A DNA stretch of 64,000 bases from Pseudarthrobacter naphthalenicus (lineage in GTDB: Bacteria; Actinomycetota; Actinomycetes; Actinomycetales; Micrococcaceae). Of the stretch, positions 1 to 64,000 are shown piece after piece. Position numbers and translations under genes: made by a program. Below the pieces are notes generated by a model, which searched no databases, was not told the origin of the DNA, and saw only the letters and a list, made by a program, of their open reading frames with translations. Each line of letters begins with the position of its first letter. The stretch's first letter is position 1. The stretch lies in contig NZ_JARESG010000002.1 in NCBI RefSeq assembly GCF_029076445.1, forward strand, positions 124,001 through 188,000, in the 5' to 3' direction.

Positions 1-1
1 C

Positions 2-970
2 AGCTTCGGCGAAGGCGTCACCGGCCCCATCGTGGTGGTCGGGGAATTCCCGGCCAACCTGGACGCCACCCAGGCCCAAAAGCTGCAGTACGACGTCGCC
101 GACCGGATCCGCGGCGTGGACAATGTGGTGGCGGCCGTTCCGGTGGCGTTGAGCGAGGACCGCCGGACCGCCGTCTTCCAGGTCATCCCCCGGGAGGGTC
201 CGGCCAAGGCCGGTACCGTGCAGGTGGTCAGTGAGCTCCGCGAACGCGGTGCACAGATCCAGGCCGAGACCGGAGTGGCCATCGGACTGACCGGCCAGAC
301 CGCCGGCAACATCGACGTCTCCACGAAACTCGGCGACGCCCTGCCGCCCTACCTGGCGATCGTCGTCGGACTTTCCCTGCTGCTGCTGCTCCTGGTGTTC
401 CGCTCCATCGTGGTTCCCCTGCTGGCAACCGGCGGTTTCCTGCTCTCGCTCGCCGCCGCGTTCGGACTCGTGGTGGCCGTCTACCAGTGGGGCTGGCTGG
501 GAACCGTGTTCGACGTCGCGAATCCCGGCGCCGTGCTGAGCTTCCTGCCGATCATCCTGATCGGTGTGCTGTTCGGCCTTGCCATGGACTACCAAGTGTT
601 CATCGCCTCGGGCATGCGTGAGTCCTACATGCACGGCGCCCCGGCCGAAAAAGCGGTCCGGATCGGCTTCAGCCACGCCGGCGCCGTGGTGACGGCCGCC
701 GCCATCATCATGGTCAGTGTGTTCGCCGGGTTCATCTTCAGCCACCTGACCATGGTCCGGCCCCTCGGCTTTGCCATGGCCTTCGGCGTGCTGCTTGACG
801 CCTTTGTGGTCCGGATGACCATTGTGCCGGCCGTGATGTACCTGCTCGGCGAAAAGACCTGGTGGCTGCCCAAGTGGCTGGACCGGATCCTGCCGGACGT
901 GGACGTGGAGGGCGCCCAGCTCGAACGCCGGGAAGCCGGGACGCAGCGGCTTGCGGAGCCGGTCCACTAG
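2..970 (+). CDS. MMPL/RND-family transporter, C-terminal part (5' end outside window)
   Basis: The reading frame is open from the first bases, so this is the last 322 residues of a larger integral membrane protein. Hydrophobic segments begin at the visible residue run YLAIVVGLSLLLL and continue through about five to six helices. The motif GLAMDYQVF, typical of MMPL/RND permeases, lies in the middle. The last helices are followed by a cytoplasmic tail (WWLPKWLDRILPDVDVEG) that is common at the end of this family. Such proteins use the proton gradient to export lipids or drugs; the substrate cannot be read from this part. It ends 9 bases before maf. The family assignment is firm; the function is only general. 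Confidence 0.88.
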   Translation, partial: SFGEGVTGPIVVVGEFPANLDATQAQKLQYDVADRIRGVDNVVAAVPVALSEDRRTAVFQVIPREGPAKAGTVQVVSELRERGAQIQAETGVAIGLTGQTAGNIDVSTKLGDALPPYLAIVVGLSLLLLLLVFRSIVVPLLATGGFLLSLAAAFGLVVAVYQWGWLGTVFDVANPGAVLSFLPIILIGVLFGLAMDYQVFIASGMRESYMHGAPAEKAVRIGFSHAGAVVTAAAIIMVSVFAGFIFSHLTMVRPLGFAMAFGVLLDAFVVRMTIVPAVMYLLGEKTWWLPKWLDRILPDVDVEGAQLERREAGTQRLAEPVH

Positions 971-979
971 GCTGAATAC

Positions 980-1648
980 GTGACCCGATTGATCCTGGCC
1001 TCCCAGTCCCCTGCCCGCACGAAACTCCTCGCCGACGCCGGGATTCAGCACTCTGTGCTGGTCTCGGACGTGGATGAGGACGCCGTCCAGGCCCGCTACG
1101 GCGTTACTGATCCGCACGATACCGCCCTGCTGCTTGCGCGGGCCAAGGCCGAGGCCGTGGCCGCGCTGCCGGAGGCGGAGGGCGCGCTGGTCATCGGCTG
1201 CGACTCGGTGTTCGAGTTCGACGGCGAGGCGCACGGCAAGCCGTACACCGCCGACGTCGCCCGTGCGCGGATGCTCCGGATGAGCGGGAACAGCGGGGTG
1301 CTGCACACCGGCCACTGGCTGGTGGACTGCCGCGGGGTTGCCGCCGGCAGCGGGGATGAAACGTCCGACGACGGCGGGGCGGCGCCGGGATCCGGCGCCA
1401 CCCTCGGGGCGGTCACCTCCGCGGAGGTCCACTTCACGGACATGGAACCGGCGGAAATCGATGCCTACATCGCCACCGGTGAGCCGCTGCACTGCGCCGG
1501 TTCGTTCACCATTGACGGCTTCGGCGGGGCGTTTATCCGGAAGGTGGACGGGGACCCGCACACCGTCGTCGGACTTTCCATTTCGACGCTGCGGGCCTTG
1601 CTGGGTCAGGCACAGGTGCGCATCACCGATCTGTGGTCCGCGGAATAA
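980..1648 (+). CDS. maf: Maf-family nucleoside triphosphate pyrophosphatase
   Basis: This 222-residue protein starts at GTG with the Maf N-terminus LILASQSPARTKLL, a variant of the family SxSPRRxxLL loop (PAR in place of PRR). It also has CDSVFEFDG, which carries the catalytic Asp, and a GKP turn. Maf proteins hydrolyse non-canonical or modified NTPs to NMP and pyrophosphate in the cytoplasm. Roughly residues 118-138 are a low-complexity Gly/Ser/Asp/Ala insert that lengthens the protein beyond the usual 190-200 residues. It follows the MMPL gene by 9 bases and is closed by a strong stem-loop. In many actinobacteria maf sits beside the acyl-CoA carboxylase alpha gene, as here. Confidence 0.93.
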   Translation: MTRLILASQSPARTKLLADAGIQHSVLVSDVDEDAVQARYGVTDPHDTALLLARAKAEAVAALPEAEGALVIGCDSVFEFDGEAHGKPYTADVARARMLRMSGNSGVLHTGHWLVDCRGVAAGSGDETSDDGGAAPGSGATLGAVTSAEVHFTDMEPAEIDAYIATGEPLHCAGSFTIDGFGGAFIRKVDGDPHTVVGLSISTLRALLGQAQVRITDLWSAE

Positions 1649-1661
1649 TTCGGCAAAATTC

Positions 1662-1696
1662 GGGGCGGCTTTGTAGGGACCCTACAAAGCCGCCCC
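1662..1696 (+). terminator. Perfect stem-loop after maf
   Basis: A 17-base arm (GGGGCGGCTTTGTAGGG) is repeated exactly in inverted orientation with one base between the arms. It lies 13 bases after the maf stop and before the carboxylase gene. There is no long T-run, as is usual in high-GC actinobacteria. It is probably an intrinsic terminator of the MMPL-maf unit. Confidence 0.75.
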
Positions 1697-1778
1697 CGTT
1701 TACGCGCGGAATCCGCAAGTAATATCGGCGGAACCCTCAAAATCGCGCTAGGCTCCCTGAAGGAAAGAAGGAGACGCC

Positions 1779-3584
1779 TTGTCAGCAATTTTGGAGCAGT
1801 CCGCAAGTCCCGTGCAGTCGAACCTCACCAAGGTGCTGATCGCCAACCGCGGCGAAATCGCAGTGCGGATCATCCGCGCGGCACGTGATGAAGGCATTGC
1901 CTCCGTGGCTGTCTACGCCGATCCGGACCGGGACGCCCTGCATGTCCGGCTCGCCGACGAGGCCTATTCCCTGGGCGGCACCACGGCTGCCGAGTCCTAC
2001 CTGGTGATGGACAAAATCATCGACGTTGCCCGCCAGTCCGGCGCAGACGCCATCCACCCGGGCTACGGGTTCCTCGCCGAAAACGCGCAGTTCGCTGCCA
2101 AGGTCATCGAGGCCGGCATCACCTGGATCGGACCGGGCCCGGACGCCATCTCGGCCCTCGGAGACAAGGTCCAGGCCCGGCACATCGCCGAGAAGGTGGG
2201 CGCCCCCCAGGTTCCCGGCACCGCCGACCCTGTGCAGTCGGCCGAGGAAATCCTTGAGTTTGTGGACAAGTTCGGCCTGCCGGTGGCCATCAAGGCTGCC
2301 TTCGGCGGCGGCGGCCGCGGCATCAAAGTGGCCCGCACCCGCGAGGAAATCCCGGAACTGTTCGAGTCCGCGGTCCGCGAAGCCACCGCAGCCTTCGGCC
2401 GCGGCGAGTGCTTCATTGAGCGCTTCCTGGACGCGCCGCGCCACGTGGAAACCCAGTGCCTCGCCGACGCCCACGGCAACGTGGTGGTCATCTCCACCCG
2501 CGACTGCTCCCTGCAGCGCCGCAACCAGAAGCTCGTGGAAGAGGCTCCGGCCCCGTTCCTCACCGAGGAGCAGAACCGCCGGCTGTACGAATCATCCAAG
2601 GCCATTCTGAAGGAAGCCGGCTACCTCGGGGCAGGCACCTGCGAATTCCTGGTGGGCCAGGACGGCACCATCTCGTTCCTGGAGGTCAACACCCGCCTGC
2701 AGGTGGAGCACTGTGTCTCCGAAGAGGTCACCGGCATCGACCTGGTGCGCGAGCAGTTCCGCCTGGCCCGCGGGGAGGAACTGGGCTACGGAGACCCCGA
2801 AGTCCGCGGCCATTCCATCGAGTTCCGTATTACCGGCGAGGACCCGGGCCGGAACTTCATGCCCGCTCCGGGAACCATCACGGCCCTGAAGAACCCCACC
2901 GGCCCCGGCATCCGGATTGATTCCGGTGTGGAGCAGGGCGACATCATCAGCGGCAACTTCGACTCCATGCTCTCCAAGCTGATCGTCACCGGCGCCACCC
3001 GCGCCCAGGCTCTGCAGCGCTCACGCCGGGCCCTGGAGGAGATGGTGGTGGAAGGCATCCCCACCGTTATCCCCTTCGACCTGGCCGTGGTCACCAACCC
3101 GGACTTCGCTCCCGCCGAGGGCCCCTTCAAGATCCACACCCGCTGGATCGAAACCGAATTCGTCAATGATCTTCCCGCCTGGTCCCAGGACGGAACGCCA
3201 GCGCCCGAGGACGCCGGGGAACGCCAGCGTGTGGTGGTTGAGGTCGGCGGCAAGCGCCTCGAAGTGGTTCTGCCGGCCTCCCTCGGATCGCTCGGCACGG
3301 GCACCGTCGCGAAGGCCGGCAAGTCCAAGAAACGCCTCCGCTCAGGCGGGGCGGCAGCGGCAGCCACCGGCGATTCACTGACCTCCCCGATGCAGGGCAC
3401 CATCGTCAAGGTGGCTGTGGCCAACGGCGACGTGGTGGTCGAAGGCGATCTGATTGTTGTGCTGGAAGCCATGAAGATGGAACAGCCCCTGACCGCACAC
3501 CGTTCCGGGACCATCACGGGCCTGGGCGCCGCCGCCGGTGAAACGATCGCGGCGGGCGCCGTCATCGCCACCATCGAAGACTAG
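1779..3584 (+). CDS. accA: Acetyl/propionyl-CoA carboxylase alpha subunit (biotin carboxylase + biotin carboxyl carrier)
   Basis: This 601-residue protein carries two functions. Residues about 18-460 form the ATP-grasp biotin carboxylase, with [14 protein letters not shown], the glycine-rich [10 protein letters not shown] loop, HVETQ and [10 protein letters not shown]. The last 75 residues are the biotinyl carrier domain with EAMKMEQP, where Lys566 is the biotinylated residue. In actinobacteria such alpha subunits pair with separately encoded carboxyltransferase (AccD) subunits to make malonyl- or methylmalonyl-CoA for fatty and branched lipids. A TTG start is chosen because an AAGGAG-type ribosome site lies a few bases upstream and no better start precedes the conserved N-terminus. 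The next gene begins 18 bases downstream and may be cotranscribed. Confidence 0.96.
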
Positions 3585-3602
3585 ACGCGACCGAGGCACC
3601 CC

Positions 3603-4055
3603 ATGCTTGCACCCAGTTTCGAAGAAGAAGTTGCCCGCTACCACCTCGCCGTTCCGGAGATCACCCGCGGCAACCCCGGGCCGGTCAAGGACCTGTATTC
3701 ACGGCTCGACGACGTCACCCTGGCTAATCCTTTCGGCGGCATTGCCCGTGGCTGGGCGCAGGTCGAGGCACGCCTGGACCAGGCCTCCCGGCAGTTCCAG
3801 GACGGCGAGATGCTGGGCTTCGACACCATCACGTCCTACACCGCAAGGGACACCGCGTACCTGGTGGAGACCGAACACTTCCGGGCCCGCCTGGAGAGTG
3901 CCCCGCTCACCGAGGAGTTCGCGCTCCGGGTGACCAGTGTTTTCCGCCGCGAAGAAGGGTACTGGAAGCTGGTCCACCGGCACGCCGACCCGGCCGCACG
4001 CCCGCAGTCCCGGCGTTCCCTCGCCCAGCCCGCGGGTGAGCCCGCCGGCCACTGA
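3603..4055 (+). CDS. NTF2/SnoaL-like small protein
   Basis: This 150-residue protein starts with an amphipathic helix, continues with LYSRLDDVTLANPFGG and VEARLDQASRQF, and ends with VTSVFRREEGYWKLVHRHADP. That closing strand is typical of the SnoaL/DUF4440 branch of the NTF2-like cone fold. Such proteins bind or turn over small hydrophobic ligands, but no catalytic set can be assigned from sequence alone. It lies 18 bases after the carboxylase alpha gene on the same strand, so cotranscription is likely. The C-terminal 20 residues are a Pro/Arg-rich tail. The family call is good; the role is unknown. Confidence 0.75.
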   Translation: MLAPSFEEEVARYHLAVPEITRGNPGPVKDLYSRLDDVTLANPFGGIARGWAQVEARLDQASRQFQDGEMLGFDTITSYTARDTAYLVETEHFRARLESAPLTEEFALRVTSVFRREEGYWKLVHRHADPAARPQSRRSLAQPAGEPAGH

Positions 4056-4070
4056 CAGCACCGTCCATCC

Positions 4071-4134
4071 CAACTGGGTAGCGCTAACTGTCGTTATGAG
4101 GGCCCAAAACGTCAGTTAGTGCTACTTACTTGGG
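4071..4134. repeat. Long intergenic palindrome, REP-like
   Basis: Left arm GTAGCGCTAACTG (4079-4091) pairs with right arm CAGTTAGTGCTAC (4112-4124) with one mismatch. Partial pairing continues inward (CGTT...AACG) to a GGGCCC centre, and the outer flanks CCAACTGGG and CTTGGG are also roughly inverted. It lies between the NTF2-like gene and the amidotransferase gene. There is no T-run. The size and lack of coding potential fit a dispersed palindromic element more than a simple terminator, but this window holds only one copy. Confidence 0.55.
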
Positions 4135-4184
4135 GGTGGGGCGTGCTCTGGCGCTCAGCCGGGGGCCGCGGGCAGACTTAGCCT

Positions 4185-4916
4185 GTGAAGCCTTTCCTGC
4201 TCCTGGCCTCCCGGGCCGAAGATGCCGCCGCCGAGGACGAATACGCCGCATACCTGCGTTACGGCGGACTGGCGCCGGAACAGCTCCACCGCATCCGGCT
4301 TGAGGCCGGTCCCCTGCCGGAGCTGGACCTGGCAGCATACTCCGGCGTGATTGTGGGCGGCAGCCCGTTCACGTCCAGCGATCCGGCCCATCAGAAAAGC
4401 GCCACCCAGCATCGCGTGGAGCGGGAGCTGGCCGGACTGCTTGACCGGATCGTGGACCAGGACTTTCCGTTCCTCGGTGCGTGCTACGGGGTGGGGACGC
4501 TGGGAGCGCATCAGGGCGCGGTGATCGACAGGACGTTCGGCGAACCGCTGGGCGGCGTGGAGATCGAGCTGACGGACGCCGGCCTCGCGGATCCGGTGCT
4601 GCGCGGCATGCCGGCCAGGTTCACGGCCTTCACCGGCCACAAGGAGGCCTGCACCAGGCTCCCACCGCACGCGGTGCTGCTTGCGTCCTCCCAGGCCTGC
4701 CCGGTCCAGATGTTCCGGATCAAAGAGAATCTGTACGCCACCCAGTTCCATCCCGAACTGGACGTCCGGGGCCTGGTCACCCGGATCGACATCTACCGCC
4801 ATGCGGGTTACTTTCCGCCGGAGTCCGCGGAGGACCTGATGGTGGCGGCCCAACACTTCACGGTGACCGAGCCCATGACCATCCTGAAGAACTTCGTCGC
4901 CCGCTACGCAAGCTGA
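4185..4916 (+). CDS. Class I glutamine amidotransferase (GMP-synthase subunit-like)
   Basis: This 243-residue protein has the class I amidotransferase nucleophile elbow FLGACYGVGTLG with Cys100, and the His-x-Glu pair in TQFHPELD (His189, Glu191). This completes a Cys-His-Glu triad. There is no ATP-pyrophosphatase domain, so it is a stand-alone amidotransferase of the YfeJ/GuaA-like type rather than a complete GMP synthetase. These enzymes release ammonia from glutamine or hydrolyse gamma-glutamyl bonds; the substrate is unknown. The start is GTG. It converges on the MHS transporter gene, with a shared stem-loop between them. Confidence 0.85.
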   Translation: MKPFLLLASRAEDAAAEDEYAAYLRYGGLAPEQLHRIRLEAGPLPELDLAAYSGVIVGGSPFTSSDPAHQKSATQHRVERELAGLLDRIVDQDFPFLGACYGVGTLGAHQGAVIDRTFGEPLGGVEIELTDAGLADPVLRGMPARFTAFTGHKEACTRLPPHAVLLASSQACPVQMFRIKENLYATQFHPELDVRGLVTRIDIYRHAGYFPPESAEDLMVAAQHFTVTEPMTILKNFVARYAS

Positions 4917-4978
4917 GCCCGCCGGCGCGGGGTGGCGCCGCCGTCGTACGGTTCCCGCCCTGTTGGCCGCCCCGGGCA

Positions 4979-5031
4979 CAGAAATGCCCGGCGCGCTTCC
5001 CGGAATGTCGGGGAGGCGCCGGGCAGTTCTG
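4979..5031. terminator. Bidirectional stem-loop between convergent genes
   Basis: CAGAAATGCCCGGCGC (4979-4994) pairs with GCGCCGGGCAGTTCTG (5016-5031) with one mismatch. It sits between the stop of the amidotransferase gene and the stop of the reverse-strand MHS transporter. Its position and symmetry fit a terminator that serves both directions. Confidence 0.72.
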
Positions 5032-5067
5032 TCAGCAACCGGGCTGTGCGGAGCGGTCTCCGAAGCG

Positions 5068-6480
5068 TCAGGCCACGTTGTTCTCATAGTCGAGGTCGCG
5101 GGTTTCCTTGCTGACGAACAGCGCGAAGAGCGTCAGCACGGACATCACGGTGAGGTAGACGCCCACCAGCACGGGGCTGCCCTTGGCCAGTTCCCACAGC
5201 CAGACGGCGATGAACGGCGCCACGGCAGCACCAAGGATGCTTGAGACGTTATAGCTGATGGCCGAGCCCGTGTACCGCACGTTGGTGGGGAACAGTTCCG
5301 GCAGGATCGCCCCCATGGGCCCGAAGGTGAGGCCCATCAGGGAGAAGCCCAGGATCAGCAGGGCCATGGTGCCCACAAAGCCGCCGCTGAACAGCGGGAC
5401 CCACAGCAGCCCGAAGACAAAGATGCCGGCAGTCACTGACAGCAGCATCTTGCGGCGGCCGTACTTTTCGGCGAGCGGCCCTGACACCAGGGTGAAGATG
5501 CCGAAGAACACGACGCCGGCAATCAGCATCCAGAGGAAGTCGTTGCGGGAGTAGCCGAGGCCGGGAACGAACGCGGCGGCTGCTGCCTCGGTCATCGGCT
5601 TGCCGGCCTTCTCGGCTGCGGCCTTGGCGGAATCCAGGGTGGCGGCGCGCGTGCCGTAGGTCAGGGTGAAGGTGGTCATCAGGTAGAAGAGCACGTAGGT
5701 GGCGAGCATGATGAAGGTGCCCAGGATCAGCGGACGCCAGCTGGTCTTGAAGACGCGGGCCAGGGGCAGCTTGGCCACCTCTTTGGATTCGAGCACCTTG
5801 GTGAAGGCCGGGGTCTCGATCAGTTTGAGGCGGACCCAGAGGCCGATGATGACCATCACGGCGCTGAGCAGGAACGGCACCCGCCAGCCCCAGTCCATGA
5901 AGGCCTGCGGAGACAGGGTGTAGCTGGCAACCAGGAAGATCACATTCGCAATGATGAAGCCGATGGGTGCACCCAGCTGCGGGAACGTGCCGTAAATGGC
6001 GCGCTTGTTGGCGGGTGCGTTCTCGGTGGCCAGCAGCGCAGCGCCGCTCCACTCGCCGCCGAGGGCGAGGCCCTGGAAGAACCGCATCACAACCAGGAGG
6101 GCCGGAGCCCAGAATTCCCAGCCGTCCACCTTGGCCGTGGGCAGGCAGCCGATCAGGAAGGTGGCGATGCCCATGGTCAGCAGCGAGGCCACCAGGGTGC
6201 CCTTGCGGCCGAACTTGTCACCGAAGTGGCCAAACACAATGGACCCCAGCGGACGGGCCACGAACGCCACACCGAATACCGCGAAGGAGCTCAGGAGCTG
6301 GGTGGTCTCGTTCTGGTTGGGGAAGAACAGTGCCGGGAACACCAGCACGGCGGCGGTGGCGTAGACGTAGAAGTCGTAGAACTCCACGGTGGTGCCGATC
6401 AGGCTGGCCACGATCACGCGCCCGCGCGAATTCACAGCCTTGGCCGAGCCTGGCTCCGCGGTGGTTGGGTTGGATGACAT
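5068..6480 (-). CDS. MFS transporter, metabolite:H+ symporter (MHS) family
   Basis: This 470-residue protein has twelve predicted membrane segments. MHS-family hallmarks near the N-terminus are GTTVEFYDFYVYATAA, then ARPLGSIVFGHFGDKFGRK and GLALGGEWSGAALLATENAP. Such carriers import organic acids, betaines or shikimate with protons; the exact substrate is not readable. The loop between the halves is long and Ala/Lys-rich (about residues 285-305). It is transcribed away from the nitrate transporter gene, with 270 bases of shared upstream sequence. Its stop faces the amidotransferase gene. Confidence 0.9.
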   Translation of the reverse strand: MSSNPTTAEPGSAKAVNSRGRVIVASLIGTTVEFYDFYVYATAAVLVFPALFFPNQNETTQLLSSFAVFGVAFVARPLGSIVFGHFGDKFGRKGTLVASLLTMGIATFLIGCLPTAKVDGWEFWAPALLVVMRFFQGLALGGEWSGAALLATENAPANKRAIYGTFPQLGAPIGFIIANVIFLVASYTLSPQAFMDWGWRVPFLLSAVMVIIGLWVRLKLIETPAFTKVLESKEVAKLPLARVFKTSWRPLILGTFIMLATYVLFYLMTTFTLTYGTRAATLDSAKAAAEKAGKPMTEAAAAAFVPGLGYSRNDFLWMLIAGVVFFGIFTLVSGPLAEKYGRRKMLLSVTAGIFVFGLLWVPLFSGGFVGTMALLILGFSLMGLTFGPMGAILPELFPTNVRYTGSAISYNVSSILGAAVAPFIAVWLWELAKGSPVLVGVYLTVMSVLTLFALFVSKETRDLDYENNVA

Positions 6481-6664
6481 TTGAACACCTTCACAAAAAA
6501 CGGCCTGACGTGGTGCGGCCAGGCCTGCAGTAGTTAGAGTTCAATATTAGTTCCCGCAGTCCATTGAATGGACAAGCATTCCAACATATGGACATGTGGG
6601 CTTCGTCTCACCTGCTGGTCCCCGTTCCCGCCTCACACCTCTTTGCGGAGGCGGATAGGCAAAT

Positions 6665-6702
6665 GTCACAGCGCGTTAACACCGCACGACCGTCCGCGAA
6701 AT
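6665..6702 (+). promoter_or_regulatory. Candidate GlnR-type box upstream of the nitrate transporter
   Basis: Within the 270-base gap between the divergent MHS and nitrate transporter genes, the sequence reads GTCAC-n6-TTAAC-n6-CGACC-n6-GAAAT. The spacing equals the 11-base period of actinobacterial GlnR boxes (GTnAC-n6-GAAAC repeated). The first half-site is perfect, the fourth has one mismatch, and the two middle ones are weak. It lies 49-86 bases upstream of the GTG start. It is much weaker than the box upstream of nirB. The rest of the gap shows no gene; an earlier in-frame ATG at 6568 would put this box inside the coding sequence. Confidence 0.4.
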
Positions 6703-6750
6703 GCGCCGTCCTTAGCGTGGAAGAACAACATTCCCCAAGGAGGCACGCCC

Positions 6751-8151
6751 GTGACTGCTGACCGCACCGCAGATATCCCCACTACCCGCACCGCAGCCGC
6801 CCCGGCTCTGGAATTCCTTCCCGGCCGCTGGATCGCCAACTGGGACGCAGAAAACAAAGAGCAGTGGGAGGCCACCGGACGCACCATTGCCCGGCGCAAC
6901 CTGAACTGGTCCATCTTTGCCGAGTTCCTCGGTTTTGTGGTCTGGCAGCTCTGGTCCATCGTGGTGGTCCAACTTCCGGCAGCAGGCTTCACCTTCACCA
7001 CGTCGGAAATCTTCTGGCTGATCTCGATGCCCAGCCTCGTCGGGGCCACGCTCCGGATCCCCTATACGTTTATGGTTCCCCGCTTCGGCGGACGCAACTG
7101 GACCATCGTGTCCGCCCTGCTGCTCCTGATCCCCGCCATCGGCCTGGGACTCTGCGTCGCCAACCCGGGGACCCCGTTCGGGGTGATGCTCCTGGTGGCT
7201 GCCCTGGCCGGTTTCGGCGGTGGAAACTTCGCCAGCTCCATGGCCAACATCACGTTCTTCTACCCGGCCCGTGAAAAGGGCTGGGCGCTGGGCCTGAACG
7301 CTGCCGGCGGCAACATGGGTGCCGCCGTCGCCCAGCTCGCCGTGCCCATCGTCATCACCCTGCTGGCCGCCGGGACGGTCAACCTGCCGCTGGCCGGCTG
7401 GATGTGGGTCCCGTTCATCCTCCTGGCCGCCTACGGCGCCTTCAAGTACATGAACAACCTCACCAGCGCCAAGGGTGACGTGGCCGGTTCGGTCGCCGCG
7501 CTGAAGGAACCGCACCTGTGGATCATGGCCCTGCTGTACATCGGCACCTTCGGTTCGTTCATCGGATTTGCCGGCGTCTTCCCGAAACTCATTAAGGACT
7601 ACTTCCCGGCCTTCTCCTCCATCGGCGTCGGCACCGTGGCACTCTCCCTGGCCTTCCTCGGCCCGCTGGTCGGTTCCCTGGCCCGTCCCTACGGCGGCCG
7701 GATGGCTGACCGGATGGGCGGCGCCCGGATGACCGTGTCCGCGTTCGCTTCCATGGCCGTTATTACCCTGACCATGATCTGGACCCTGCCGCTGAAGAAC
7801 TTCTGGCTCTTCCTGGTCCTGTTCCTGATGCTCTTCACCGCCAGCGGCTTCGGAAACGGCGCCACCTACCGCATGATCCCGGTCATCTTCGCCACCTCCA
7901 GCCGCGCCGCCCGGAACGGCGCCGACCCGGTGGCCACCCAGCGGCTCGCTTCGTCGGCCCTCGGGCTCATCTCGGCCATCGGCGCCTATGGCGGGTTCGT
8001 GATCCCGCAGGTGCTGAACGCCTCCAACACAGCCAGCGGCTTCTACACCCCGGCGTTCTACGGATTCGTCGGCGCCTACGTCCTGATGCTGGCTGTCTGC
8101 TGGTTCTGCTACATCCGCAACGCCAACCGAAATGCGATGGGACACGTCTAG
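6751..8151 (+). CDS. nasA: Nitrate/nitrite transporter, NarK/NasA type (MFS)
   Basis: This is a 466-residue, twelve-helix MFS carrier of the nitrate-nitrite porter family. The glycine-rich nitrate signatures are present as AGFGGGNFASSMANI and GLNAAGGNMGAA. It should import nitrate, possibly exchanging nitrite. GTG 6751 is chosen because AAGGAGG lies seven bases upstream; the open frame extends to 6568, but that part encodes an implausible leader and carries a candidate regulatory box. It precedes the nitrate reductase gene by one base, so the two are surely in one operon. Close to NarK-type carriers in name, but its context is assimilatory. Confidence 0.93.
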   Translation: MTADRTADIPTTRTAAAPALEFLPGRWIANWDAENKEQWEATGRTIARRNLNWSIFAEFLGFVVWQLWSIVVVQLPAAGFTFTTSEIFWLISMPSLVGATLRIPYTFMVPRFGGRNWTIVSALLLLIPAIGLGLCVANPGTPFGVMLLVAALAGFGGGNFASSMANITFFYPAREKGWALGLNAAGGNMGAAVAQLAVPIVITLLAAGTVNLPLAGWMWVPFILLAAYGAFKYMNNLTSAKGDVAGSVAALKEPHLWIMALLYIGTFGSFIGFAGVFPKLIKDYFPAFSSIGVGTVALSLAFLGPLVGSLARPYGGRMADRMGGARMTVSAFASMAVITLTMIWTLPLKNFWLFLVLFLMLFTASGFGNGATYRMIPVIFATSSRAARNGADPVATQRLASSALGLISAIGAYGGFVIPQVLNASNTASGFYTPAFYGFVGAYVLMLAVCWFCYIRNANRNAMGHV

Positions 8152-8152
8152 C

Positions 8153-10477
8153 ATGACCAACAGCGCCGACATGCACTGCCCTTACTGCGCCCTGCAGTGC
8201 GCCATGACGCTCACGTCACCCGTCAGCCCGGCCCCGGCTTCCGAGCCGGGACCGGGCGCGGCGCCCGTGGCCGTGCCCGTGCCCGTGGCTGTGGCCCTGC
8301 CCGTGCCCCTGCCCGCCGAGACTCCTGCGCCGGCCACCGCGGATGCCCCCCTGCTGGAGGTGGCCGGACGCGACTTCCCCACCAACCGCGGGGGCCTGTG
8401 CCGGAAGGGCTGGACCTCTGCCACGCTCCTGAACCACCCCGGACGCGTCACCGAACCGCTCCTCAAGGGCGCCGACGGCATCCACCGCCCCATCGGCTGG
8501 GACCAGGCCCTGGCACTGGTCACCACCGCGGTCAAGGACACCCAGGCACGCTACGGAAGGGACGCCGTCGGCGTTTTCGGCGGTGGCGGCCTCACCAACG
8601 AGAAGGCCTACATGCTGGGCAAGTTCGCCCGGCTGGCCCTTGGTACCTCGCGCATCGACTACAACGGCCGGTTCTGCATGTCCTCGGCAGCGGCGGCCGG
8701 TATGCGGGCATTCGGCGTTGACCGCGGACTGCCCTTCCCCCTCGCGGATCTGGACCACGCCAGCACCATCCTGATCCTGGGCTCCAACGTCGCCGAAACC
8801 ATGCCGCCGTTTGTGCAGCACCTCCAGGGCGCCCGGAATGCCGGCGGGCTGATTGTGGTGGATCCCCGCCGGTCAGCCACGGCAAAGTTCACGGCCGACG
8901 GCGGCGGCCTGCACCTGCAGCCCCTGCCGGGCACCGATCTCACCCTCCTGCTGGGCTTAGCGCACGTGATCATCCACGAAAGCCTCGCCGACCAGGACTT
9001 CATCGCGGCACGCACCACCGGCTACGACGCCGTGGTCCGCAGCGTCAACGCCTTCTGGCCCGAGCGGGTCCAGTCCCTCACCGGCGTCCCGGCGGACCTC
9101 ATCCGGGAAACTGCCCGCCGGCTCGCCGACGGCGCCCAAAAGGGCGGCAGCTACATCCTCACCGGCCGCGGCGTGGAACAGCATATTGACGGAACAGACA
9201 CCGCTACCGCCGCCATCAACCTCAGCCTCCTCCTCGGCCTGCCCGGGTCGGCACGCAGCGGCTACGGGACCCTCACCGGGCAGGGCAACGGCCAGGGCGG
9301 CCGCGAACACGGCCAGAAGGCCGACCAGCTCCCCGGCTACCGCAAGATCACCGACCCCGCGGCGCGTGCGCACGTGGCCGGGGTGTGGGGCGTGCCCGAA
9401 TCGCTGATTCCCGGCCCCGGCCTGCCCGCCGTCCAACTGCTGAAGTCGCTGGGACAGCCCGACGGCGTCCGCTGCCTTTTCGTGCATGCCTCCAACATCG
9501 CGGTGGCCTCCCCCGACGCGAACGCCGTCATCGCCGGGCTCCGGAGCCTGGACTTCCTGGTGGTGTGCGACTTCTTTAGGTCCGAGACCGCCGCCGAGGC
9601 GGACCTCATCCTGCCCGTGCTGCAGTGGGCCGAGGAAGAGGGCACGCTGACCAACCTCGAGGGACGGGTCCTGCGCCGCCGCCGGGCCATCCAGCCGCCG
9701 GCCGGGGCCCGCAGCGAGCTGTGGATCATGGCCCGGCTGGCCGAAGCCCTGGATGCCCCCTCCACCTACAGCGAGGACCCGGAAACGGTGTTCGAGGAGC
9801 TGCGGCTCGCCTCCGCCGGCGGCCTGGCGGATTACTCGGGCATCGACTACGCGATGCTGGACCGGGGTGAGGCCGCCTACTGGCCGTACTCGGCGGGCAG
9901 CACCGGCACCCCGCGGCTCTTCCTGGATGCCTTTGCGCACCCCGACGGGAAGGCGGTCATGACGCCGGTGACGCCGCGCCGACGTCGTGCGCCTGCCGGT
10001 ACCCCCAGCCGGGACAGCACAGCCCCGGCAGCCACCACCCTGACCCTCATCACCGGCCGTCTCCTGGAGCACTACCAGTCCGGCGCCCAGACCCGGCGGG
10101 TGGCAGAACTCCTGGCCGCCCGGCCGGAAGCCGCAGTCCAGATCCACCCCGCCGCCGCAGCCGCCATGGGCATCACCGAGGGCGCCTTTGTTTCCGTGGC
10201 CAACGAGCGTGGCGAAGTGATCTGCCGGGCGGAACTCAGCACCGCCATCCGCCCGGAGACGGTGTTCCTGCCGTTCCACTTCCCGGAACTCGGCAGTGCC
10301 AACCGCCTGACCGAGGCGGCCACTGATCCCGTGTCGGGGATGCCGGAATTCAAGTTCAACAAAGTCTGGGTCCGGGCTGCGGCACCCAGCGACCTTCAGC
10401 AAAGCGAACTTGAGCGAAACGAACTTCGGCGAAGCGACCGTCAGCACAGCGTTCTTCAACCAGCGGAGGCCTCATGA
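8153..10477 (+). CDS. nasC: Assimilatory nitrate reductase catalytic subunit (molybdopterin oxidoreductase)
   Basis: This 774-residue protein has the molybdopterin oxidoreductase layout: an N-terminal [4Fe-4S] motif, the Mo-bisMGD core, and a C-terminal molydopterin-dinucleotide-binding domain from about residue 630 (TLITGRLLEHYQSGAQTRR). It reduces nitrate to nitrite in the cytoplasm. The iron-sulfur ligands are Cys9, Cys12, Cys16 and Cys83; about 66 residues separate the last two, filled by a Pro/Ala/Val-rich insert (residues 22-66). The C-terminus carries five copies of a 15-base repeat. The start ATG 8153 directly precedes the MHCPYC motif; an ATG at 8132 would overlap the transporter. 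The stop overlaps the start of nasB by four bases. Confidence 0.93.
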   Translation: MTNSADMHCPYCALQCAMTLTSPVSPAPASEPGPGAAPVAVPVPVAVALPVPLPAETPAPATADAPLLEVAGRDFPTNRGGLCRKGWTSATLLNHPGRVTEPLLKGADGIHRPIGWDQALALVTTAVKDTQARYGRDAVGVFGGGGLTNEKAYMLGKFARLALGTSRIDYNGRFCMSSAAAAGMRAFGVDRGLPFPLADLDHASTILILGSNVAETMPPFVQHLQGARNAGGLIVVDPRRSATAKFTADGGGLHLQPLPGTDLTLLLGLAHVIIHESLADQDFIAARTTGYDAVVRSVNAFWPERVQSLTGVPADLIRETARRLADGAQKGGSYILTGRGVEQHIDGTDTATAAINLSLLLGLPGSARSGYGTLTGQGNGQGGREHGQKADQLPGYRKITDPAARAHVAGVWGVPESLIPGPGLPAVQLLKSLGQPDGVRCLFVHASNIAVASPDANAVIAGLRSLDFLVVCDFFRSETAAEADLILPVLQWAEEEGTLTNLEGRVLRRRRAIQPPAGARSELWIMARLAEALDAPSTYSEDPETVFEELRLASAGGLADYSGIDYAMLDRGEAAYWPYSAGSTGTPRLFLDAFAHPDGKAVMTPVTPRRRRAPAGTPSRDSTAPAATTLTLITGRLLEHYQSGAQTRRVAELLAARPEAAVQIHPAAAAAMGITEGAFVSVANERGEVICRAELSTAIRPETVFLPFHFPELGSANRLTEAATDPVSGMPEFKFNKVWVRAAAPSDLQQSELERNELRRSDRQHSVLQPAEAS
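10388..10462 (+). repeat. Five tandem 15-base repeats inside the nasC 3' end
   Basis: Five contiguous degenerate 15-base units (first AGCGACCTTCAGCAA, second AGCGAACTTGAGCGA) encode the pentapeptides SDLQQ, SELER, NELRR, SDRQH and SVLQP at the end of NasC. The units are in frame and lie after the last conserved part of the family domain. The spacing is polar/leucine and could form a short helix. Confidence 0.85.
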
Positions 10478-12030
10478 GCGAGCAGATTGTCATTGTCGGT
10501 TTCGGCCCGGTGGCAGGCCGCCTGATCGACGAACTCCTGCCCGCGGTCCGGGATGGGCACGTGCGCCTGACTGTGGTGGGCGAGGAAGCGGAGGCTGCGT
10601 ACAACCGTGTCCTCGTCGCTGACCTGGGCGTGGGGCGCACCACCGCGGATGCCCTGGCACTGTCCGATGCAGCCGCCCTGATTGCCGAGAGCGTGGACGT
10701 GCGCCTGGGCGTGCGGGTCCGCAGGGTGGACCGGGCACGCCAACAGGTGATCCTCACGGACGGCACCACCGCCCCCTACGAGCGCCTCGTCTTCGCCACA
10801 GGTTCCCGGCCCGTCATTCCGAACCTCACCGGCATCAACCCGGACCCCGCCTCCCCGGTCCTGCCGGCCGGGGTCACGGCGCTCCGGGACCTGCGCGATG
10901 CTTCGGTTTTGCGCGCAGCGGTCGACGGCGGCAAACGGGTGGTGGTGCTCGGCGGCGGCGTCCTGGGTCTTGAGACGGCCCTCGCCGCGGCGGAGGAGGG
11001 CGCCACCGTGACGGTGGTCCACAACGGCCCGCATCCGCTGGGCCGCAACATCGACCGCGGCGGGGGTGCGGTCCTCGCGGCCAGCCTGCGCCGGTGCGGC
11101 GTGCGGATGGCCGGCAACGCCCGCTCCACGGGCGTGGAGCACAACGCGCCCGACGGCGGGTTCTCGGCGCTGCTGCTTGAGGACGGTTCCGCGATCGACG
11201 GCGACCTCCTGGTCCTCTCATGCGGCGTCCGGCCGCGGACCGAGCTGGCCGAGGGCTGCGGCCTGTCCACCGGCACGGGAATCCTGGTGGACCACCGGCT
11301 CCGCGCGCACCACGAACCCCACATCTTCGCCATCGGCGACTGCGCCGAGGTGCGCTGCCCCGACCCCGCCTGCAGTGAGTGCCGCACAGCGACGGGCCCG
11401 TCCGGACTGGTGGGACCCGGCTGGCGGCAGGCCGACTGGCTGGCCGAATACCTGACCCTGCTGGCCACCGGCACGCAAGCCGACGCTGACGCACTGGTGG
11501 AACTGCCCCGGGAACAGGCCGGCGTGATTGTGCTGAAGGCCCGCGGCCTGACCATGGCCGTGGCCGGGGACAACGCGGCCGATCCGTGGGACGAGGACGC
11601 CCTGACCGCCGGCGCCGTCAACTGCCGCCCGCGCCTGCAGATCGCCCAGTGGGCAGACCCGGAGCACGGCCGCTACGTCAAGATGACCACGCGAGGCGGA
11701 GTACTCGAAGGCCTGGTGGCGGTGGGCATGCCGCGATCGGCCGCCGAACTGGTCAGCCTCTTCGAACGCGGGGCCGAGCTGCCGGCGGACAGGTCCCTGT
11801 TGCTGCGGCTGGACGGGCCGGAGCAGTTGGCTTCCGGACCTGCCGACCCCGCAGGGACGGTGTGCCGGTGCGCCGGGGTCAGCGGGACCAGGATCCAGGG
11901 CGCCGTGGAGGGCGGCTGCTCCACGGTGGCCGACGTAGCCAAGGCGACCCGCGCCGGCACCGGCTGCGGCGGTTGCCATGATGACATCAAGGGACTCATC
12001 GAACAACACTTCCAGGCAGCTCCCGCCTGA
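10474..12030 (+). CDS. nasB: Nitrate reductase electron-transfer subunit (FAD/NAD(P)H oxidoreductase with [2Fe-2S] BFD domain)
   Basis: This 518-residue flavoprotein begins with the dinucleotide fold IVIVGFGPVAGRL, has YERLVFATGS, a second NAD(P)-binding fold VVVLGGGVLGLETALAA, and the FAD-contact strand IFAIGDC. The C-terminus holds a bacterioferritin-associated-ferredoxin-like domain with CRC and CGGC cysteine pairs that bind [2Fe-2S]. It resembles the first half of NirB but lacks the siroheme domain, matching NasB of nitrate reductases. It should pass electrons from NAD(P)H to NasC. Cys290, Cys295, Cys300 and Cys303 form an additional cluster just after the FAD strand. Translationally coupled to nasC by an ATGA overlap. 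Confidence 0.9.
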   Translation: MSEQIVIVGFGPVAGRLIDELLPAVRDGHVRLTVVGEEAEAAYNRVLVADLGVGRTTADALALSDAAALIAESVDVRLGVRVRRVDRARQQVILTDGTTAPYERLVFATGSRPVIPNLTGINPDPASPVLPAGVTALRDLRDASVLRAAVDGGKRVVVLGGGVLGLETALAAAEEGATVTVVHNGPHPLGRNIDRGGGAVLAASLRRCGVRMAGNARSTGVEHNAPDGGFSALLLEDGSAIDGDLLVLSCGVRPRTELAEGCGLSTGTGILVDHRLRAHHEPHIFAIGDCAEVRCPDPACSECRTATGPSGLVGPGWRQADWLAEYLTLLATGTQADADALVELPREQAGVIVLKARGLTMAVAGDNAADPWDEDALTAGAVNCRPRLQIAQWADPEHGRYVKMTTRGGVLEGLVAVGMPRSAAELVSLFERGAELPADRSLLLRLDGPEQLASGPADPAGTVCRCAGVSGTRIQGAVEGGCSTVADVAKATRAGTGCGGCHDDIKGLIEQHFQAAPA

Positions 12031-12133
12031 GGTGCGCTGAAGACGGGGAGGCCGGATATGTGCATACCCCAACGCGGACATGGGCGCGTAACAGGAATCG
12101 TGCGTGCTGCCGCCTGCCGGTAGCATCGCGGCC

Positions 12134-12832
12134 ATGAATGCCGACGACGAAGACGACATCACCGAAGAACTGCTGGCCGACGCAGTCAAACTGACCGGGC
12201 TGAGCCTGGAACTGCTGGGCCTCGATCCCCACCCCGATGACATGACCCCGGAACAGCGGCTCCTGTTCGACCCGGAAGACCTGGCTGAAATGGCAGCTGT
12301 CCCGGCCGACGGTCGGCAAGAAGCTATGAGCCGGACCCGCCTCCTGGCCGGCCTCCTCTGGAACTCGTCGGGTATTCTCCTTGACCAACTATTTCGCGAT
12401 CTCGAGGCGCTGGGCCGGCCGGATGCCGTCACTGCGTCCGGCATCGCCAAGTCCTACGTGCTGTCCTCGCTGCCGCCGCAGTTCGCGTCCAGTTACGACG
12501 CCGGGTTCACGCGGAAGTTCATTGTCGTCGCCGCCGACGTCGCTGTCTCCCTCGGCCGCGGGTGGACCTCCCCCGGCTGCATCGCGGCCGAACTGGCCGT
12601 CCGCTGCCTGCTCGACCAGGCGGAAATCACCGAAGACATTTACGAGCTGGACCTGCCGGAGGACTGGCGCGCCCAGGTTGAGGAGGTCCTGCTGGAGGAC
12701 GCCGAATGCCACGCGCTGTACACCGAGCCGGACACAGGCGGCAGCCCGGAAGCCGACGCGGGCCTCGGCTTCGAGCAGTGGTTCACACCGTTTGCACCCG
12801 GAGACGTCGTCCCCGCCTTTGCGCGATCCTAA
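12134..12832 (+). CDS. Hypothetical acidic protein downstream of nasB
   Basis: This 232-residue protein is not one I recognise. The N-terminus is very acidic (MNADDEDDITEELL), the middle (about residues 75-150) is predicted helical, and the C-terminal third is acidic with several Trp. It has no signal peptide, membrane helix or known cofactor motif. It follows nasB by 103 bases on the same strand and converges on the HemG-like gene, whose stop is 6 bases away. ATG 12134 is chosen; an in-frame GTG at 12104 is also possible. It may belong to the nitrate operon, but nothing in the sequence proves it. Confidence 0.7.
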   Translation: MNADDEDDITEELLADAVKLTGLSLELLGLDPHPDDMTPEQRLLFDPEDLAEMAAVPADGRQEAMSRTRLLAGLLWNSSGILLDQLFRDLEALGRPDAVTASGIAKSYVLSSLPPQFASSYDAGFTRKFIVVAADVAVSLGRGWTSPGCIAAELAVRCLLDQAEITEDIYELDLPEDWRAQVEEVLLEDAECHALYTEPDTGGSPEADAGLGFEQWFTPFAPGDVVPAFARS

Positions 12833-12838
12833 ACCGCC

Positions 12839-13390
12839 CTATGACCGGTCCTCAGCGGACCCTTCAGGCAGTGCCGACAGGAAGTCCTCGGTGAAGCGTT
12901 TCACGCCGTCCCACTCCGTGTAGACGTAGTCGCGGGACGTATCCAGGTCCGTGGACCCCTTGTCCTTGGTGATCTTCTTCATGAGCTGGCGTTTGAGGAA
13001 GTTGTACTGCGTATAGAGCAGCGCGCCCGGAAAGATCCCGACGTGGGCGGGATGCCAGCCCGACTGCTCTTCGAATTCGGCCACGTAACCTTCTGCGCTG
13101 TGTTCGTCGCCGTGGGCGGCCAGGCTGACCGAGATCAGGGCTGAGGGCAGGCGTTCGAGATCGTCCCGGTTCCTGCGGGCAAAGTCGACCACGAAGCCCT
13201 CGTGCTTCCCCATGTGGACCGACGCCGCAACGATCACGGCGTCCTGCCCCGCCGGAATCCTGTCGCCGGAGTGTTTGAGGTCCACGGTTTCCGCTTCGTG
13301 CCCGTTTGCCCGGACGACATCGGCAACGTACTCCACAATGTGGGCGGTCTGTCCTTCAACGCTCCCGTAGGGGATATAGATCTTGGCCAT
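12839..13390 (-). CDS. HemG-like flavodoxin (menaquinone-dependent protoporphyrinogen oxidase family)
   Basis: This 183-residue protein has a flavodoxin fold. The FMN phosphate loop is IPYGSVEGQTAHIVEYV near the N-terminus, followed by DAVIVAASVHMGKHEGFVVDF and a long loop (NFLKRQLMKKI) typical of HemG rather than plain flavodoxins. HemG oxidises protoporphyrinogen IX at the membrane using menaquinone. In an aerobic actinobacterium it may instead be a general FMN reductase. It is transcribed toward the unknown protein downstream of nasB. LpdA follows upstream in the same direction with a 69-base gap. Family sure, physiological substrate not. Confidence 0.82.
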   Translation of the reverse strand: MAKIYIPYGSVEGQTAHIVEYVADVVRANGHEAETVDLKHSGDRIPAGQDAVIVAASVHMGKHEGFVVDFARRNRDDLERLPSALISVSLAAHGDEHSAEGYVAEFEEQSGWHPAHVGIFPGALLYTQYNFLKRQLMKKITKDKGSTDLDTSRDYVYTEWDGVKRFTEDFLSALPEGSAEDRS

Positions 13391-13459
13391 GCTCCAGTGT
13401 GCGCGCGCGGTTCCGGGCGCAAGTAGGGCCGAACGTCCCCGGCCGGCACCTGCCCGGAG

Positions 13460-14884
13460 CTACATGTGGACGTGCAGCCGCCGCGCCGCTTCGGAGATGG
13501 AGCCGCTCAGTGACGGATAGACGGTGAAGGTGCTCGCGACATCGTCCACGTGCAGCTTGTGGGTCACGGCAAGGGCGATGGCGAAGATCAGCTCGGAGGC
13601 GTTCGGCCCCACCACCACGCCGCCGATGACGGTGCCTGATCCCTTGCGCGCAAAGATCTTGACGAAGCCGTCCTTGGCGTTACGCATCTTGGCGCGGGCG
13701 TTGCTCTTCAGCGACAGCTTGATGATGTCCGCCTGGTATTTGCCGGACTGGATGTCCGCCTCGGACACACCCACCGAGGCGATCTCGGGCGAGGTGAAGA
13801 TGTTGGACGCCACCTGATGGAGCTTGAGCGGCATCACGGCGTCGCCCAGGAAGTGCGCAATCGCGATCCGTCCCTGCATCGCTGCCACCGATGCCAGGGC
13901 CAGCACGCCGGTGCAGTCTCCGGCGGCGTAAATGTTCGGCGCGGTGGTGCGGGAAACCCCGTCCACCTTGATGTGGCCGCTTTCGGTCAGGGCCACGCCG
14001 GCTTCTTCCAGGCCGATGCCCGCGGTATTGGGGATCGAACCGACGGCCACGAGACAGTGGCTGCCCGCCACCGTGGAGCCGTCACCCAGAGTGACCACCA
14101 CGCCCTCCTCTGTCCGCTCCACGGTTTCGGCGCGGGAACGGGACAGCACGCGCACGCCGCGGCGCTCGAACACTTCCTCCAGCACCACGGCGGCGTCGGT
14201 GTCGGAGCCCGGCAGCACGCGATCACGGCTGGAAATCAGGGTCACCTTGGATCCGAGGCCGTTGTAGGCGGAGGCGAATTCGGCACCGGTCACGCCGGAT
14301 CCCACCACAATCAGTTCCTCGGGAAGCTCATCGAGGTTGTAGATCTGCGCCCAGTTCAGGATGCGTTGGCCGTCGGGCCGGGCCGTGGGCAGCTCCCGGG
14401 GATGCGCGCCCACCGCGAGCAGGATGGTGTCCGCCTCCACGGTCCGGGTGCCGTCCGCCGTCAGGACTTCGATGGTGTGGCTGTCCAGGAGCTTGCCGGA
14501 TCCGATCAGGATGCGGATGTTCTGGTGCTGTTCCAGCCCGCCGGTGATGTCACGGGACTGCTGCCGGGCCAGGCCCAGAAGACGGTCGTTGATGTGCTTG
14601 AGGTCAGCGCGCATAACGGGCACAAAGTCGCCGCCGTCGACGTCGAACTTGACTCCCAGCTCTCCCGCCTCGCCGACGCGGGTCATCAGATCCGCCGTCG
14701 CGATCAGCGTTTTGGAAGGGACGACGTCGGTGAGCACCGCCGAGCCGCCGAGCCCGGCACGTTCGATGATGGTGACCTGCGCCCCCAGGGAGGCTGCGAC
14801 CATGGCGGCTTCGTATCCGCCGGGGCCACCTCCCAGGATTGCGATCCGGGGTGAGCTGAAATCAGGATGCGTAGTCACAATCAA
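13460..14884 (-). CDS. lpdA: NAD(P)H-quinone oxidoreductase of the LpdA family (pyridine nucleotide-disulfide reductase fold)
   Basis: This 474-residue flavoprotein has the class I disulfide reductase layout: FAD motif ILGGGPGGYEAAMVA, NAD motif VVGSGVTGAEFASAY, IYAAGDCTG and a dimerisation domain. The usual redox-active CxxxxC is replaced by GGSAVLTDVVPSKTLI, so there is no disulfide. This matches Rv3303c/LpdA-type enzymes that reduce quinones instead of lipoamide. The TTG start at 14884 has GGGGAG seven bases upstream; GTG at 14878 is an alternative. It diverges from the purine nucleoside phosphorylase gene. In mycobacteria lpdA is linked to deoD and pmmB, which is also the order here. Confidence 0.9.
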   Translation of the reverse strand: MIVTTHPDFSSPRIAILGGGPGGYEAAMVAASLGAQVTIIERAGLGGSAVLTDVVPSKTLIATADLMTRVGEAGELGVKFDVDGGDFVPVMRADLKHINDRLLGLARQQSRDITGGLEQHQNIRILIGSGKLLDSHTIEVLTADGTRTVEADTILLAVGAHPRELPTARPDGQRILNWAQIYNLDELPEELIVVGSGVTGAEFASAYNGLGSKVTLISSRDRVLPGSDTDAAVVLEEVFERRGVRVLSRSRAETVERTEEGVVVTLGDGSTVAGSHCLVAVGSIPNTAGIGLEEAGVALTESGHIKVDGVSRTTAPNIYAAGDCTGVLALASVAAMQGRIAIAHFLGDAVMPLKLHQVASNIFTSPEIASVGVSEADIQSGKYQADIIKLSLKSNARAKMRNAKDGFVKIFARKGSGTVIGGVVVGPNASELIFAIALAVTHKLHVDDVASTFTVYPSLSGSISEAARRLHVHM

Positions 14885-14995
14885 CCATTATCTCCCCAAT
14901 CGCGCCGGGACATCAATTAAATGCCCGATTCATGGGACGCATCACCGCCCGGAGTGACGGTGTGCACAACGGGGGCGGCACGATAGTTTGTACCA

Positions 14996-15814
14996 GTGAG
15001 TAATACAGACTTCCTGAACATGGACCCCTTCGACGCCGCACGCGAGGCCGCTGAGTACATTGCCGAGAAGACCGGGGTGGCCAATCACGACGTCGCGCTG
15101 GTCCTCGGATCGGGCTGGGCCGAGGCTGCCGACCTGATCGGCGAGACCACCGCCACGCTGGGCGCGGACGCGGTCCCGGGCTTCCATGCCCCGGCCGTGG
15201 TGGGCCACGTGGGCACCATCCGCTCGGTGCTGACCAGGGAAGGCAAACGCGCGCTGGTCCTGGGCGCCCGGACGCATTACTACGAAGGCAAGGGCGTCCG
15301 TGCCGTGGTCCACGGCATCCGTGCGGCAGCCGCGGCGGGCTGCAAGACCCTGGTCCTCACCAACGGCTGCGGCGGCATCAACGAAAGCTGGACCCCTGGC
15401 ACTCCGGTCCTCATCAAAGATCACATCAACCTCACCGGCACGTCCCCGCTTGAGGGCGCAACCTTCGTTGACCTGACAGACCTTTACAGCTCCCGCATCC
15501 GGGACCTCGCCCGCGAAGTGGACTCATCACTGGATGAAGGCGTCTACGTCCAGTTCTCCGGGCCGCACTACGAAACCCCGGCCGAAGTGCAGTACGCCAA
15601 GCGGATCGGAGGGGACCTGGTGGGTATGTCCACCGCGCTGGAGGCCATCGCGGGCCGGCATGCGGGCATGGAAGTGTTCGGCATCTCCCTGGTGACCAAC
15701 CTCGCTGCCGGCATCAACCCCATGCCGCTGAGCCACCAGGAAGTGCTCGAGTCGGGCCAGGAAGCCGGGCCGCGCATCTCCAAGCTGCTGGCCGGGATCA
15801 TCGCAAAACTCTAG
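14996..15814 (+). CDS. punA: Purine-nucleoside phosphorylase (trimeric type)
   Basis: This 272-residue enzyme has the trimeric PNP features: VALVLGSGWAEAAD (phosphate loop), THYYEGKG, LTNGCGGINESW, the active-site strand YVQFSGPHYETPAEVQ and VGMSTALEAIAGRHAG. It splits purine nucleosides with phosphate to base and (deoxy)ribose-1-phosphate. The start is GTG. A long palindrome lies just after the stop, before the phosphohexomutase gene. With that mutase and deoC it forms a nucleoside-salvage set, although deoC is now separated from it by the nitrite block. Confidence 0.95.
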   Translation: MSNTDFLNMDPFDAAREAAEYIAEKTGVANHDVALVLGSGWAEAADLIGETTATLGADAVPGFHAPAVVGHVGTIRSVLTREGKRALVLGARTHYYEGKGVRAVVHGIRAAAAAGCKTLVLTNGCGGINESWTPGTPVLIKDHINLTGTSPLEGATFVDLTDLYSSRIRDLAREVDSSLDEGVYVQFSGPHYETPAEVQYAKRIGGDLVGMSTALEAIAGRHAGMEVFGISLVTNLAAGINPMPLSHQEVLESGQEAGPRISKLLAGIIAKL

Positions 15815-15816
15815 GA

Positions 15817-15879
15817 CAACGCGGGGTCACTTATCGCTCAATCCTGGCCCTTTTTCGGGCATTATGTGACCCCGCGTTG
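15817..15879. repeat. Long palindrome between punA and the phosphohexomutase gene
   Basis: CAACGCGGGGTCAC (15817-15830) is repeated exactly inverted at 15866-15879. A smaller inner hairpin (GCCC...GGGC) lies between the arms. It starts three bases after the punA stop codon. It could act as a terminator, but both flanking genes point the same way, and the form (14-bp arms, 63 bases) resembles a dispersed palindromic element. Only one copy is in this window. Confidence 0.6.
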
Positions 15880-15955
15880 GTTTGCTGGTCCGGTTTCCGC
15901 CGTCACCGGCGAGTGTCCGGGACCGTTCCGCGGGCAATGACGATAGCGTGGACCC

Positions 15956-17719
15956 ATGACGTCCACCGATGCCGCCTCCTTGTTCAGCCAAGCCCGGGAA
16001 TGGGCGGCCCAAGATCCGGATCCCGCCACTGCTGCCGCGCTCACAGAGCTGCTGCAGCTCGCGGAGGACGGTTCTCCCGCCGCCAACCAGGAACTCGCCG
16101 ACAGCTTCAGCGGCACCCTGCAGTTCGGCACCGCCGGCCTCCGCGCCGCCCTCGGACCCGGGCCCAACCGGATGAACCGCGTGGTGGTGCGCCGTGCCGC
16201 CGCCGGCCTCGCGGCCTTCCTGACCGGCGCCGTCGGTGAGGCGGCGCCCGGAACCCGGCCCCGCGCCGTCGTCGGCTATGACGCCCGCCATAACTCGGAC
16301 ATCTTCGCCGAGGAAACGGCAGCCATTTTCACAGCCGCCGGGATTGAGGCCTTCCTGCTGCCGGCCGCACTGCCCACTCCCCTGCTCGCGTTCGCCGTCC
16401 GCGCCCTCGATTGCGACGGCGGCGTCATGGTCACCGCCAGCCACAACCCCCCGCAGGACAACGGCTACAAGGTGTACCTGGGGCGGCACGCCGTGGAGGA
16501 GAGCGGGCGCGGGGCACAGATCGTGGCGCCTTACGACGCCAGAATCGCCTCGCGGATTGCGTCGGTAGGAACGCTGGAAACCATCGCCCTCGCCGCGGAC
16601 GGCTGGACGGTGCTGGACCCATCCCTGGCCGCCGACTATGAAAACGCGGTGGCGGCACTCGCCGATCCTGCCCGTTTCCCGTCGCGCGAGCTGCGCATTG
16701 TCCTGACCCCCATGCACGGCGTGGGCGGCGAAACAGCCGTGGCAGTACTGAAGGAGGCCGGCTTCGCGGACGTGACCCTGGTGGCTGAACAGGCCGCACC
16801 GGATCCGGATTTCCCCACCGTGAGCTTTCCCAACCCTGAGGAGCCCGGCGCCCTCGACCTGGCACTCGAGACCGCCGCGCGCCTGGACGCCGACCTTGTA
16901 ATCGCCAACGATCCGGACGCCGACCGGGCCGCCGTGGCCGCGGTGGACCCGGACACCGGCACCTGGCGCATGCTGCGCGGGGATGAGGTGGGGGCGTTGC
17001 TGGGGGCCCACATCGTGGCGCGCCTGGCCGAGGGTGAGGACGAAACGCCCGACGGCGGCGACAGAGCGGGTGCCCGTGCCGGCGTGTTCGCCAATTCCAT
17101 TGTGTCCTCGCGGCTGCTCTCCCGCATCGCCGCGGCGGCCGGCTACGCGCATGAGGAAACACTGACAGGCTTCAAGTGGATTTCCCGGGTACCCGGGCTC
17201 CTGTACGGCTACGAGGAAGCCTTGGGCTACTGCGTGGCACCTGACCTGGTCCGGGACAAGGACGGCATCTCGGCCGCGGTGCTCATCGCCGAGATGGCCG
17301 CCGCCGCCAAAGCTGCCGGCAAGACCATCTTCGACACCCTGGACGAGCTCTACCTGCAGCATGGGCTGCACGCCAGCGATCAGCTGAGTATCCGGGTGGC
17401 GGACCTTGGGCTGCTGGATGCCATGATGAACCGCCTGCGCGTCAGCCCGCCCGAGTCGTTCGGATCATCCGCCGTGGAGGCGTTTGCGGACCTGGCCGAA
17501 GGCAGTGAACACCTGCCGCCCACGGACGGCCTGCTGTACCTGACCCGTGACCAGACCCGGGTGATCATCCGGCCCAGCGGCACCGAACCCAAGCTCAAGT
17601 GCTACCTGGAAGTCCTCCGCCCGGTGGAGTCGGCAGCCGAGCTTCCGGAGGCCCGGCAGGCCGCCCGGCTCACCCTGGATGCGGTGGTCTGCGACGTCCG
17701 CGAGGCCCTCGGGCTTTAG
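15956..17719 (+). CDS. pmmB: Phospho-sugar mutase (PmmB type: phosphoglucomutase/phosphomannomutase)
   Basis: This 587-residue enzyme carries the alpha-D-phosphohexomutase motifs in order: the phosphoserine loop VTASHNPPQDNGYKVY with Ser162, the metal loop IANDPDADRAA, the sugar loop GYEEALGYCV and the C-terminal phosphate loop RPSGTEPKLKCYL. It is the long, PgcA/PmmB-like form found next to PNP genes, where it converts (deoxy)ribose-1-phosphate to the 5-phosphate or interconverts hexose phosphates. It ends 9 bases before the stop of the reverse-strand nirD. ATG 15956 is the natural start. Confidence 0.93.
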   Translation: MTSTDAASLFSQAREWAAQDPDPATAAALTELLQLAEDGSPAANQELADSFSGTLQFGTAGLRAALGPGPNRMNRVVVRRAAAGLAAFLTGAVGEAAPGTRPRAVVGYDARHNSDIFAEETAAIFTAAGIEAFLLPAALPTPLLAFAVRALDCDGGVMVTASHNPPQDNGYKVYLGRHAVEESGRGAQIVAPYDARIASRIASVGTLETIALAADGWTVLDPSLAADYENAVAALADPARFPSRELRIVLTPMHGVGGETAVAVLKEAGFADVTLVAEQAAPDPDFPTVSFPNPEEPGALDLALETAARLDADLVIANDPDADRAAVAAVDPDTGTWRMLRGDEVGALLGAHIVARLAEGEDETPDGGDRAGARAGVFANSIVSSRLLSRIAAAAGYAHEETLTGFKWISRVPGLLYGYEEALGYCVAPDLVRDKDGISAAVLIAEMAAAAKAAGKTIFDTLDELYLQHGLHASDQLSIRVADLGLLDAMMNRLRVSPPESFGSSAVEAFADLAEGSEHLPPTDGLLYLTRDQTRVIIRPSGTEPKLKCYLEVLRPVESAAELPEARQAARLTLDAVVCDVREALGL

Positions 17720-17728
17720 CGGGCCGGC

Positions 17729-18100
17729 CTAGGCTTCGACCTCGACGAACCCGTCGGCAATGCGGGTCCGGAACGTTTCCAGGCGCACCGCCGCAGTACC
17801 AAAGCATTCGCCGGTTTCAAGGTCGTAAACCTCCTTGTGCAGCGGCGACGCGATGGTCGGCCTGGTGCCGCGGGATCCCAGGATGCCGCGGGCCATCACG
17901 TGGGCACCGGTGGCCGGGTCCTGGTGTGCCACCGCAAAAACCTCGCTGGGGCCGGTCCTGAAGAGAGCCACCTGGCGGCCGGCGATGAGTGCCGCCTCGC
18001 CCCAGGCAGGCTCAAGCTCCGCCACGGCGCAAACCCGGTGCCAGCCGGCAGCGATCTCAGTGGTGTCGGCGAGTGCGCCTAATTCCAGTGTTGCCGTCAT
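17729..18100 (-). CDS. nirD: Nitrite reductase small subunit NirD
   Basis: This is a 123-residue Rieske-like protein of the NirD type. It has the WHRVCAVAEL start, HVMARGILGSRGTRPTIASPLHKEVYDLETGEC in the iron-sulfur region, and no complete CxH...CxxH set, as is usual for NirD. It is the small subunit of the assimilatory NADH-nitrite reductase. The open frame reaches 18145, but ATG 18100 directly precedes the conserved part. It is transcribed away from nirB across a shared 309-base region, not as a nirBD operon. Its stop faces the phosphohexomutase gene. Confidence 0.9.
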   Translation of the reverse strand: MTATLELGALADTTEIAAGWHRVCAVAELEPAWGEAALIAGRQVALFRTGPSEVFAVAHQDPATGAHVMARGILGSRGTRPTIASPLHKEVYDLETGECFGTAAVRLETFRTRIADGFVEVEA

Positions 18101-18292
18101 AACCGGTCCAACTCCCCGTGCTCGTCTGTCGTGTTCCCGGGCCACTTTTGTGAGCCCGTCATGACCTTCGTGGCCGTACTAACAACGGCCGTCCAAACAA
18201 TGTAGGCACCGGGTGTTTCAGCGGCGTGCAGTGAATGTGTCCGGGGAGTAAAAGAGAACTCACCCGGCCGGAAATGCGTTCGTGATGCAGAA

Positions 18293-18330
18293 GTTAAGCC
18301 TACGAAACAATCGGGAAACTGAAGCGAAAC
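18293..18330 (+). promoter_or_regulatory. GlnR-type box in the nirD-nirB intergenic region
   Basis: The sequence reads GTTAA-n6-GAAAC-n6-GAAAC-n6-GAAAC with exact six-base spacers, so three of the four half-sites match the GAAAC half of the actinobacterial GlnR box and the fourth resembles GTnAC. It ends 79 bases upstream of the nirB GTG, a normal activator distance. On the other strand, GTTTC-n6-GTGCA at 18215-18230 is a weak candidate facing nirD. The rest of the 309-base gap (18101-18409) holds no gene that I can see. Binding by GlnR, and NnaR, is an inference. Confidence 0.65.
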
Positions 18331-18409
18331 TGCGTCTCCGTAGTCTGAACGGACACCTCGTCAGAGAAGGTCGCAGAACACCGTCTGCGGCCCATGCGAA
18401 AGGCCCACA

Positions 18410-21055
18410 GTGACCGAACAGACTTCAAGCACAGAGAACCAGCGCCGCATCGTCGTCGCCGGTGGCGGCCCCGCGGCCCACCGCTTCGCCGATGCCATGC
18501 ATTCCCGTGGCCTCGAAGGCTGGCACGTCACGGTCCTCACCGAGGAAGCCCACCTGCCGTACGACCGGGTGGCCCTCTCCAAGGCCCTCACGGACACCGG
18601 TGTGGACCTGACACTCGGATCGGCTTCCATGTGGGACCACGATTCCTTGGACCTGAAGACCGGCGAGCGCGTCGTGAAAATCAATCCCGACACCCGGACC
18701 GTGGAGACCGCGGCCGGCACCACCGTCGGGTACGACCACCTGGTGGTCGCCACCGGATCGAGTGCCGCCCGCCTGCCCATCCCCGGGGCCGAGCACGTGC
18801 ACGTCTACAGGACGCTCGAAGACGTCTGGTCCATCAGCAAGGCCATTGGTGAGCTCACGGACAAGCTGGGCCGCAAGATCACGGCCGTGACCATCGGCGG
18901 CGGGCTGCTCGGGCTCGAGTCGGCGGCAGGCACCGAGCAGCTCGGCGCCACCCCGGTGGTCATCAACGGCGCGCCGTGGCTGATGAACACGCAGTTGGAT
19001 GAAGGCGCCGGCCAGGCACTGGGCCGCCTCATCGAGGCCAAGGGCTTTACGGTCCACGGCGGCGTGTTCCCCTCCGAGGTCCTTGCCGATGACGACGGCC
19101 AGGTCACCGGCGTCCTCATGGCCGATGGCCGCATCATCGACGCCGACATGGTCATCGTCGCCATCGGTGTCCGGCCCCGCGACGAACTCTTCCGCGCAGC
19201 CGAGGGCGAGGAACAGCTGTTCAGCCTGGGCCCGCGCGGCGGCGTGGTCATCAACGACTACTGCGCCACCGAGGTGGAGGGCATCTGGGCCATCGGTGAA
19301 GTAGCCAACTTCGAAGGCATGTGCCTGGGCCTGGTGGCACCCGCGAACACCATGGCGGAGATCGTTGCCGACCGCCTCCACGGCGGCGAAGCCACCTTCC
19401 CGGGCTTCGACACCGCCACCAAGCTCAAACTCTCCGGTGTGGACGTGGCCAGCTTCGGCGACGCGTTCGCCCGCACCGAGCACTCACTCGAAATCGTTTA
19501 CGCCGACCCCGCCCGCGGGGTCTACCAGAAGATCGTCACCACCGATGATGCCAAGACCCTCCTGGGTGGCATCTTCGTGGGCGACGCCACTCCCTACACG
19601 AGCCTGCGCCCGCTCCTGGGCCGCGAACTGAGCGCCGAGCCCGGCGCCTACCTGACGGCTGCCAGCGGTGGCGACGCCCCCGAAACGGAACTCCCGGACG
19701 ATGCCATTCTCTGCTCCTGCAATAACGTCTCCGCCGGGACCATCCGCGATACCGTCAACGGCTGCGGCGCCTGCGACGGCAACGCACCAGTGCGGGAACT
19801 CAGTGAGCTCAAGGGCTGCACCCGCGCCGGGACGAGCTGCGGTTCCTGCGTCCCGATGCTCAAGAAACTGCTGGAAACCGAGCTGACCAAGTCCGGCGTC
19901 GAGGTCTCCAAGGCCCTCTGCGAACACATCGAACTCTCCCGCCAGGAGCTCTTCGACGCCATCCGCATCCTGGAGCTGACCTCCTTCGAGGAGATCATGG
20001 CGAAGTACGGCACCGGCGCGGGCTGCGATATCTGCAAGCCCACCATCGCCAACATCCTGGCCAGCCAGAACAGCGCCTACGTCCTGGACGCCGGCCGCGG
20101 CACCCTGCAGGACACCAACGACCGCGCCCTCGCCAACATGCAGAAGGACGGCACCTACTCGGTGGTCCCCCGCATCGCCGGCGGCGAGATCACCCCGAAG
20201 AAGCTCGGCGTCATCGCCGCCGTCGCCGAAAAGTACAACCTGTACACCAAGATCACCGGCGGCCAGCGGATCGACATGTTCGGCGCCCGGCTGGAGGAAC
20301 TCCCGGAAATCTGGAAGGAACTGGTGGACGCCGGCTTCGAATCCGGCCAGGCCTACGGCAAGAGCCTGCGCACGGTGAAGTCCTGTGTGGGTTCCACGTG
20401 GTGCCGCTTCGGCGTCCAGGATTCGGTGGCCATGGCCATCCGGCTCGAACTGCGCTACCGCGGCCTCCGCAGCCCGCACAAACTCAAGATGGGCGTCTCC
20501 GGCTGCGCCCGTGAATGCGCCGAAGCCCGCGGCAAGGACGTCGGCGTCATCGCCACCGCCGACGGCTGGAACCTGTACGTCGGCGGCAACGGGGGCGCCA
20601 CCCCGGCCCACGCCCAGCTGCTGGCCAAGGACCTCGACGACGAAACCCTGATCAAATACATCGACCGCTACTTCATGTACTACATCCGGACCGCCGACCG
20701 CCTGCAGCGCACTGCACGCTGGCAGGAAGAGCTCGACGGCGGCATCAGGCACGTCGAGGACGTGGTGGTCAAGGACACCCTGGGCATCGCCGAAGAACTC
20801 GAAGCCGCCATGGCCAGGCACGTTGACACCTACGTGGACGAATGGGCGGACACCCTCAAGGACCCCGAGCGCCTGCGCCGGTTCCGGTCCTTCGTCAACG
20901 CACCGGACCAGAAGGACGACTCCATCACGTTTGTTTCCGACGAACGCGGCCAGTTCCGCCCCGCCACGCCGGACGAGAAGGCGGCAGCCGTCCCGCAGCC
21001 CGTCCTCATCGGCGCTTCCATCCCCGTCCGCGCACGCGACGAGAACGAGGTATAG
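18410..21055 (+). CDS. nirB: Assimilatory nitrite reductase [NAD(P)H] large subunit NirB
   Basis: This 881-residue enzyme reduces nitrite to ammonium with six electrons. Its domains are: FAD/NAD(P)H reductase (about 1-420; GGGPAAHRFA, YDHLVVATGS, IGGGLLGLESA, GIWAIGEVA), a [2Fe-2S] BFD-like domain (Cys435 and Cys437 pair with CGSC), a second BFD-like segment ending in GCDICKP, and the siroheme/[4Fe-4S] ferredoxin-type domain with Cys659, Cys665, Cys699 and Cys703 (SCVGSTWCRFG and SGCARECAEARG). A GTG start fits the conserved N-terminus. Two bases separate it from the SUMT gene, which supplies siroheme precursor. A GlnR-type box lies upstream. Confidence 0.96.
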   Translation: MTEQTSSTENQRRIVVAGGGPAAHRFADAMHSRGLEGWHVTVLTEEAHLPYDRVALSKALTDTGVDLTLGSASMWDHDSLDLKTGERVVKINPDTRTVETAAGTTVGYDHLVVATGSSAARLPIPGAEHVHVYRTLEDVWSISKAIGELTDKLGRKITAVTIGGGLLGLESAAGTEQLGATPVVINGAPWLMNTQLDEGAGQALGRLIEAKGFTVHGGVFPSEVLADDDGQVTGVLMADGRIIDADMVIVAIGVRPRDELFRAAEGEEQLFSLGPRGGVVINDYCATEVEGIWAIGEVANFEGMCLGLVAPANTMAEIVADRLHGGEATFPGFDTATKLKLSGVDVASFGDAFARTEHSLEIVYADPARGVYQKIVTTDDAKTLLGGIFVGDATPYTSLRPLLGRELSAEPGAYLTAASGGDAPETELPDDAILCSCNNVSAGTIRDTVNGCGACDGNAPVRELSELKGCTRAGTSCGSCVPMLKKLLETELTKSGVEVSKALCEHIELSRQELFDAIRILELTSFEEIMAKYGTGAGCDICKPTIANILASQNSAYVLDAGRGTLQDTNDRALANMQKDGTYSVVPRIAGGEITPKKLGVIAAVAEKYNLYTKITGGQRIDMFGARLEELPEIWKELVDAGFESGQAYGKSLRTVKSCVGSTWCRFGVQDSVAMAIRLELRYRGLRSPHKLKMGVSGCARECAEARGKDVGVIATADGWNLYVGGNGGATPAHAQLLAKDLDDETLIKYIDRYFMYYIRTADRLQRTARWQEELDGGIRHVEDVVVKDTLGIAEELEAAMARHVDTYVDEWADTLKDPERLRRFRSFVNAPDQKDDSITFVSDERGQFRPATPDEKAAAVPQPVLIGASIPVRARDENEV

Positions 21056-21057
21056 CC

Positions 21058-22092
21058 ATGCAGCTCAGTATTGATCTGACCGGCAGGGACGTCCTGGTCA
21101 CCGGCTCCGACCACGCCGCACGCCAGGCGGTGCGCCGCTACGAAGCCGCGGGCGCCGTCGTCTACCGCCTCAGCACCCCGCAGGGTGCCGAGCATGACGG
21201 CCCGCTCCCCGATCGGCCCTTTCTGGTGGCAGCGGTCGACGACGGCCAGCCGGGCTGGGAGTCCATGCTGGGCAGGTGCCGCGCAGCCGGCATCCCGCTG
21301 GCGGCCGAGCCTGCCGCCGGTCCCGTTGGACACGTCACCCTGGTGGGCGGCGGCCCCGGCACCACCGAGCTGCTGACCGTCGCCGCCGTCAACGCCCTCC
21401 GCGACGCCGACGTGGTGTTCTACGACCGGCTGGCCCCCTGCCAGGACCTGCCGGTCCTGACCTCGGCCGAGCTGGTGGATGTGGGCAAAAAGCCCGGCCA
21501 CCACAAGGTCGGCCAGGCGGACATCGAAAAGCTGATGGTCGCCTCCGCACTGGACGGCAACAACGTGGTCCGGCTGAAAGGCGGGGATCCCTACGTCTTC
21601 GGCCGCGGCGGCGAGGAAGTGGCTGCCTGCGTGGCGGCCGGCGTGCCGGTCCGCGTCATCTCGGGCGTCACCAGCGCGATCTCCGTCCCGGCAGCGGCCG
21701 GCATCCCTGTCACGCACCGCGAGGTCAGCCACATGTTCACCGTGGTCTCCGGGCACGCCCCGCTGACCGACAAGGAACACCTACACCTGGCAGGACTGGG
21801 CGGCACCATCGTGGTCCTGATGGGCATCGGCACGCTGCACCAGCTCGCAGCCGGGCTGCGCAAGGCCGGCATGCGCCCAGACATGCCCATGGCCGTCGTC
21901 GAACGCGGCTACCGTCCCGGCCAGCGCACCACCATAGCCGACCTGGGCACCATCACCTCCGCCGCCGCCGGGTGCAGCAATCCCGCCGTGCTGGTCATCG
22001 GTGAGGTGGTCCGCGTGGCCGAAGCAAACCGCGGGCACGCCGAGGCCGCCGCAGACCTGGACAGGCTGGCGGCCTCGCTGCTGGGTTCGTGA
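21058..22092 (+). CDS. cobA: Uroporphyrinogen-III C-methyltransferase (SUMT) with degenerate CysG-like N-terminal domain
   Basis: This is a 344-residue protein. Residues about 93-335 are SUMT: VTLVGGGPGTTELLTVAA, VVFYDRLA, VVRLKGGDPYVFGRGGEE, VISGVTSAISVPAAAGIPVTHR. It methylates uroporphyrinogen III to precorrin-2 for siroheme. Residues 1-90 (LSIDLTGRDVLVTGSDHAARQAVRRYEAAG) resemble the NAD-binding start of the CysG dehydrogenase/ferrochelatase, but the Gly pattern is broken (VTGSDHAARQA) and the domain is too short, so it is likely inactive. ATG 21058 is just after the nirB stop; the longer open frame lies inside nirB and is rejected. It overlaps nothing; nnaR begins 14 bases on. Confidence 0.92.
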   Translation: MQLSIDLTGRDVLVTGSDHAARQAVRRYEAAGAVVYRLSTPQGAEHDGPLPDRPFLVAAVDDGQPGWESMLGRCRAAGIPLAAEPAAGPVGHVTLVGGGPGTTELLTVAAVNALRDADVVFYDRLAPCQDLPVLTSAELVDVGKKPGHHKVGQADIEKLMVASALDGNNVVRLKGGDPYVFGRGGEEVAACVAAGVPVRVISGVTSAISVPAAAGIPVTHREVSHMFTVVSGHAPLTDKEHLHLAGLGGTIVVLMGIGTLHQLAAGLRKAGMRPDMPMAVVERGYRPGQRTTIADLGTITSAAAGCSNPAVLVIGEVVRVAEANRGHAEAAADLDRLAASLLGS

Positions 22093-22106
22093 AAGGATTG
22101 ATCCCC

Positions 22107-23255
22107 ATGAACGCACTGGCACCGGCAGAAGCTCCGCAGGCCGACGAAGCACCCGACGCCGCGGGCTCCCCGCTGGAAGGCTTCCGCATCGGGGTGACCT
22201 CGCACCGCCGCTCCCGGGACCTCATCGAGGCCCTGGAACGCCGCGGCGCTGAAGTTTTGCACGCCCCCGCACTGAAGATCGCGCCCGTGCAGGAGGACAT
22301 GCGGCTGATCGAGGACACCAGGACCGTCATCACGGCCGGGCCGGACATCTGCATTGCCACCACGGCCTACGGCATGCGCCGCTGGTGCGAGGCGGCTGAT
22401 TCCTTCGGTATCGGCGAGGAACTGCTGGAGACCCTCGGCGCCTGCCGGATGTTCGTCCGGGGCCCCAAGGCCCGGGGTGCCGTCCGCGCGGCCGGACTTG
22501 CCGACGTCGGGATCAGCAGCGACGAAACCACCGCAACACTGGTGGACATGCTGCTGGCCGAAGGTGTCCGGGGCAAAACCGTCGCGGTGCAGCTGCACGG
22601 CTACACGGATGTCCGGCAGCTGGAACGCCTGCGCATGTCCGGTGCCACCGTGCTGACTGTCACCCCGTACCGCTGGGTGAAGCCCGACGGCGAAGACCGG
22701 CTTCCGCGCCTCATCGAGGCGGCGTGCAGCGGGAACCTGGATGTGCTCACCTTCACGAGCGCGCCCGCGGTGGACGCCATGTGGAGCACGGCGCACGAAA
22801 TGGGCGTGTACAAAGAGCTGATCCACAGCCTCAAGACCAACGTCACCACCGCCGTGGTCGGCCCCGTGACGGCGCAGCCGCTGCTGGACGCCGGCGTCAC
22901 CCCGCTGATTCCCGAACGGTTCCGGATGGGTGCCCTGATCCGGCTGGTCTGCGAGCACCTCGCCCTGAACCACGTCCGCCGGCTGGACACAGCGTCCGGC
23001 AACATCGAATTGCGCGGCCGGAGCCTTCGGGTGGACGGGCAGCCTGTGGAGCTGGCCCCGGCGCCACTGCTGCTGCTGCGTGCCCTGCTGGGCGCCGGCG
23101 GGGCGGTGTTGTCCCGGGAAGCGCTCTCGGACCTGCTCGAACTGCGGGGCTCCGTCCATGCCCTGGACATGACCGTCAGCCGGCTCCGCTCCTCCTTACC
23201 GGACGGCAGGCTGGTGGAGACGGTGGTCAAACGGGGGTACCGGATCCGGGTGTGA
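22107..23255 (+). CDS. nnaR: HemD-like uroporphyrinogen-III synthase fused to winged-helix domain; NnaR-type nitrogen regulator
   Basis: This is a 382-residue two-domain protein. Residues about 25-285 are HemD-like (IGVTSHRRSRDLIEALERRGAEV, VAVQLHGYTD, VTTAVVGPVTAQPLLDAG). The last 95 residues are an OmpR/PhoB-type winged helix (ELAPAPLLLLRALL, SVHALDMTVSRLRSSL, VETVVKRGYRIRV). This architecture is that of Streptomyces NnaR and mycobacterial Rv0260c, which act with GlnR on nitrate/nitrite genes. Whether the HemD part keeps synthase activity is open. ATG 22107 has AAAGGA upstream; GTG 22089 would overlap cobA. The position directly after cobA supports a link to siroheme and nitrite. Confidence 0.88.
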   Translation: MNALAPAEAPQADEAPDAAGSPLEGFRIGVTSHRRSRDLIEALERRGAEVLHAPALKIAPVQEDMRLIEDTRTVITAGPDICIATTAYGMRRWCEAADSFGIGEELLETLGACRMFVRGPKARGAVRAAGLADVGISSDETTATLVDMLLAEGVRGKTVAVQLHGYTDVRQLERLRMSGATVLTVTPYRWVKPDGEDRLPRLIEAACSGNLDVLTFTSAPAVDAMWSTAHEMGVYKELIHSLKTNVTTAVVGPVTAQPLLDAGVTPLIPERFRMGALIRLVCEHLALNHVRRLDTASGNIELRGRSLRVDGQPVELAPAPLLLLRALLGAGGAVLSREALSDLLELRGSVHALDMTVSRLRSSLPDGRLVETVVKRGYRIRV

Positions 23256-23403
23256 CCCACGGCATTACTGGCGGGTAAACATTGGCGAACGCACCCGCGT
23301 CAACCTGCAATGACAGGGAAACACGCCGGAAAAACGGGCCGCCTAGGCTGGCAGCATCATGAACTTCCGGCCGTTCAGCGGCCGCCAGCGAAAGGGCCAG
23401 CAC

Positions 23404-24264
23404 ATGTCCGCTCCGGCACCCTCCACCTCAACCTCCGCCGCCACCCGCATTGTCATCGCAGGTGCGGGGCCAGCGGCCCAGGCGCTCGTCACCCGGCTGG
23501 ACCGGGCCCGTTTTGCCGGCACCGTCACCATCCTCAGCAACCGTGACGACGTCTCCCCGGAACTCCTGGAACTGGCGGCCCTCCCCCAGGTCTCGCTCCG
23601 GTGCGGGCAGCCGGCCAGCTTTATCGAGCCGCAGACCCGGACCGTGACCACGGCAGACGGCATGGAATTTGGCTACGACCAGCTGGTGATCGCCACCGGT
23701 TCAGCACCGGAACAGGCTCCCGTGGCGGGTGCGGACCACTGCCTGAGCTACTCCACCATTGATGACGCCGCCCGCATTGGGTCAGCCGTCAGGGACCTGA
23801 GCACTGAACTGGGCAGGCGTCCGCTGGGAATCCTGGTGGGCACCGGCGCAGCGGCCGGGCAGGCCGAAGCGGTGCTCCGTTCCCGCGGCGTCCGTCCCGT
23901 CCGGACCACCATGCGGCCCGCCGCGGTGACACCCCGGACGGCCGGCACGGAACTCCGGTCCGCGGGAATCGTCTTTCCGGACGGCAGCACCATGAACGGC
24001 GACATCGTGGTCCTGGCGGAGGAACGGGTTTCACGCGATGGACTCGCTGCCAGTGCCGGGCTCCGGACGGCCCCCGGCGGCGGGATTGCCATCAGCCAGG
24101 ATTTCCGCACCTCGGTGCCCGGGATCTGGGCCATCGGCGACGCCGCAACGTTCGACGGCGTCAGGCTGGGGCTGCTGGTTGCCGCGGCTTCCGCGGCCGG
24201 CGCCTGCGCCGCCCAGCTGATGTCAGCGTCCTCGCCCGGGGCAGTCCTGCAGGCCGCGGCCTGA
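23404..24264 (+). CDS. Orphan FAD-dependent oxidoreductase, shortened NirB/NasB-like module
   Basis: This 286-residue protein keeps the FAD motifs of the NirB/NasB reductase part: IVIAGAGPAAQAL, YDQLVIATGSAPEQAP and GIWAIGDAATFDGVRLGLLVAAASAAG. The NAD(P)-binding half is about 30-40 residues shorter than in NirB, and its glycine motif is irregular (GILVGTGAAAGQ). No BFD or siroheme domain is present. It lies 148 bases after nnaR on the same strand. It may be a small electron carrier or chaperone of the nitrite system, or a decaying duplicate. ATG 23404 is preferred to 23359 because it directly precedes the conserved region and has GAAAGG upstream. Confidence 0.8.
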   Translation: MSAPAPSTSTSAATRIVIAGAGPAAQALVTRLDRARFAGTVTILSNRDDVSPELLELAALPQVSLRCGQPASFIEPQTRTVTTADGMEFGYDQLVIATGSAPEQAPVAGADHCLSYSTIDDAARIGSAVRDLSTELGRRPLGILVGTGAAAGQAEAVLRSRGVRPVRTTMRPAAVTPRTAGTELRSAGIVFPDGSTMNGDIVVLAEERVSRDGLAASAGLRTAPGGGIAISQDFRTSVPGIWAIGDAATFDGVRLGLLVAAASAAGACAAQLMSASSPGAVLQAAA

Positions 24265-24386
24265 CCCCTCCCGTTGCGGTTGCCGGTTAGCTTCCGGCAG
24301 CTTCGGCGTGTGGCAAGATGGTTCCCAAAAGAGCCCTGCACTCCCTGGCTCCGACCGGCCCACAAGGCCATGAGGAAAGGACCATC

Positions 24387-25112
24387 ATGAGCAACGATGC
24401 CATTTATGCTGACCAGCGCGGAACGGGCACGGACTCAACGCCGGGCAACATCGCCTCCTTCATTGACCACACCCTGCTCAAGCCGGAGGCCAGCGAGGCT
24501 GACATCCTCAAGGTTTGCGCCGAGGCAGCCGAATACCGTTTCAAGTCGGTGTGCGTGAATCCGCTGTGGGTCAAAACGGTCAAAACTGCTCTGCGCGGTT
24601 GCGGCGTGCTGACCTGCTCGGTGGTCGGATTTCCGCTGGGTGCCACGCCCACGGATGTGAAGACCTTCGAAGCCCGCGGTGCCGTGCTGGACGGCGCCGA
24701 CGAAATCGACATGGTCATTAACATCGCTGCTGCGCGGGCCGGGGACAAGGGCGCGCTGGTGGACGATATCTCCGCCGTCGCCGAAGCCGTCCACGCCAGC
24801 GGCGCCATCCTGAAGGTCATTATCGAGACGGTGTTCCTCTCCGATGACCAGAAGGTCCTCGCCTGCCAGGCGGCCGTGGAGGCCGGGGCGGACTTCGTCA
24901 AGACTTCCACAGGTTTCAACGGCGGCGGCGCTACCGCTGAGGACATCGCCCTGATGCGCCGCACTGTCGGCCCTGAGCTGGGCGTCAAGGCCTCCGGCGG
25001 GGTGCGGTCCCTTGCTGATGCTCAGGCTATGATTGCTGCAGGCGCAACACGTATAGGTGCCAGCTCCGGCATTGCAATCGTCAAGGGTGAACAGGGTTCA
25101 GCCGGCTACTGA
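24387..25112 (+). CDS. deoC: Deoxyribose-phosphate aldolase
   Basis: This 241-residue class I aldolase has [37 protein letters not shown] and the Schiff-base strand DFVKTSTGF with Lys172. It cleaves 2-deoxyribose-5-phosphate to glyceraldehyde-3-phosphate and acetaldehyde. ATG 24387 follows GAGGAAAGG; the open frame to 24318 adds an unconserved leader. It completes the nucleoside-salvage route begun by punA and pmmB, but is separated from them by the nitrite block. The small membrane protein gene follows 51 bases later. Confidence 0.95.
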
Positions 25113-25163
25113 CACTGCAGGAGCCGCCACAGATTTGAGCCCCGCGGGGCCGAGGAGGAACGA

Positions 25164-25409
25164 ATGTCCAGCAAGACCACAGCGAACAGCACCACCAAGG
25201 TGCAGACCCCGGAAAACGAGAACAACCTGGTCACGAGCATCGGCCTGTTCGTCGTGATGATCGCCCTGTTCCTCGGCGCCGTCTACTCGCTGTCCTTCCT
25301 CACGCTGGACAACCCGTGGCCGATGGCCGTCTGCCTGGGCCTGTTCTTCCTCGCGTACTGGATCCCGCAGACCATCACCGGCCGCTCCGATTCGGCCGGC
25401 GGGAAGTAA
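25164..25409 (+). CDS. Small two-helix membrane protein, unknown function
   Basis: This 81-residue protein has a polar N-terminus followed by two hydrophobic segments: VTSIGLFVVMIALFLGAVY and WPMAVCLGLFFLAYW. A strong ribosome site (GGAGGAACG) lies just before the ATG. Similar small proteins are conserved after deoC in Arthrobacter relatives, as far as I can judge from memory, but I do not know a function. It ends before a 16-bp stem-loop that terminates this side and the facing hydrolase gene. Confidence 0.75.
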   Translation: MSSKTTANSTTKVQTPENENNLVTSIGLFVVMIALFLGAVYSLSFLTLDNPWPMAVCLGLFFLAYWIPQTITGRSDSAGGK

Positions 25410-25440
25410 CACAACCCGCTGTACCTGCCGTAAAGCAAAA

Positions 25441-25474
25441 GGCTGTGGCCCCGGATCAATCCGGGGCCACAGCC
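25441..25474. terminator. Perfect bidirectional stem-loop
   Basis: GGCTGTGGCCCCGGAT is followed by CA and its exact inverted copy. It lies between the small membrane protein gene (+) and the YdjM-type hydrolase gene (-). It is preceded by AAAGCAAAA and followed by ATTTAA. A very stable bidirectional terminator. Confidence 0.88.
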
Positions 25475-25488
25475 ATTTAAGCTCCCGG

Positions 25489-26310
25489 TCAGCCGGCACC
25501 CAGCAGGCGGCTGACCGTGGTCTTACCCAGCACCATGGCCGCCGGAAAATGCGCTTTGGCCGAAGCCCAGGCGGCAACGCACATTCCCACCATCGCGTAA
25601 GCACTCACCGGGATCAGCACCAGCCACTCCCGCCGTGAGCCGGCGCGGCCCAGCAACGGCAGCGAAAACGCCCCGTTGGCTTTCCAGACGTCGTTGAGCA
25701 TGGGGAGTTTGCGCAGGAACCGGGGCGGTTTGATGACGATGGGCCAGAGCAGCGGCACGCCCCCGGTGGTGATCATGTCCCCCACAATATGGACCACAAC
25801 ACCGGTCAGCATGGACACCGGCAGCCACGTCCACTGGTGCGGGGCGAACCAGGTCACCAGCCCGGCCATGGTCAGGGCGAAGATCCAGTTGCTGATGAAC
25901 CCCGATTTGGGGAACAGCTTCAGCGCCTTCGCCGCGATGTTGATCATAAACATGCACAGCAGGCCGGCGCCGACGGACAGTAGTCCCCAGCCGGTCTGCA
26001 CCTGGATCTGCCCTGCCATCATGGCCAGGACCACAAAGAAGGCCGCGCCGAGGATGGAGTGGGTGCCTTGCCGGTGGCCGCCGCTGGCGTTCTCAATTCC
26101 CCGGGCAATGACGTTGGACAGCGGCGGCAGCGAGTTGGCCACGGTGCTGTGGCGGTGGTCCCAGTCGCACACCAGGGCCGTGCCTGCCGTGGCCATCCCG
26201 CCGATCAGGATGCCCGTGGCGTCCAGCGGATACCAGCCCAGCGTGTAGGGCCCCGTCGAGGCAATGGCTACCCACGCCGCGGCTCCCGACGCGGCGTGAT
26301 GTCCTCCCAT
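25489..26310 (-). CDS. Membrane-bound metal-dependent hydrolase, YdjM/DUF457 family
   Basis: This is a 273-residue membrane protein with about five helices. The start MGGHHAASGAAAW has the paired His of the family, followed by GTALVCDWDHRHSTVANSLPP and GGHRQGTHSILG, so several His/Asp residues could bind a metal. YdjM-like proteins are annotated as inner-membrane hydrolases; the substrate is unknown. ATG 26310 is used (26313 is also possible). It lies 5 bases downstream of mfd on the same strand and may be read through from it. It ends at a bidirectional terminator. Confidence 0.82.
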   Translation of the reverse strand: MGGHHAASGAAAWVAIASTGPYTLGWYPLDATGILIGGMATAGTALVCDWDHRHSTVANSLPPLSNVIARGIENASGGHRQGTHSILGAAFFVVLAMMAGQIQVQTGWGLLSVGAGLLCMFMINIAAKALKLFPKSGFISNWIFALTMAGLVTWFAPHQWTWLPVSMLTGVVVHIVGDMITTGGVPLLWPIVIKPPRFLRKLPMLNDVWKANGAFSLPLLGRAGSRREWLVLIPVSAYAMVGMCVAAWASAKAHFPAAMVLGKTTVSRLLGAG

Positions 26311-26317
26311 CAACGCC

Positions 26318-29300
26318 TTAACTCCTGGTCTGTTCGAGGGAAGCAGGCGCGTCCGAGAAGATGTTCCTGATGACGCCGTTGGCCCAGTCCAGGATTTCGG
26401 CGTCCTGCAGGTCCCGGCCGCCCACCCGGGCGGTCTTGGGCTTGGGAATCAGCACCGCATCCAGGGCCGGCTTGGACTGGGACCCCGGATACATGCGCGT
26501 GAGCCGCATCAGCTTTGACTCCGGCAGCTGGGCGGGTGAGAACTTGATGAAGTTTCCCTGCAGTGCGACGTCGGACAGGCCGGCTTCGCGGGCACCCACC
26601 CGGAAGCGGGCCACGGCGATGAGGTTCTGCACCGGCAGCGGCGGCTCCCCGTACCGGTCCACCAGCTCGGCCAGGACTTCCTCGATGGCCTCGGTGGTCA
26701 GCGCCGACGCCAGCTTGCGGTAGGCCTCCAGGCGCAGCCGCTCCCCCGGCACGTAATCGTGCGGCAGGTGGGCGTTCACCGGCAGCTCGATCTTCATTTC
26801 GGCGGCCTTTTCCTCGGCGTCGCCGCGGTAGTCCGCCACGGCCTCGCCCACCAGGCGGATGTACAGGTCAAAGCCGACACCCTGGATGTGGCCGGACTGC
26901 TCGCCGCCGAGCAGGTTTCCTGCACCGCGGATCTCGAGGTCCTTCATGGCCAGCTGCATGCCGGCACCGAGCTCGTTGTGGGTAGCCACGGCCTTGAGCC
27001 GTTCCAGTGCCACTTCGCCCAGCGGCTTCTCGGACGGGTAGAGGAAGTAGGCGTAGGCACGCTCGCGGCCGCGCCCCACCCGGCCGCGGAGCTGGTGCAG
27101 CTGGGAGAGCCCGTATTTGTCCGCGCCGTCCACGATCAGGGTGTTGGCGTTGGAGATGTCCAGGCCGGTTTCGATGATGGTGGTGCACACCAGCACGTCA
27201 AAGCGCTTCTCCCAGAAGTCCACAATGATCTGCTCCAGCCGGCTCTCGGACATCTGCCCGTGCGCCACCTCCACGCGAGCCTCCGGAACCAGTTCACGGA
27301 CCTTCGCCGCGGTCCGCTCAATGGTGGAGACGCGGTTGTGCACCAGGAACACCTGGCCTTCGCGCATCAGCTCACGCCGGATGGCTGCGGAGGTCTGCTT
27401 GTCCGTGTACGGGCCCACGTAGGTGAGCACGGGGTGGCGTTCCTCCGGCGGCGTGGCCAGGGTGGAGGTTTCGCGGATGCCGGTGAGCGACATCTCCAGG
27501 GTGCGCGGAATCGGGGTGGCACTCATGGCCAGGACGTCCACGTTGGTGCGCATCTTCTTCAGCGCCTCCTTGTGCTCCACACCGAAGCGCTGCTCCTCAT
27601 CCACGATCACCAGGCCAAGGTCCTTGAACGCGAAGTCCTTGGACAGCAGCCGGTGCGTGCCGATGACCACGTCAACTGAGCCGCTCTTGACACCCTCCAC
27701 GGTTTCCTTGGATTCCTTGGCGTTCTGGAAGCGGGAGAGGGCCTTGACCCGCAGCGGGAACCCGGAGAAACGTTCCGTGAAGGTCTCGTAGTGCTGCTGG
27801 GCGAGCAGGGTGGTGGGCACCAGGACCGCCACCTGCTTGCCGTCCTGGACGGCTTTGAAAGCTGCGCGGACGGCGATCTCGGTCTTGCCGTAGCCCACGT
27901 CGCCGGACACCAGCCGGTCCATGGGGATCTCGCGTTCCATGTCCGCCTTGACCTCGTTGATGGTGGTCAGCTGGTCCGGCGTTTCCACGTACGGGAAGGC
28001 TTCCTCCAGTTCGCGCTGCCAAGGGGTGTCCGGCGCGAAGGCGTGGCCGCGGGAGGCCATCCGCGCGGAGTAGAGCCGGATGAGCTCGCCGGCGATCTCC
28101 TTGACGGCCTTGCGGGCCTTGGACTTGGTGCTGGCCCAGTCCGAGCCGCCCATCTTGCTCAAGGCGGGGGTGTCCCCGCCGACGTAGCGGGTGACCTGGT
28201 CCAGCTGATCGGTGGGAACAAAAAGCCGGTCTCCCGGGGCACCTCGCTTGGACGGCGCGTATTCCAGGACCAGGTACTCGCGGACGCCGTCTCCCCCGCC
28301 TGCCACCTTGCGCTGGATCAGCTCAATAAAACGCCCGATGCCGTGCTGCTCGTGGACCACGGAGTCCCCCGACACCAGCTGGAGCGGGTCCACGGCGTTC
28401 CGACGTTTGGAGGGCATGCGCCGCATGTCCTTCGTAGACCCCGCCGAGGTCCGGCCCAGCAGGTCCGCCTCGGTCAGCAGCCCCAGCTTGAGGCTGTCCA
28501 GGACAAAACCGCGTCCGACGGCGGCCGTGGTCACCTCGATGATGCCCGCTTGGGGTTCGTGGTCCAGTGCGTCCACGCGGGCGCACGGGATATCGGCGTC
28601 GTGGAACAGTTCCGCGAGCCGCTGCGCGGGACCGGGCCCCTCCGTGGCCACCACAATCCGCCACTGGTCGCGGATGTGCGAGCCGATGAATTCCATCATT
28701 TCGGCGACGTCGCCCTGGTAGCCGCGCGGTTCACGGGCATGCAGGTTCAGAACGTCGATTTCCGGCAGCAGCTCCTCATCGGTTGCCAAGGACGTGATGG
28801 ACCACCAGGACACCTCGTGGTCCAGGGCGAAACCGCGGGTTTCGGCCAATGAGCGGAAGCTGGCGGAGTGCAGGGCTTCAGAGGCCTGCGAGCTGAGGTC
28901 CAGCGGAGCCGTGCCGCCGTCCGACGCAGTGGACCACGCCGCCTCCAGGAACTCCTCGTTGGTGGCAGCAAGGTCATGGGCGCGTGTGCGGACCTTTTCC
29001 GGTTCGATGACCACCGAGATGGAGCCGGCAGGCAGCTGCTCCACAAAGGGAACCATGGCGTCAACCAGCACCGGCGCCAGGGACTCCATGCCTTCCACGG
29101 CGATTCCGCCCGCGATTTTCTCCAGCATGTCGCCGGCGGCCGGAAGCTGGGTCTTCAGGGTCGCCGCCCGTGACATCACCGACGGCGTGATCAGGATTTC
29201 GCGGCACGGTGGAGCGTGCAGTTCGGTGGGGTGATGGATGCCGGGGGCGGAGAGCGAGCGCTGGTCGGCCACCGCGAACCAGCGCATCTGGTCCACCTCG

Positions 29301-30016
29301 TCGCCGAAGAATTCCACCCGGATGGGGTGGTCCTCGGTGGGCGGAAAGACGTCGATGATGCCGCCGCGGACGGCAAACTCACCGCGGTGGGTGACCATGT
29401 CCACACGGGCGTAGGCGGCATCGGCCAGCCGGCGCACCACGTCCGTGAAGGGGATGTCCTGGCCCACCTTCAGCGTGACCGGAACGAGTTCCCCCAACCC
29501 GGCCACAATGGGCTGCACCACTGCGCGGACGGGAGCCACCACCACCCGGAGCGCGCCCGCCGTCGAACTTTCCGGGTGCGCCAGCCGGCGCAGGACGGAC
29601 AGGCGCCGCCCCACCGTGTCCGAGCGGGGCGAGAGCCGTTCGTGCGGCAGGGTTTCCCAGCTGGGGAACTCGGCCACGGAATCGGCAGGGAGGTAGGCCC
29701 GGAGGGCAGCCGTCAGGTCTTCGGCTTCACGCCCGGTGGCGGTGACGGCGAGGACCACCGCGGGGATCCCGCCGTCGGGCGTTCCCTCAACGGCGTCGGC
29801 ACGTGCGGCGGCCAGGCCGTCCGCCATTTCCGCGAGCAGCGCGGCGCGGAGTCCCGCCGGTGCGCTGATCTGGTAATCCTGACCACGGACGTCAAACCCG
29901 CGCTGCGCCTCGGCCTTCACACGGGAGAAAGTACGGTCTTCGGCCAGGGCGCTGCGCAGTCCGGTAAGCGACGGGGTGGACGTGGCAGTACCAGTGCGGG
30001 AAGCGCTCAGGGTCAT
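26318..30016 (-). CDS. mfd: Transcription-repair coupling factor Mfd
   Basis: This 1232-residue protein matches full-length Mfd. The UvrB-like N-terminal modules (ALRAYLPADSVAEFPSWETLPHERLSP) are followed by the RNA polymerase-interacting domain (DSVVHEQHGIGRF), then RecG-like translocase motifs (SGDVGYGKTEIAVRAAF, LVPTTLLAQQHYETF, VIVDEEQRFGV, MSATPIPRTL, and QLRGRVGRG). The TRCF C-terminal domain closes the protein. It displaces RNA polymerase stalled at lesions and recruits UvrA. ATG 30016 matches the short variable start of the family. The frameshifted SDR gene diverges from it. Confidence 0.97.
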   Translation of the reverse strand: MTLSASRTGTATSTPSLTGLRSALAEDRTFSRVKAEAQRGFDVRGQDYQISAPAGLRAALLAEMADGLAAARADAVEGTPDGGIPAVVLAVTATGREAEDLTAALRAYLPADSVAEFPSWETLPHERLSPRSDTVGRRLSVLRRLAHPESSTAGALRVVVAPVRAVVQPIVAGLGELVPVTLKVGQDIPFTDVVRRLADAAYARVDMVTHRGEFAVRGGIIDVFPPTEDHPIRVEFFGDEVDQMRWFAVADQRSLSAPGIHHPTELHAPPCREILITPSVMSRAATLKTQLPAAGDMLEKIAGGIAVEGMESLAPVLVDAMVPFVEQLPAGSISVVIEPEKVRTRAHDLAATNEEFLEAAWSTASDGGTAPLDLSSQASEALHSASFRSLAETRGFALDHEVSWWSITSLATDEELLPEIDVLNLHAREPRGYQGDVAEMMEFIGSHIRDQWRIVVATEGPGPAQRLAELFHDADIPCARVDALDHEPQAGIIEVTTAAVGRGFVLDSLKLGLLTEADLLGRTSAGSTKDMRRMPSKRRNAVDPLQLVSGDSVVHEQHGIGRFIELIQRKVAGGGDGVREYLVLEYAPSKRGAPGDRLFVPTDQLDQVTRYVGGDTPALSKMGGSDWASTKSKARKAVKEIAGELIRLYSARMASRGHAFAPDTPWQRELEEAFPYVETPDQLTTINEVKADMEREIPMDRLVSGDVGYGKTEIAVRAAFKAVQDGKQVAVLVPTTLLAQQHYETFTERFSGFPLRVKALSRFQNAKESKETVEGVKSGSVDVVIGTHRLLSKDFAFKDLGLVIVDEEQRFGVEHKEALKKMRTNVDVLAMSATPIPRTLEMSLTGIRETSTLATPPEERHPVLTYVGPYTDKQTSAAIRRELMREGQVFLVHNRVSTIERTAAKVRELVPEARVEVAHGQMSESRLEQIIVDFWEKRFDVLVCTTIIETGLDISNANTLIVDGADKYGLSQLHQLRGRVGRGRERAYAYFLYPSEKPLGEVALERLKAVATHNELGAGMQLAMKDLEIRGAGNLLGGEQSGHIQGVGFDLYIRLVGEAVADYRGDAEEKAAEMKIELPVNAHLPHDYVPGERLRLEAYRKLASALTTEAIEEVLAELVDRYGEPPLPVQNLIAVARFRVGAREAGLSDVALQGNFIKFSPAQLPESKLMRLTRMYPGSQSKPALDAVLIPKPKTARVGGRDLQDAEILDWANGVIRNIFSDAPASLEQTRS

Positions 30017-30239
30017 GACGGAAACTCCTGTGGTGTTTGAGGCCTGTGGTGTCCCTGTGGGGTTTCAGGGCGGCGCAGGCAACACGAAAAGCCGGGATTC
30101 GCTGCGAATACCGGGTCATCCCAGCCTACCGCGCCGCGGGCCGGACTAAGCTTTCAGGACCGTGGCCGTCCGGAAGCCAGGCCGCTCCGAATGGCATAGT
30201 GACAGCGCCCCGCATCGGGGGTGACTGGAAGGAGTCAGC

Positions 30240-31764
30240 ATGACCGGCACAACCCCAGCATCACCGCGCACCGTCCTGGTCACGGGCGCCACCGGCTACA
30301 TCGGGGGCCGGCTCGTTCCGCGCCTGCTGGAGGCCGGGCACACCGTGAAGGTCCTGGTCCGGACGCCGGCCAAGATCGCGGGCGTGCCCTGGCTGGAGGA
30401 TGTGGAGGTGGTCCAGAGCAGCCTGGACGACGCCGGGGCCCTCCGCGACGCGCTCGCCGGCGTCGACGTGCTGTATTACCTGGTCCACTCGATGGCTGCC
30501 GGGTCGGGTTTCGAGGCGAAGGAAAAGGCGATGGCCGGGACCGCCGCGAAGGCCGCCGCGGACGCGGGCGTGGCCAGGATCGTCTACCTCGGCGGCCTGC
30601 ACCCCGCCGGCGTGGAACTGTCCACGCACATGCGGTCCCGCGAGGCGGTGGGCAAGGTGTTCCTGGACAGCCCGGTGGACGCCGTGGTCTTCCAGGCCGG
30701 TGTGGTGATCGGGTCCGGGTCCGCATCCTTTGAGATGATCCGGCACCTCTCCGAAACCCTCCCGCTGATGCCGGCGCCGAGTTGGGTGCGCAACAGGATC
30801 GAGGCGATCGCTGTCCGGGACGTGCTGTACTACCTGGTTGCCGCCGCCTCCCTGACCGGCCACATCAACCGCACGTTTGACATCGGCTGCCGCCAGGTCC
30901 TGACCTATGCGGGCATGATGAAGGAATACGCGGCCGAAGCCGGGCTGCCGTACCGCGTGGTCCTGGCACTGCCGGTCCCCGCGCCCAAACTGGCAGGGCT
31001 GTGGGTAGCCCTCACCACACCCATCCCGCTGTCCATGTCGCTGCCCCTGGTCCAGTCCCTGCAGCACGACGCCGTGGCCCGCGAGCACGACATCGACTCC
31101 GTCATTCCCGTGCCTGAGGGCGGGCTGACTCCGTACCGGCGTGCGGTTGCCCTGGCGCTGGGCAAGGAGCGCGACGGCCAGGTGGAGACCACCTGGGCCA
31201 GCGCCGGCGTGGATGCCGATCCCCTGCCCAGCGATCCCGAATGGGCCGGCCACAGGGTCTTCGTGGATGAGCGAACGTTCCACGGCGACGTTGACCCGGC
31301 CCACGTGTGGACGGTCATCGAGGGAATCGGCGGCCGGAACGGCTGGTATTCCCTGCCGTTGGCGTGGCAGGTCCGCGGCTGGCTGGATAAGCTCACCGGC
31401 GGCGCCGGGCTCCTGCGGGGGCCGCCGTCACCCCGGCAACCTGGCGCCCGGCGAGGTGGTGGACTGGTGGCGGGTGGAACGCATCGACCGCGGGAAACTG
31501 CTGCGGCTTCGGGCCGAGATGCGCGCGCCGGGCCGCGCCTGGCTCGAGTTGTCCGTAGAGCCCGACGGCGGCGGGAGCCGTTACCGGCAACGCGCCATTT
31601 TCTTTCCCAAGGGTCTGAGCGGCAGGCTTTACTGGCTGGCCGTCCTGCCCTTCCACAGCCTGATTTTCCCGGCGATGGCCCGGAACATTACCACTGCGGC
31701 ACAAAAGATCGCCGGCGCCGAGCGGGCGGAGGCCGGTTCCAAGAACACGCCGTCCTCCCCGTAG
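30240..31764 (+). pseudogene. SDR/NmrA-like protein with C-terminal DUF2867, broken by a one-base frameshift
   Basis: The first part (about 395 residues from ATG 30240) has the NAD-binding start VLVTGATGYIGGRL and extends to GGAGLLRG. There the frame changes: the conserved continuation (RRHPGNLAPGEVVDWWRVE, then LLRLRAEMRAPGRAWLEL) is in the next frame and ends at 31764. Deleting one G in the GGGGG run at 31417-31421 restores a single frame of about 507 residues. The unbroken frame instead reads arginine-rich nonsense to 31787. The gene is either truly inactivated, or the assembly has a homopolymer error. Family members are membrane-associated oxidoreductases of unknown substrate. It diverges from mfd. 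Confidence 0.8.
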
Positions 31765-31811
31765 GATGTGGGGAGCAAAAAGCGTAACGAACCCGTATCA
31801 CTGGAGGATCC

Positions 31812-32309
31812 ATGGCACTGAGTGCAACCACCACCCTTCCGCATGCCGTTGGCAGCGTAGCTGCTGTTTTTGCCAACGAGGATTTCCAGCGGGACACCAG
31901 CGAATTTGTCGGCGGCACGCTGGAGTCCTTCGCCGTGGACGGCGACGTTGCCGGCGCGTTCAGCACCACGTCCGTCCGGACACTGCCCACCACCCGGCTG
32001 CCGGAGATCGCCCGCAAGTTCGTTGGCGAAAAGCTCACCGTCACCCAGGTGGAGAACTGGGAAGCGCCTGCCGCTGACGGCTCCCGGCAGAGCAACATCA
32101 CCCTGAAAATTGCCGGCGCTCCCCTCGACGTGACCGCGGTCCAAAAGCTCGTTGCCGAGGGCGGCAGCACCCGTGTTGAGCTCGAAGGCAACGTCACCTC
32201 CTCCGTCCCGTTCCTGGGCAGCAAGATCGCCCAGGCAGCCGAGCCGATGGTGGCCAAGGCTTTGAACATCCAGTCGCAGCGGGCCCAGGCCTGGCTCGAA
32301 AGCCACTGA
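31812..32309 (+). CDS. DUF2505-domain protein
   Basis: This 165-residue protein resembles the DUF2505 family: it starts with ATTTLPHAVGSVAAVFANEDF and has TRVELEGNVTSSVPFLGSKIAQAAEPMV, an amphipathic C-terminal helix. DUF2505 has a START-like fold that may bind lipids; no function is known. GGAGGATCC is the ribosome site directly before the ATG. The SCO4848-like gene follows by 4 bases. Together these two form a small operon ending in a strong terminator. Confidence 0.82.
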   Translation: MALSATTTLPHAVGSVAAVFANEDFQRDTSEFVGGTLESFAVDGDVAGAFSTTSVRTLPTTRLPEIARKFVGEKLTVTQVENWEAPAADGSRQSNITLKIAGAPLDVTAVQKLVAEGGSTRVELEGNVTSSVPFLGSKIAQAAEPMVAKALNIQSQRAQAWLESH

Positions 32310-32313
32310 CTCC

Positions 32314-32535
32314 ATGCAGCTTCCCTTGTTCGCCGGATTACTGCTGATCATCGCGGGCGTCTGGTCGCTGGTGGTCTGGCCGCAGTTCCTGCGCCGGGTC
32401 ATGAAGGATCCGCGGGCACGCGACGCCAACGGCTCAGCAACGAAGTTCCTCACCGTCCACGTGGTGCTCGTCAGCATCTCCATGGTGCTCGGAGCCGCCA
32501 CCGCCGTGATCGGCGGTATGGGCCTGCTGGGCTAA
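32314..32535 (+). CDS. SCO4848-family small membrane protein
   Basis: This 73-residue protein has two hydrophobic segments: LFAGLLLIIAGVWSLVVW and FLTVHVVLVSISMVLGAATA. Between them is the conserved PQFLRRVMKDPRA loop that I associate with the SCO4848 family of actinobacteria. No function is known. It is 4 bases after the DUF2505 gene. A stem-loop follows after 15 bases. Confidence 0.78.
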   Translation: MQLPLFAGLLLIIAGVWSLVVWPQFLRRVMKDPRARDANGSATKFLTVHVVLVSISMVLGAATAVIGGMGLLG

Positions 32536-32550
32536 AGCGGACAAAACGAA

Positions 32551-32597
32551 CGACGCCGGGCGGTTACCTTTTTCGGAATGGTAACCGCCCGCCGTCG
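32551..32597. terminator. Stem-loop between convergent SCO4848-like and sufU genes
   Basis: CGACGCCGGGCGGTTACC pairs with GGTAACCGCCCGCCGTCG (one mismatch), with an 11-base T-rich loop. It lies between the two facing stop codons. It is probably bidirectional. Confidence 0.82.
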
Positions 32598-32616
32598 TAC
32601 TTCAACAAACAACGGT

Positions 32617-33066
32617 TTAGGCCGCCTGGTTGAGCGCGTCTTCGGCCGCAACCCACGAAATCATGGCGCACTTGACGCGCGCGGCGTACCGGGCCACACC
32701 TTCGAACGCGGCCGCGTCACCGAGGATCTCCGGGTCCGCGTGGACTTTCCCGCGGGAGCGCAGGACTTCGCGGAAATTGCCGATGATCGCGTGGAGCTCA
32801 TCCACGGTCAGCCCCTCACCCAGTTCGCTGAGGACGGACGCTGACGCCATGGAAATGGAACACCCGGCGCCGTCCCAGGAAATCTGCGCCACCTTGCCGT
32901 CTTCCACCGCGACGCGCAGCGTGACTTCGTCGCCACAGACGGGGTTCAGCTGGTGGGACTGTCCGGTGCTGGCGCCCTGGGGCGCCTCCACGCCGGCCAG
33001 GCCGCTGCCGTGGCGGACCTTCGAGTGGTCAAGGATGATCTGCTGGTACAGCTGGTCAAGGCTCAT
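32617..33066 (-). CDS. sufU: Iron-sulfur cluster assembly scaffold SufU
   Basis: This 149-residue protein has the SufU/IscU-like cysteines in LNPVCGDEVTLR, WDGAGCSISMASASVLSEL and AARVKCAMISW. SufU binds zinc and accepts sulfur from SufS. ATG 33066 directly precedes the conserved start SLDQLYQQIILDHSKV; the longer open frame back to 33174 overlaps sufS and is rejected. Its start is 25 bases from the sufS stop, so the two are an operon. No sufBCD genes are in view. Confidence 0.94.
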   Translation of the reverse strand: MSLDQLYQQIILDHSKVRHGSGLAGVEAPQGASTGQSHQLNPVCGDEVTLRVAVEDGKVAQISWDGAGCSISMASASVLSELGEGLTVDELHAIIGNFREVLRSRGKVHADPEILGDAAAFEGVARYAARVKCAMISWVAAEDALNQAA

Positions 33067-33091
33067 ATTTGGTATACCTTCGGTGGCCGCG

Positions 33092-34414
33092 TCAGACGCG
33101 GAAGTAGGAGCGGACGCCGGCCACTGCCTCAAGGAAGGCGTCGACGTCATCGGTGGTGTTGTACAGGTAGGCACTGGCCCGGGTGGTGGCCGTCAGGCCC
33201 AGGCGGCGGTGCAGCGGCTGCGCGCAATGATGCCCCACCCGCACGGCGATCCCCCTCGAATCAAGGAACTGCCCGACGTCGTGCGCGTGCACCCCTTCGA
33301 CGTCGAAAGCGGCCAGGCCGATCCGTTCCTCCCCGGCGGCGGGCCCGAGGACGCGGATTCCGGGGATACCTTCCAGGCCGGCCACCATCCTCTGGCCGAG
33401 CTCCGCCTCCCAGCGGTGCACGCGGGCCAACCCTGTTTCCGTGAGGTAGCTGGCGGCAGCGGCCAAGGCCACGGCCTGGGAGATGCGCTGGGTACCGGCT
33501 TCGAAGCGTTGCGGCGCGGGCAGGTACTCGGCGCGTTCCATGGTCACCGTGGTGATCATGGACCCGCCGGTGAGGAACGGCGGCAGCACGTCCAGAAGGT
33601 CCTGCTTGCCGTACAGCACCCCGATCCCGGTGGGCGCGAGCATCTTGTGGCCGGAGAAAACGGCGAAGTCGACGTCGAGGTCGTTGACGTTCAACGGCAG
33701 GTGCGGCGCGGACTGGCAGGCGTCCAGCACCACCAGCGCTCCCGCCGCCCGGCCAAGGGCCACAAGCTCGCTGACGGGGTTGATGGTTCCCAGGACGTTG
33801 GACGCATGGGTGAAGGCGAGGACTTTGGTTTTGCTGCCCAGGATCTCCGCCGCAACGTCCAGGCGAAGGGCGCCGGCATCATCGATGGGGATGTAACGCA
33901 AGGTGGCGCCGGTTCGGAAAGCGAGTTCCTGCCAAGGGATCAGGTTGGCATGGTGCTCCATTTCGGTGACCACGATCTGGTCCCCCGGGCCGGGAGCAAG
34001 TTCCTTGAGCCGGGCGTCGCCGCGGCCCTGGGCAGACCACAGGGCAGCGTTTGAGAGCGAATAGCTGAGCAGGTTCAGACCCTCGGTGGCGTTGGATGTC
34101 CACACTGTTTCCGCGTAGTCCGCCCCGATGAAATCGGCGAGGGTCTGGCGGGCATCTTCGAAGACTTCGGTGGCCTCCACCGCCAGGTGGTGCGCGCCGC
34201 GATGCACGGCCGCGTTGCGCTGTTCGTAGAACTCCTGCTCGGCCTCGATGACGCTCACGGGATTCTGCGAGGTGGCCCCGGAATCCAGATACACGAGGGG
34301 CTGGCCGTTGACCAGCTGGTCAAGCACCGGGAAGTCATTCCTGATTCTGAGTACCTCGGCGTTGTCCATGGCCGGAACGGCATGTTCCAGCGTGGCCGGC
34401 GTGGTTACGAATGC
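33092..34414 (-). CDS. sufS: Cysteine desulfurase SufS
   Basis: This 440-residue PLP enzyme has the class V aminotransferase motifs: TEMEHHANLIPWQ, the PLP lysine loop SGHKMLAPTGIG and the C-terminal catalytic cysteine in RVGHHCAQPLHRR. It removes sulfur from cysteine and passes it to SufU. TTG 34414 is chosen because AAGGAG lies six bases upstream; the open frame reaches 34450. The upstream region has several stem-loops that belong to the preceding regulator's 3' end. Operon with sufU. Confidence 0.94.
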   Translation of the reverse strand, partial: AFVTTPATLEHAVPAMDNAEVLRIRNDFPVLDQLVNGQPLVYLDSGATSQNPVSVIEAEQEFYEQRNAAVHRGAHHLAVEATEVFEDARQTLADFIGADYAETVWTSNATEGLNLLSYSLSNAALWSAQGRGDARLKELAPGPGDQIVVTEMEHHANLIPWQELAFRTGATLRYIPIDDAGALRLDVAAEILGSKTKVLAFTHASNVLGTINPVSELVALGRAAGALVVLDACQSAPHLPLNVNDLDVDFAVFSGHKMLAPTGIGVLYGKQDLLDVLPPFLTGGSMITTVTMERAEYLPAPQRFEAGTQRISQAVALAAAASYLTETGLARVHRWEAELGQRMVAGLEGIPGIRVLGPAAGEERIGLAAFDVEGVHAHDVGQFLDSRGIAVRVGHHCAQPLHRRLGLTATTRASAYLYNTTDDVDAFLEAVAGVRSYFRV

Positions 34415-34825
34415 CAAAGCGAACTCCTTGAGATGCCAATGGATTGACATTCAATTGTCCCACAACACCACCGTGGCGACCGCCCGGGGGGACGGCCGCC
34501 ACACTGGCTCCGGGCTTCAGCCCGCGGATAGGAGGGCCGGCGACGGCTGGGGGGAGAGCCTCGGTCTCAGAAGACTCTGACGTCGCCGGCCCAGTCTCGG
34601 TCCGGCCCGGAGGCCGGAAAGTGTTGATGGAGAGAGGACCTGGTAAGTCTGGTGGGAGTAGGAGGGCTTTCGCCGCTCCTTGCTCCCGACACAAGTTAAT
34701 CGCACGGGGACCCCCGCGGCACGAGTAGGAAGTACTCTACTTCGACGGTGCGGCTACCGGCTCAGGCTCCGCTGATACGCGTATTCCGCAGGCCCGTCCA
34801 CTCGCTACCAGAGGCCAAGAGCGCT
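34415..34825. other. Structured 411-base gap between sufS and the LuxR-type gene
   Basis: No convincing gene is seen on either strand. It contains a perfect 12-base inverted repeat, GGGCCGGCGACG at 34534-34545 and its complement at 34581-34592, and a small hairpin CGGGCTtcaGCCCG at 34511-34524. The near part (34415-34530, reading leftwards) should hold the sufS promoter, and the far part terminators for the upstream regulator. A small RNA in this region cannot be excluded. Confidence 0.5.
34534..34592 (-). terminator. Inverted repeat, possible terminator of the LuxR-type gene
   Basis: Twelve-base arms match exactly, separated by 35 bases, downstream of the LuxR-type gene end. The large loop and missing T-run make a simple terminator only moderately likely. 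Confidence 0.4.
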
Positions 34826-37498
34826 CTAGTGGGCCAGGGCCGTGGACAGTTCGTCGCGGCTCCGCACGCCGAGCTTCACGTACGTGCGGTACAGATGACC
34901 CTCCACGGTCCGCACGGAGACCATGAGCCGCTGGGCTATTTCGCGGTCCGTGAGCCCTTGGACGGCGAGCTCCACGATGTCCTGTTCGCGGCGGGTGAGG
35001 CGCACCGTGGGAGCCGCAGCGATGAACTGGCCCTCCCGGAACCGCTCGCCCAGTTCGTGATCGCACTTCTCCCGCAGGGCCACGGCCTGGCGGGACCGCC
35101 GGCGTTCACCGGCTGCTTCGAACACCGAACTTGCCCGCGCGTACGCTTCCCTTGCCACATTGACGAAGCCCTCGTTTTCCAACCGGGCCGCCATCTCCAT
35201 CAGGGCATCGGCGTCAGCAGACTCCCAGTGCTGAGCCAGCGAGAGGAACGCCGCGGCCCAACGGCCCTGGACGCTGCCTGCCAGGTTGTGGACCAGGGGA
35301 ATCACCGAATGATCCCCCAGGTCCCAGCACAGGCCCAGCAGTTCCAGCAGCGTGCCGCTGCGGGCTGACACGACCGGTGTGGTGGCGAGGGTGTGGAGGG
35401 ACGCCAGGCCCTTCCCGTCCCGGGTGATGTACTCGGAACCCGCGGCGGCGTAGGCCGTGGCGAGCAGATCCTGGCTGGCCGAACCCTGCGGCGAATCCTT
35501 GTAATCCAGCTCGAGCCTGCTGGACTGGGCAGCGTCACCGAGCCTCGCTGCCACATAGAATGCCAGCGCGGCTCCAAACCGGAACTCCTGCGCGGGATCG
35601 TTCAGCCGCAGCGTCTCCACCGCAGGCAACAGCGTCTGGTAAGCCCGTTCGATCCGGCCCTGCCGCAGCAATGAGTAGCCGCGCAGCACCTGGATGCTGC
35701 CCGCGAAAGCTGCTGCGTCCCGAGGCTGGCGCGCGGCGTAGTCCACCAGTTCCCGTTCTGCCGATTCCCAGTCCCCCACGGCCAGGTAGGCGGCGGCCAG
35801 GCGGCCCAGGACGAACTCGTTGAAGAAGAAAACTCCGCTGTCCAGCGAGGAAAGTCCAGACGCCGCCATGAGTCCTGCATCCAGGCCCTGGACCGCGCGT
35901 CCGGCTGCTGCCAGGGTCTGGGCCAGCAGGGCAGCACCCACGGTGAGGAGAGCGGGATCGGTGCCGCTTCCAGGGTTACGGCTTCGAAGATCCTGGACCT
36001 CATGCTCCAAAGCCGCGTAGTTCCCCGCTTCGCCGAATTCCAGCATGCGCAGCAGCTGCTCCCGCCAGTCCGTTGCTGAGTCGGTGCCGGTTTCGGCGGG
36101 GCTGGTGCGGAGCAATTCGCGGGAGTCGGCAGCGAAAGCTGCCAGCGGTGTTCCCATGGCCCGATGAGCAAGCGTCCTCAGCATCAGGGCGGGGGCGGCC
36201 CCGGGGCCGTCTCCGAGCTGCAGCCAGCAGCCGTCCAGGAGTTTGGCCGCGCCGGCGTAGTCCCCCTCGTTGAACAAAGCCCTCGCTTGAACCGCGTGGG
36301 CCGCCGGGACAAGTGCGGGGTCCGTAATCTTGGCCGCCATGGCCCTGACGCTTCGGTTCCTAAAATGGGCCAGCGCGGTCCCTGCGGCTTCAAGTAGTTC
36401 CGGCTCCCCTGTTTTCACGCCGCATTCCAGGGCCCACTCCACAGCCCTCAGCCGGCCCTCTGACCCGGCCGGGGATGTGGCCAGGTGCTCGCGTACCCTT
36501 TCGAGAAGCTGCAGGCTTCGCGACACGGAAATGGTGAGCCGGAGGGCGTCGCCGAACATGGCGTTCCAGATGCGAAGGTCAGCCGGGGTGCCATGACTCT
36601 CCACCACCATCTGTTGGTCCAGCAGCGAGCGCACCACTTCGGCGCCGCAGATGTCTTCAATAACCTTGCGGCTCACTGGCCCTGCCAGTGCAATAAGTTT
36701 CAGGGCTTCCTGTTCGGCGGCGGTGCGCCGCAGCATGTCCTTCACCACGACGTTCGTCAGCCGCGGCCCGTCGGGCGGCAACGGGTCCAGGAGCATCCAG
36801 ATCCCGTTCCGTTTGGCGAGCTGGCCCCCTTCCGCGGCGTCATGGAGCAGCGCATCGAGGATCCGCGGGTTTCCACCGGAGGCACTCCAGATGGTGTCAA
36901 CAGTTCCGGCAGGAACGGTGCCGTCCAGGGCGTGGGCGAGAACCTCTTCGATCTGTTCCCGGTTCAGCGGACGAAGGTCAACACGATCGGCAAGGCCGTC
37001 ATACCAAAGCTGCGCCAGGGGCTGGGGCAGGCCGGGCCGCGGCCTGCCTGCCGCCACCACGCTGGCCCACCCGGCTGAAATCATGTCGGCCACGATGCCG
37101 GCAGTGGCGTCGTCCAGGTGGTGGGCATCATCCATCACCAGCAGCAGCGGCGCATCCCTGCCCGCTTTGAGCCTTTCGAAATAGCTCCAGACGGACCTCA
37201 GCACCGCCACCGGCGACACCGAATCCTCGGCGGTCAGCTCCGCGGTGTACGGGGCAAGGATCCCAAAGGGAACGCGTGAGAGCGAGGAACTTCCATGGAT
37301 CTGAACAACGATCATGTCAGCGGCCAGCCGCTCGGTGATGGCTTCTGCCAGCGCGGTCTTCCCGATTCCCGGGCCCGCCATCAGGAACACGGCCTGGCTG
37401 GTTCGGGTCCGGATGGTATTGCAGATGCGATCCAGCGGCTGCCGCCGCCCCGTGAGCAGGCGGCCCGGTTTCGGTGGGTGGCCGTTAGACGAGTCCAG
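34826..37498 (-). CDS. Large ATPase/LuxR-family transcriptional regulator (second of a tandem pair)
   Basis: This is an 890-residue protein if started at CTG 37498. An N-terminal AAA/STAND ATPase has Walker A AGPGIGKTAL and Walker B LLLVMDDAHHLDD. A long helical-repeat middle follows, and the C-terminal LuxR helix-turn-helix (LTRREQDIVELAVQGLTDREIA...VRTVEGHLYRTYVKLGV) ends the protein. It likely binds DNA after ligand or nucleotide sensing. From the first canonical start (GTG 37390) Walker A would begin at residue 6, leaving out a normal preceding stretch (LTGRRQPLDRICNTI). CTG 37498 follows AGGGGTGATC, a nearly full anti-16S match, at correct spacing. It overlaps the stop of its upstream paralogue by 14 bases. 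Confidence 0.82.
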   Translation of the reverse strand: MDSSNGHPPKPGRLLTGRRQPLDRICNTIRTRTSQAVFLMAGPGIGKTALAEAITERLAADMIVVQIHGSSSLSRVPFGILAPYTAELTAEDSVSPVAVLRSVWSYFERLKAGRDAPLLLVMDDAHHLDDATAGIVADMISAGWASVVAAGRPRPGLPQPLAQLWYDGLADRVDLRPLNREQIEEVLAHALDGTVPAGTVDTIWSASGGNPRILDALLHDAAEGGQLAKRNGIWMLLDPLPPDGPRLTNVVVKDMLRRTAAEQEALKLIALAGPVSRKVIEDICGAEVVRSLLDQQMVVESHGTPADLRIWNAMFGDALRLTISVSRSLQLLERVREHLATSPAGSEGRLRAVEWALECGVKTGEPELLEAAGTALAHFRNRSVRAMAAKITDPALVPAAHAVQARALFNEGDYAGAAKLLDGCWLQLGDGPGAAPALMLRTLAHRAMGTPLAAFAADSRELLRTSPAETGTDSATDWREQLLRMLEFGEAGNYAALEHEVQDLRSRNPGSGTDPALLTVGAALLAQTLAAAGRAVQGLDAGLMAASGLSSLDSGVFFFNEFVLGRLAAAYLAVGDWESAERELVDYAARQPRDAAAFAGSIQVLRGYSLLRQGRIERAYQTLLPAVETLRLNDPAQEFRFGAALAFYVAARLGDAAQSSRLELDYKDSPQGSASQDLLATAYAAAGSEYITRDGKGLASLHTLATTPVVSARSGTLLELLGLCWDLGDHSVIPLVHNLAGSVQGRWAAAFLSLAQHWESADADALMEMAARLENEGFVNVAREAYARASSVFEAAGERRRSRQAVALREKCDHELGERFREGQFIAAAPTVRLTRREQDIVELAVQGLTDREIAQRLMVSVRTVEGHLYRTYVKLGVRSRDELSTALAH

Positions 37499-40217
37499 TC
37501 AGATCACCCCTGGATGTAACTCCCAGCTTGGTGAAGACCTGGTATAAATGGCCTTCCACGGTACGGACCGAGACGCCCATGTCCAGTGCAATATCGCGGT
37601 TGGAGGCGCCCCTGCCGGCGAGGCGCGCAATCTGCCGCTCCCTGCTGGTCAGGAGCGGGCTGCCGCTGCTGGGCACGATAGGCAGGCTGGCCACAGTGGA
37701 AGCCAGGATGTCCAGCCGTGCCTGGGCAGTCCTTGCTGCGGCCGGGTCGCCGGCCTGGCGGGCGTAGTCAACAGCCAACGCCATGCAGCGAGCCTCAACA
37801 GCATCCAGCTCCAGGGTTGCGGCGAGCTCGCCGCCGGCCAGCAGGGTCTTGGCGTCATGGGTCCGGGTGCCCACGGCAATCAAACGCGAGATCTCCGCCA
37901 GAGGACCCTGGCGGTGGCCGGCCACCTCTTCGAGCAGGCGGAAGTCGGCCTCCGTGCCTTGCACTGTGGCGCCCAGCAGGCCGATCCCGGCAAGCGTGTA
38001 CCTCCCGGCCGCGATGTCGCGCCGGGCAGTCTCCTTCAGCCGGTTGACGGCCTCGGTGTCGTTCAGCCACCGTCCGGCCATGTCGGCACAGAAGTCGGTG
38101 ATGCTCCGGGTAACGTGATCGGCGACTCCGCCGCTTCGCTGGAGCTTGTCCAGGTATTTCCGGGCCTGACCGGCATTGCCCAACTGCGCATAAGCAAAAG
38201 CAACGGCTGCGTATGCTTCCCGGCGGATGCCCTGGGCCGGCCGAAGCTCAAGTTGAGCCACCGCCGACAACAGCGAATCCAACGCAACGGCGCCCCGTCC
38301 GGCAAAGACGTAGGCGAGTCCGACAGCCAGCTCAGTGGCGGCGCTTCGGTACGGAAGCTGGTGGATCTCCCGGGCGGCGGGATTGAGGAGGTCAATGCAG
38401 CGGTGCCACTGGCCGGCCGTCAGCAGGACGGAATAGGCCCTTTCGGTGAAAGTCTCGCGGAGGCCGACGATGTGGCCGGCATCGGATATCTGGCCACCCA
38501 GCTGCCTCATGAGACTCAGGGCATCCATTTCCCGCCCGGTCATGGCGAGGGCAGTCATCAGGATCATGGCCGAGTTCATCCGGAACCACAGATCGGGGTT
38601 CAACCCGGCGTCAGCAGCAGCCTCCAGGCCGGGGATGGCTGCTGCGTAGTCTCCCACGAACGCCTGGTACTCGAACTCGCTGAGGCTGATCCGGTTCGTT
38701 GCGGCCGCAACGGGATCAGGCCATGCCTTCGCCCCAGGCTCAGCCTCCAGCCGCTCCCGCGCCGTCTTCAGGAGCGCCGGCACCCTGTCCGCATGGTCGG
38801 GCAGCCAGACCATGACCCGCGCTTTTGCTGCGATGACTTCGGCGTATTCCTGTGCGCCCAGGCTGTCCAGCTGAGGCTGTGAGATGTCGTCCAGGGCGCC
38901 CATCGCCTGGACGGGAAGATCCAGGAGCAGGTAGGCGGCAGCCTTCTGCCGTTGGGCGGCCACCCATTGGGGATCGTTGCGCCTGAGCGTCTCGGCATAT
39001 TTCAGGGCGAAGTGCGGGTCAAAAAGCTGAACTGCCGCTTTGGCGGCGGCCAGCGCCATGGTGGGGCTGAGCTCGGCCTCACACTCGTTTGTCCATGCCG
39101 CAAACGCCATCAGCTCTTCCACGGTCATGCCGGCGGGATCGGGTTCCTGTCCGTCCAGGAGGAGATTCCGCAGTTCCCGGCGCCGGGTGATGCTGAGCCA
39201 CGAGCGCACAACGTCGCCCAGGTACATTTCCCGCAACGAAACCCAGCGGCTCTCCGACGCGTCGATCTCAAGCAGCCCGGCGTCCTCCATGTCAGCGACG
39301 ATGCCGGCACCGTACACCGCAGTGAGCCGCGAGAGCTCCACCCGCCGGGCGCAGGCCAGCATTTCGATGACCTCCCGCTCCTGGGGAGACTGCCGGGACC
39401 AGCGCGACCGGACAATGTCCTCAAGGCTCGCCGCGCCGTCGAGCACCACTTTGTCCCGCAAGGTCCATACCGAGTCTGAGAGCACCAGGTTTCCGGACTG
39501 CTGCTGCTCGGCCACCAGTGCCTTGAGCAGCAATGGATTCCCTCCCACCATGGTGTGGAAGGTGCTGACCAGGGAGGCGGATACCCGGCTGCCGAGCAAG
39601 GACAGCAGCACCTGGCGGGTCTGCAGCTCATTGAGGTTGTCCAGCCTGACCTCAGTCAGCCGGCGGTCCGTGAGGAGCCAATGGAAATCCGCCGGAAGAT
39701 CACTGATTCCGGGCGCGACGGCGACAATGCGCGCGGTTCCGGTGAGGAGGATGTTCAGCAGGACGCCGGCACTCATGTCATCGATGGTGCCTGCAGTATC
39801 CAGGGTGATCACGCATTGGCGGCCGGCGGCGTCACTGCGGATCAGGGACGTTATGCCGCGCAGAATGGCCGTGGGCGAACCCATGTATGCCTGCGGAAGA
39901 CGCGCGAGCAGGAAGGCCAGGCACCCGTACGGAGTATCCCCCGTGGCGGTCCCGCAACGGAGCTGCAGGGACCAGACATCGGGGCCAAGCTCGGAAACGG
40001 CCGTCCTCGCCAAGGATGATTTACCCACGCCGCGACCGCCGGTGATGACCACCCCGAGGGAGCCGGCGCTGGTCAGCGCCGTGCGAACGGCTTCAAGATT
40101 TGCGCTTCGTGCCGGCGCAGACCATCGCTGCGCCTCTGACATGCCGACGTTTTCCGTCCGCACATCAGGGTCATTGAGCTGTGACCCACGTTCCCAGCTG
40201 AGTGGCTCGATTGACAT
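37485..40217 (-). CDS. Large ATPase/LuxR-family transcriptional regulator (first of a tandem pair)
   Basis: This 910-residue protein has Walker A TGGRGVGKSS, a degenerate Walker B (CVITLDTAGTIDD), a long alpha-helical repeat middle and the C-terminal LuxR domain (LTSRERQIARLAGRGASNRDIA...VRTVEGHLYQVFTKLGV). It is clearly a paralogue of the next gene; the two DNA-binding helices are nearly identical. ATG 40217 follows AGGGGATAA; TTG 40238 is an alternative. The pair is transcribed toward sufS. The regulon is unknown. Confidence 0.85.
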   Translation of the reverse strand: MSIEPLSWERGSQLNDPDVRTENVGMSEAQRWSAPARSANLEAVRTALTSAGSLGVVITGGRGVGKSSLARTAVSELGPDVWSLQLRCGTATGDTPYGCLAFLLARLPQAYMGSPTAILRGITSLIRSDAAGRQCVITLDTAGTIDDMSAGVLLNILLTGTARIVAVAPGISDLPADFHWLLTDRRLTEVRLDNLNELQTRQVLLSLLGSRVSASLVSTFHTMVGGNPLLLKALVAEQQQSGNLVLSDSVWTLRDKVVLDGAASLEDIVRSRWSRQSPQEREVIEMLACARRVELSRLTAVYGAGIVADMEDAGLLEIDASESRWVSLREMYLGDVVRSWLSITRRRELRNLLLDGQEPDPAGMTVEELMAFAAWTNECEAELSPTMALAAAKAAVQLFDPHFALKYAETLRRNDPQWVAAQRQKAAAYLLLDLPVQAMGALDDISQPQLDSLGAQEYAEVIAAKARVMVWLPDHADRVPALLKTARERLEAEPGAKAWPDPVAAATNRISLSEFEYQAFVGDYAAAIPGLEAAADAGLNPDLWFRMNSAMILMTALAMTGREMDALSLMRQLGGQISDAGHIVGLRETFTERAYSVLLTAGQWHRCIDLLNPAAREIHQLPYRSAATELAVGLAYVFAGRGAVALDSLLSAVAQLELRPAQGIRREAYAAVAFAYAQLGNAGQARKYLDKLQRSGGVADHVTRSITDFCADMAGRWLNDTEAVNRLKETARRDIAAGRYTLAGIGLLGATVQGTEADFRLLEEVAGHRQGPLAEISRLIAVGTRTHDAKTLLAGGELAATLELDAVEARCMALAVDYARQAGDPAAARTAQARLDILASTVASLPIVPSSGSPLLTSRERQIARLAGRGASNRDIALDMGVSVRTVEGHLYQVFTKLGVTSRGDLTGLV

Positions 40218-40333
40218 GAACTTATCCCCTACGTCCAATAAGCGGGAACAAGCCCCATCGCCCCCCGCTTGTTAAGCAGACTACCCCCAGGCAAGGAAGG
40301 CTGAACAGTGATTCGGGGTTTTTCGTCCGATTA

Positions 40334-40924
40334 CTACACGTCGGTCTTTGCGGGGTGGAACTTCTGCTGCGCCGCGGTCAGCCCTTCCCTGATCAGCATC
40401 TCCACCGCATCCGCAGCTTCATCCAGCAGAAACGGCAGGTCCTTACGCTCGGCGCTGCCAAAGTCACGGAGCACATAGTCGGCGGTATCCATGCGGCCCG
40501 GCGGGCGGCCCACCCCCACCCTGACCCTCAGGTAGTCCTTGGTGCCGAGTGCTTTGGAGATATCCCTGAGTCCGTTGTGGCCGCCCTCGCCGCCGCCGCA
40601 CTTGAGCCTGACGGTCTTGAACGGGATATCAATCTCATCGTGCACCGCCACCACCCGGTCCGGTCCAATGTCATAAAAATTCGACAGGGCGGCCACGGGG
40701 CCGCCGGAGACGTTCATGTAGCTCATTGGCTTGGCGAGCACCACTCGCGGTCCCCCAATCCCCAGCCGCCCTTCGAGGACCTGGGCCCGGGCTTTATGGG
40801 TTTTGAAGTTTCCGCCGAGCCGGCCGGCGAGTTCGTCAAGAACCATCTGGCCAACGTTGTGCCTGTTGCCTTTGTATTCGGCTCCGGGGTTTCCGAGGCC
40901 GACAATCAGCCAGGTGTCAGTCAT
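40334..40924 (-). CDS. pth: Peptidyl-tRNA hydrolase
   Basis: This 196-residue enzyme has the Pth motifs [20 protein letters not shown] (with the catalytic His), [25 protein letters not shown] and [15 protein letters not shown]. It frees tRNA from prematurely released peptidyl-tRNA. It lies 80 bases after rplY on the same strand, the common actinobacterial arrangement. The gap to the LuxR-type gene (40218-40333) contains a 7-base inverted repeat (40247-40253 with 40267-40273). Confidence 0.96.
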
Positions 40925-41004
40925 TGTTCCATCCTAAAGTGGTCCGGACACGGCTGTGGCCGGACCCCGACGGGGCCCGGCCACGGCTGCAAACTGAGCG
41001 GGTG

Positions 41005-41589
41005 TTACTCGGCAGCGGCTTCAGAGGAAGCCTGGGCCTCTTCGTCGGAGACCTCGGTGGCCTCGGAGATGTTGATGACCAGGGCGTCGGCGTCTGCCAG
41101 CAGCACGGAACCCTTCGGCAGGACCAGGTCGGACGCGAGAATGTGCTGACCGGCGGTGCGGCCTTCGATGTCTACCTCGATGCCGGTGGGCAGGTGGGTT
41201 GCCTCGGCCTCGAGGGAGATGACGGTCAGTTCCTGGTTGAAGACGTTGCCCGGGGCCAGTTCGCCAACAACGTGGACCGGGATGTCCACGGTGACCTTCT
41301 CGCCCTTGCGAACGGTCAGCAGGTCGATGTGCTCGATGATCTGCTTGATGGGGTCGCGCTGGACGTCCTTGACCAGGGCCAGGTGATCTTCGCCGTTGAC
41401 GTCCAGGGACAGCAGGGCGTTGGCCGTGCGGACTGCCAGGGTGGTGGCCTTGGCAGGCAGCGTGATGTGGATCGGCTCGGCGCCGTGGCCGTAGATGACG
41501 GCGGGGATCAGGTTGGCCATGCGGGCGCGGCGGGCATAGCCCTTGCCGAATTCGGTGCGTACTTCTGCTGCGAGCTTCTGCTCAGACAT
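41005..41589 (-). CDS. rplY: 50S ribosomal protein L25/general stress protein Ctc
   Basis: This 194-residue protein is the long TL5/Ctc form: an N-terminal L25 5S-rRNA-binding domain (RTEFGKGYARRARMANLIPAVIYGHG) plus a C-terminal beta domain (VDIPVHVVGELAPGNVFNQELTVISLEAEATHLP) and an acidic Glu/Ala tail. It binds 5S rRNA. It follows prs and precedes pth, as in many actinobacteria. The gap to prs holds a terminator-like hairpin, so rplY may have its own promoter. Confidence 0.95.
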   Translation of the reverse strand: MSEQKLAAEVRTEFGKGYARRARMANLIPAVIYGHGAEPIHITLPAKATTLAVRTANALLSLDVNGEDHLALVKDVQRDPIKQIIEHIDLLTVRKGEKVTVDIPVHVVGELAPGNVFNQELTVISLEAEATHLPTGIEVDIEGRTAGQHILASDLVLPKGSVLLADADALVINISEATEVSDEEAQASSEAAAE

Positions 41590-41741
41590 GGGTGTCTCCT
41601 CTGGAAATCTACGTGGTGTTCAGCAAGGGCGGAGGTCTGTTGCGACCTTCAACGCCGGGCGGCCAGGTGTGGCGCCCTTCCAGAAGGGAGATTCAGACCC
41701 AGTCGATAACGGAGACTGTTCTCCCTCGCCAAGGTATCGTC

Positions 41742-41790
41742 AAAAAGCTTACCAGCGCCGGGCCCTAATACTGAAAACGGGACCGGCGCC
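41742..41790 (-). terminator. Terminator after prs
   Basis: Reading along the minus strand after the prs stop, CGCCGGTCCC pairs with GGGCCCGGCG (one mismatch), and TTTTT follows a few bases beyond the stem. The position 15-60 bases after prs fits an intrinsic terminator. Confidence 0.65.
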
Positions 41791-41805
41791 GGACGGAAGT
41801 CCTGC

Positions 41806-42786
41806 TTAAGCGTTGCCGTCGAACAGGCTGGTGACCGAACCGTCGTCGAACACTTCATGGATGGCGCGGGCGATCAGGGGCGCGATGGACAGCACCGTCA
41901 ACTGCGGGAAGCGCTGGTGCGAGGAAATCGGCAGGGTGTTGGTGACCACCACTTCACGGGCACCGGATTCGGCGAGCCGCTGGGCGGCGGGGTCGGAGAA
42001 CACTGCGTGCGTCGCGGCGATGATGACGTCCTTGGCACCGGCATTCATGAGCACCTGGACCGCTCCGGAGATGGTGCCGCCGGTGTCGATCATGTCATCG
42101 ATCAACACGCAGGTCCGGCCCTTGACCTGGCCCACGACCGTTTTGGATACGGCCTGGTTGGGCACGGTGAGGTCGCGGCTCTTGTGCACAAACGCCAGCG
42201 GGGCCCCGCCCAGGCGCTCTGCCCACTGCTCGGCGACGCGGACGCGGCCGGTGTCCGGGGAAACAACCGTGATATTGTCGGCGCCCACCTTGGTCCGGAT
42301 GTAGTCCGCCAGCAGGGGGATGGCCATGAGGTGGTCCACGGGGCCGTCGAAGAAGCCCTGGATCTGTGAGGTGTGCAGGTCAACGCTCATGATGCGGTCA
42401 GCGCCGGCGGTCTTGTACAGGTCCGCAACCAGCCGGGCGGAGATGGGTTCGCGGCCGCGGCCCTTCTTGTCCTGGCGCGCGTACGGGTAGAACGGCGATA
42501 CCACCGTGATCCGCTTGGCGGAGGCACGCTTCAGCGAATCAATCATGATCAGCTGTTCCATCAGGTGGTTGTTCAGTGGCGCCGGGTGGGCCTGGATGAC
42601 GAACGCGTCGGTGCCGCGGACACTTTCGCCGGCGCGGACATAGATTTCCCCGTTGGCGAAGTCGTAGGCGTCAATGGGCAGCAGCTCAGTCCCCAACTCC
42701 TTCGCGATTTCCCGCGCCAGTTCCGGGTGCGCCCGCCCGGCGGCAAGCACCAGCTTCTTCTCGCCGTGTGCGGTAATTTCGCTCAT
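41806..42786 (-). CDS. prs: Ribose-phosphate pyrophosphokinase
   Basis: This 326-residue PRPP synthetase has PLNNHLMEQLIMIDSLKRASAKRITVV, PYARQDKKGRGREPISARL, the metal/ATP region SVDLHTSQIQGFFDGPVDHL and the PRPP loop VLIDDMIDTGGTI. It makes PRPP from ribose-5-phosphate and ATP for nucleotides, His and Trp. It starts 3 bases after the glmU stop, so the two are cotranscribed. A hairpin follows the stop. Confidence 0.97.
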   Translation of the reverse strand: MSEITAHGEKKLVLAAGRAHPELAREIAKELGTELLPIDAYDFANGEIYVRAGESVRGTDAFVIQAHPAPLNNHLMEQLIMIDSLKRASAKRITVVSPFYPYARQDKKGRGREPISARLVADLYKTAGADRIMSVDLHTSQIQGFFDGPVDHLMAIPLLADYIRTKVGADNITVVSPDTGRVRVAEQWAERLGGAPLAFVHKSRDLTVPNQAVSKTVVGQVKGRTCVLIDDMIDTGGTISGAVQVLMNAGAKDVIIAATHAVFSDPAAQRLAESGAREVVVTNTLPISSHQRFPQLTVLSIAPLIARAIHEVFDDGSVTSLFDGNA

Positions 42787-42789
42787 GAT

Positions 42790-44265
42790 TTACTTGCCCT
42801 CTTCTGTGGATGCTGGGGTATGTGAGGAGTCTGACGCAGCCTGGGCGAGCTCTGCCGAGCGCGAGCCGGGGCGGTGGGCAACAACCCAGCCTTCGGCGTT
42901 GCGCTGGGCGGCAACGGACAGGACGAGCGCGCCGGCCGGGACGTCCTTGCGGATCACCGCTCCGGCGCCGCTGTAGGCACCGTCCCCCACGGTGACCGGT
43001 GCAACGAACACCGTGTTGGAACCTGTACGGACGCCCGAGCCGATCACCGTGCGGTGCTTCTTCTCGCCGTCGTAATTGGCGGTGATGTTGCCGCAGCCGA
43101 TGTTGGTGTCCTCGCCGATCTCGGCGTCGCCGGCGTAACCGAGGTGGGACAGCTTGGATCCCCGCCCGATGGTGACGTTCTTGGTTTCGTAGAAGGCACC
43201 GATCTTGCCCTTCTCACCCAGGACCGTGCCGGGGCGAAGGTACGTGAAGGGGCCGACGGCGGCGCGCGGGCCGATCACGGCGCCGGAACCATGGGTGCGG
43301 ACCACCGTGGCGCCCTCGCCGACCTGGACGTCGGTCAGGGTGGTGTCGGGGCCAACGACGGCGTCCCTAGCCACGCTGGTGGCGCCGTGCAGTTGCGTGT
43401 TGGGGAGGATGCGGACGTCCTCGTCCAGGACCACCCCGGAATCGATCCAGGTGGTGGCGGGGTCAACAACGGTCACTCCCGCGCGCATCCAGGCTTCGAC
43501 CGTCCGGCGGTTCAATTCAGCGCCAAGGGCGGCGAGCTGTACCCGGTCATTGGCGCCTTCCACCTGCCACCGGTCTTCGGTGACGACGGCGGCCACCCGG
43601 CCGCCTGCCTGCCGTGCGAGGCCCAGGACGTCGGTGAGGTACTTCTCGCCCTGGGAGTTGTCCGTGGTGACGTGCACCAGCGCGTCGCGGAGGACCGCGG
43701 CGTCGAAGGCGTAGATTCCGGAATTGACCTCACGGATCAGGCGTTCTGCTTCGGTGGCGTCCTTGTGCTCGCGGATGCCGGTGACCGAGCCGTCATCGCC
43801 GCGGAGGATCCGGCCGTAGCCCGTGGCGTCATCGAGCAGGGCGGTGAGCACCGTAACGGCGTTGCCCTCACGTTCGTGGGTGGCCACCAGGTCGGCCAGC
43901 AGGCCACCGGTCAGGAGGGGAACATCACCGTAAGTAACAACCACGGTGCCTTCGAGCTTCTCCCGGGCGTCCAGGGCCTCCAGTGCGGCCTCGACGGCGC
44001 GGCCGGTACCGGGCACGTCATCCTGGTCCACGATCAGCGCTTCAGGGTCCAACTCGTTCAGGTGGCCGGCAACCAGGTCGCGCTCGTGGCGGACCACCAG
44101 GGCCAACCGGCCGGGGTTGATGCTGCGGGCTGCGAGGAGCGCGTGGCCCACCATGGAGCGGCCGCCGATCTCATGCAAAATCTTGGGGGTACGGGATTTC
44201 ATCCGGGTACCGGCGCCTGCTGCCAGAACGATGACGGCGGCTGGGCCGGTATTCTCGGGGATCAC
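42790..44265 (-). CDS. glmU: Bifunctional UDP-GlcNAc pyrophosphorylase / glucosamine-1-phosphate acetyltransferase GlmU
   Basis: This 491-residue enzyme has an N-terminal nucleotidyltransferase (AVIVLAAGAGTRMKS, VTYGDVPLLTGG) and a C-terminal left-handed beta-helix acetyltransferase (hexapeptide repeats, YLRPGTVLGEKGKIGAFYETKN, GNITANYDGEKKHRTVIG). It makes UDP-GlcNAc for peptidoglycan. GTG 44265 follows AAGGAG seven bases upstream; the longer open frame is rejected. The Ala/Ser-rich C-terminal tail is longer than in E. coli. The tRNA-Gln gene lies 110 bases upstream. Confidence 0.96.
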   Translation of the reverse strand: MIPENTGPAAVIVLAAGAGTRMKSRTPKILHEIGGRSMVGHALLAARSINPGRLALVVRHERDLVAGHLNELDPEALIVDQDDVPGTGRAVEAALEALDAREKLEGTVVVTYGDVPLLTGGLLADLVATHEREGNAVTVLTALLDDATGYGRILRGDDGSVTGIREHKDATEAERLIREVNSGIYAFDAAVLRDALVHVTTDNSQGEKYLTDVLGLARQAGGRVAAVVTEDRWQVEGANDRVQLAALGAELNRRTVEAWMRAGVTVVDPATTWIDSGVVLDEDVRILPNTQLHGATSVARDAVVGPDTTLTDVQVGEGATVVRTHGSGAVIGPRAAVGPFTYLRPGTVLGEKGKIGAFYETKNVTIGRGSKLSHLGYAGDAEIGEDTNIGCGNITANYDGEKKHRTVIGSGVRTGSNTVFVAPVTVGDGAYSGAGAVIRKDVPAGALVLSVAAQRNAEGWVVAHRPGSRSAELAQAASDSSHTPASTEEGK

Positions 44266-44375
44266 GTACGGGCTCTCCTTGCTTGGTTGCGCGTGGCGCT
44301 GGGTGCGGTGCCTGGCCGGCCACAAGCCTGGCGGGGCACCGAGTTCATACTACTGGACGGCTTTCCGCACAGCAG

Positions 44376-44447
44376 TTCCGCCCATAGGATTCGAACCTAT
44401 ACTCCACGGCTCCAAAGGCCGGGGTGCTGCCATTACACCAGGGCGGA
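44376..44447 (-). tRNA. tRNA-Gln (anticodon TTG)
   Basis: The minus strand folds as a 72-base tRNA: acceptor arm TCCGCCC/GGGCGGA, D-arm GTGTAATGGCAGCAC, anticodon loop CTTTGGA with anticodon TTG, and T-arm ending GGTTCGAATCC. The discriminator base is A, and no CCA is encoded. It sits upstream of glmU on the same strand. The identity follows from the anticodon. Confidence 0.93.
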
Positions 44448-44609
44448 CCGTGCCAGAGGCGCAAGGCCAAGGCACAAGTAGTTATTTTGCCATGGGTTCA
44501 GGGCAGCCCGCGACACGGGCACCCACCGGTGCACCCCCAGGGGCGCTCCCGGAGACCCTCGCAGCCGTTTCAACCGCGCCGGCCGGCGGCCCTAAGGCAT
44601 GATGGAAAT

Positions 44610-45236
44610 GTGAGTAACAACCCACCCCGGGCACGGATGACCGGCGTACAGAGGCGCAGCCAACTGATCGACATCGGCCGCGGCCTCTTCGCCGCCCGAG
44701 GACTCGACGGCACCACCATCGAGGAAATCGCGGCCTGCGCCGGGGTTTCCAAACCGGTGATCTACGAGCACTTCGGCTCCAAGGAAGGCCTTTACACCCA
44801 GGTGGTGGACTTCGAATTCCGGATCCTGCTGGACGTCATCACGGCAGCCCTGACGGAGGAAGCGAAGCCCCGCATTCTCGTCGAACGCGCGGCACTCGCC
44901 CTGCTCACCTACATCGAAGACCACACCGAAGGGTTCCGGATCCTGATGCGGGATGCTCCCCCGTCCCAGCCCGAAGGCGCCTTCTCCACCCTGCTCTCGC
45001 ACATCACAGCCCGGGTTGAACACATCTTGTCTGACGAATTTGACCGCCGTGGCCTGAGCGCGGCCGACGGTGCCATGTACGCCCAGATGCTCGTGGGCAT
45101 GGTGGCCATGACAGGCCAGTGGTGGCAGGACAGCCGCCAGCCCGACAAGCAGACCGTAGCCGCCCACCTGGTGAACCTCGCCTGGAACGGCCTGACCGGC
45201 CTCAAAAAGGACCCCGAGCTAATGTCCGACGGTTGA
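44610..45236 (+). CDS. TetR/AcrR-family transcriptional regulator
   Basis: This 208-residue regulator has the TetR helix-turn-helix: RRSQLIDIGRGLFAARGLDGTTIEEIAACAGVSKPVIYEHFGSKEGL. The ligand-binding domain follows (DFEFRILLDVITAAL...WWQDSRQPDKQTVAAHLV). The start is GTG; the open frame extends back over the tRNA and is rejected. It diverges from the tRNA-Gln/glmU unit, and its target is unknown. Genes nearby give no hint of a ligand. Many Micrococcaceae carry a TetR gene at this place, as far as I recall. Confidence 0.9.
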   Translation: MSNNPPRARMTGVQRRSQLIDIGRGLFAARGLDGTTIEEIAACAGVSKPVIYEHFGSKEGLYTQVVDFEFRILLDVITAALTEEAKPRILVERAALALLTYIEDHTEGFRILMRDAPPSQPEGAFSTLLSHITARVEHILSDEFDRRGLSAADGAMYAQMLVGMVAMTGQWWQDSRQPDKQTVAAHLVNLAWNGLTGLKKDPELMSDG

Positions 45237-45711
45237 TCTTGTTCACGCGGTTTTGGTCGCCCTCTCAAGCTCCCCGGTCACCTTCGCGGCGCGGTGGCCC
45301 GTGGACGTCGTCCGTTGTCACCTTCGCGGCGCAGGTCCAGTTGATGTTCTCCGCACCCCAATCACTGAGGCTCACAGCGCACCTTTCGCCGCGAAATGCA
45401 ATTCTCAAACACGCGCGTTGGGGCGCCCGTCACGAGTACCCCTGCCGAACGTTCCGCGCGGGTACTGTTCCATGACTGGCGGTGAGGTTTGTTGTCGGGA
45501 GGTGATCCTTCGGGAAGGTGAGTTCCATTCGCCGGAGGCGGGCCTTCGGAAAGGAGCGCATCGCGGCACATCGGAGTGTGGAGGTCGCCCCGCGACCGGA
45601 GCGCTCCCTATGTGCTGTGTCTAAGCGACGCCGAAGGGCCGCCTGCGGCACCCAACCCACACGAACGCGGGAGGACCGGCACCCAAACAGCACCGGCCAC
45701 CCAACGGACAG
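45237..45711. other. 475-base gap with repeated motif, no gene recognised
   Basis: No ORF here is convincing in composition or homology. The motif TCACCTTCGCGGCGC occurs twice (45278-45292 and 45318-45332). A related copy GCACCTTTCGCCGCG follows near 45380, with the small inverted repeat TTTCGccgCGAAA. The 3' ends of the TetR gene (+) and the ABC-F gene (-) face this gap, so terminators are expected, but I see no strong long hairpin. Confidence 0.4.
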
Positions 45712-47538
45712 CTATTCGCCGAGTACTTCCAGGGCCTCGAGCCATTCGAGTTCGAGGCCTTCTCGTTCGCCGGCGAGGTCCTTGAGCTTCTTGTTCTGCT
45801 CGGCAAGGGCGTCGAAGTCGGAGTCGGCCGTGCTCTTGACCATCTGGTCGTGGATCTTCTTTTCGGCCTGCTCCAGCTTGCCCATTTGGCGTTCGATGCG
45901 GTTCTTGGCCTTGCGGGCGTCCCGTTTGGCTGCCTCGGAAGCGCCGCTTGCCGCAGGTGCGGAACTGCCGCTGGCGCCGGTCACGGGGTTGCCGCCGCCG
46001 GTGATGGTGGACCCGGCGAGGGCTGATTCGCGGAGTTCCAGGTACTGGTCCACGCCGCGGGGCAGGGCACGGATCTTGCCGTCGCCCAGCAGCGCCATCT
46101 GGTGGTCCGTGACCCGCTCCAGCAGGTAACGGTCGTGGCTGACCACCACAAGGGTGCCGGGCCAGCCGTCCAGGACATCCTCGACGGCGGCGAGGGTGTC
46201 CGTGTCGAGGTCGTTGGTGGGCTCATCGAGCATCAGCACGTTGGGTTCACCCACGAGCAGGCGGAGCAGCTGGAGGCGCCGCCGCTCACCGCCGGAGAGG
46301 TCCTTGACCGGGGTCCACTGCTTCTCGTTCGTGAAGCCGAGCTGCTCCACGAGCTGGCCGGCAGTGAACTCCTTGCCTCCCACGTTGAAGGAGCGCTTCT
46401 CGCGCTCGATGACCTCGATGACGCGGAGGTCCGAGACGTCGTCGAGCTCTTTGACTTCCTGCGTGAGCACGGCGGTGACCACGGTCTTGCCACGCTTGAC
46501 CTTGCCGGTGGTCGGCTGGATTTCACCGTTCAGGAGCTTCAGCAGTGTGGTCTTGCCGGCGCCGTTGACGCCCACCAGGCCCAGCCGCTCCCCCGGGGCA
46601 AGGCGGAGGGTGATGTTGTCGAAAAGTTTCTGGCCGGCGTCGCCGCCGAGGAAGTCCAGGGACACGTTCTCGAGGTCCAGGACGTCCTTGCCGAGCCGGG
46701 CCGTGGCCATCTTGCTCAGCGCCGTCGAGTCGCGGGGCTCCGGGACGTCGGCAATCAGGGCGTTGGCGGCTTCGATGCGGAACTTGGGCTTGGCCGTGCG
46801 GGCCGGGGCTCCGCGGCGCAGCCAGGCGAGTTCCTTCTTCACCAGCTGCTGGCGCTTGCCTTCGGTGACCGACGCTGCCCGGTCGCGCTCAGCGCGGGCC
46901 AGGACGTACGCCGCGTAGCCGCCGTCGAACGGATCCATGATGCCGTCGTGGATTTCCCACGTCTTGGTGCAGACTTCATCGAGGAACCAGCGGTCGTGGG
47001 TGACCACCAGGAAGGCGCCCTGGTTGGGGCGCCAGCGGGTCTTCAAGTGCCTGGACAGCCACGCGACGCCTTCGACGTCGAGGTGGTTGGTGGGCTCATC
47101 GAGCATGATCACGTCATGGTCCTCGATGAGGAGCTTGGCCAGGGCCACACGCCGTTTCTGTCCGCCGGAGAGGGCATGGACGTTGGCGTGCCAGTCGACG
47201 TCGGACACCAGGCCGCCCATGACCTCGCGGATCTGCGGGTTGCGGGCCCACTCATAGTCGGCCTGGTCCCCCACGATCGCGGCGCCGACGGTGAGGTCGC
47301 CGTCGAGCACGTCGCTCTGGTCCAGGTAACCGATGTTGACTTCGCTGCGCTTGGTGACCCTGCCGGAATCCGGGGTGGACCGCATGGCAAGCAGGCGCAT
47401 GAGGGTCGATTTGCCGTCACCGTTCCGGCCCACCATCCCAATCCGGTCACCCTCCTCCAGGCCAAGGGTGATGCCGTCCAGGACGGTGCGCGTTGCGTAC
47501 GAAACTGTGAGGTTCTCGCCGCCAAGAAGGTGTGCCAA
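45712..47538 (-). CDS. ABC-F family ATPase (Uup-like, ribosome-associated)
   Basis: This 608-residue protein has two ABC ATPase domains and no membrane segment. The first has GRNGDGKST and LSGGQKRR, the second GVNGAGKTT and LSGGERRR. The linker between the domains and the C-terminal Lys/Glu-rich coiled coil (RDARKAKNRIERQMGKLEQAEKKI) match Uup-type ABC-F proteins, which act on the ribosome rather than transport. It follows ispE by 39 bases on the same strand, the usual actinobacterial rpf-ksgA-ispE-ABC-F order. Confidence 0.93.
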   Translation of the reverse strand: MAHLLGGENLTVSYATRTVLDGITLGLEEGDRIGMVGRNGDGKSTLMRLLAMRSTPDSGRVTKRSEVNIGYLDQSDVLDGDLTVGAAIVGDQADYEWARNPQIREVMGGLVSDVDWHANVHALSGGQKRRVALAKLLIEDHDVIMLDEPTNHLDVEGVAWLSRHLKTRWRPNQGAFLVVTHDRWFLDEVCTKTWEIHDGIMDPFDGGYAAYVLARAERDRAASVTEGKRQQLVKKELAWLRRGAPARTAKPKFRIEAANALIADVPEPRDSTALSKMATARLGKDVLDLENVSLDFLGGDAGQKLFDNITLRLAPGERLGLVGVNGAGKTTLLKLLNGEIQPTTGKVKRGKTVVTAVLTQEVKELDDVSDLRVIEVIEREKRSFNVGGKEFTAGQLVEQLGFTNEKQWTPVKDLSGGERRRLQLLRLLVGEPNVLMLDEPTNDLDTDTLAAVEDVLDGWPGTLVVVSHDRYLLERVTDHQMALLGDGKIRALPRGVDQYLELRESALAGSTITGGGNPVTGASGSSAPAASGASEAAKRDARKAKNRIERQMGKLEQAEKKIHDQMVKSTADSDFDALAEQNKKLKDLAGEREGLELEWLEALEVLGE

Positions 47539-47577
47539 AGGGGACTGCTTTCTGCTGCTGGGTAAAGTATCGGGCGC

Positions 47578-48540
47578 TTAAAGGAGCGTATCGGAGATGA
47601 TGCGGGCGCCGTGAACGGGCCCGTGCACGGGAAACGCCGTGAGGCCGTAATGCCGCAGGTCCTCGGCCAGGCTGTCTGCTGCGGCCGGACTGCGGGTCAG
47701 GAGCGCCACGGTGGGACCGGAACCGGAGACAAGCCCCGCGAGGGCGCCGAGGGCTTCACCCCGTCCCAGGGTATGGCGGAGCTTGGGGGCAAGTTCAATG
47801 GAGGCACGCTGGAGGTCGTTGACCAGGACCTTGCTGAGGGCCACCGCATCGCCTCCGCGGAGCGCCTGCAGGATCCGCGGATCCACCGCCGTCGGCTCGG
47901 CTGCTTCGTGGCCTTCAGCATCACGGAGCCGGTCCAGGGTGCGGAACACTTCGGGGGTGGCCAGGCCGTAGTCGGCTGCCACCAGCACCCAGTCAGTTTG
48001 TGCCTTCACCAGCGCCGGTGAGAGTTCGTCACCCAGGCCGAGCCCGACGGCGGTGCCTCCGAGGAGCGAAAACGGGACGTCGGCGCCCAGGTCTGCCGCG
48101 ATGTGCGCCAGTTCGTCCCTGGACAGGCCGCTGTTCCACAGGGCATCACAGGCCAGCAGGGTGGCGGCGGCGTCGGCCGAGCCGCCGCCCATGCCGCCGG
48201 CCACCGGGACCCGCTTGGTGATCTCCAGGTGGACGCCCGTGGCGTGCTCCGATACATCGGCCATCATGGCGGCGGCCCTGTAGGCCAGGTTGTTTTCGTC
48301 CAGCGGGATGTCCACCCCGTCCAGGTCCAGGGTGCTTTCCGGGCTGATGCTGACCGTGATCCCGGGCGTCTGGGTACTGGTGGCGGCAACTTCCTCATAG
48401 AGGGACACCGCGAGGTAGACGCTGGCCACTGAGTGGTATCCATCGGGCCGCAGGGGTCCCACGTCCAGGGAGACGTTGACCTTTCCGGGCGCCTTCACCC
48501 GGACCGTCCGCGCGGGGAACCGTCCGGCCAGGGCATTCAT
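47578..48540 (-). CDS. ispE: 4-diphosphocytidyl-2-C-methyl-D-erythritol kinase
   Basis: This 320-residue GHMP kinase has [16 protein letters not shown] at the start, the ATP loop [18 protein letters not shown] and the C-terminal [12 protein letters not shown]. It phosphorylates CDP-ME in the MEP isoprenoid route. ATG 48540 overlaps the ksgA stop in an ATGA, showing translational coupling. The longer open frame lies inside ksgA and is rejected. The ABC-F gene follows. Confidence 0.95.
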
Positions 48541-49409
48541 GCTGTCGCCTCCCGGGCTTCGGCAATCCGTGCGAACGCGTGGATGTCGATGACTTCGCCC
48601 CGCGCTGTGGGGTCCACGCCTGCGGACACCAGGCAGCGCTCGGCTTCCGCAGCGCCGCCGGCCCAGCCTGCCAGGGCCGCCCGGAGCGTTTTGCGGCGCT
48701 GGGCAAAGGCGGCATCGATCACGGCGAACACCTGCTGCCGGGTGGCCGTTGTGACGGGCGGTTCCCGGCGGGTGAAGGCTACGAGGCCGGAGTGGATCTT
48801 GGGCGCCGGCCAAAAGACGTTCATGCCGATCACTCCGGCCTTGCGCATGCTGCTGTACCAGGCGGCCTTGACGGACGGCACGCCGTAGGTCTTGGACCCG
48901 GGCCCGGCGGCCAGCCTGTCCGCCACTTCGTCCTGGACCATCACCAGTCCGTGCTGCAGGCTCGGGAAGTGCTGAAGCAGGTGCAGGACCACGGGCACGG
49001 CCACGTTGTACGGAAGGTTCGCTACGAGGGCGGTGGGCTCGACGGGCAGGGCGGTGACCTTCATCGCGTCGGCCTGGACAAGGTGGAAGGAGTCGGCGGC
49101 CCCGGGCCGCCAGGCGCGCACGGTTTCGGGGAGCTTCGCGGCGAGGACCGGATCAATTTCGACGGCGACTACCGCTTTCGCCGCGTCCAGCAGGCCGAGC
49201 GTCAGCGAACCGAGGCCGGGGCCGACTTCCAGGACCGTCTCATCCGCCCCGATGTTGGCCACCGAGACAATGCGGCGGATGGTGTTGCCGTCAATGACGA
49301 AGTTCTGGCCGAGTGTCTTGGTGGGCCGGATGCCAATTTCCTCTGCCAGTCGGCGGATGTCGGAAGCGCCGAAGAGGGGTGCGGGCGCGGCGGCAGTCGG
49401 TTCAGTCAC
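48537..49409 (-). CDS. ksgA: 16S rRNA dimethyltransferase KsgA (RsmA)
   Basis: This 290-residue SAM-dependent enzyme has [17 protein letters not shown], the SAM motif [16 protein letters not shown] and the catalytic [14 protein letters not shown]. It dimethylates A1518 and A1519 of 16S rRNA. It overlaps ispE by four bases. A 200-base gap with a stem-loop separates it from rpf, which lies upstream. Confidence 0.96.
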
Positions 49410-49499
49410 GTAGGTATCCTATCCCGCCGGCCCTTCCCCGCTGCCCGCTTTGTCGTGATTCCGCAGCATCCCGGGCTCACGCCTGCCCGGGTTAACGGC

Positions 49500-49536
49500 A
49501 GTGGCCGGCCCCGGGAAATTCCCGGAGCCGGCCACT
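49500..49536. terminator. Stem-loop after rpf
   Basis: AGTGGCCGGC, CCGGG, aaatt, CCCGG and GCCGGCCACT form a 16-bp hairpin with one mismatched base on each side. It lies about 75 bases after the rpf stop and upstream of ksgA. It is probably the rpf terminator. Confidence 0.72.
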
Positions 49537-49611
49537 GATGCCCTTGTAGTACAGGCCCGTGCACCTGGCGGCTGTGGTCAGCTGCCGCCGGCACAGGGCT
49601 TGGCGGGGCGT

Positions 49612-50772
49612 CTAGCTTGAAGCGGCCCAGCCACAGCCCCACGGCTGCAGGCCGCGCTGCGCGTAAACCTTGTTGGCGATGTCGATCTGCTGTGCCTTGG
49701 TGGCCAGGCTGGCGTTGGGGGCGTAAGCCCCGCCACCCGCGCCGATCCACGTTTGGATGTTGAACTGCAGGCCGCCGTAGTAGCCGTTGCCCGAGTTAAT
49801 GGACCAGTTACCGGTGGATTCGCACTGCGCGATCTTGTCCCACATGGCCTCGTTCATCATGGCCGGGGCTGCAGCACCGGTATTGGTGCCCGCGGCAGGT
49901 GCAGCCGGGGCCGGCTTCGGCTTGGTGCCCACGGCGACCTGCTCCGTCACAGGCTGGACCGAGACGGCTTCGGAGACCAGCGTCCGGGAAGCTTCACGGC
50001 CGTCCACCAGGACCAGTTTGAAGGTCCTGTCGACCTTTCCGGGCACGCCGGCCTGAGTGACCTTTTTCTCGCCCTTGAACAACTCAGGGCTGTCGCTGCT
50101 CAGGCTGTCGAAGGCCACTTCTTCAGAGGTGGCGGCAGTCTGGCTGGTATCCACGCGGGAGACCTTCACAACCATGTTGTTCACAACGTGCGCGTTGCCG
50201 GGCTGGGACGTCCGGTCGTCGACGCCGAGGGTGATGCCTGCGTCTTCGAGCACCTGGGCGACGGTTCCCGCCGTCGTGGTGGCCGTGGCGACCTTGCCGT
50301 CGGCAACAACGCTGACGTTCTTCGGCGTCGAAATTGAAACGAAGGAACCCGCAACCGCAAGCTGGGCATCCTTCGGGGCGGAAACCGAGGAGGCGTTTGC
50401 CACGCCGAGCTCGGTGACCAAGCCGGCCACGTCCGGCGCCGTGGTGCTGACGGTCTTCTCCGCACCATCCAGGCTGACCTTCACGGCCTTGGCCATGTTG
50501 ACGTTGATGACCGTGCCGTTCTCCACTTTGACGTCCGCCGAGGGCGAGACGCGGTCGGACGGCTTCAATTCCACGTTTGCGCTTCTCACTACCTGGCCAA
50601 CCGTGCCGCCGAAGGACTGGACCGAAGTCACTTTTCCGTCGACATTGAGGGTAACGGTTTTGTTATTTCCGACGAAGGCCACGAGGCCTGCCACCAGCGC
50701 GCAGAGCACCACAAGTTGGGTGCCGATTTTGATGAAACTGAACTTGCCGTCCGTTGTGAAGAGCTTGACCAC
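49612..50772 (-). CDS. rpf: Resuscitation-promoting factor (RpfB-like: DUF348 repeats, G5, Rpf domain)
   Basis: This is a secreted protein of 386 residues if started at GTG 50772. A hydrophobic segment (IGTQLVVLCALVAGLVAFV) near the N-terminus is followed by about three DUF348 repeats (TVTLNVDGKVTSVQSFGGTVGQVV and similar), a G5 domain (SSDSPELFKGEKKVTQAGVPG), a Pro/Ala linker and the C-terminal Rpf lysozyme-like domain (WDKIAQCESTGNWSINSGNGYYGGLQF). Rpf proteins cleave peptidoglycan and resuscitate dormant cells. An ATG at 50898 is in frame but would add 42 unlikely residues. The leader between it and tatD is about 280 bases. The ksgA-ispE cluster follows. Confidence 0.9.
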   Translation of the reverse strand: MVKLFTTDGKFSFIKIGTQLVVLCALVAGLVAFVGNNKTVTLNVDGKVTSVQSFGGTVGQVVRSANVELKPSDRVSPSADVKVENGTVINVNMAKAVKVSLDGAEKTVSTTAPDVAGLVTELGVANASSVSAPKDAQLAVAGSFVSISTPKNVSVVADGKVATATTTAGTVAQVLEDAGITLGVDDRTSQPGNAHVVNNMVVKVSRVDTSQTAATSEEVAFDSLSSDSPELFKGEKKVTQAGVPGKVDRTFKLVLVDGREASRTLVSEAVSVQPVTEQVAVGTKPKPAPAAPAAGTNTGAAAPAMMNEAMWDKIAQCESTGNWSINSGNGYYGGLQFNIQTWIGAGGGAYAPNASLATKAQQIDIANKVYAQRGLQPWGCGWAASS

Positions 50773-51010
50773 GATTGCCCATAACTTTTGATCCGTCCGG
50801 GCACGGGGAAAAACGCAGTGAAATAGCCGGCGCAGGCCCCAAGGGACAGCTCCGGGCATCGATGCGCCGCCACACTTTTCTCTGAGGACAGGCAGCATCG
50901 GTGGCTTGCCTGGTCTTCTGCGAGTGAAGTGAAATTATCCGTAGGCCTTCCCCGACCCCGGCTAATAATTTTCCACTGTAACCGTAGCGTTATAAAGCGA
51001 CCAAGAAATT

Positions 51011-51027
51011 AGCATACTTAGTATGCT
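51011..51027. promoter_or_regulatory. Perfect 8+1+8 palindrome between rpf and tatD
   Basis: AGCATACT-T-AGTATGCT is an exact inverted repeat in an AT-rich stretch. It lies 27 bases downstream of the tatD stop, which is where the rpf promoter would be expected. The size and symmetry suit a dimeric regulator's operator. No regulator can be named. Confidence 0.55.
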
Positions 51028-51053
51028 CGACAGACGCCGTGGAAGGGAGCCCG

Positions 51054-51959
51054 TCAGGCCCAGGAACCGTACGCGCGCACGGTATTTTGGGCGATCGTCC
51101 CGCAGAGCCCGGCGAGGTCCGTTCCTGTCAAGTCGGCCATGGCCCGGACGGTGTAGGGCACCATGTAACTGGCGTTCGGACGGCCCCGGTGCGGGTGCGG
51201 GGTGAGGAACGGAGCGTCGGTTTCCACCAGGACCAGGTCCGGTTCCGCCACGGCGAGCGCGGCCCGAAGGTTGGCGGCGTTCTTGAACGTCAGTGTTCCC
51301 GCGAAGGACATGTACCAGCCCGCCTCATTGCAGATCCTGGCAAGCTCCTCATCGCCGGAGAAGCAGTGGAACACCACCCGCTCGGGGGCCCCCTCCTCCC
51401 GAAGCACCTGGACAACGTCGTGATGAGCGTCCCGGTCATGGATCTGCAGGGTCAGGTTCAGCCGCTTGGCAATGTCGATGTGCCGGCGGAACGAATAGCG
51501 CTGATGGGCCAGGCCCTCCCCCTCCGTGCGGAAGAAATCAAGGCCGGTCTCTCCAATGGCCCGGATCCGGGGGTGCGCCGCCAACCGTTCAATCTCCGCC
51601 AGCGCTTCCTCCAGCTCACCGCGCCCGGCATAGTCGGGGGCATCGTTGGGGTGGAGGGCCACCGCCCCCAGCAACCGGCTGTCCGAGTCAACGGCCTGGA
51701 CGGTGAACCTGGATGATTCAAGGTCCGTGCCCACTTGGATGGCACCCTGCACCCCCACGGCCGCGGCCGCGTCCAAGGCCGCGGCAATGGCCACCGGGCT
51801 CGCGCCGTCGGGAAAACCGAAGTGTGTGTGGTTGTCCATCACCGGGACCGGGAGAGGTTCCGGTGCCGGCGGATAGTCCGGGCGTTTCTGCTGGGCGGAA
51901 CCGGCCGGTGTGTCGGCCGCGGCGGCGCGGTAGGCGGCGGGAATCAGCGGATTGCACAT
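51054..51959 (-). CDS. tatD: TatD-family metal-dependent hydrolase
   Basis: This 301-residue enzyme has VMDNHTHFGFPDG (the first metal His pair), the third metal residue region RAIGETGLDFF, LQIHDRDAHHDVV, FHCFSGDEE and LVETDAPFLTPHPHRG. TatD enzymes are Mg-dependent DNases or D-aminoacyl-like hydrolases of the amidohydrolase fold. It precedes rpf, ksgA, ispE in the same direction, the usual actinobacterial order. The N-terminal 35 residues are variable and the true start could be later. Confidence 0.93.
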   Translation of the reverse strand: MCNPLIPAAYRAAAADTPAGSAQQKRPDYPPAPEPLPVPVMDNHTHFGFPDGASPVAIAAALDAAAAVGVQGAIQVGTDLESSRFTVQAVDSDSRLLGAVALHPNDAPDYAGRGELEEALAEIERLAAHPRIRAIGETGLDFFRTEGEGLAHQRYSFRRHIDIAKRLNLTLQIHDRDAHHDVVQVLREEGAPERVVFHCFSGDEELARICNEAGWYMSFAGTLTFKNAANLRAALAVAEPDLVLVETDAPFLTPHPHRGRPNASYMVPYTVRAMADLTGTDLAGLCGTIAQNTVRAYGSWA

Positions 51960-52124
51960 CCTTCAACCCTAGCGCCGGAGGATACCCCCGGAATTCAAGG
52001 AACTCTCTGTCTGCCCCGGCAGTTGTCTTAGTAGTCTGGTAGGAAACAGATGCGAACGCCCACCGCCGGGCGCAGGCAGGCCGGCTGTCCCGTCCCAGGT
52101 GATCCCCGGGCTGAAAGGTTGCAG

Positions 52125-53234
52125 ATGGACCCCCACCGCCGCACCGCCGTCAACGAGGCAGCCCCTCCCGGCAGGAACTTTTCCCCGGTCCCGGGGCAGG
52201 TGGAGCACCTCAACGGCCATCGCACCGCCGCCATGGATGCCGCGGAATTCCACGCCGCCAGCCGCCGTATCCTTGACTCGATCAACACCGTGATCGACGG
52301 GAAATCCGATGCCGCCAGGCTGGCCCTGACGGTGCTGCTTGCCCAGGGCCATCTCCTGCTGGAAGATGTGCCGGGCGTGGGCAAGACGTTGCTGGCCAAG
52401 AGCCTGGCCCGGACCATCGATTGCACGGTGAGCCGGATCCAGTTCACTCCCGACCTCCTGCCCTCGGACGTCACGGGGGTGTCCATCTACAACCAGTCAA
52501 CGCGCCAGTTCGAGTTCCGGCCCGGGGCCGTCTTCGCCAACATCGTCATCGGCGATGAGATCAACCGGGCCTCCGCAAAAACCCAGTCTGCGCTGCTGGA
52601 GTGCATGGAAGAGCACCAGGTCACGGTGGACGGAGACTCGTACAGGCTCGACGAACCGTTCATGGTGGTGGCCACGCAGAACCCCATTGAAATGGAAGGG
52701 ACCTATCCCCTCCCGGAGGCCCAACGGGACCGCTTCATGGCCCGGATCTCCATGGGCTACCCGGACAAGGATTCGGAAATCGAAATGCTGGAAACCCACC
52801 AGGCGAGCTCGCCGCTGGCGAAGTTGTCCGCGGTGGTGACCGCAGCGGATGTGGCGGCCATGATCGCCACCGTCCAGCAGGTCTATGTGTCCCAGGCGGT
52901 GAAGGAATACACCGTCTCCGTCGGCAGGGCCACGCGTGAGAGTCCCCTGCTCCGGCTGGGGGCGAGCCCGCGGTCCATGCTCCAGCTGCTCCGGGCCGCC
53001 AAAGCCACGGCGGCGCTGGACGGCCGTGACTTTGTGCTGCCCGACGACGTCGTGGGTATTGCGGAGTCGGTCCTGGCCCACCGCATCATCCTTGACCGCA
53101 AAGCCGCCGGGGCCGGTGAGACGCCGAACAGCGTTATCCGCGGCATCCTGTCCCGGCTGCCGGTCAGCCAGGATCCGGTGACCACTCCGGCCCGGTCCTC
53201 GGCCGCGCCGGCAGGATTGCGGCGGAACCACTAG
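52125..53234 (+). CDS. moxR: MoxR-type AAA+ ATPase
   Basis: This 369-residue protein has Walker A LLLEDVPGVGKTLLA, Walker B IVIGDEINRA, sensor MVVATQNPIEMEGTYPLPEAQRDRF and the MoxR lid region. MoxR ATPases act as chaperones in metal insertion or protein maturation. The gene is followed 12 bases later by the DUF58 gene, and then by a transglutaminase gene that overlaps it. This trio is a conserved operon. ATG 52125 follows GAAAGG; the open frame to 52050 is unlikely. Confidence 0.92.
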   Translation: MDPHRRTAVNEAAPPGRNFSPVPGQVEHLNGHRTAAMDAAEFHAASRRILDSINTVIDGKSDAARLALTVLLAQGHLLLEDVPGVGKTLLAKSLARTIDCTVSRIQFTPDLLPSDVTGVSIYNQSTRQFEFRPGAVFANIVIGDEINRASAKTQSALLECMEEHQVTVDGDSYRLDEPFMVVATQNPIEMEGTYPLPEAQRDRFMARISMGYPDKDSEIEMLETHQASSPLAKLSAVVTAADVAAMIATVQQVYVSQAVKEYTVSVGRATRESPLLRLGASPRSMLQLLRAAKATAALDGRDFVLPDDVVGIAESVLAHRIILDRKAAGAGETPNSVIRGILSRLPVSQDPVTTPARSSAAPAGLRRNH

Positions 53235-53246
53235 GCGGGATATCCC

Positions 53247-54680
53247 ATGGCGCTGCTCGATCGGTTTCCGCGGCATCTCTTCACCCATCGGGGGTGGGGG
53301 CTCCTTGCTGCGGGCGCCATCTCCCTGGCTGCAGCGCAGATCATGGGACGCCGGGACCTGCTGAGCCTGAGCGTGCTGCTGATCGTCCTGCCGCTCGTTG
53401 CCCTGGCGGGGATCAGGCTCGTGAAACCGCGTTTCCAGGTGTACCGGGAATTCCATCCCTCCCCGGTGGAGACCTCCGCGGCCACCACCGTCCGGCTCGC
53501 CGTGGCCCGGAGCGGCTCGGGCGGCGGGCGGGCCGTCATGGAGGAGAAGCTGCCCCCGCAGTTCGGCGAGTCCCCCGCCTTCCGCTTTCCGGCCCGGTCC
53601 GCCACCGGCGGGACAAGCAGGTACGAATACCACCTGCACTCCACACAACGCGGGCAATACCTGATCGGCCCCGTTACTGCCGAGTTCACCGACCCGTTCG
53701 GGCTCTCCCTGCACCGGCAGGCCATCGACGACGGCGACATCCTGACCGTCACGCCCGCCGCCGTCGAACTCCCCGTCACCGGGCTCGCGGGGGCCCGCGG
53801 CAACGACGGCATCACCGCCACCCGGACCCGCGCCAACCCCAGCGACGACGATGTCATGACGCGGGAATACCGCCCGGGTGATCCCATGCGGCGCGTCCAC
53901 TGGGCCGCCACCGCCCGCCACGGCGAACTCATGGTGCGGCAGGAGGAATCTGTCACGACGCCGGAAGCCACCATCATCCTGGATCAACGGTTTGGGGCCT
54001 TCTCCGGCGGAGCCGCGTCCGGATTCGGGGGAACGGCTCCCCGGGACAGCCATGAGATGGCCAGCAGCGGCACGTTCGAATGGGCCGTGGTGGCGGCCAT
54101 GTCCGTCTGTGCGCACCTGGCCGAGCGAAACTACGCCCTCCGAATGCTGGATCCCCGGGGCGAGCCGGCGTTCCTCCGCTCGCCGTCCGCACCGGAGCCC
54201 GATTCAGAGGAGTATTCGGGGACGTCCGGGCTTCAGGCCATCGCCGAAAGCCTTGCCGCCATCCGGATTTCCGGCCCGCACCACGCCGGGTGGGAACTGC
54301 ATACCGGCGGGGAGAAGCACGGTCCGAAGGTCCACGGCGGCCACGACCCGGACGTCTTCGGCGACCAGCTGATGGACAAACTATCGGCGCACCGGATGCG
54401 CGGGCCCATCATCGCCGTACTCGGCAGAACCTCACCCGAGGAGGCGAGGGCACTGGCGCAGGGGGCAGGCTACGGAGCAAACGCCTTCGCCATCATCGTG
54501 ACCGACCGGCCCGAAGATTCCGAGGACGCCCTGGAAACGCTGCGCCGGGGCGGCTGGCGGGCTGTTGCGGTGCCTGCGACGGCGGCCGTCCCCGTGGCCT
54601 GGAGCAGCTTTGACCAGGACGGCGCGGCGCCCGCCACGGCAGCGGCCGACGTCCGCCGCGGAGCGGGGGTGGGGCGGTGA
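53247..54680 (+). CDS. DUF58-domain membrane protein
   Basis: This 477-residue protein begins with two hydrophobic segments (LLAAGAISLAAAQIM and LLSLSVLLIVLPLVALAGI). It then has an immunoglobulin-like beta region and the DUF58 core (MTREYRPGDPMRRVHWAATARHGELMVRQEE). It lies between moxR and the transglutaminase gene and overlaps the latter by four bases. Its role in peptidoglycan or surface-protein processing is suggested by context only. Confidence 0.88.
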   Translation: MALLDRFPRHLFTHRGWGLLAAGAISLAAAQIMGRRDLLSLSVLLIVLPLVALAGIRLVKPRFQVYREFHPSPVETSAATTVRLAVARSGSGGGRAVMEEKLPPQFGESPAFRFPARSATGGTSRYEYHLHSTQRGQYLIGPVTAEFTDPFGLSLHRQAIDDGDILTVTPAAVELPVTGLAGARGNDGITATRTRANPSDDDVMTREYRPGDPMRRVHWAATARHGELMVRQEESVTTPEATIILDQRFGAFSGGAASGFGGTAPRDSHEMASSGTFEWAVVAAMSVCAHLAERNYALRMLDPRGEPAFLRSPSAPEPDSEEYSGTSGLQAIAESLAAIRISGPHHAGWELHTGGEKHGPKVHGGHDPDVFGDQLMDKLSAHRMRGPIIAVLGRTSPEEARALAQGAGYGANAFAIIVTDRPEDSEDALETLRRGGWRAVAVPATAAVPVAWSSFDQDGAAPATAAADVRRGAGVGR

Positions 54681-57208
54681 CGCTGGCACCTGAACGCGAA
54701 TCCTCCCGGGAGCCGCGGGCTGCTGCCGGCCGCGGGCGCACCGCGCCGGACAGCCACGGGCAGCGACCTATACGGGTCCGGGTCGGTGCGTACCCGTGGG
54801 CCATGGCCGGAGCGGTCGCCCTGTCCGTTGCCGGGGCAGCTTTGTCCCTCAACGGTGTCCTGCGCGGGTGGGCCTGGTACCTGCCTGTCCTGACGACGGT
54901 GGCGGTGGTTTGCCTGACCCTCGCCGTGCTTCGCGCCCTGCGCGCCCAGCCGCTCCTGGTGGCGGTGGGCGGCTTTGCATCCCTGATTGCCGTCCTCACT
55001 CTGACTTTCTTCCGCAGCACGGGCCTGGCGGGCTTCATCCCCTCCGGGGCGACCCTGACAGAACTGGGCAGGTTCATCCGCCGCGCCAGCGAGACGGTCC
55101 TCGCCGAGAGTGCGCCGGTGGCCCCGAACGCCGGGATCGTCATGGTCACGTGCGCCGTCCTGGGCTTGGCGGTCATCCTCATTGATGCGTTGGCGGTCCC
55201 CCTCGGCATGCCGGCCACCACCGGCCTGGGCCTGCTCGCCATCATGGTGGTTCCTGCCCTGGTGAAGCCGCAGAGCGTGGGGTTGTGGGGTTTCGGCGCC
55301 GCGGCCGTCGGCTACTTGCTGATCCTGGGGTGCAGCCAATGGTTTGGCCCCGATTCACGCATCCCGACCGACAGCGGAAGGGCACCCGGGCATCTGCGGC
55401 GGGCCGTCCTGACAGGCACCGTAGCCCTGGTGGCCGCGCTCGCGGTTCCGCTGGCGATTCCGGGCTTCGATCAGGGGACCTTCCCGCAAGGCTCCCGGCT
55501 TAACCCGTGGGGCGCCGGCACGGGCCTGAACCCCATGATCACCCTGGGCAACAGTCTGCGGACCCCGGCCGGCACGGGCCGGATCACCTATGCCACGAGC
55601 GCCTCCGGGCCGGTGTACCTCCGGTCAGTCACGGTGGACAATTTCGACGGCGAAACCTGGGGACCGGACGACCGGGACGCAGAGCGGCGTCCCCTCTCCG
55701 GCCTGATCCAGACCGGCTACGACGTCACCGCGCCGCAGCAGCGGCAGGTCACCGTCGTGGAGACGGGCACGTTTACCAGCCCCTACCTGCCGTTGCCGTA
55801 TGCGCCGCAATCAGTCCGCGGCCTCAACGGGTCCTGGACCTGGGATCCTGCCACGCTGACCGTGAAAGGGCTCAACACCAACACCCGGGCCCAGCAATAT
55901 ATTGTGGCGTCCTCCGCACCCGTACTTACGGCTGACATGCTCCGGCAGTCATCCCGGGAAGTGCGCGGCATCCCGGCGGAATTCACCAGGATTCCTGACG
56001 GCGTGCCGGACATTGTCCGCCGGACAGCCGATGCGGTGACGGGTTCCACCGACAACGAGTACGCCAAGGCGATGGCCATCCAGAACTACCTGCGCTCGGG
56101 AGAGTTCACGTATTCCCTGCAGTCCCCGGTCCAAGGCGGTTACGACGGTAACGGGTTGTCGGTGCTGGCCGATTTCCTCACCCAAAAAAGCGGCTACTGC
56201 ATCCATTTTGCCTCCGCCATGGCCGTGATGGCCCGGCTGGAAGGCATTCCCAGCCGTATCGCCGTCGGCTACGCACCGGGGCGGGCTACTGGAGCCAGCG
56301 TCTCTGTCGCCGGGCAGGGGGCCCTCCCGGAATTCGAAGTGGACGCCCGCGACGCCCATGCGTGGCCGGAACTCTACTTCCAAGGATTGGGCTGGGTGCC
56401 CTTCGAGCCCACCCCATCACGCGGAGTGGTGCCTGCGTATGCCACTGAGCCGGTCAGCCCCGCGTCGCCCGACCTCATTGAAAACAACAACGACCTGCTC
56501 GCAAACGCGACAGTTCCGGCACCGACGCCCAGCGTTGCGCCGGCGCCTGCTCCGGATGCCAACGCCGGCAGCCTCGAACACTGGCTCCTGCCGTGGCTGC
56601 CGGGCGTGGCGGGCGTGCTGGGGCTGCTCCTGGTCCTGGCATCGCCCCGGCTGGTTCGTATGGGGATCCGCTCCCGGCGTATCCAGCGGCCGGGCCCGGA
56701 CACGGGGGATGCGATTCCGCTGGCATGGGCTGAACTCCGCGATCTCGGCACCGACTACGGCCTGCCGCCGCAGGCGAGCGAAACGGCCCGGGCCTATTCC
56801 GCGCGCCTGCGCCGTTCCGCGCTGCTTGGGGAACCCGGTGGGATGGAGGACCAGGCTCACCAAGCCGTGCTGACGCTGACCGCAGACTTTGAACGCCGCA
56901 ACTACGGCCGCCCGGGCAACCCCGCCGTCGCTGCAGGGGAAGCCGCTGCAGAGAAAGTCGCTGCAGGGAAACCGGAGCGGATTGCACCCCGGATTTCGGC
57001 CGTGGAGCAGTCGCTGCGGGAGAACGCCCCGCTCGGCAGGCGCTTGCGGGCCACCTGGCTCCCGGCATCGGTCCTGGGGAGTTGGGCCCGGCTCCTGGCC
57101 ACTCCGTTCCGGGGGATCAGGACACCGGCACGCCGGGCGGTCACGCACGCCGCCCGCTTCCGGTCCAGGGCGCGCACCGGCTTGTTCCGTCCCCGCCGCG
57201 GCCAGTGA
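54677..57208 (+). CDS. TgpA-like transglutaminase with N-terminal membrane domain
   Basis: This 843-residue protein has about six N-terminal membrane helices (residues about 38-270), a transglutaminase core with the catalytic Cys in SGYCIHFASAMAVMARLEGIPSR and His/Asp in EVDARDAHAWPELYF, a further membrane helix near residue 645, and a cytoplasmic C-terminal DUF4129-like tail (LRDLGTDYGLPPQASETARAYSARL). TgpA-like enzymes act at the cell surface. Short direct repeats (CGCTGCAG three times around 56930-56965) encode Ala/Glu/Lys-rich residues in the tail. The start is GTG, overlapping the DUF58 gene by four bases. It converges on gabD. Confidence 0.9.
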   Translation: MTLAPERESSREPRAAAGRGRTAPDSHGQRPIRVRVGAYPWAMAGAVALSVAGAALSLNGVLRGWAWYLPVLTTVAVVCLTLAVLRALRAQPLLVAVGGFASLIAVLTLTFFRSTGLAGFIPSGATLTELGRFIRRASETVLAESAPVAPNAGIVMVTCAVLGLAVILIDALAVPLGMPATTGLGLLAIMVVPALVKPQSVGLWGFGAAAVGYLLILGCSQWFGPDSRIPTDSGRAPGHLRRAVLTGTVALVAALAVPLAIPGFDQGTFPQGSRLNPWGAGTGLNPMITLGNSLRTPAGTGRITYATSASGPVYLRSVTVDNFDGETWGPDDRDAERRPLSGLIQTGYDVTAPQQRQVTVVETGTFTSPYLPLPYAPQSVRGLNGSWTWDPATLTVKGLNTNTRAQQYIVASSAPVLTADMLRQSSREVRGIPAEFTRIPDGVPDIVRRTADAVTGSTDNEYAKAMAIQNYLRSGEFTYSLQSPVQGGYDGNGLSVLADFLTQKSGYCIHFASAMAVMARLEGIPSRIAVGYAPGRATGASVSVAGQGALPEFEVDARDAHAWPELYFQGLGWVPFEPTPSRGVVPAYATEPVSPASPDLIENNNDLLANATVPAPTPSVAPAPAPDANAGSLEHWLLPWLPGVAGVLGLLLVLASPRLVRMGIRSRRIQRPGPDTGDAIPLAWAELRDLGTDYGLPPQASETARAYSARLRRSALLGEPGGMEDQAHQAVLTLTADFERRNYGRPGNPAVAAGEAAAEKVAAGKPERIAPRISAVEQSLRENAPLGRRLRATWLPASVLGSWARLLATPFRGIRTPARRAVTHAARFRSRARTGLFRPRRGQ

Positions 57209-57210
57209 CC

Positions 57211-58710
57211 TCAGCCGGCGTAAGGGTCGGCGATCCCGATGTACTGGGTGTAGAGGTATTCCTCGATGCCTTCCAGGCCACCTTCGCGTCCCAGCCCGGA
57301 CTGCTTGACGCCGCCGAACGGTGCTGCCGCGTTGGAGATGACTCCGGCGTTGAGGCCAAGCATGCCGGTTTCCAGGCGTTCGCCCATCCGGATACCGCGG
57401 TTCAGATCCTTTGTGAAGACGTAGGCCACGAGTCCGTATTCGGTGTTGTTGGCGAGCCGGACGGCCTCTTCTTCCGTGCTGAAGGTGGTGATGGGTGCGA
57501 CGGGCCCAAAAATCTCCTCGGACAGGATCCGGGTGCCTTCGGCGACGCCGGTCAGGATGGTGGGCTGATAGAAGTAGCCCGGACCCTCTGCTGCGGCACC
57601 GCCGATGACGGCCTTGGCTCCGGCCGCCAGGGCGTCGGTGACGAGTTCATGGACCTTGTCCCGGCTCTTGGCATCAATCAGCGGACCCACCTTGGATTCG
57701 GGCTCGGTGCCGCGGGCGGTGGTCATGTCACGCATTTTTTCGGCGAACTTCCCGGCGAATTCATCCGCCACCGATTCGTGCACGATGAACCGGTTAGCCG
57801 CGGTGCAGGCCTCACCCATGTTGCGCAGCTTGGCCGCCATGGCCCCGGTAACGGCGGCATCCAGGTCGGCGTCCTCGAACACCACAAACGGGGCGTTCCC
57901 GCCCAGCTCCATGGACGTCCGCAGCACGGTTTCCGAGGCGTCCGCCAGAAGGCTGCGTCCCACCTCGGTGGATCCGGTGAACGAGAGTTTGCGCAGCCGC
58001 TGGTCCTTGATCAGCGGGCCGGTGGTGGCACCGGCAGCGGATGTCGGGATGACGTTCAGGACGCCGGCAGGGAGGCCGGCTTCCATCATGACGGCAGCGA
58101 ACAGCTGGGATGTCAGCGGCGTCAGTTTGGCGGACTTCAGCACCATGGTGCAGCCGGCGGCCACAGCGGGGGCGATCTTGCGGGTGGCCATCGCCAGCGG
58201 GAAGTTCCAGGGGGTGATCAGCAGGCAGGGTCCCACCGGCTTCTTGGTCACCAGGAGCCGGGACTTCCCGTCCGGCGAGACCGAGTAGCGGCCGAATGCG
58301 CGTACCGCTTCCTCGGAGAACCAGCGCAGGAACTCCGACCCGTAGGTCACTTCACCCCGGGCCTCAGCCAGCGGCTTGCCCATCTCCAAGGTCATCAGCA
58401 GCGCGAAATCCTCGGCCCGCTCCGTTACCAGTTCAAACGCCCGGCGCAGTATTTCGCCGCGTTCGCGGGCCGGCACCTTCGCCCAGGACTCCTGGGCGGC
58501 CGCGGCGGCGTCCAAAGCCGCCATGCCGTCCTCGGGGCCGGCGTCGGCGATGCTCACCAGCACTTTCCCGGTGGCCGGATCTTCGACGTCGAACGTCTTT
58601 CCCGAAGCAGCCGGACGCCACTCACCGTTGATGAGCAGGCCGGTAGGAACGGAAGCCAGCAGCCCGCTCTCGCGGTCGGCAGTAATTGCAGTCTGGGCAG
58701 TGACGGTCAC
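57211..58710 (-). CDS. gabD: NAD(P)-dependent succinate-semialdehyde dehydrogenase (GabD type)
   Basis: This 499-residue aldehyde dehydrogenase has LLINGEWRPAASGKTF, ITPWNFPLAMATRK, the cofactor loop LSFTGSTEVGRSL, the ELGGNAPFVVFEDADLD loop with the catalytic Glu, and the catalytic Cys region NMGEACTAANRF. It oxidises succinate semialdehyde to succinate in the GABA route. The GTG start precedes a short variable leader. It converges on the transglutaminase gene with 2 bases between the stops. The 284 bases upstream hold a short tandem repeat, no gene. Confidence 0.93.
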   Translation of the reverse strand: MTVTAQTAITADRESGLLASVPTGLLINGEWRPAASGKTFDVEDPATGKVLVSIADAGPEDGMAALDAAAAAQESWAKVPARERGEILRRAFELVTERAEDFALLMTLEMGKPLAEARGEVTYGSEFLRWFSEEAVRAFGRYSVSPDGKSRLLVTKKPVGPCLLITPWNFPLAMATRKIAPAVAAGCTMVLKSAKLTPLTSQLFAAVMMEAGLPAGVLNVIPTSAAGATTGPLIKDQRLRKLSFTGSTEVGRSLLADASETVLRTSMELGGNAPFVVFEDADLDAAVTGAMAAKLRNMGEACTAANRFIVHESVADEFAGKFAEKMRDMTTARGTEPESKVGPLIDAKSRDKVHELVTDALAAGAKAVIGGAAAEGPGYFYQPTILTGVAEGTRILSEEIFGPVAPITTFSTEEEAVRLANNTEYGLVAYVFTKDLNRGIRMGERLETGMLGLNAGVISNAAAPFGGVKQSGLGREGGLEGIEEYLYTQYIGIADPYAG

Positions 58711-58994
58711 GGTGACTCCCTCGTCGGTAAGAATGGCTGCCGCGCGGGTCCGTGGGCGGCCCCCCTCGCGGCTAATTCCCTTTCACAGTACTGCTGCCCC
58801 GGACGGAGGGTCTACGCCTGAATGCACCACCTGCGGGGCCTTGGGGTGTGCACCTGCACAACGTCATCCCCAGGCATGTGTCGCCCCCGGGGATGTGTCG
58901 CCCCGGGGATGTTCGGTGTCTCGCGGGCCGCCCCTGCCCGTCCTGGCCTGGAAACAGCCGTCCCTGTCCGGGGGCACTCACTTCCGCGTCTCGG
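58711..58994. other. Non-coding gap upstream of gabD with a short tandem repeat
   Basis: No gene is visible. The unit ATGTGTCGCCCC(C)GGGG occurs twice in direct order at 58876-58908; each copy contains CCCCGGGG, so it also forms small palindromes. It lies 170-200 bases upstream of the gabD GTG and could also be in the 3' region of rsmI. Confidence 0.4.
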
Positions 58995-59933
58995 CTAGCG
59001 CGCCGCCAGCACGGCAGAGTACAGCTCGCGCTTACTGACGCGCACGTCCTCAGCAACGGCAGCCACTGCTTCCTTGAGCCTGATGCCCTGGGCCATCAAC
59101 GCGTTGACGGCTGCTACGTGATCCTCCGGTGTGCCGGGCGCCTGCTCGGGTGCGCCGCCCAGCACCACCGCGATCTCGCCCCGGACCTCATTGCTCTCCG
59201 CCCAGAGCAGCAGGTCCCCCACGGTGCCGCGGATGACTTCTTCGTAGGTCTTGGTCAGTTCGCGGCAGACGGCGATCCGCCGCTCCGATCCGAAGCGTTC
59301 CCGGAGCGCCCTGAGCATCGGCTCCAGCCGGTGCGGTGCCTCGAAGAAAACCATGGTGCGGCGCTCCGCGGCCAAATCGGCAAGCCGAGACGCGCGCTCC
59401 CCCGCCTTCCTGGGCAGGAAGCCCTCGAAGCAGAAACGATCCGTGGGAAGGCCGGACAGCGCCAGGGCCGTCAGGACCGCAGAAGGCCCCGGGACGGCAG
59501 TCACAGTCAGGCCGGCAGCCACGGCCCCTTCCACCAGGCGGAAACCGGGATCGGACACGGACGGCATTCCAGCGTCCGTCACCATGACCAGGGTTTTGCC
59601 GGCGCGCACCTGCTCCAGCAGTTCAGCTGTTTTAGTGGCCTCGTTGTGCTCGTGGTAGCTGATCACCCGGCCGGTAACGTTAACGCCAAGGCTCTGGACC
59701 AGGCGGTGCAGCCGCCTGGTGTCCTCGGCCGCCACGATGTCCGCCGTGCCCAGCAGGTCGATCAGGCGGGCGGAGGCGTCGCCGGTATTACCGATCGGGG
59801 TGGCCGCCAGGATGATCCGTCCCGGCCCCGCAGCCGGCGAGGTCCGGGAAACATTCGAATCCTCAGGGTTCGAATCTTCAGGGTTCGAATCGGCAGGGCT
59901 GGAATCGGCGAAGGTACTGGGGTTAGGGTCCAC
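58995..59933 (-). CDS. rsmI: 16S rRNA (cytidine-1402-2'-O)-methyltransferase RsmI
   Basis: This 312-residue tetrapyrrole-methylase-fold enzyme has IILAATPIGNTGDASARL, AAEDTRRL, TDAGMPSVSDPGFRLV, AVPGPSAVLTALALSGLPTDRF and FFEAPHRL. It methylates C1402 in 16S rRNA. Its N-terminus carries an unusual Asp-Ser-Asn-Pro-Glu repeat encoded by a 15-base tandem repeat. It diverges from the O-mannosyltransferase gene with 46 bases between the starts. Confidence 0.94.
   Translation of the reverse strand: MDPNPSTFADSSPADSNPEDSNPEDSNVSRTSPAAGPGRIILAATPIGNTGDASARLIDLLGTADIVAAEDTRRLHRLVQSLGVNVTGRVISYHEHNEATKTAELLEQVRAGKTLVMVTDAGMPSVSDPGFRLVEGAVAAGLTVTAVPGPSAVLTALALSGLPTDRFCFEGFLPRKAGERASRLADLAAERRTMVFFEAPHRLEPMLRALRERFGSERRIAVCRELTKTYEEVIRGTVGDLLLWAESNEVRGEIAVVLGGAPEQAPGTPEDHVAAVNALMAQGIRLKEAVAAVAEDVRVSKRELYSAVLAAR
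59854..59913 (-). repeat. Tandem 15-base repeats in the rsmI 5' end
   Basis: On the plus strand, TTCGAATCCTCAGGG, TTCGAATCTTCAGGG and TTCGAATCGGCAGGG follow each other directly, then a degenerate fourth unit. They encode the DSNPE-type pentapeptides at the RsmI N-terminus. The motif resembles a tRNA T-arm only by chance. Confidence 0.8.
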
Positions 59934-59979
59934 CCCATCAGCCTACTGCTGGCCGGGGAAGCAGGCGGCAAAAGGTAGC

Positions 59980-61662
59980 ATGGGGCTCGTGACCCAGACC
60001 TCGATGCGGCCTGCCGAGGCCGGAGACACCGCTCCCCCTGCCGGCCGCCCGTGGATCGCCCGTCCAGCAGAGGCATTTTCCGCCGCAGCCCTCCGCGGCC
60101 GCCTCATCGGCAGCATCCGGAGCTGGCGTGATTACCCGCCCTCGCTGCGCCTGTGGTTCTGGCTGGTTCCCGCCCTGACCACCGTGGTGGGCGGGATCCT
60201 CCGGTTTGTGCGTCTGGACAACCCCCACAGCCTGGTCTTCGACGAAACGTATTACGTCAAGGACGCCTACTCCTACCTCGTCAGCGGATATGAACGGACG
60301 TGGCCGGACAAAGCCAACGATTCCTTTAACGCCGGTAACCCGGACATTCTGCTGAACAGTCCGGAATACGTGGTCCATCCCCCCGTGGGCAAATGGATGA
60401 TCGCCGCGGGTATGTGGCTCTTCGGCCCGGACAATCCGTTTGGCTGGCGGTTCAGCGCCGCACTGACGGGTACCCTGTCCGTCCTCCTCCTGACGCTCAT
60501 TGCGCTGAAACTGTTCCGTTCCCTGCCACTGGCCGCGGCGGCGGGTCTCCTGCTCGCCGTCGACGGTCACCACCTGGTCATGTCCCGGACCTCGCTGCTG
60601 GACATCTTCCTGATGTTCTGGGTCCTTGCCGCCTTCGGCGCCCTGCTGCTGGACCGCGACGACGGGCGGCGGCGCCTCGCTGACCGGCTGGCACGGCTGG
60701 CAGCGGGTTCGACGACGGGCCGCCCGTCGGGTGCCCAACTGCTGGCGGGGCCGTGGCCGGGGATCCGCTGGTGGCGTGTCACCGCCGGCGTCTGCATGGG
60801 CCTCGCCGTTGGTACCAAATGGTCCGGCCTGTTTTTTCTGGCCGGGTTCGGCCTCCTCACCGTCCTTTGGGATCTGAATGCACGCCGTGTGGCAGGCATC
60901 CGTGGCTGGATCACCGGCGGAATCATCAAGGACGGGCTGCCGGCCTTCGCGAGCATGGTGCCGGTGGCCGCCCTCGTGTACACGGCAACATGGACCGGCT
61001 GGTTCCGTTCCCAGGATGCCTACTTCCGTCACTGGGCCGAGGCCAATCCCTCCCCGATGTGGGGCTGGGTGCCCGACTCACTCCGCTCGCTGGCGCACTA
61101 CCACCTGGAGGCCTACAAGTTCCATCAGGGGCTGGGCTCCGAGCATCCCTACGAGGCCAGCGCCTGGAGCTGGCTGGTGATGGGCCGGCCCACCTCGTTT
61201 TACTACCAGCAGTCGGGACCCGAAGCGCTGGATTGCCATGCGGCCCGCTGCGCATCAGCCATCCTCTCCGTCGGAAACCCCCTGATCTGGTGGAGTGCCG
61301 CCATCTCCCTGGTGGTCCTGCTCTTTTGGTGGGCCGGCCGCCGGGACTGGCGTGCAGGGGCTGTCCTTGCCGGCGTCGGGGCGGGGTATCTGCCGTGGTT
61401 CCTGTATCCGGAACGCACCATGTTCTTCTTCTACGCCGTCTCGTTTGAGCCGTTCCTGATCCTGTCCTTGGTCTATTGCCTGGGCCTGGTTCTGGGCCGG
61501 GAGGGCGACCCGTTGTGGCGTCGGCGCTCCGGCCTGTACCTGCTGGCCCTCTTCGTTGCCGCTGCGGTGCTGTTGTCCGCCTTTTTCTACCCCTTGTGGA
61601 CTGCCGAGACCATCTCCTATGAGGAATGGCGGTACAGAATGTGGATGCCATCGTGGATCTAA
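59980..61662 (+). CDS. Protein O-mannosyltransferase (Pmt family, GT39)
   Basis: This is a 560-residue integral membrane protein with about ten or eleven helices. The catalytic DE motif is in LVFDETYYVKDAYSYLVSGYE in the first extracytoplasmic loop, and HPPVGKWMIAAGMWLFG follows. GT39 enzymes transfer mannose from polyprenyl-phosphate-mannose to secreted proteins. ATG 59980 follows AAAGG; GTG 59989 is also possible. The open frame to 59719 lies in rsmI and is rejected. The acyl-CoA ligase starts 68 bases after its stop. Confidence 0.9.
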   Translation: MGLVTQTSMRPAEAGDTAPPAGRPWIARPAEAFSAAALRGRLIGSIRSWRDYPPSLRLWFWLVPALTTVVGGILRFVRLDNPHSLVFDETYYVKDAYSYLVSGYERTWPDKANDSFNAGNPDILLNSPEYVVHPPVGKWMIAAGMWLFGPDNPFGWRFSAALTGTLSVLLLTLIALKLFRSLPLAAAAGLLLAVDGHHLVMSRTSLLDIFLMFWVLAAFGALLLDRDDGRRRLADRLARLAAGSTTGRPSGAQLLAGPWPGIRWWRVTAGVCMGLAVGTKWSGLFFLAGFGLLTVLWDLNARRVAGIRGWITGGIIKDGLPAFASMVPVAALVYTATWTGWFRSQDAYFRHWAEANPSPMWGWVPDSLRSLAHYHLEAYKFHQGLGSEHPYEASAWSWLVMGRPTSFYYQQSGPEALDCHAARCASAILSVGNPLIWWSAAISLVVLLFWWAGRRDWRAGAVLAGVGAGYLPWFLYPERTMFFFYAVSFEPFLILSLVYCLGLVLGREGDPLWRRRSGLYLLALFVAAAVLLSAFFYPLWTAETISYEEWRYRMWMPSWI

Positions 61663-61730
61663 GGCAGGATGGCATCAGACCCTCGAATGAGCCGCGCGCC
61701 GCGGAACGGCTGCGGAACGGAGACGCCCCC

Positions 61731-63563
61731 GTGCGAGAAGCAAGCACAGAACTCCTGGTGGAGCTGGACCCGGACAGCAATGTCACTGACCTTTTGCTCC
61801 GGCAGGAAGCTGCCAACGCGGCCCACCCGCTGTACGCCCGGAAAGGCCCCAACGGCTGGACGGATGTGTCCGCGCACAAGTTCCTGCAGGACGTCCGTGC
61901 CCTGGCGAAGGGCCTTATTGCCGGCGGCCTGGAGCCGGGCGAGACCGTGGTGGTGATGTCCGCAACACGCTACGAGTGGACGATGGTGGACTTCGCCATC
62001 TGGTTCGCCGGGGGCGTGACCGTGCCGGTTTATGAGACCTCCTCCCCCGGACAGGTGGAGTGGATTTTGCACGACGCCGGTGCCCGCCACGTATTCGCCG
62101 AAGACCGCGACAAGGTGGCACTGATCGCCGGTGTGCTGGAAACGTCCGCACTCCTGCGGGACCGGCTGGTCAGCGTAGTCAGGATGGATTTCGACGGCGA
62201 AGCGCCGGACCTCGCCAGCCTCTCGGCCGCCGGGACGGGGGTTACAGACGCCGAACTGGAGCGTCACCGCACCGCCGCCGGGCTGGCCGACGTCGCATCC
62301 CTGGTCTATACGTCCGGCACCACCGGGCGCCCCAAAGGCTGCGAAATCACCCACGGCAACTTCGCGCTGGTGGCCGTGAACGTGGTTGCATTCCTGCCCG
62401 AAATCCTCAAACAGCCCCATGCGCGGACCCTGATGTTCCTGCCTTTGGCCCATGTGCTGGCCCGTGCCGTCCAGGTGGCCTGCCTCCATGCAGGTGCCAC
62501 CCTGGGCCACGTTAATAGTGCTGCAGCGTTGCTTGAGGACCTGGGGACATTCAAACCCACATTCCTGCTGGCCGTGCCGCGGATTTTCGAAAAGGTGCGG
62601 GCGGGTGCCACGCACAAGGCTGCCATGGCCGGCAGGTCGCGGATCTTCCGGGCGGCCTCGGCAACCGCCATCCGTTATTCCCTCGAGGAGGACCGTGCCG
62701 CCCGCGGGGAAGGCACCGGACCGGGCTTGGCGTTACGCACGCAGCATGCCCTCTTTGACCGGCTCGTGTATGCACGGCTCCGCCGCATGTTCGGCGGCCG
62801 CCTGGGTCACATGGTGTCCGGTGCCAGCGCCTTGGCCCCCGACGACGCGCATTTCTTCCGCGGTGCCGGGATCCCCGTCCTGGAGGGTTACGGGCTGACC
62901 GAAACCACGGCTCCCTGCACCGCCAACACCGTCACCCGCACCCGGGTGGGCAGTGTGGGCATCCCCCTGCCGGGAACAACCATCCGTGTCGCCGAGGACG
63001 GCGAAGTGCTGGTCAAAGGGATCGGTGTCTTCAAGGGGTACCACGCCAACGAAGCGGCCAACGCGGAGGCCTTCGTGGGCGGATTCTTCCGCACCGGGGA
63101 CCTGGGGGAACTCGACCCCGAAGGGTTCCTGACCATTACCGGCCGCAAGAAAGACCTGTTGGTCACCGCCGGCGGCAAGAACGTGGCGCCCGGACCGCTT
63201 GAAGAGAAGATCCGCACGCACCAGCTGGTTGACCACGCAGTGGTGGTCGGCGACGGGAAACCTTACGTAGCCGCGCTGGTCAGCCTGGACCCCGCCGGCC
63301 TGGACAACTGGTGCCAGGAGAACAAGGTCAGCCCGTTGACTCTGGCTGATGCGGCCCGGGATCCCCGCATCCGGAGCGCAATACAGACGGCCGTGGACCA
63401 CGCCAACACCCTGGTTTCGAAGGCCGAAGCGGTCCGCAGCTTCACCATCCTGGCGGCCACCCTTACGGAGGAATCCGGCCACCTGACGCCTTCGCTCAAA
63501 CTGAAAAGAGCCGCCGTCGTCCGTGATTTTGAAGCCGAGATTGCCGGGCTTTACCGCAGCTAG
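61731..63563 (+). CDS. fadD15: Long-chain fatty-acid-CoA ligase (FadD15-like)
   Basis: This 610-residue ANL-family enzyme has the AMP motif VYTSGTTGRPKGCEITHGN, EGYGLTETTAP, the hinge region YRTGDLGELD-type (FFRTGDLGELDPEGF) and a C-terminal lysine region (VTAGGKNVAPGPLEE). It activates fatty acids to acyl-CoA. GTG 61731 follows CGGAG; the open frame reaches 61626, overlapping the mannosyltransferase gene. Its stop overlaps the stop of the convergent membrane protein by four bases. Confidence 0.93.
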   Translation: MREASTELLVELDPDSNVTDLLLRQEAANAAHPLYARKGPNGWTDVSAHKFLQDVRALAKGLIAGGLEPGETVVVMSATRYEWTMVDFAIWFAGGVTVPVYETSSPGQVEWILHDAGARHVFAEDRDKVALIAGVLETSALLRDRLVSVVRMDFDGEAPDLASLSAAGTGVTDAELERHRTAAGLADVASLVYTSGTTGRPKGCEITHGNFALVAVNVVAFLPEILKQPHARTLMFLPLAHVLARAVQVACLHAGATLGHVNSAAALLEDLGTFKPTFLLAVPRIFEKVRAGATHKAAMAGRSRIFRAASATAIRYSLEEDRAARGEGTGPGLALRTQHALFDRLVYARLRRMFGGRLGHMVSGASALAPDDAHFFRGAGIPVLEGYGLTETTAPCTANTVTRTRVGSVGIPLPGTTIRVAEDGEVLVKGIGVFKGYHANEAANAEAFVGGFFRTGDLGELDPEGFLTITGRKKDLLVTAGGKNVAPGPLEEKIRTHQLVDHAVVVGDGKPYVAALVSLDPAGLDNWCQENKVSPLTLADAARDPRIRSAIQTAVDHANTLVSKAEAVRSFTILAATLTEESGHLTPSLKLKRAAVVRDFEAEIAGLYRS

Positions 63564-64000
63564 GCCGCAACCTCAACGGATTCCACGTCATCTTTCAGCA
63601 GTCCGCGGCGCCGGCGCGTAGGCCAGGTGAGGATCAGGGTCACCACGGAGACCAGGAAGACCAGCCCGGCAATGACGATGCCCGCATCGATCCAGAACTG
63701 CCCCGGGAACAGCCGGATCAGGGTGTCCTCCAGAGCGAACGTCCAGGAACCGCTGGCGAAGAAGATCCGGTGGAACTCCGTGAAGAACTGTTGCCAGCTC
63801 AGCACCGCCAGTGCCCCGAGGCCCAGGATGATCGCCAGCGACACGATGGAGCCTGCGAAGAGCCCCCGCCGGACTCCCCCGGGGCTTCGGCGGCGCAGGT
63901 ACGCGATAGCCACGATGCTGAGTGCAATGAGGAGCGCACCTGCGCCGAAGGCCGAGAGGATGACCGTCTTGACGTCCGCCATGTGGCTGACCTCGCCATC
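63560..64000 (-). CDS. Integral membrane protein, DUF1461/TIGR01906-like (5' end outside window)
   Basis: The last 146 residues are visible and the frame stays open to the window edge. Three hydrophobic segments (VILSAFGAGALLIALSIVAIAYL, FAGSIVSLAIILGLGALAVLSW, WIDAGIVIAGLVFLVSVVTLIL) flank a conserved extracytoplasmic loop (FHRIFFASGSWTFALEDTLIRLFPGQFW) typical of the DUF1461 family. The sequence before ATG 63982 (EVSH) continues the family pattern, so this ATG is internal. Function unknown. It converges on the acyl-CoA ligase gene. Confidence 0.8.
   Translation of the reverse strand, partial: DGEVSHMADVKTVILSAFGAGALLIALSIVAIAYLRRRSPGGVRRGLFAGSIVSLAIILGLGALAVLSWQQFFTEFHRIFFASGSWTFALEDTLIRLFPGQFWIDAGIVIAGLVFLVSVVTLILTWPTRRRRGLLKDDVESVEVAA

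Follow-up and report, generated by a model that had tools for sequence, protein, structure and literature searches.

The narK-nasC-nasB locus and the cysteine spacer

The window analysed is a stretch of 64,000 nucleotides from Pseudarthrobacter naphthalenicus (contig NZ_JARESG010000002.1, positions 124,001 to 188,000), in which three adjoining genes on the + strand are considered here. The first open reading frame (6568..8151) matches the NCBIfam models of the nitrate/nitrite MFS transporter narK (NF011608, 348 bits; TIGR00886, 287 bits; both under the curated cut-offs), with the family match running from residue 89 onward, and its true start may lie further in. After a gap of 1 nt it is followed by nasC (8153..10477), identified from its reading frame, domains and fold as encoding the 774-aa catalytic subunit of an assimilatory nitrate reductase. 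The nasC stop overlaps by 4 nt (ATGA) a nasB-like gene (10474..12030) for an FAD/NAD(P) reductase with a BFD-type [2Fe-2S] domain (Pfam PF07992, PF04324). The narK match ends just 5' of nasC in all 150 best-matching loci of the genus, and the start codon at 8153 (ATG) has good support, as alignment places a Met 8 residues before the first Cys in all 150 genus homologues.

Translation of 8153-10477 confirms the preliminary description of NasC, with cysteines at 9, 12 and 16 (CPYCALQC, 8177..8200, + strand) followed by the fourth ligand at 83 (CRKGW, Cys codon 8399..8401). All four [4Fe-4S] ligands are invariant in 56 aligned sequences. The molybdopterin (PF00384, 183 bits) and dinucleotide-binding (PF01568, 108 bits) domains are present, and the first 12 PDB matches of a fold search are formate dehydrogenases and NapA, with TM scores of 0.75-0.79 by query. 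Apart from its long spacer, the enzyme looks intact, as had been described. NasC scores under the curated cut-off of NCBIfam NF047855 (680 vs 1100 bits), and the window protein is also under the cut-off of Pfam PF04879 (19 vs 22.7 bits), a shortfall attributed to the long loop; five of six scanned relatives pass, while in the sixth, L101, with a short spacer, the PF04879 match is absent. The gene name nasC, for a NasC-type assimilatory nitrate reductase, is assigned from the best profile match and the operon context. In an Arthrobacter, nas genes are induced by nitrate (PMC12010642), and the passages of that paper dealing with this induction do not mention narK.

The insert under study is the Cys16-Cys83 spacer of 66 codons (residues 17-82; 8201..8398, + strand), delimited by translation and genus comparison. 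Pro, Ala and Val make up 56% of the 66 residues and, counted by hand, 32 of the 44 at positions 22-65 (13 P, 12 A, 7 V), so that the spacer is rich in these residues, as reported earlier, although the wording "nearly all" was slightly strong. Most relatives had been credited with 25-35 residues between the last two ligands. This holds outside the genus, where the median is 28 (range 21-59) and at least 41 residues are found in 10 of 123 distinct loci, some of which are only 43-46% identical and may be other family members. It does not hold inside the genus, where the median is 49 (range 26-66) and 142 of the 150 best-matching loci have at least 41; in 43 more divergent genus loci the median is 42 (range 28-54), with at least 41 in 30. 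The 150 loci are the best-matching from 201 genomes with a match, 5 of 206 genomes having none. Further searching yielded 44 more genus loci, of which 43 were counted; the motif could not be read in L347, which is cut by a contig end. The remaining 7 of the 201 genomes gave at best a partial or weak match in this step and fall outside both sets. Genus and outside loci were divided by record name and similarity, and other taxonomies may place a few of the latter in the genus. One locus on a contig titled Vibrio cholerae (L094:3001-5095), with a NasC 69% identical and beside narK, probably reflects a contaminated assembly. On these comparisons the insert, earlier considered a possible peculiarity unless close relatives carried similar loops, is mostly a lineage trait: long Pro/Ala-rich loops occur genus-wide, varying in length and composition, which largely refutes the peculiarity.

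At 66 residues the window spacer is the longest observed, common only to its own species, the next longest being 64. This reflects the addition of a species-specific 48-nt (16-residue) insertion (8252..8299, + strand; edges ambiguous within the repeat), absent from 11 of 11 aligned close relatives. The 16 extra residues coincide with an in-frame hexamer/18-mer tandem array coding a Val-Pro/Val-Ala run (8263..8315, + strand), detected by Tandem Repeats Finder at periods 6 and 18, which bears out the repeated pattern noted before. Genus lengths and the 16 species-specific residues together indicate that a recent local expansion is stacked on an old loop present throughout the genus. Thus, the suggested recent repeat expansion accounts for about 16 species-unique residues over the hexamer array and not for the rest of the insert. 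The 11 relatives, and the 72 close pairs used below, were picked from the 150 by script or by hand. A second in-frame tandem repeat (10388-10445; 15 bp, 3.9 copies) lies in the variable C-terminal tail, before the nasB overlap. Low-complexity repeats are prone to error, but a misassembled or decaying gene is hardly credible, as a second genome of the species (G032), differing elsewhere (e.g. M/T at residue 7), carries an identical 198-nt spacer, which makes assembly error very unlikely and the insert real, the ligands and domains are intact and core dN/dS in the genus is 0.09.

In the predicted NasC structure, pLDDT is below 50 at residues 25-66 and again at 73-84, in keeping with the flexible loop proposed for the insert. 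Comparison of 72 disjoint close pairs gives a dN/dS of 0.58 for the first half of the insert (SPAxLxPAxxPGSVPVPA) and 0.64 for the second, compared with 0.09 for the core, while a length difference is seen in 41 pairs for the second half, 10 for the first and 1 for the core. dS is 0.155 in the first half vs 0.262 in the core. The best explanation is a tolerated, predicted-disordered loop present throughout the genus, the second half of which appears to be freely drifting Pro/Ala-rich filler.

An inverted repeat in the conserved half of the loop

Within the insert, the conserved segment LTPAxxPGS or LAPAxxPGP encodes a near-perfect inverted repeat, missed in the preliminary description and detected by an inverted-repeat scan and by covariation in the genus. 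In the window the stem-loop occupies 8226..8257 (+ strand, about residues 25-35), with 14-nt arms at 8226-8239 and 8244-8257 that contain one C-A mismatch and enclose a 4-nt loop at 8240-8243 (GCCCGGCCCCGGCT-TCCG-AGCCGGGACCGGGC). The typical genus stem is CTGACCCCGGCT-NNNN-AGCCGGGGTCAG, with two further pairs beyond one mismatch; usually it comprises 13-16 bp closed by a 4-nt loop and lies some 75 nt from the start of nasC. Using a hairpin score and thresholds of our own, chosen by eye, a score of at least 10 is reached in the spacer of 136/150 genus loci vs 28/1678 equal-length control windows from the same genes, and a score of at least 11 in 133/150. When the 150 nasC genes (333 kb) are scanned at the higher threshold, 133 hairpins are found at nt 60-115 and 18 elsewhere. 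Another length-variable loop of NasC (9983-10048, residues 611-632), 11-38 residues long across the genus, is without hairpin enrichment. The more divergent genus loci carry a hairpin in 21 of 43 cases, several being a shorter or different palindrome with a common 5' arm. The hairpin is therefore dispensable, being absent or weak in 14/150 and 22/43 genus loci. Operon order was rejected as a switch for its presence, as narK lies upstream in 150/150 loci with or without a hairpin. Rfam returned no covariance-model match up to E = 1 for 6000-12500, and among the matches listed in literature searches none dealt with a hairpin within nasC of Arthrobacter.

In its own genome the core palindrome occurs at one site when up to one mismatch is allowed and at 19 sites with up to two, compared with 4 in a reversed control, the nearest to nasC lying 98 kb off. 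The exact form is present in 127 of 206 genus genomes, with at most two per genome, in 103 of the 150 nasC genes, and in one of 115 genomes of the order outside the genus. The single own-genome site and the low number of exact copies rule out a dispersed mobile palindrome (REP, MITE, RPE). Rickettsia palindromic elements insert into genes, and these and REP/MITE elements resemble the nasC repeat as small palindromes in-frame in a coding gene, although the nasC palindrome is not dispersed.

Four copies outside nasC were read in the genus. A T-run follows clearly in L359 and more weakly in L357 and L358, while L360 lies in an open frame. The three copies with T stretches resemble intrinsic terminators and have the same GC-rich stem and 4-nt loop as nasC, CCCCGGCT-NNNN-AGCCGGGG, clearest in L359, whereas the nasC hairpin lacks a T-run and is located within an ORF, not at the end of a gene. 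Among intrinsic terminator features, the GC-rich stem-loop is present in nasC and no U-tract occurs after the window stem, GCGGCGCC coming next. Elsewhere in the window, strong GC-rich hairpins at 25437-25478, 49499-49537 and 1662-1696 look like ordinary terminators.

Two-fold symmetry, the almost invariant half-site CCCCGGCT-N4-AGCCGGGG and the single own-genome site at up to one mismatch would suit a DNA operator, at which a dimeric regulator of nasC binds. This reading is quite improbable. The outer pairs switch between AU, UA and CG yet remain mostly complementary, a pairing that sequence-specific recognition does not need; the exact pattern appears in only 1/115 order genomes outside the genus, and the 19 looser sites in the own genome come no closer to nasC than 98 kb.

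Base pairing and synonymous change in the stem

Covariation was scored over 15 pairs in those 109 distinct sequences whose stem occupies the standard place, leaving out the other 41 of 150. In the alignment 97.7% of cells are paired vs 91.9% after shuffling, a share raised by the selection of these 109 sequences for having the hairpin. The covariation score is 0.182 compared with 0.075 ± 0.005 in shuffles, none of 500 of which reaches 0.182, and it falls to 0.057 or less when the partner is slid by 1-3 columns. One pair, for example, is AU in 40 of the 109 sequences, UA in 37, CG in 21, GC in 2, GU in 1 and unpaired in 8. Five of the 15 pairs are invariant and so give no covariation signal, the inner pairs being nearly constant.

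Because relatedness inflates covariation counts, a tree-based recount was made by parsimony with 125 sequences on a tree built from the rest of the gene. Pair 9 changed 15 times, with 9 direct Watson-Crick moves, 4 to G-U and 2 to unpaired, and pair 11 changed 16 times, with 6, 5 and 3, respectively. At pair 13 there were 21 changes, 8 direct Watson-Crick moves, 1 to G-U and 11 to unpaired, so the outermost of these pairs is the one held least tightly. G-U intermediates exceed A-C at pair 9 (4 vs 1) and at pair 11 (5 vs 1), a weak test that leans towards pairing in the sense strand and is confounded at pair 11 by codon position, as one route is synonymous.

Synonymous changes, corrected for amino acid, occur at 0.51 of expectation in the conserved segment vs 1.08 in the adjoining filler. 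Within the stem, observed and expected numbers are 0/13.9 at Pro28, 2/15.0 at Pro32 and 0/14.0 at Gly33, while outside it Ser22 (10/10.2) and Pro23 (14/14.1) are free, indicating that nucleotides are held beyond what the residues require. Rare codons are retained, Ala29 being GCT in 102/110 sequences (5% of Ala in the core), Gly33 GGG in 107/110 (10% in the core) and Ser34 TCA in 65/110 (4% in the core). Residues 27 and 34 are combined as T-S in 61, A-P in 42, A-S in 6 and P-P in 1 of 110 sequences; the first three are the set allowed by A-U, G-C and G-U at pair 9, and P-P corresponds to an unpaired C/C. The palindrome, its conservation, covariation and codon bias, and its lack of dispersed copies, are established. 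On this evidence the conserved half of the insert has very probably been shaped by nucleotide pairing.

Low synonymous rates also have other causes, as seen at the gene junction of genomes without the hairpin and in the nasC C-terminal tail (0.67). Over the last 20 narK and first 20 nasC codons (8089..8212, + strand), a synonymous-rate count gives about 0.3-0.5 of expectation in the genus, the last 20 narK codons alone showing 0.40 and 0.35 per ten codons. The junction rate is still low in genomes that lack the hairpin (narK 0.41, nasC 0.49; 10 pairs) and was therefore not counted in favour of the hairpin. Outside the genus a low rate at nasC codons 9-21 was not seen (ratio 1.25; 17 pairs). 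The junction suppression is probably a separate constraint, perhaps translational coupling or an internal promoter. A single large conserved structure over the junction was rejected: RNAalifold pairs nasC nt 10-59, but those pairs hardly vary.

Pro-rich linkers can tether partner proteins, and this loop sits between cluster ligands, where it might dock or tether NasB at the [4Fe-4S] entry point. The NasB linker suggested earlier nevertheless finds no support and is unlikely, as dN/dS is about 0.6 in both halves (0.58 and 0.64 vs 0.09 in the core), the variable half changes length in 41 of 72 close pairs, and the loop is predicted to be disordered. Certain genus members, moreover, have a spacer of just 26-29 residues, and the conserved loop residues, the sole conserved motif, track base pairing, which explains them at the nucleotide level.

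Origin and possible role of the stem-loop

In three genus loci without a 6-residue upstream insertion (L222, L218 and L232), the palindrome reads ATGACGCTGACCCCGGC..GCCGGGGTC, the 5' arm being the old M-T-L-T-P-A coding, of which the 3' arm is the reverse complement. Different palindromes scoring at least 10 are found in the spacer of 9/123 loci outside the genus vs 31/2129 control windows (Fisher p 2e-4 if every locus is independent) and look sporadic; in L080 and L111 the palindrome again starts from the M-T-L codons or their equivalent. Template switching, in which a reverse-complement copy gives rise to a hairpin, is documented for RNA genes (PMC8794818). A template-switch origin in a tolerant loop fits, since the 3' arm copies old coding and palindromes appear sporadically outside the genus, and we infer that the palindrome arose in this way. 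The loops of L155 (GCAC) and L172 (GTGC) are reverse complements at the same stem position, a footprint expected of template switching seen in a single case. Two further hairpins were observed: L239 and L101, outside the order, have in common a different one in the spacer, GCTCGGCGGC...GCCGCCGAGC, and seven Agromyces loci (L060, L061, L063, L064, L065, L068, L109) carry a perfect 12-bp hairpin at nasC nt 202-226, just 3' of the fourth cysteine.

The same mechanism provides the serious rival explanation, a non-adaptive palindrome in which template switching made the inverted copy and keeps correcting the arms of a useless hairpin. Compensatory patterns can also be produced by template switching, which both makes and maintains paired arms. 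The sporadic occurrence of different palindromes in this same spacer outside the genus, the 5' arm made of old M-T-L(-T-P) coding in L080, L111 and the genus forms without the upstream insertion, and the documentation of the mechanism for RNA genes in that source all agree with it. It is harder to reconcile with a hairpin kept over most species examined, with a near-invariant inner stem and with fixed rare codons. The other relaxed loop, at residues 611-632, is also hairpin-poor, with 6 at nt 1700-1999 vs 133 at nt 60-115 (score at least 11, 150 genes). We consider it fairly unlikely that a mutational process alone maintains the pairing.

The nearest known systems resemble nasC in part. In the puf operon, intercistronic hairpins confer segmental mRNA stability; the nasC stem-loop likewise lies just behind the first operon gene, differing in that it is inside the next gene's codons. 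Nematomorpha mitochondrial genes (PMC6649704) contain numerous coding palindromes in conserved protein regions, with arms of up to 284 bp. They share with nasC inverted repeats within coding genes whose protein is kept functional, whereas in the bacterial gene nasC a single short stem lies in a variable linker and has been preserved over most of a genus with compensatory changes. The template-switch hairpins of PMC8794818 share with nasC a reverse-complement copy beside its source and compensatory changes, but are described for RNA genes, whereas the nasC case lies within a protein-coding gene.

For the route of origin, the action as RNA and the effect of the stem-loop, we infer the following. 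An inverted copy of the (M)-T-L-T-P-A codons would have arisen beside the original, in a spacer tolerant of insertions, to form a palindrome of 13-16 bp some 75 nt from the nasC start, and compensatory changes together with rare codons have preserved its pairing ever since. A later step in the window species would have lengthened the hexamer repeat directly 3' of the palindrome by about 48 nt. In the narK-nasC-nasB mRNA the stem-loop would form a brake just behind narK, either by pausing or attenuating transcription when ribosomes trail poorly along nasC, or by blocking 3'-to-5' decay, which would leave the narK part longer-lived than nasCB. Its position, terminator-like stem and conservation suggest that the stem-loop could quite possibly be an RNA element that tunes nasC relative to narK. 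More speculatively, the insert may be a by-product of a selected stem-loop that acts as a translation-sensitive brake, with several actinobacterial origins in this spacer. Taken as a whole, the account of a genus-wide loop, the conserved half of which is the coding trace of a stem-loop with a braking function, is given a probability of about 0.5.

The nasC insert is a clear case in which residue conservation in a disordered loop is seemingly written by nucleotide pairing, so that it would be misleading to interpret the conserved residues as a protein motif. Should the stem-loop work as proposed, it would provide a testable balance between transporter and reductase in a nitrate-assimilation operon, and hidden hairpins would be worth seeking in other "low-complexity inserts" of GC-rich bacteria.
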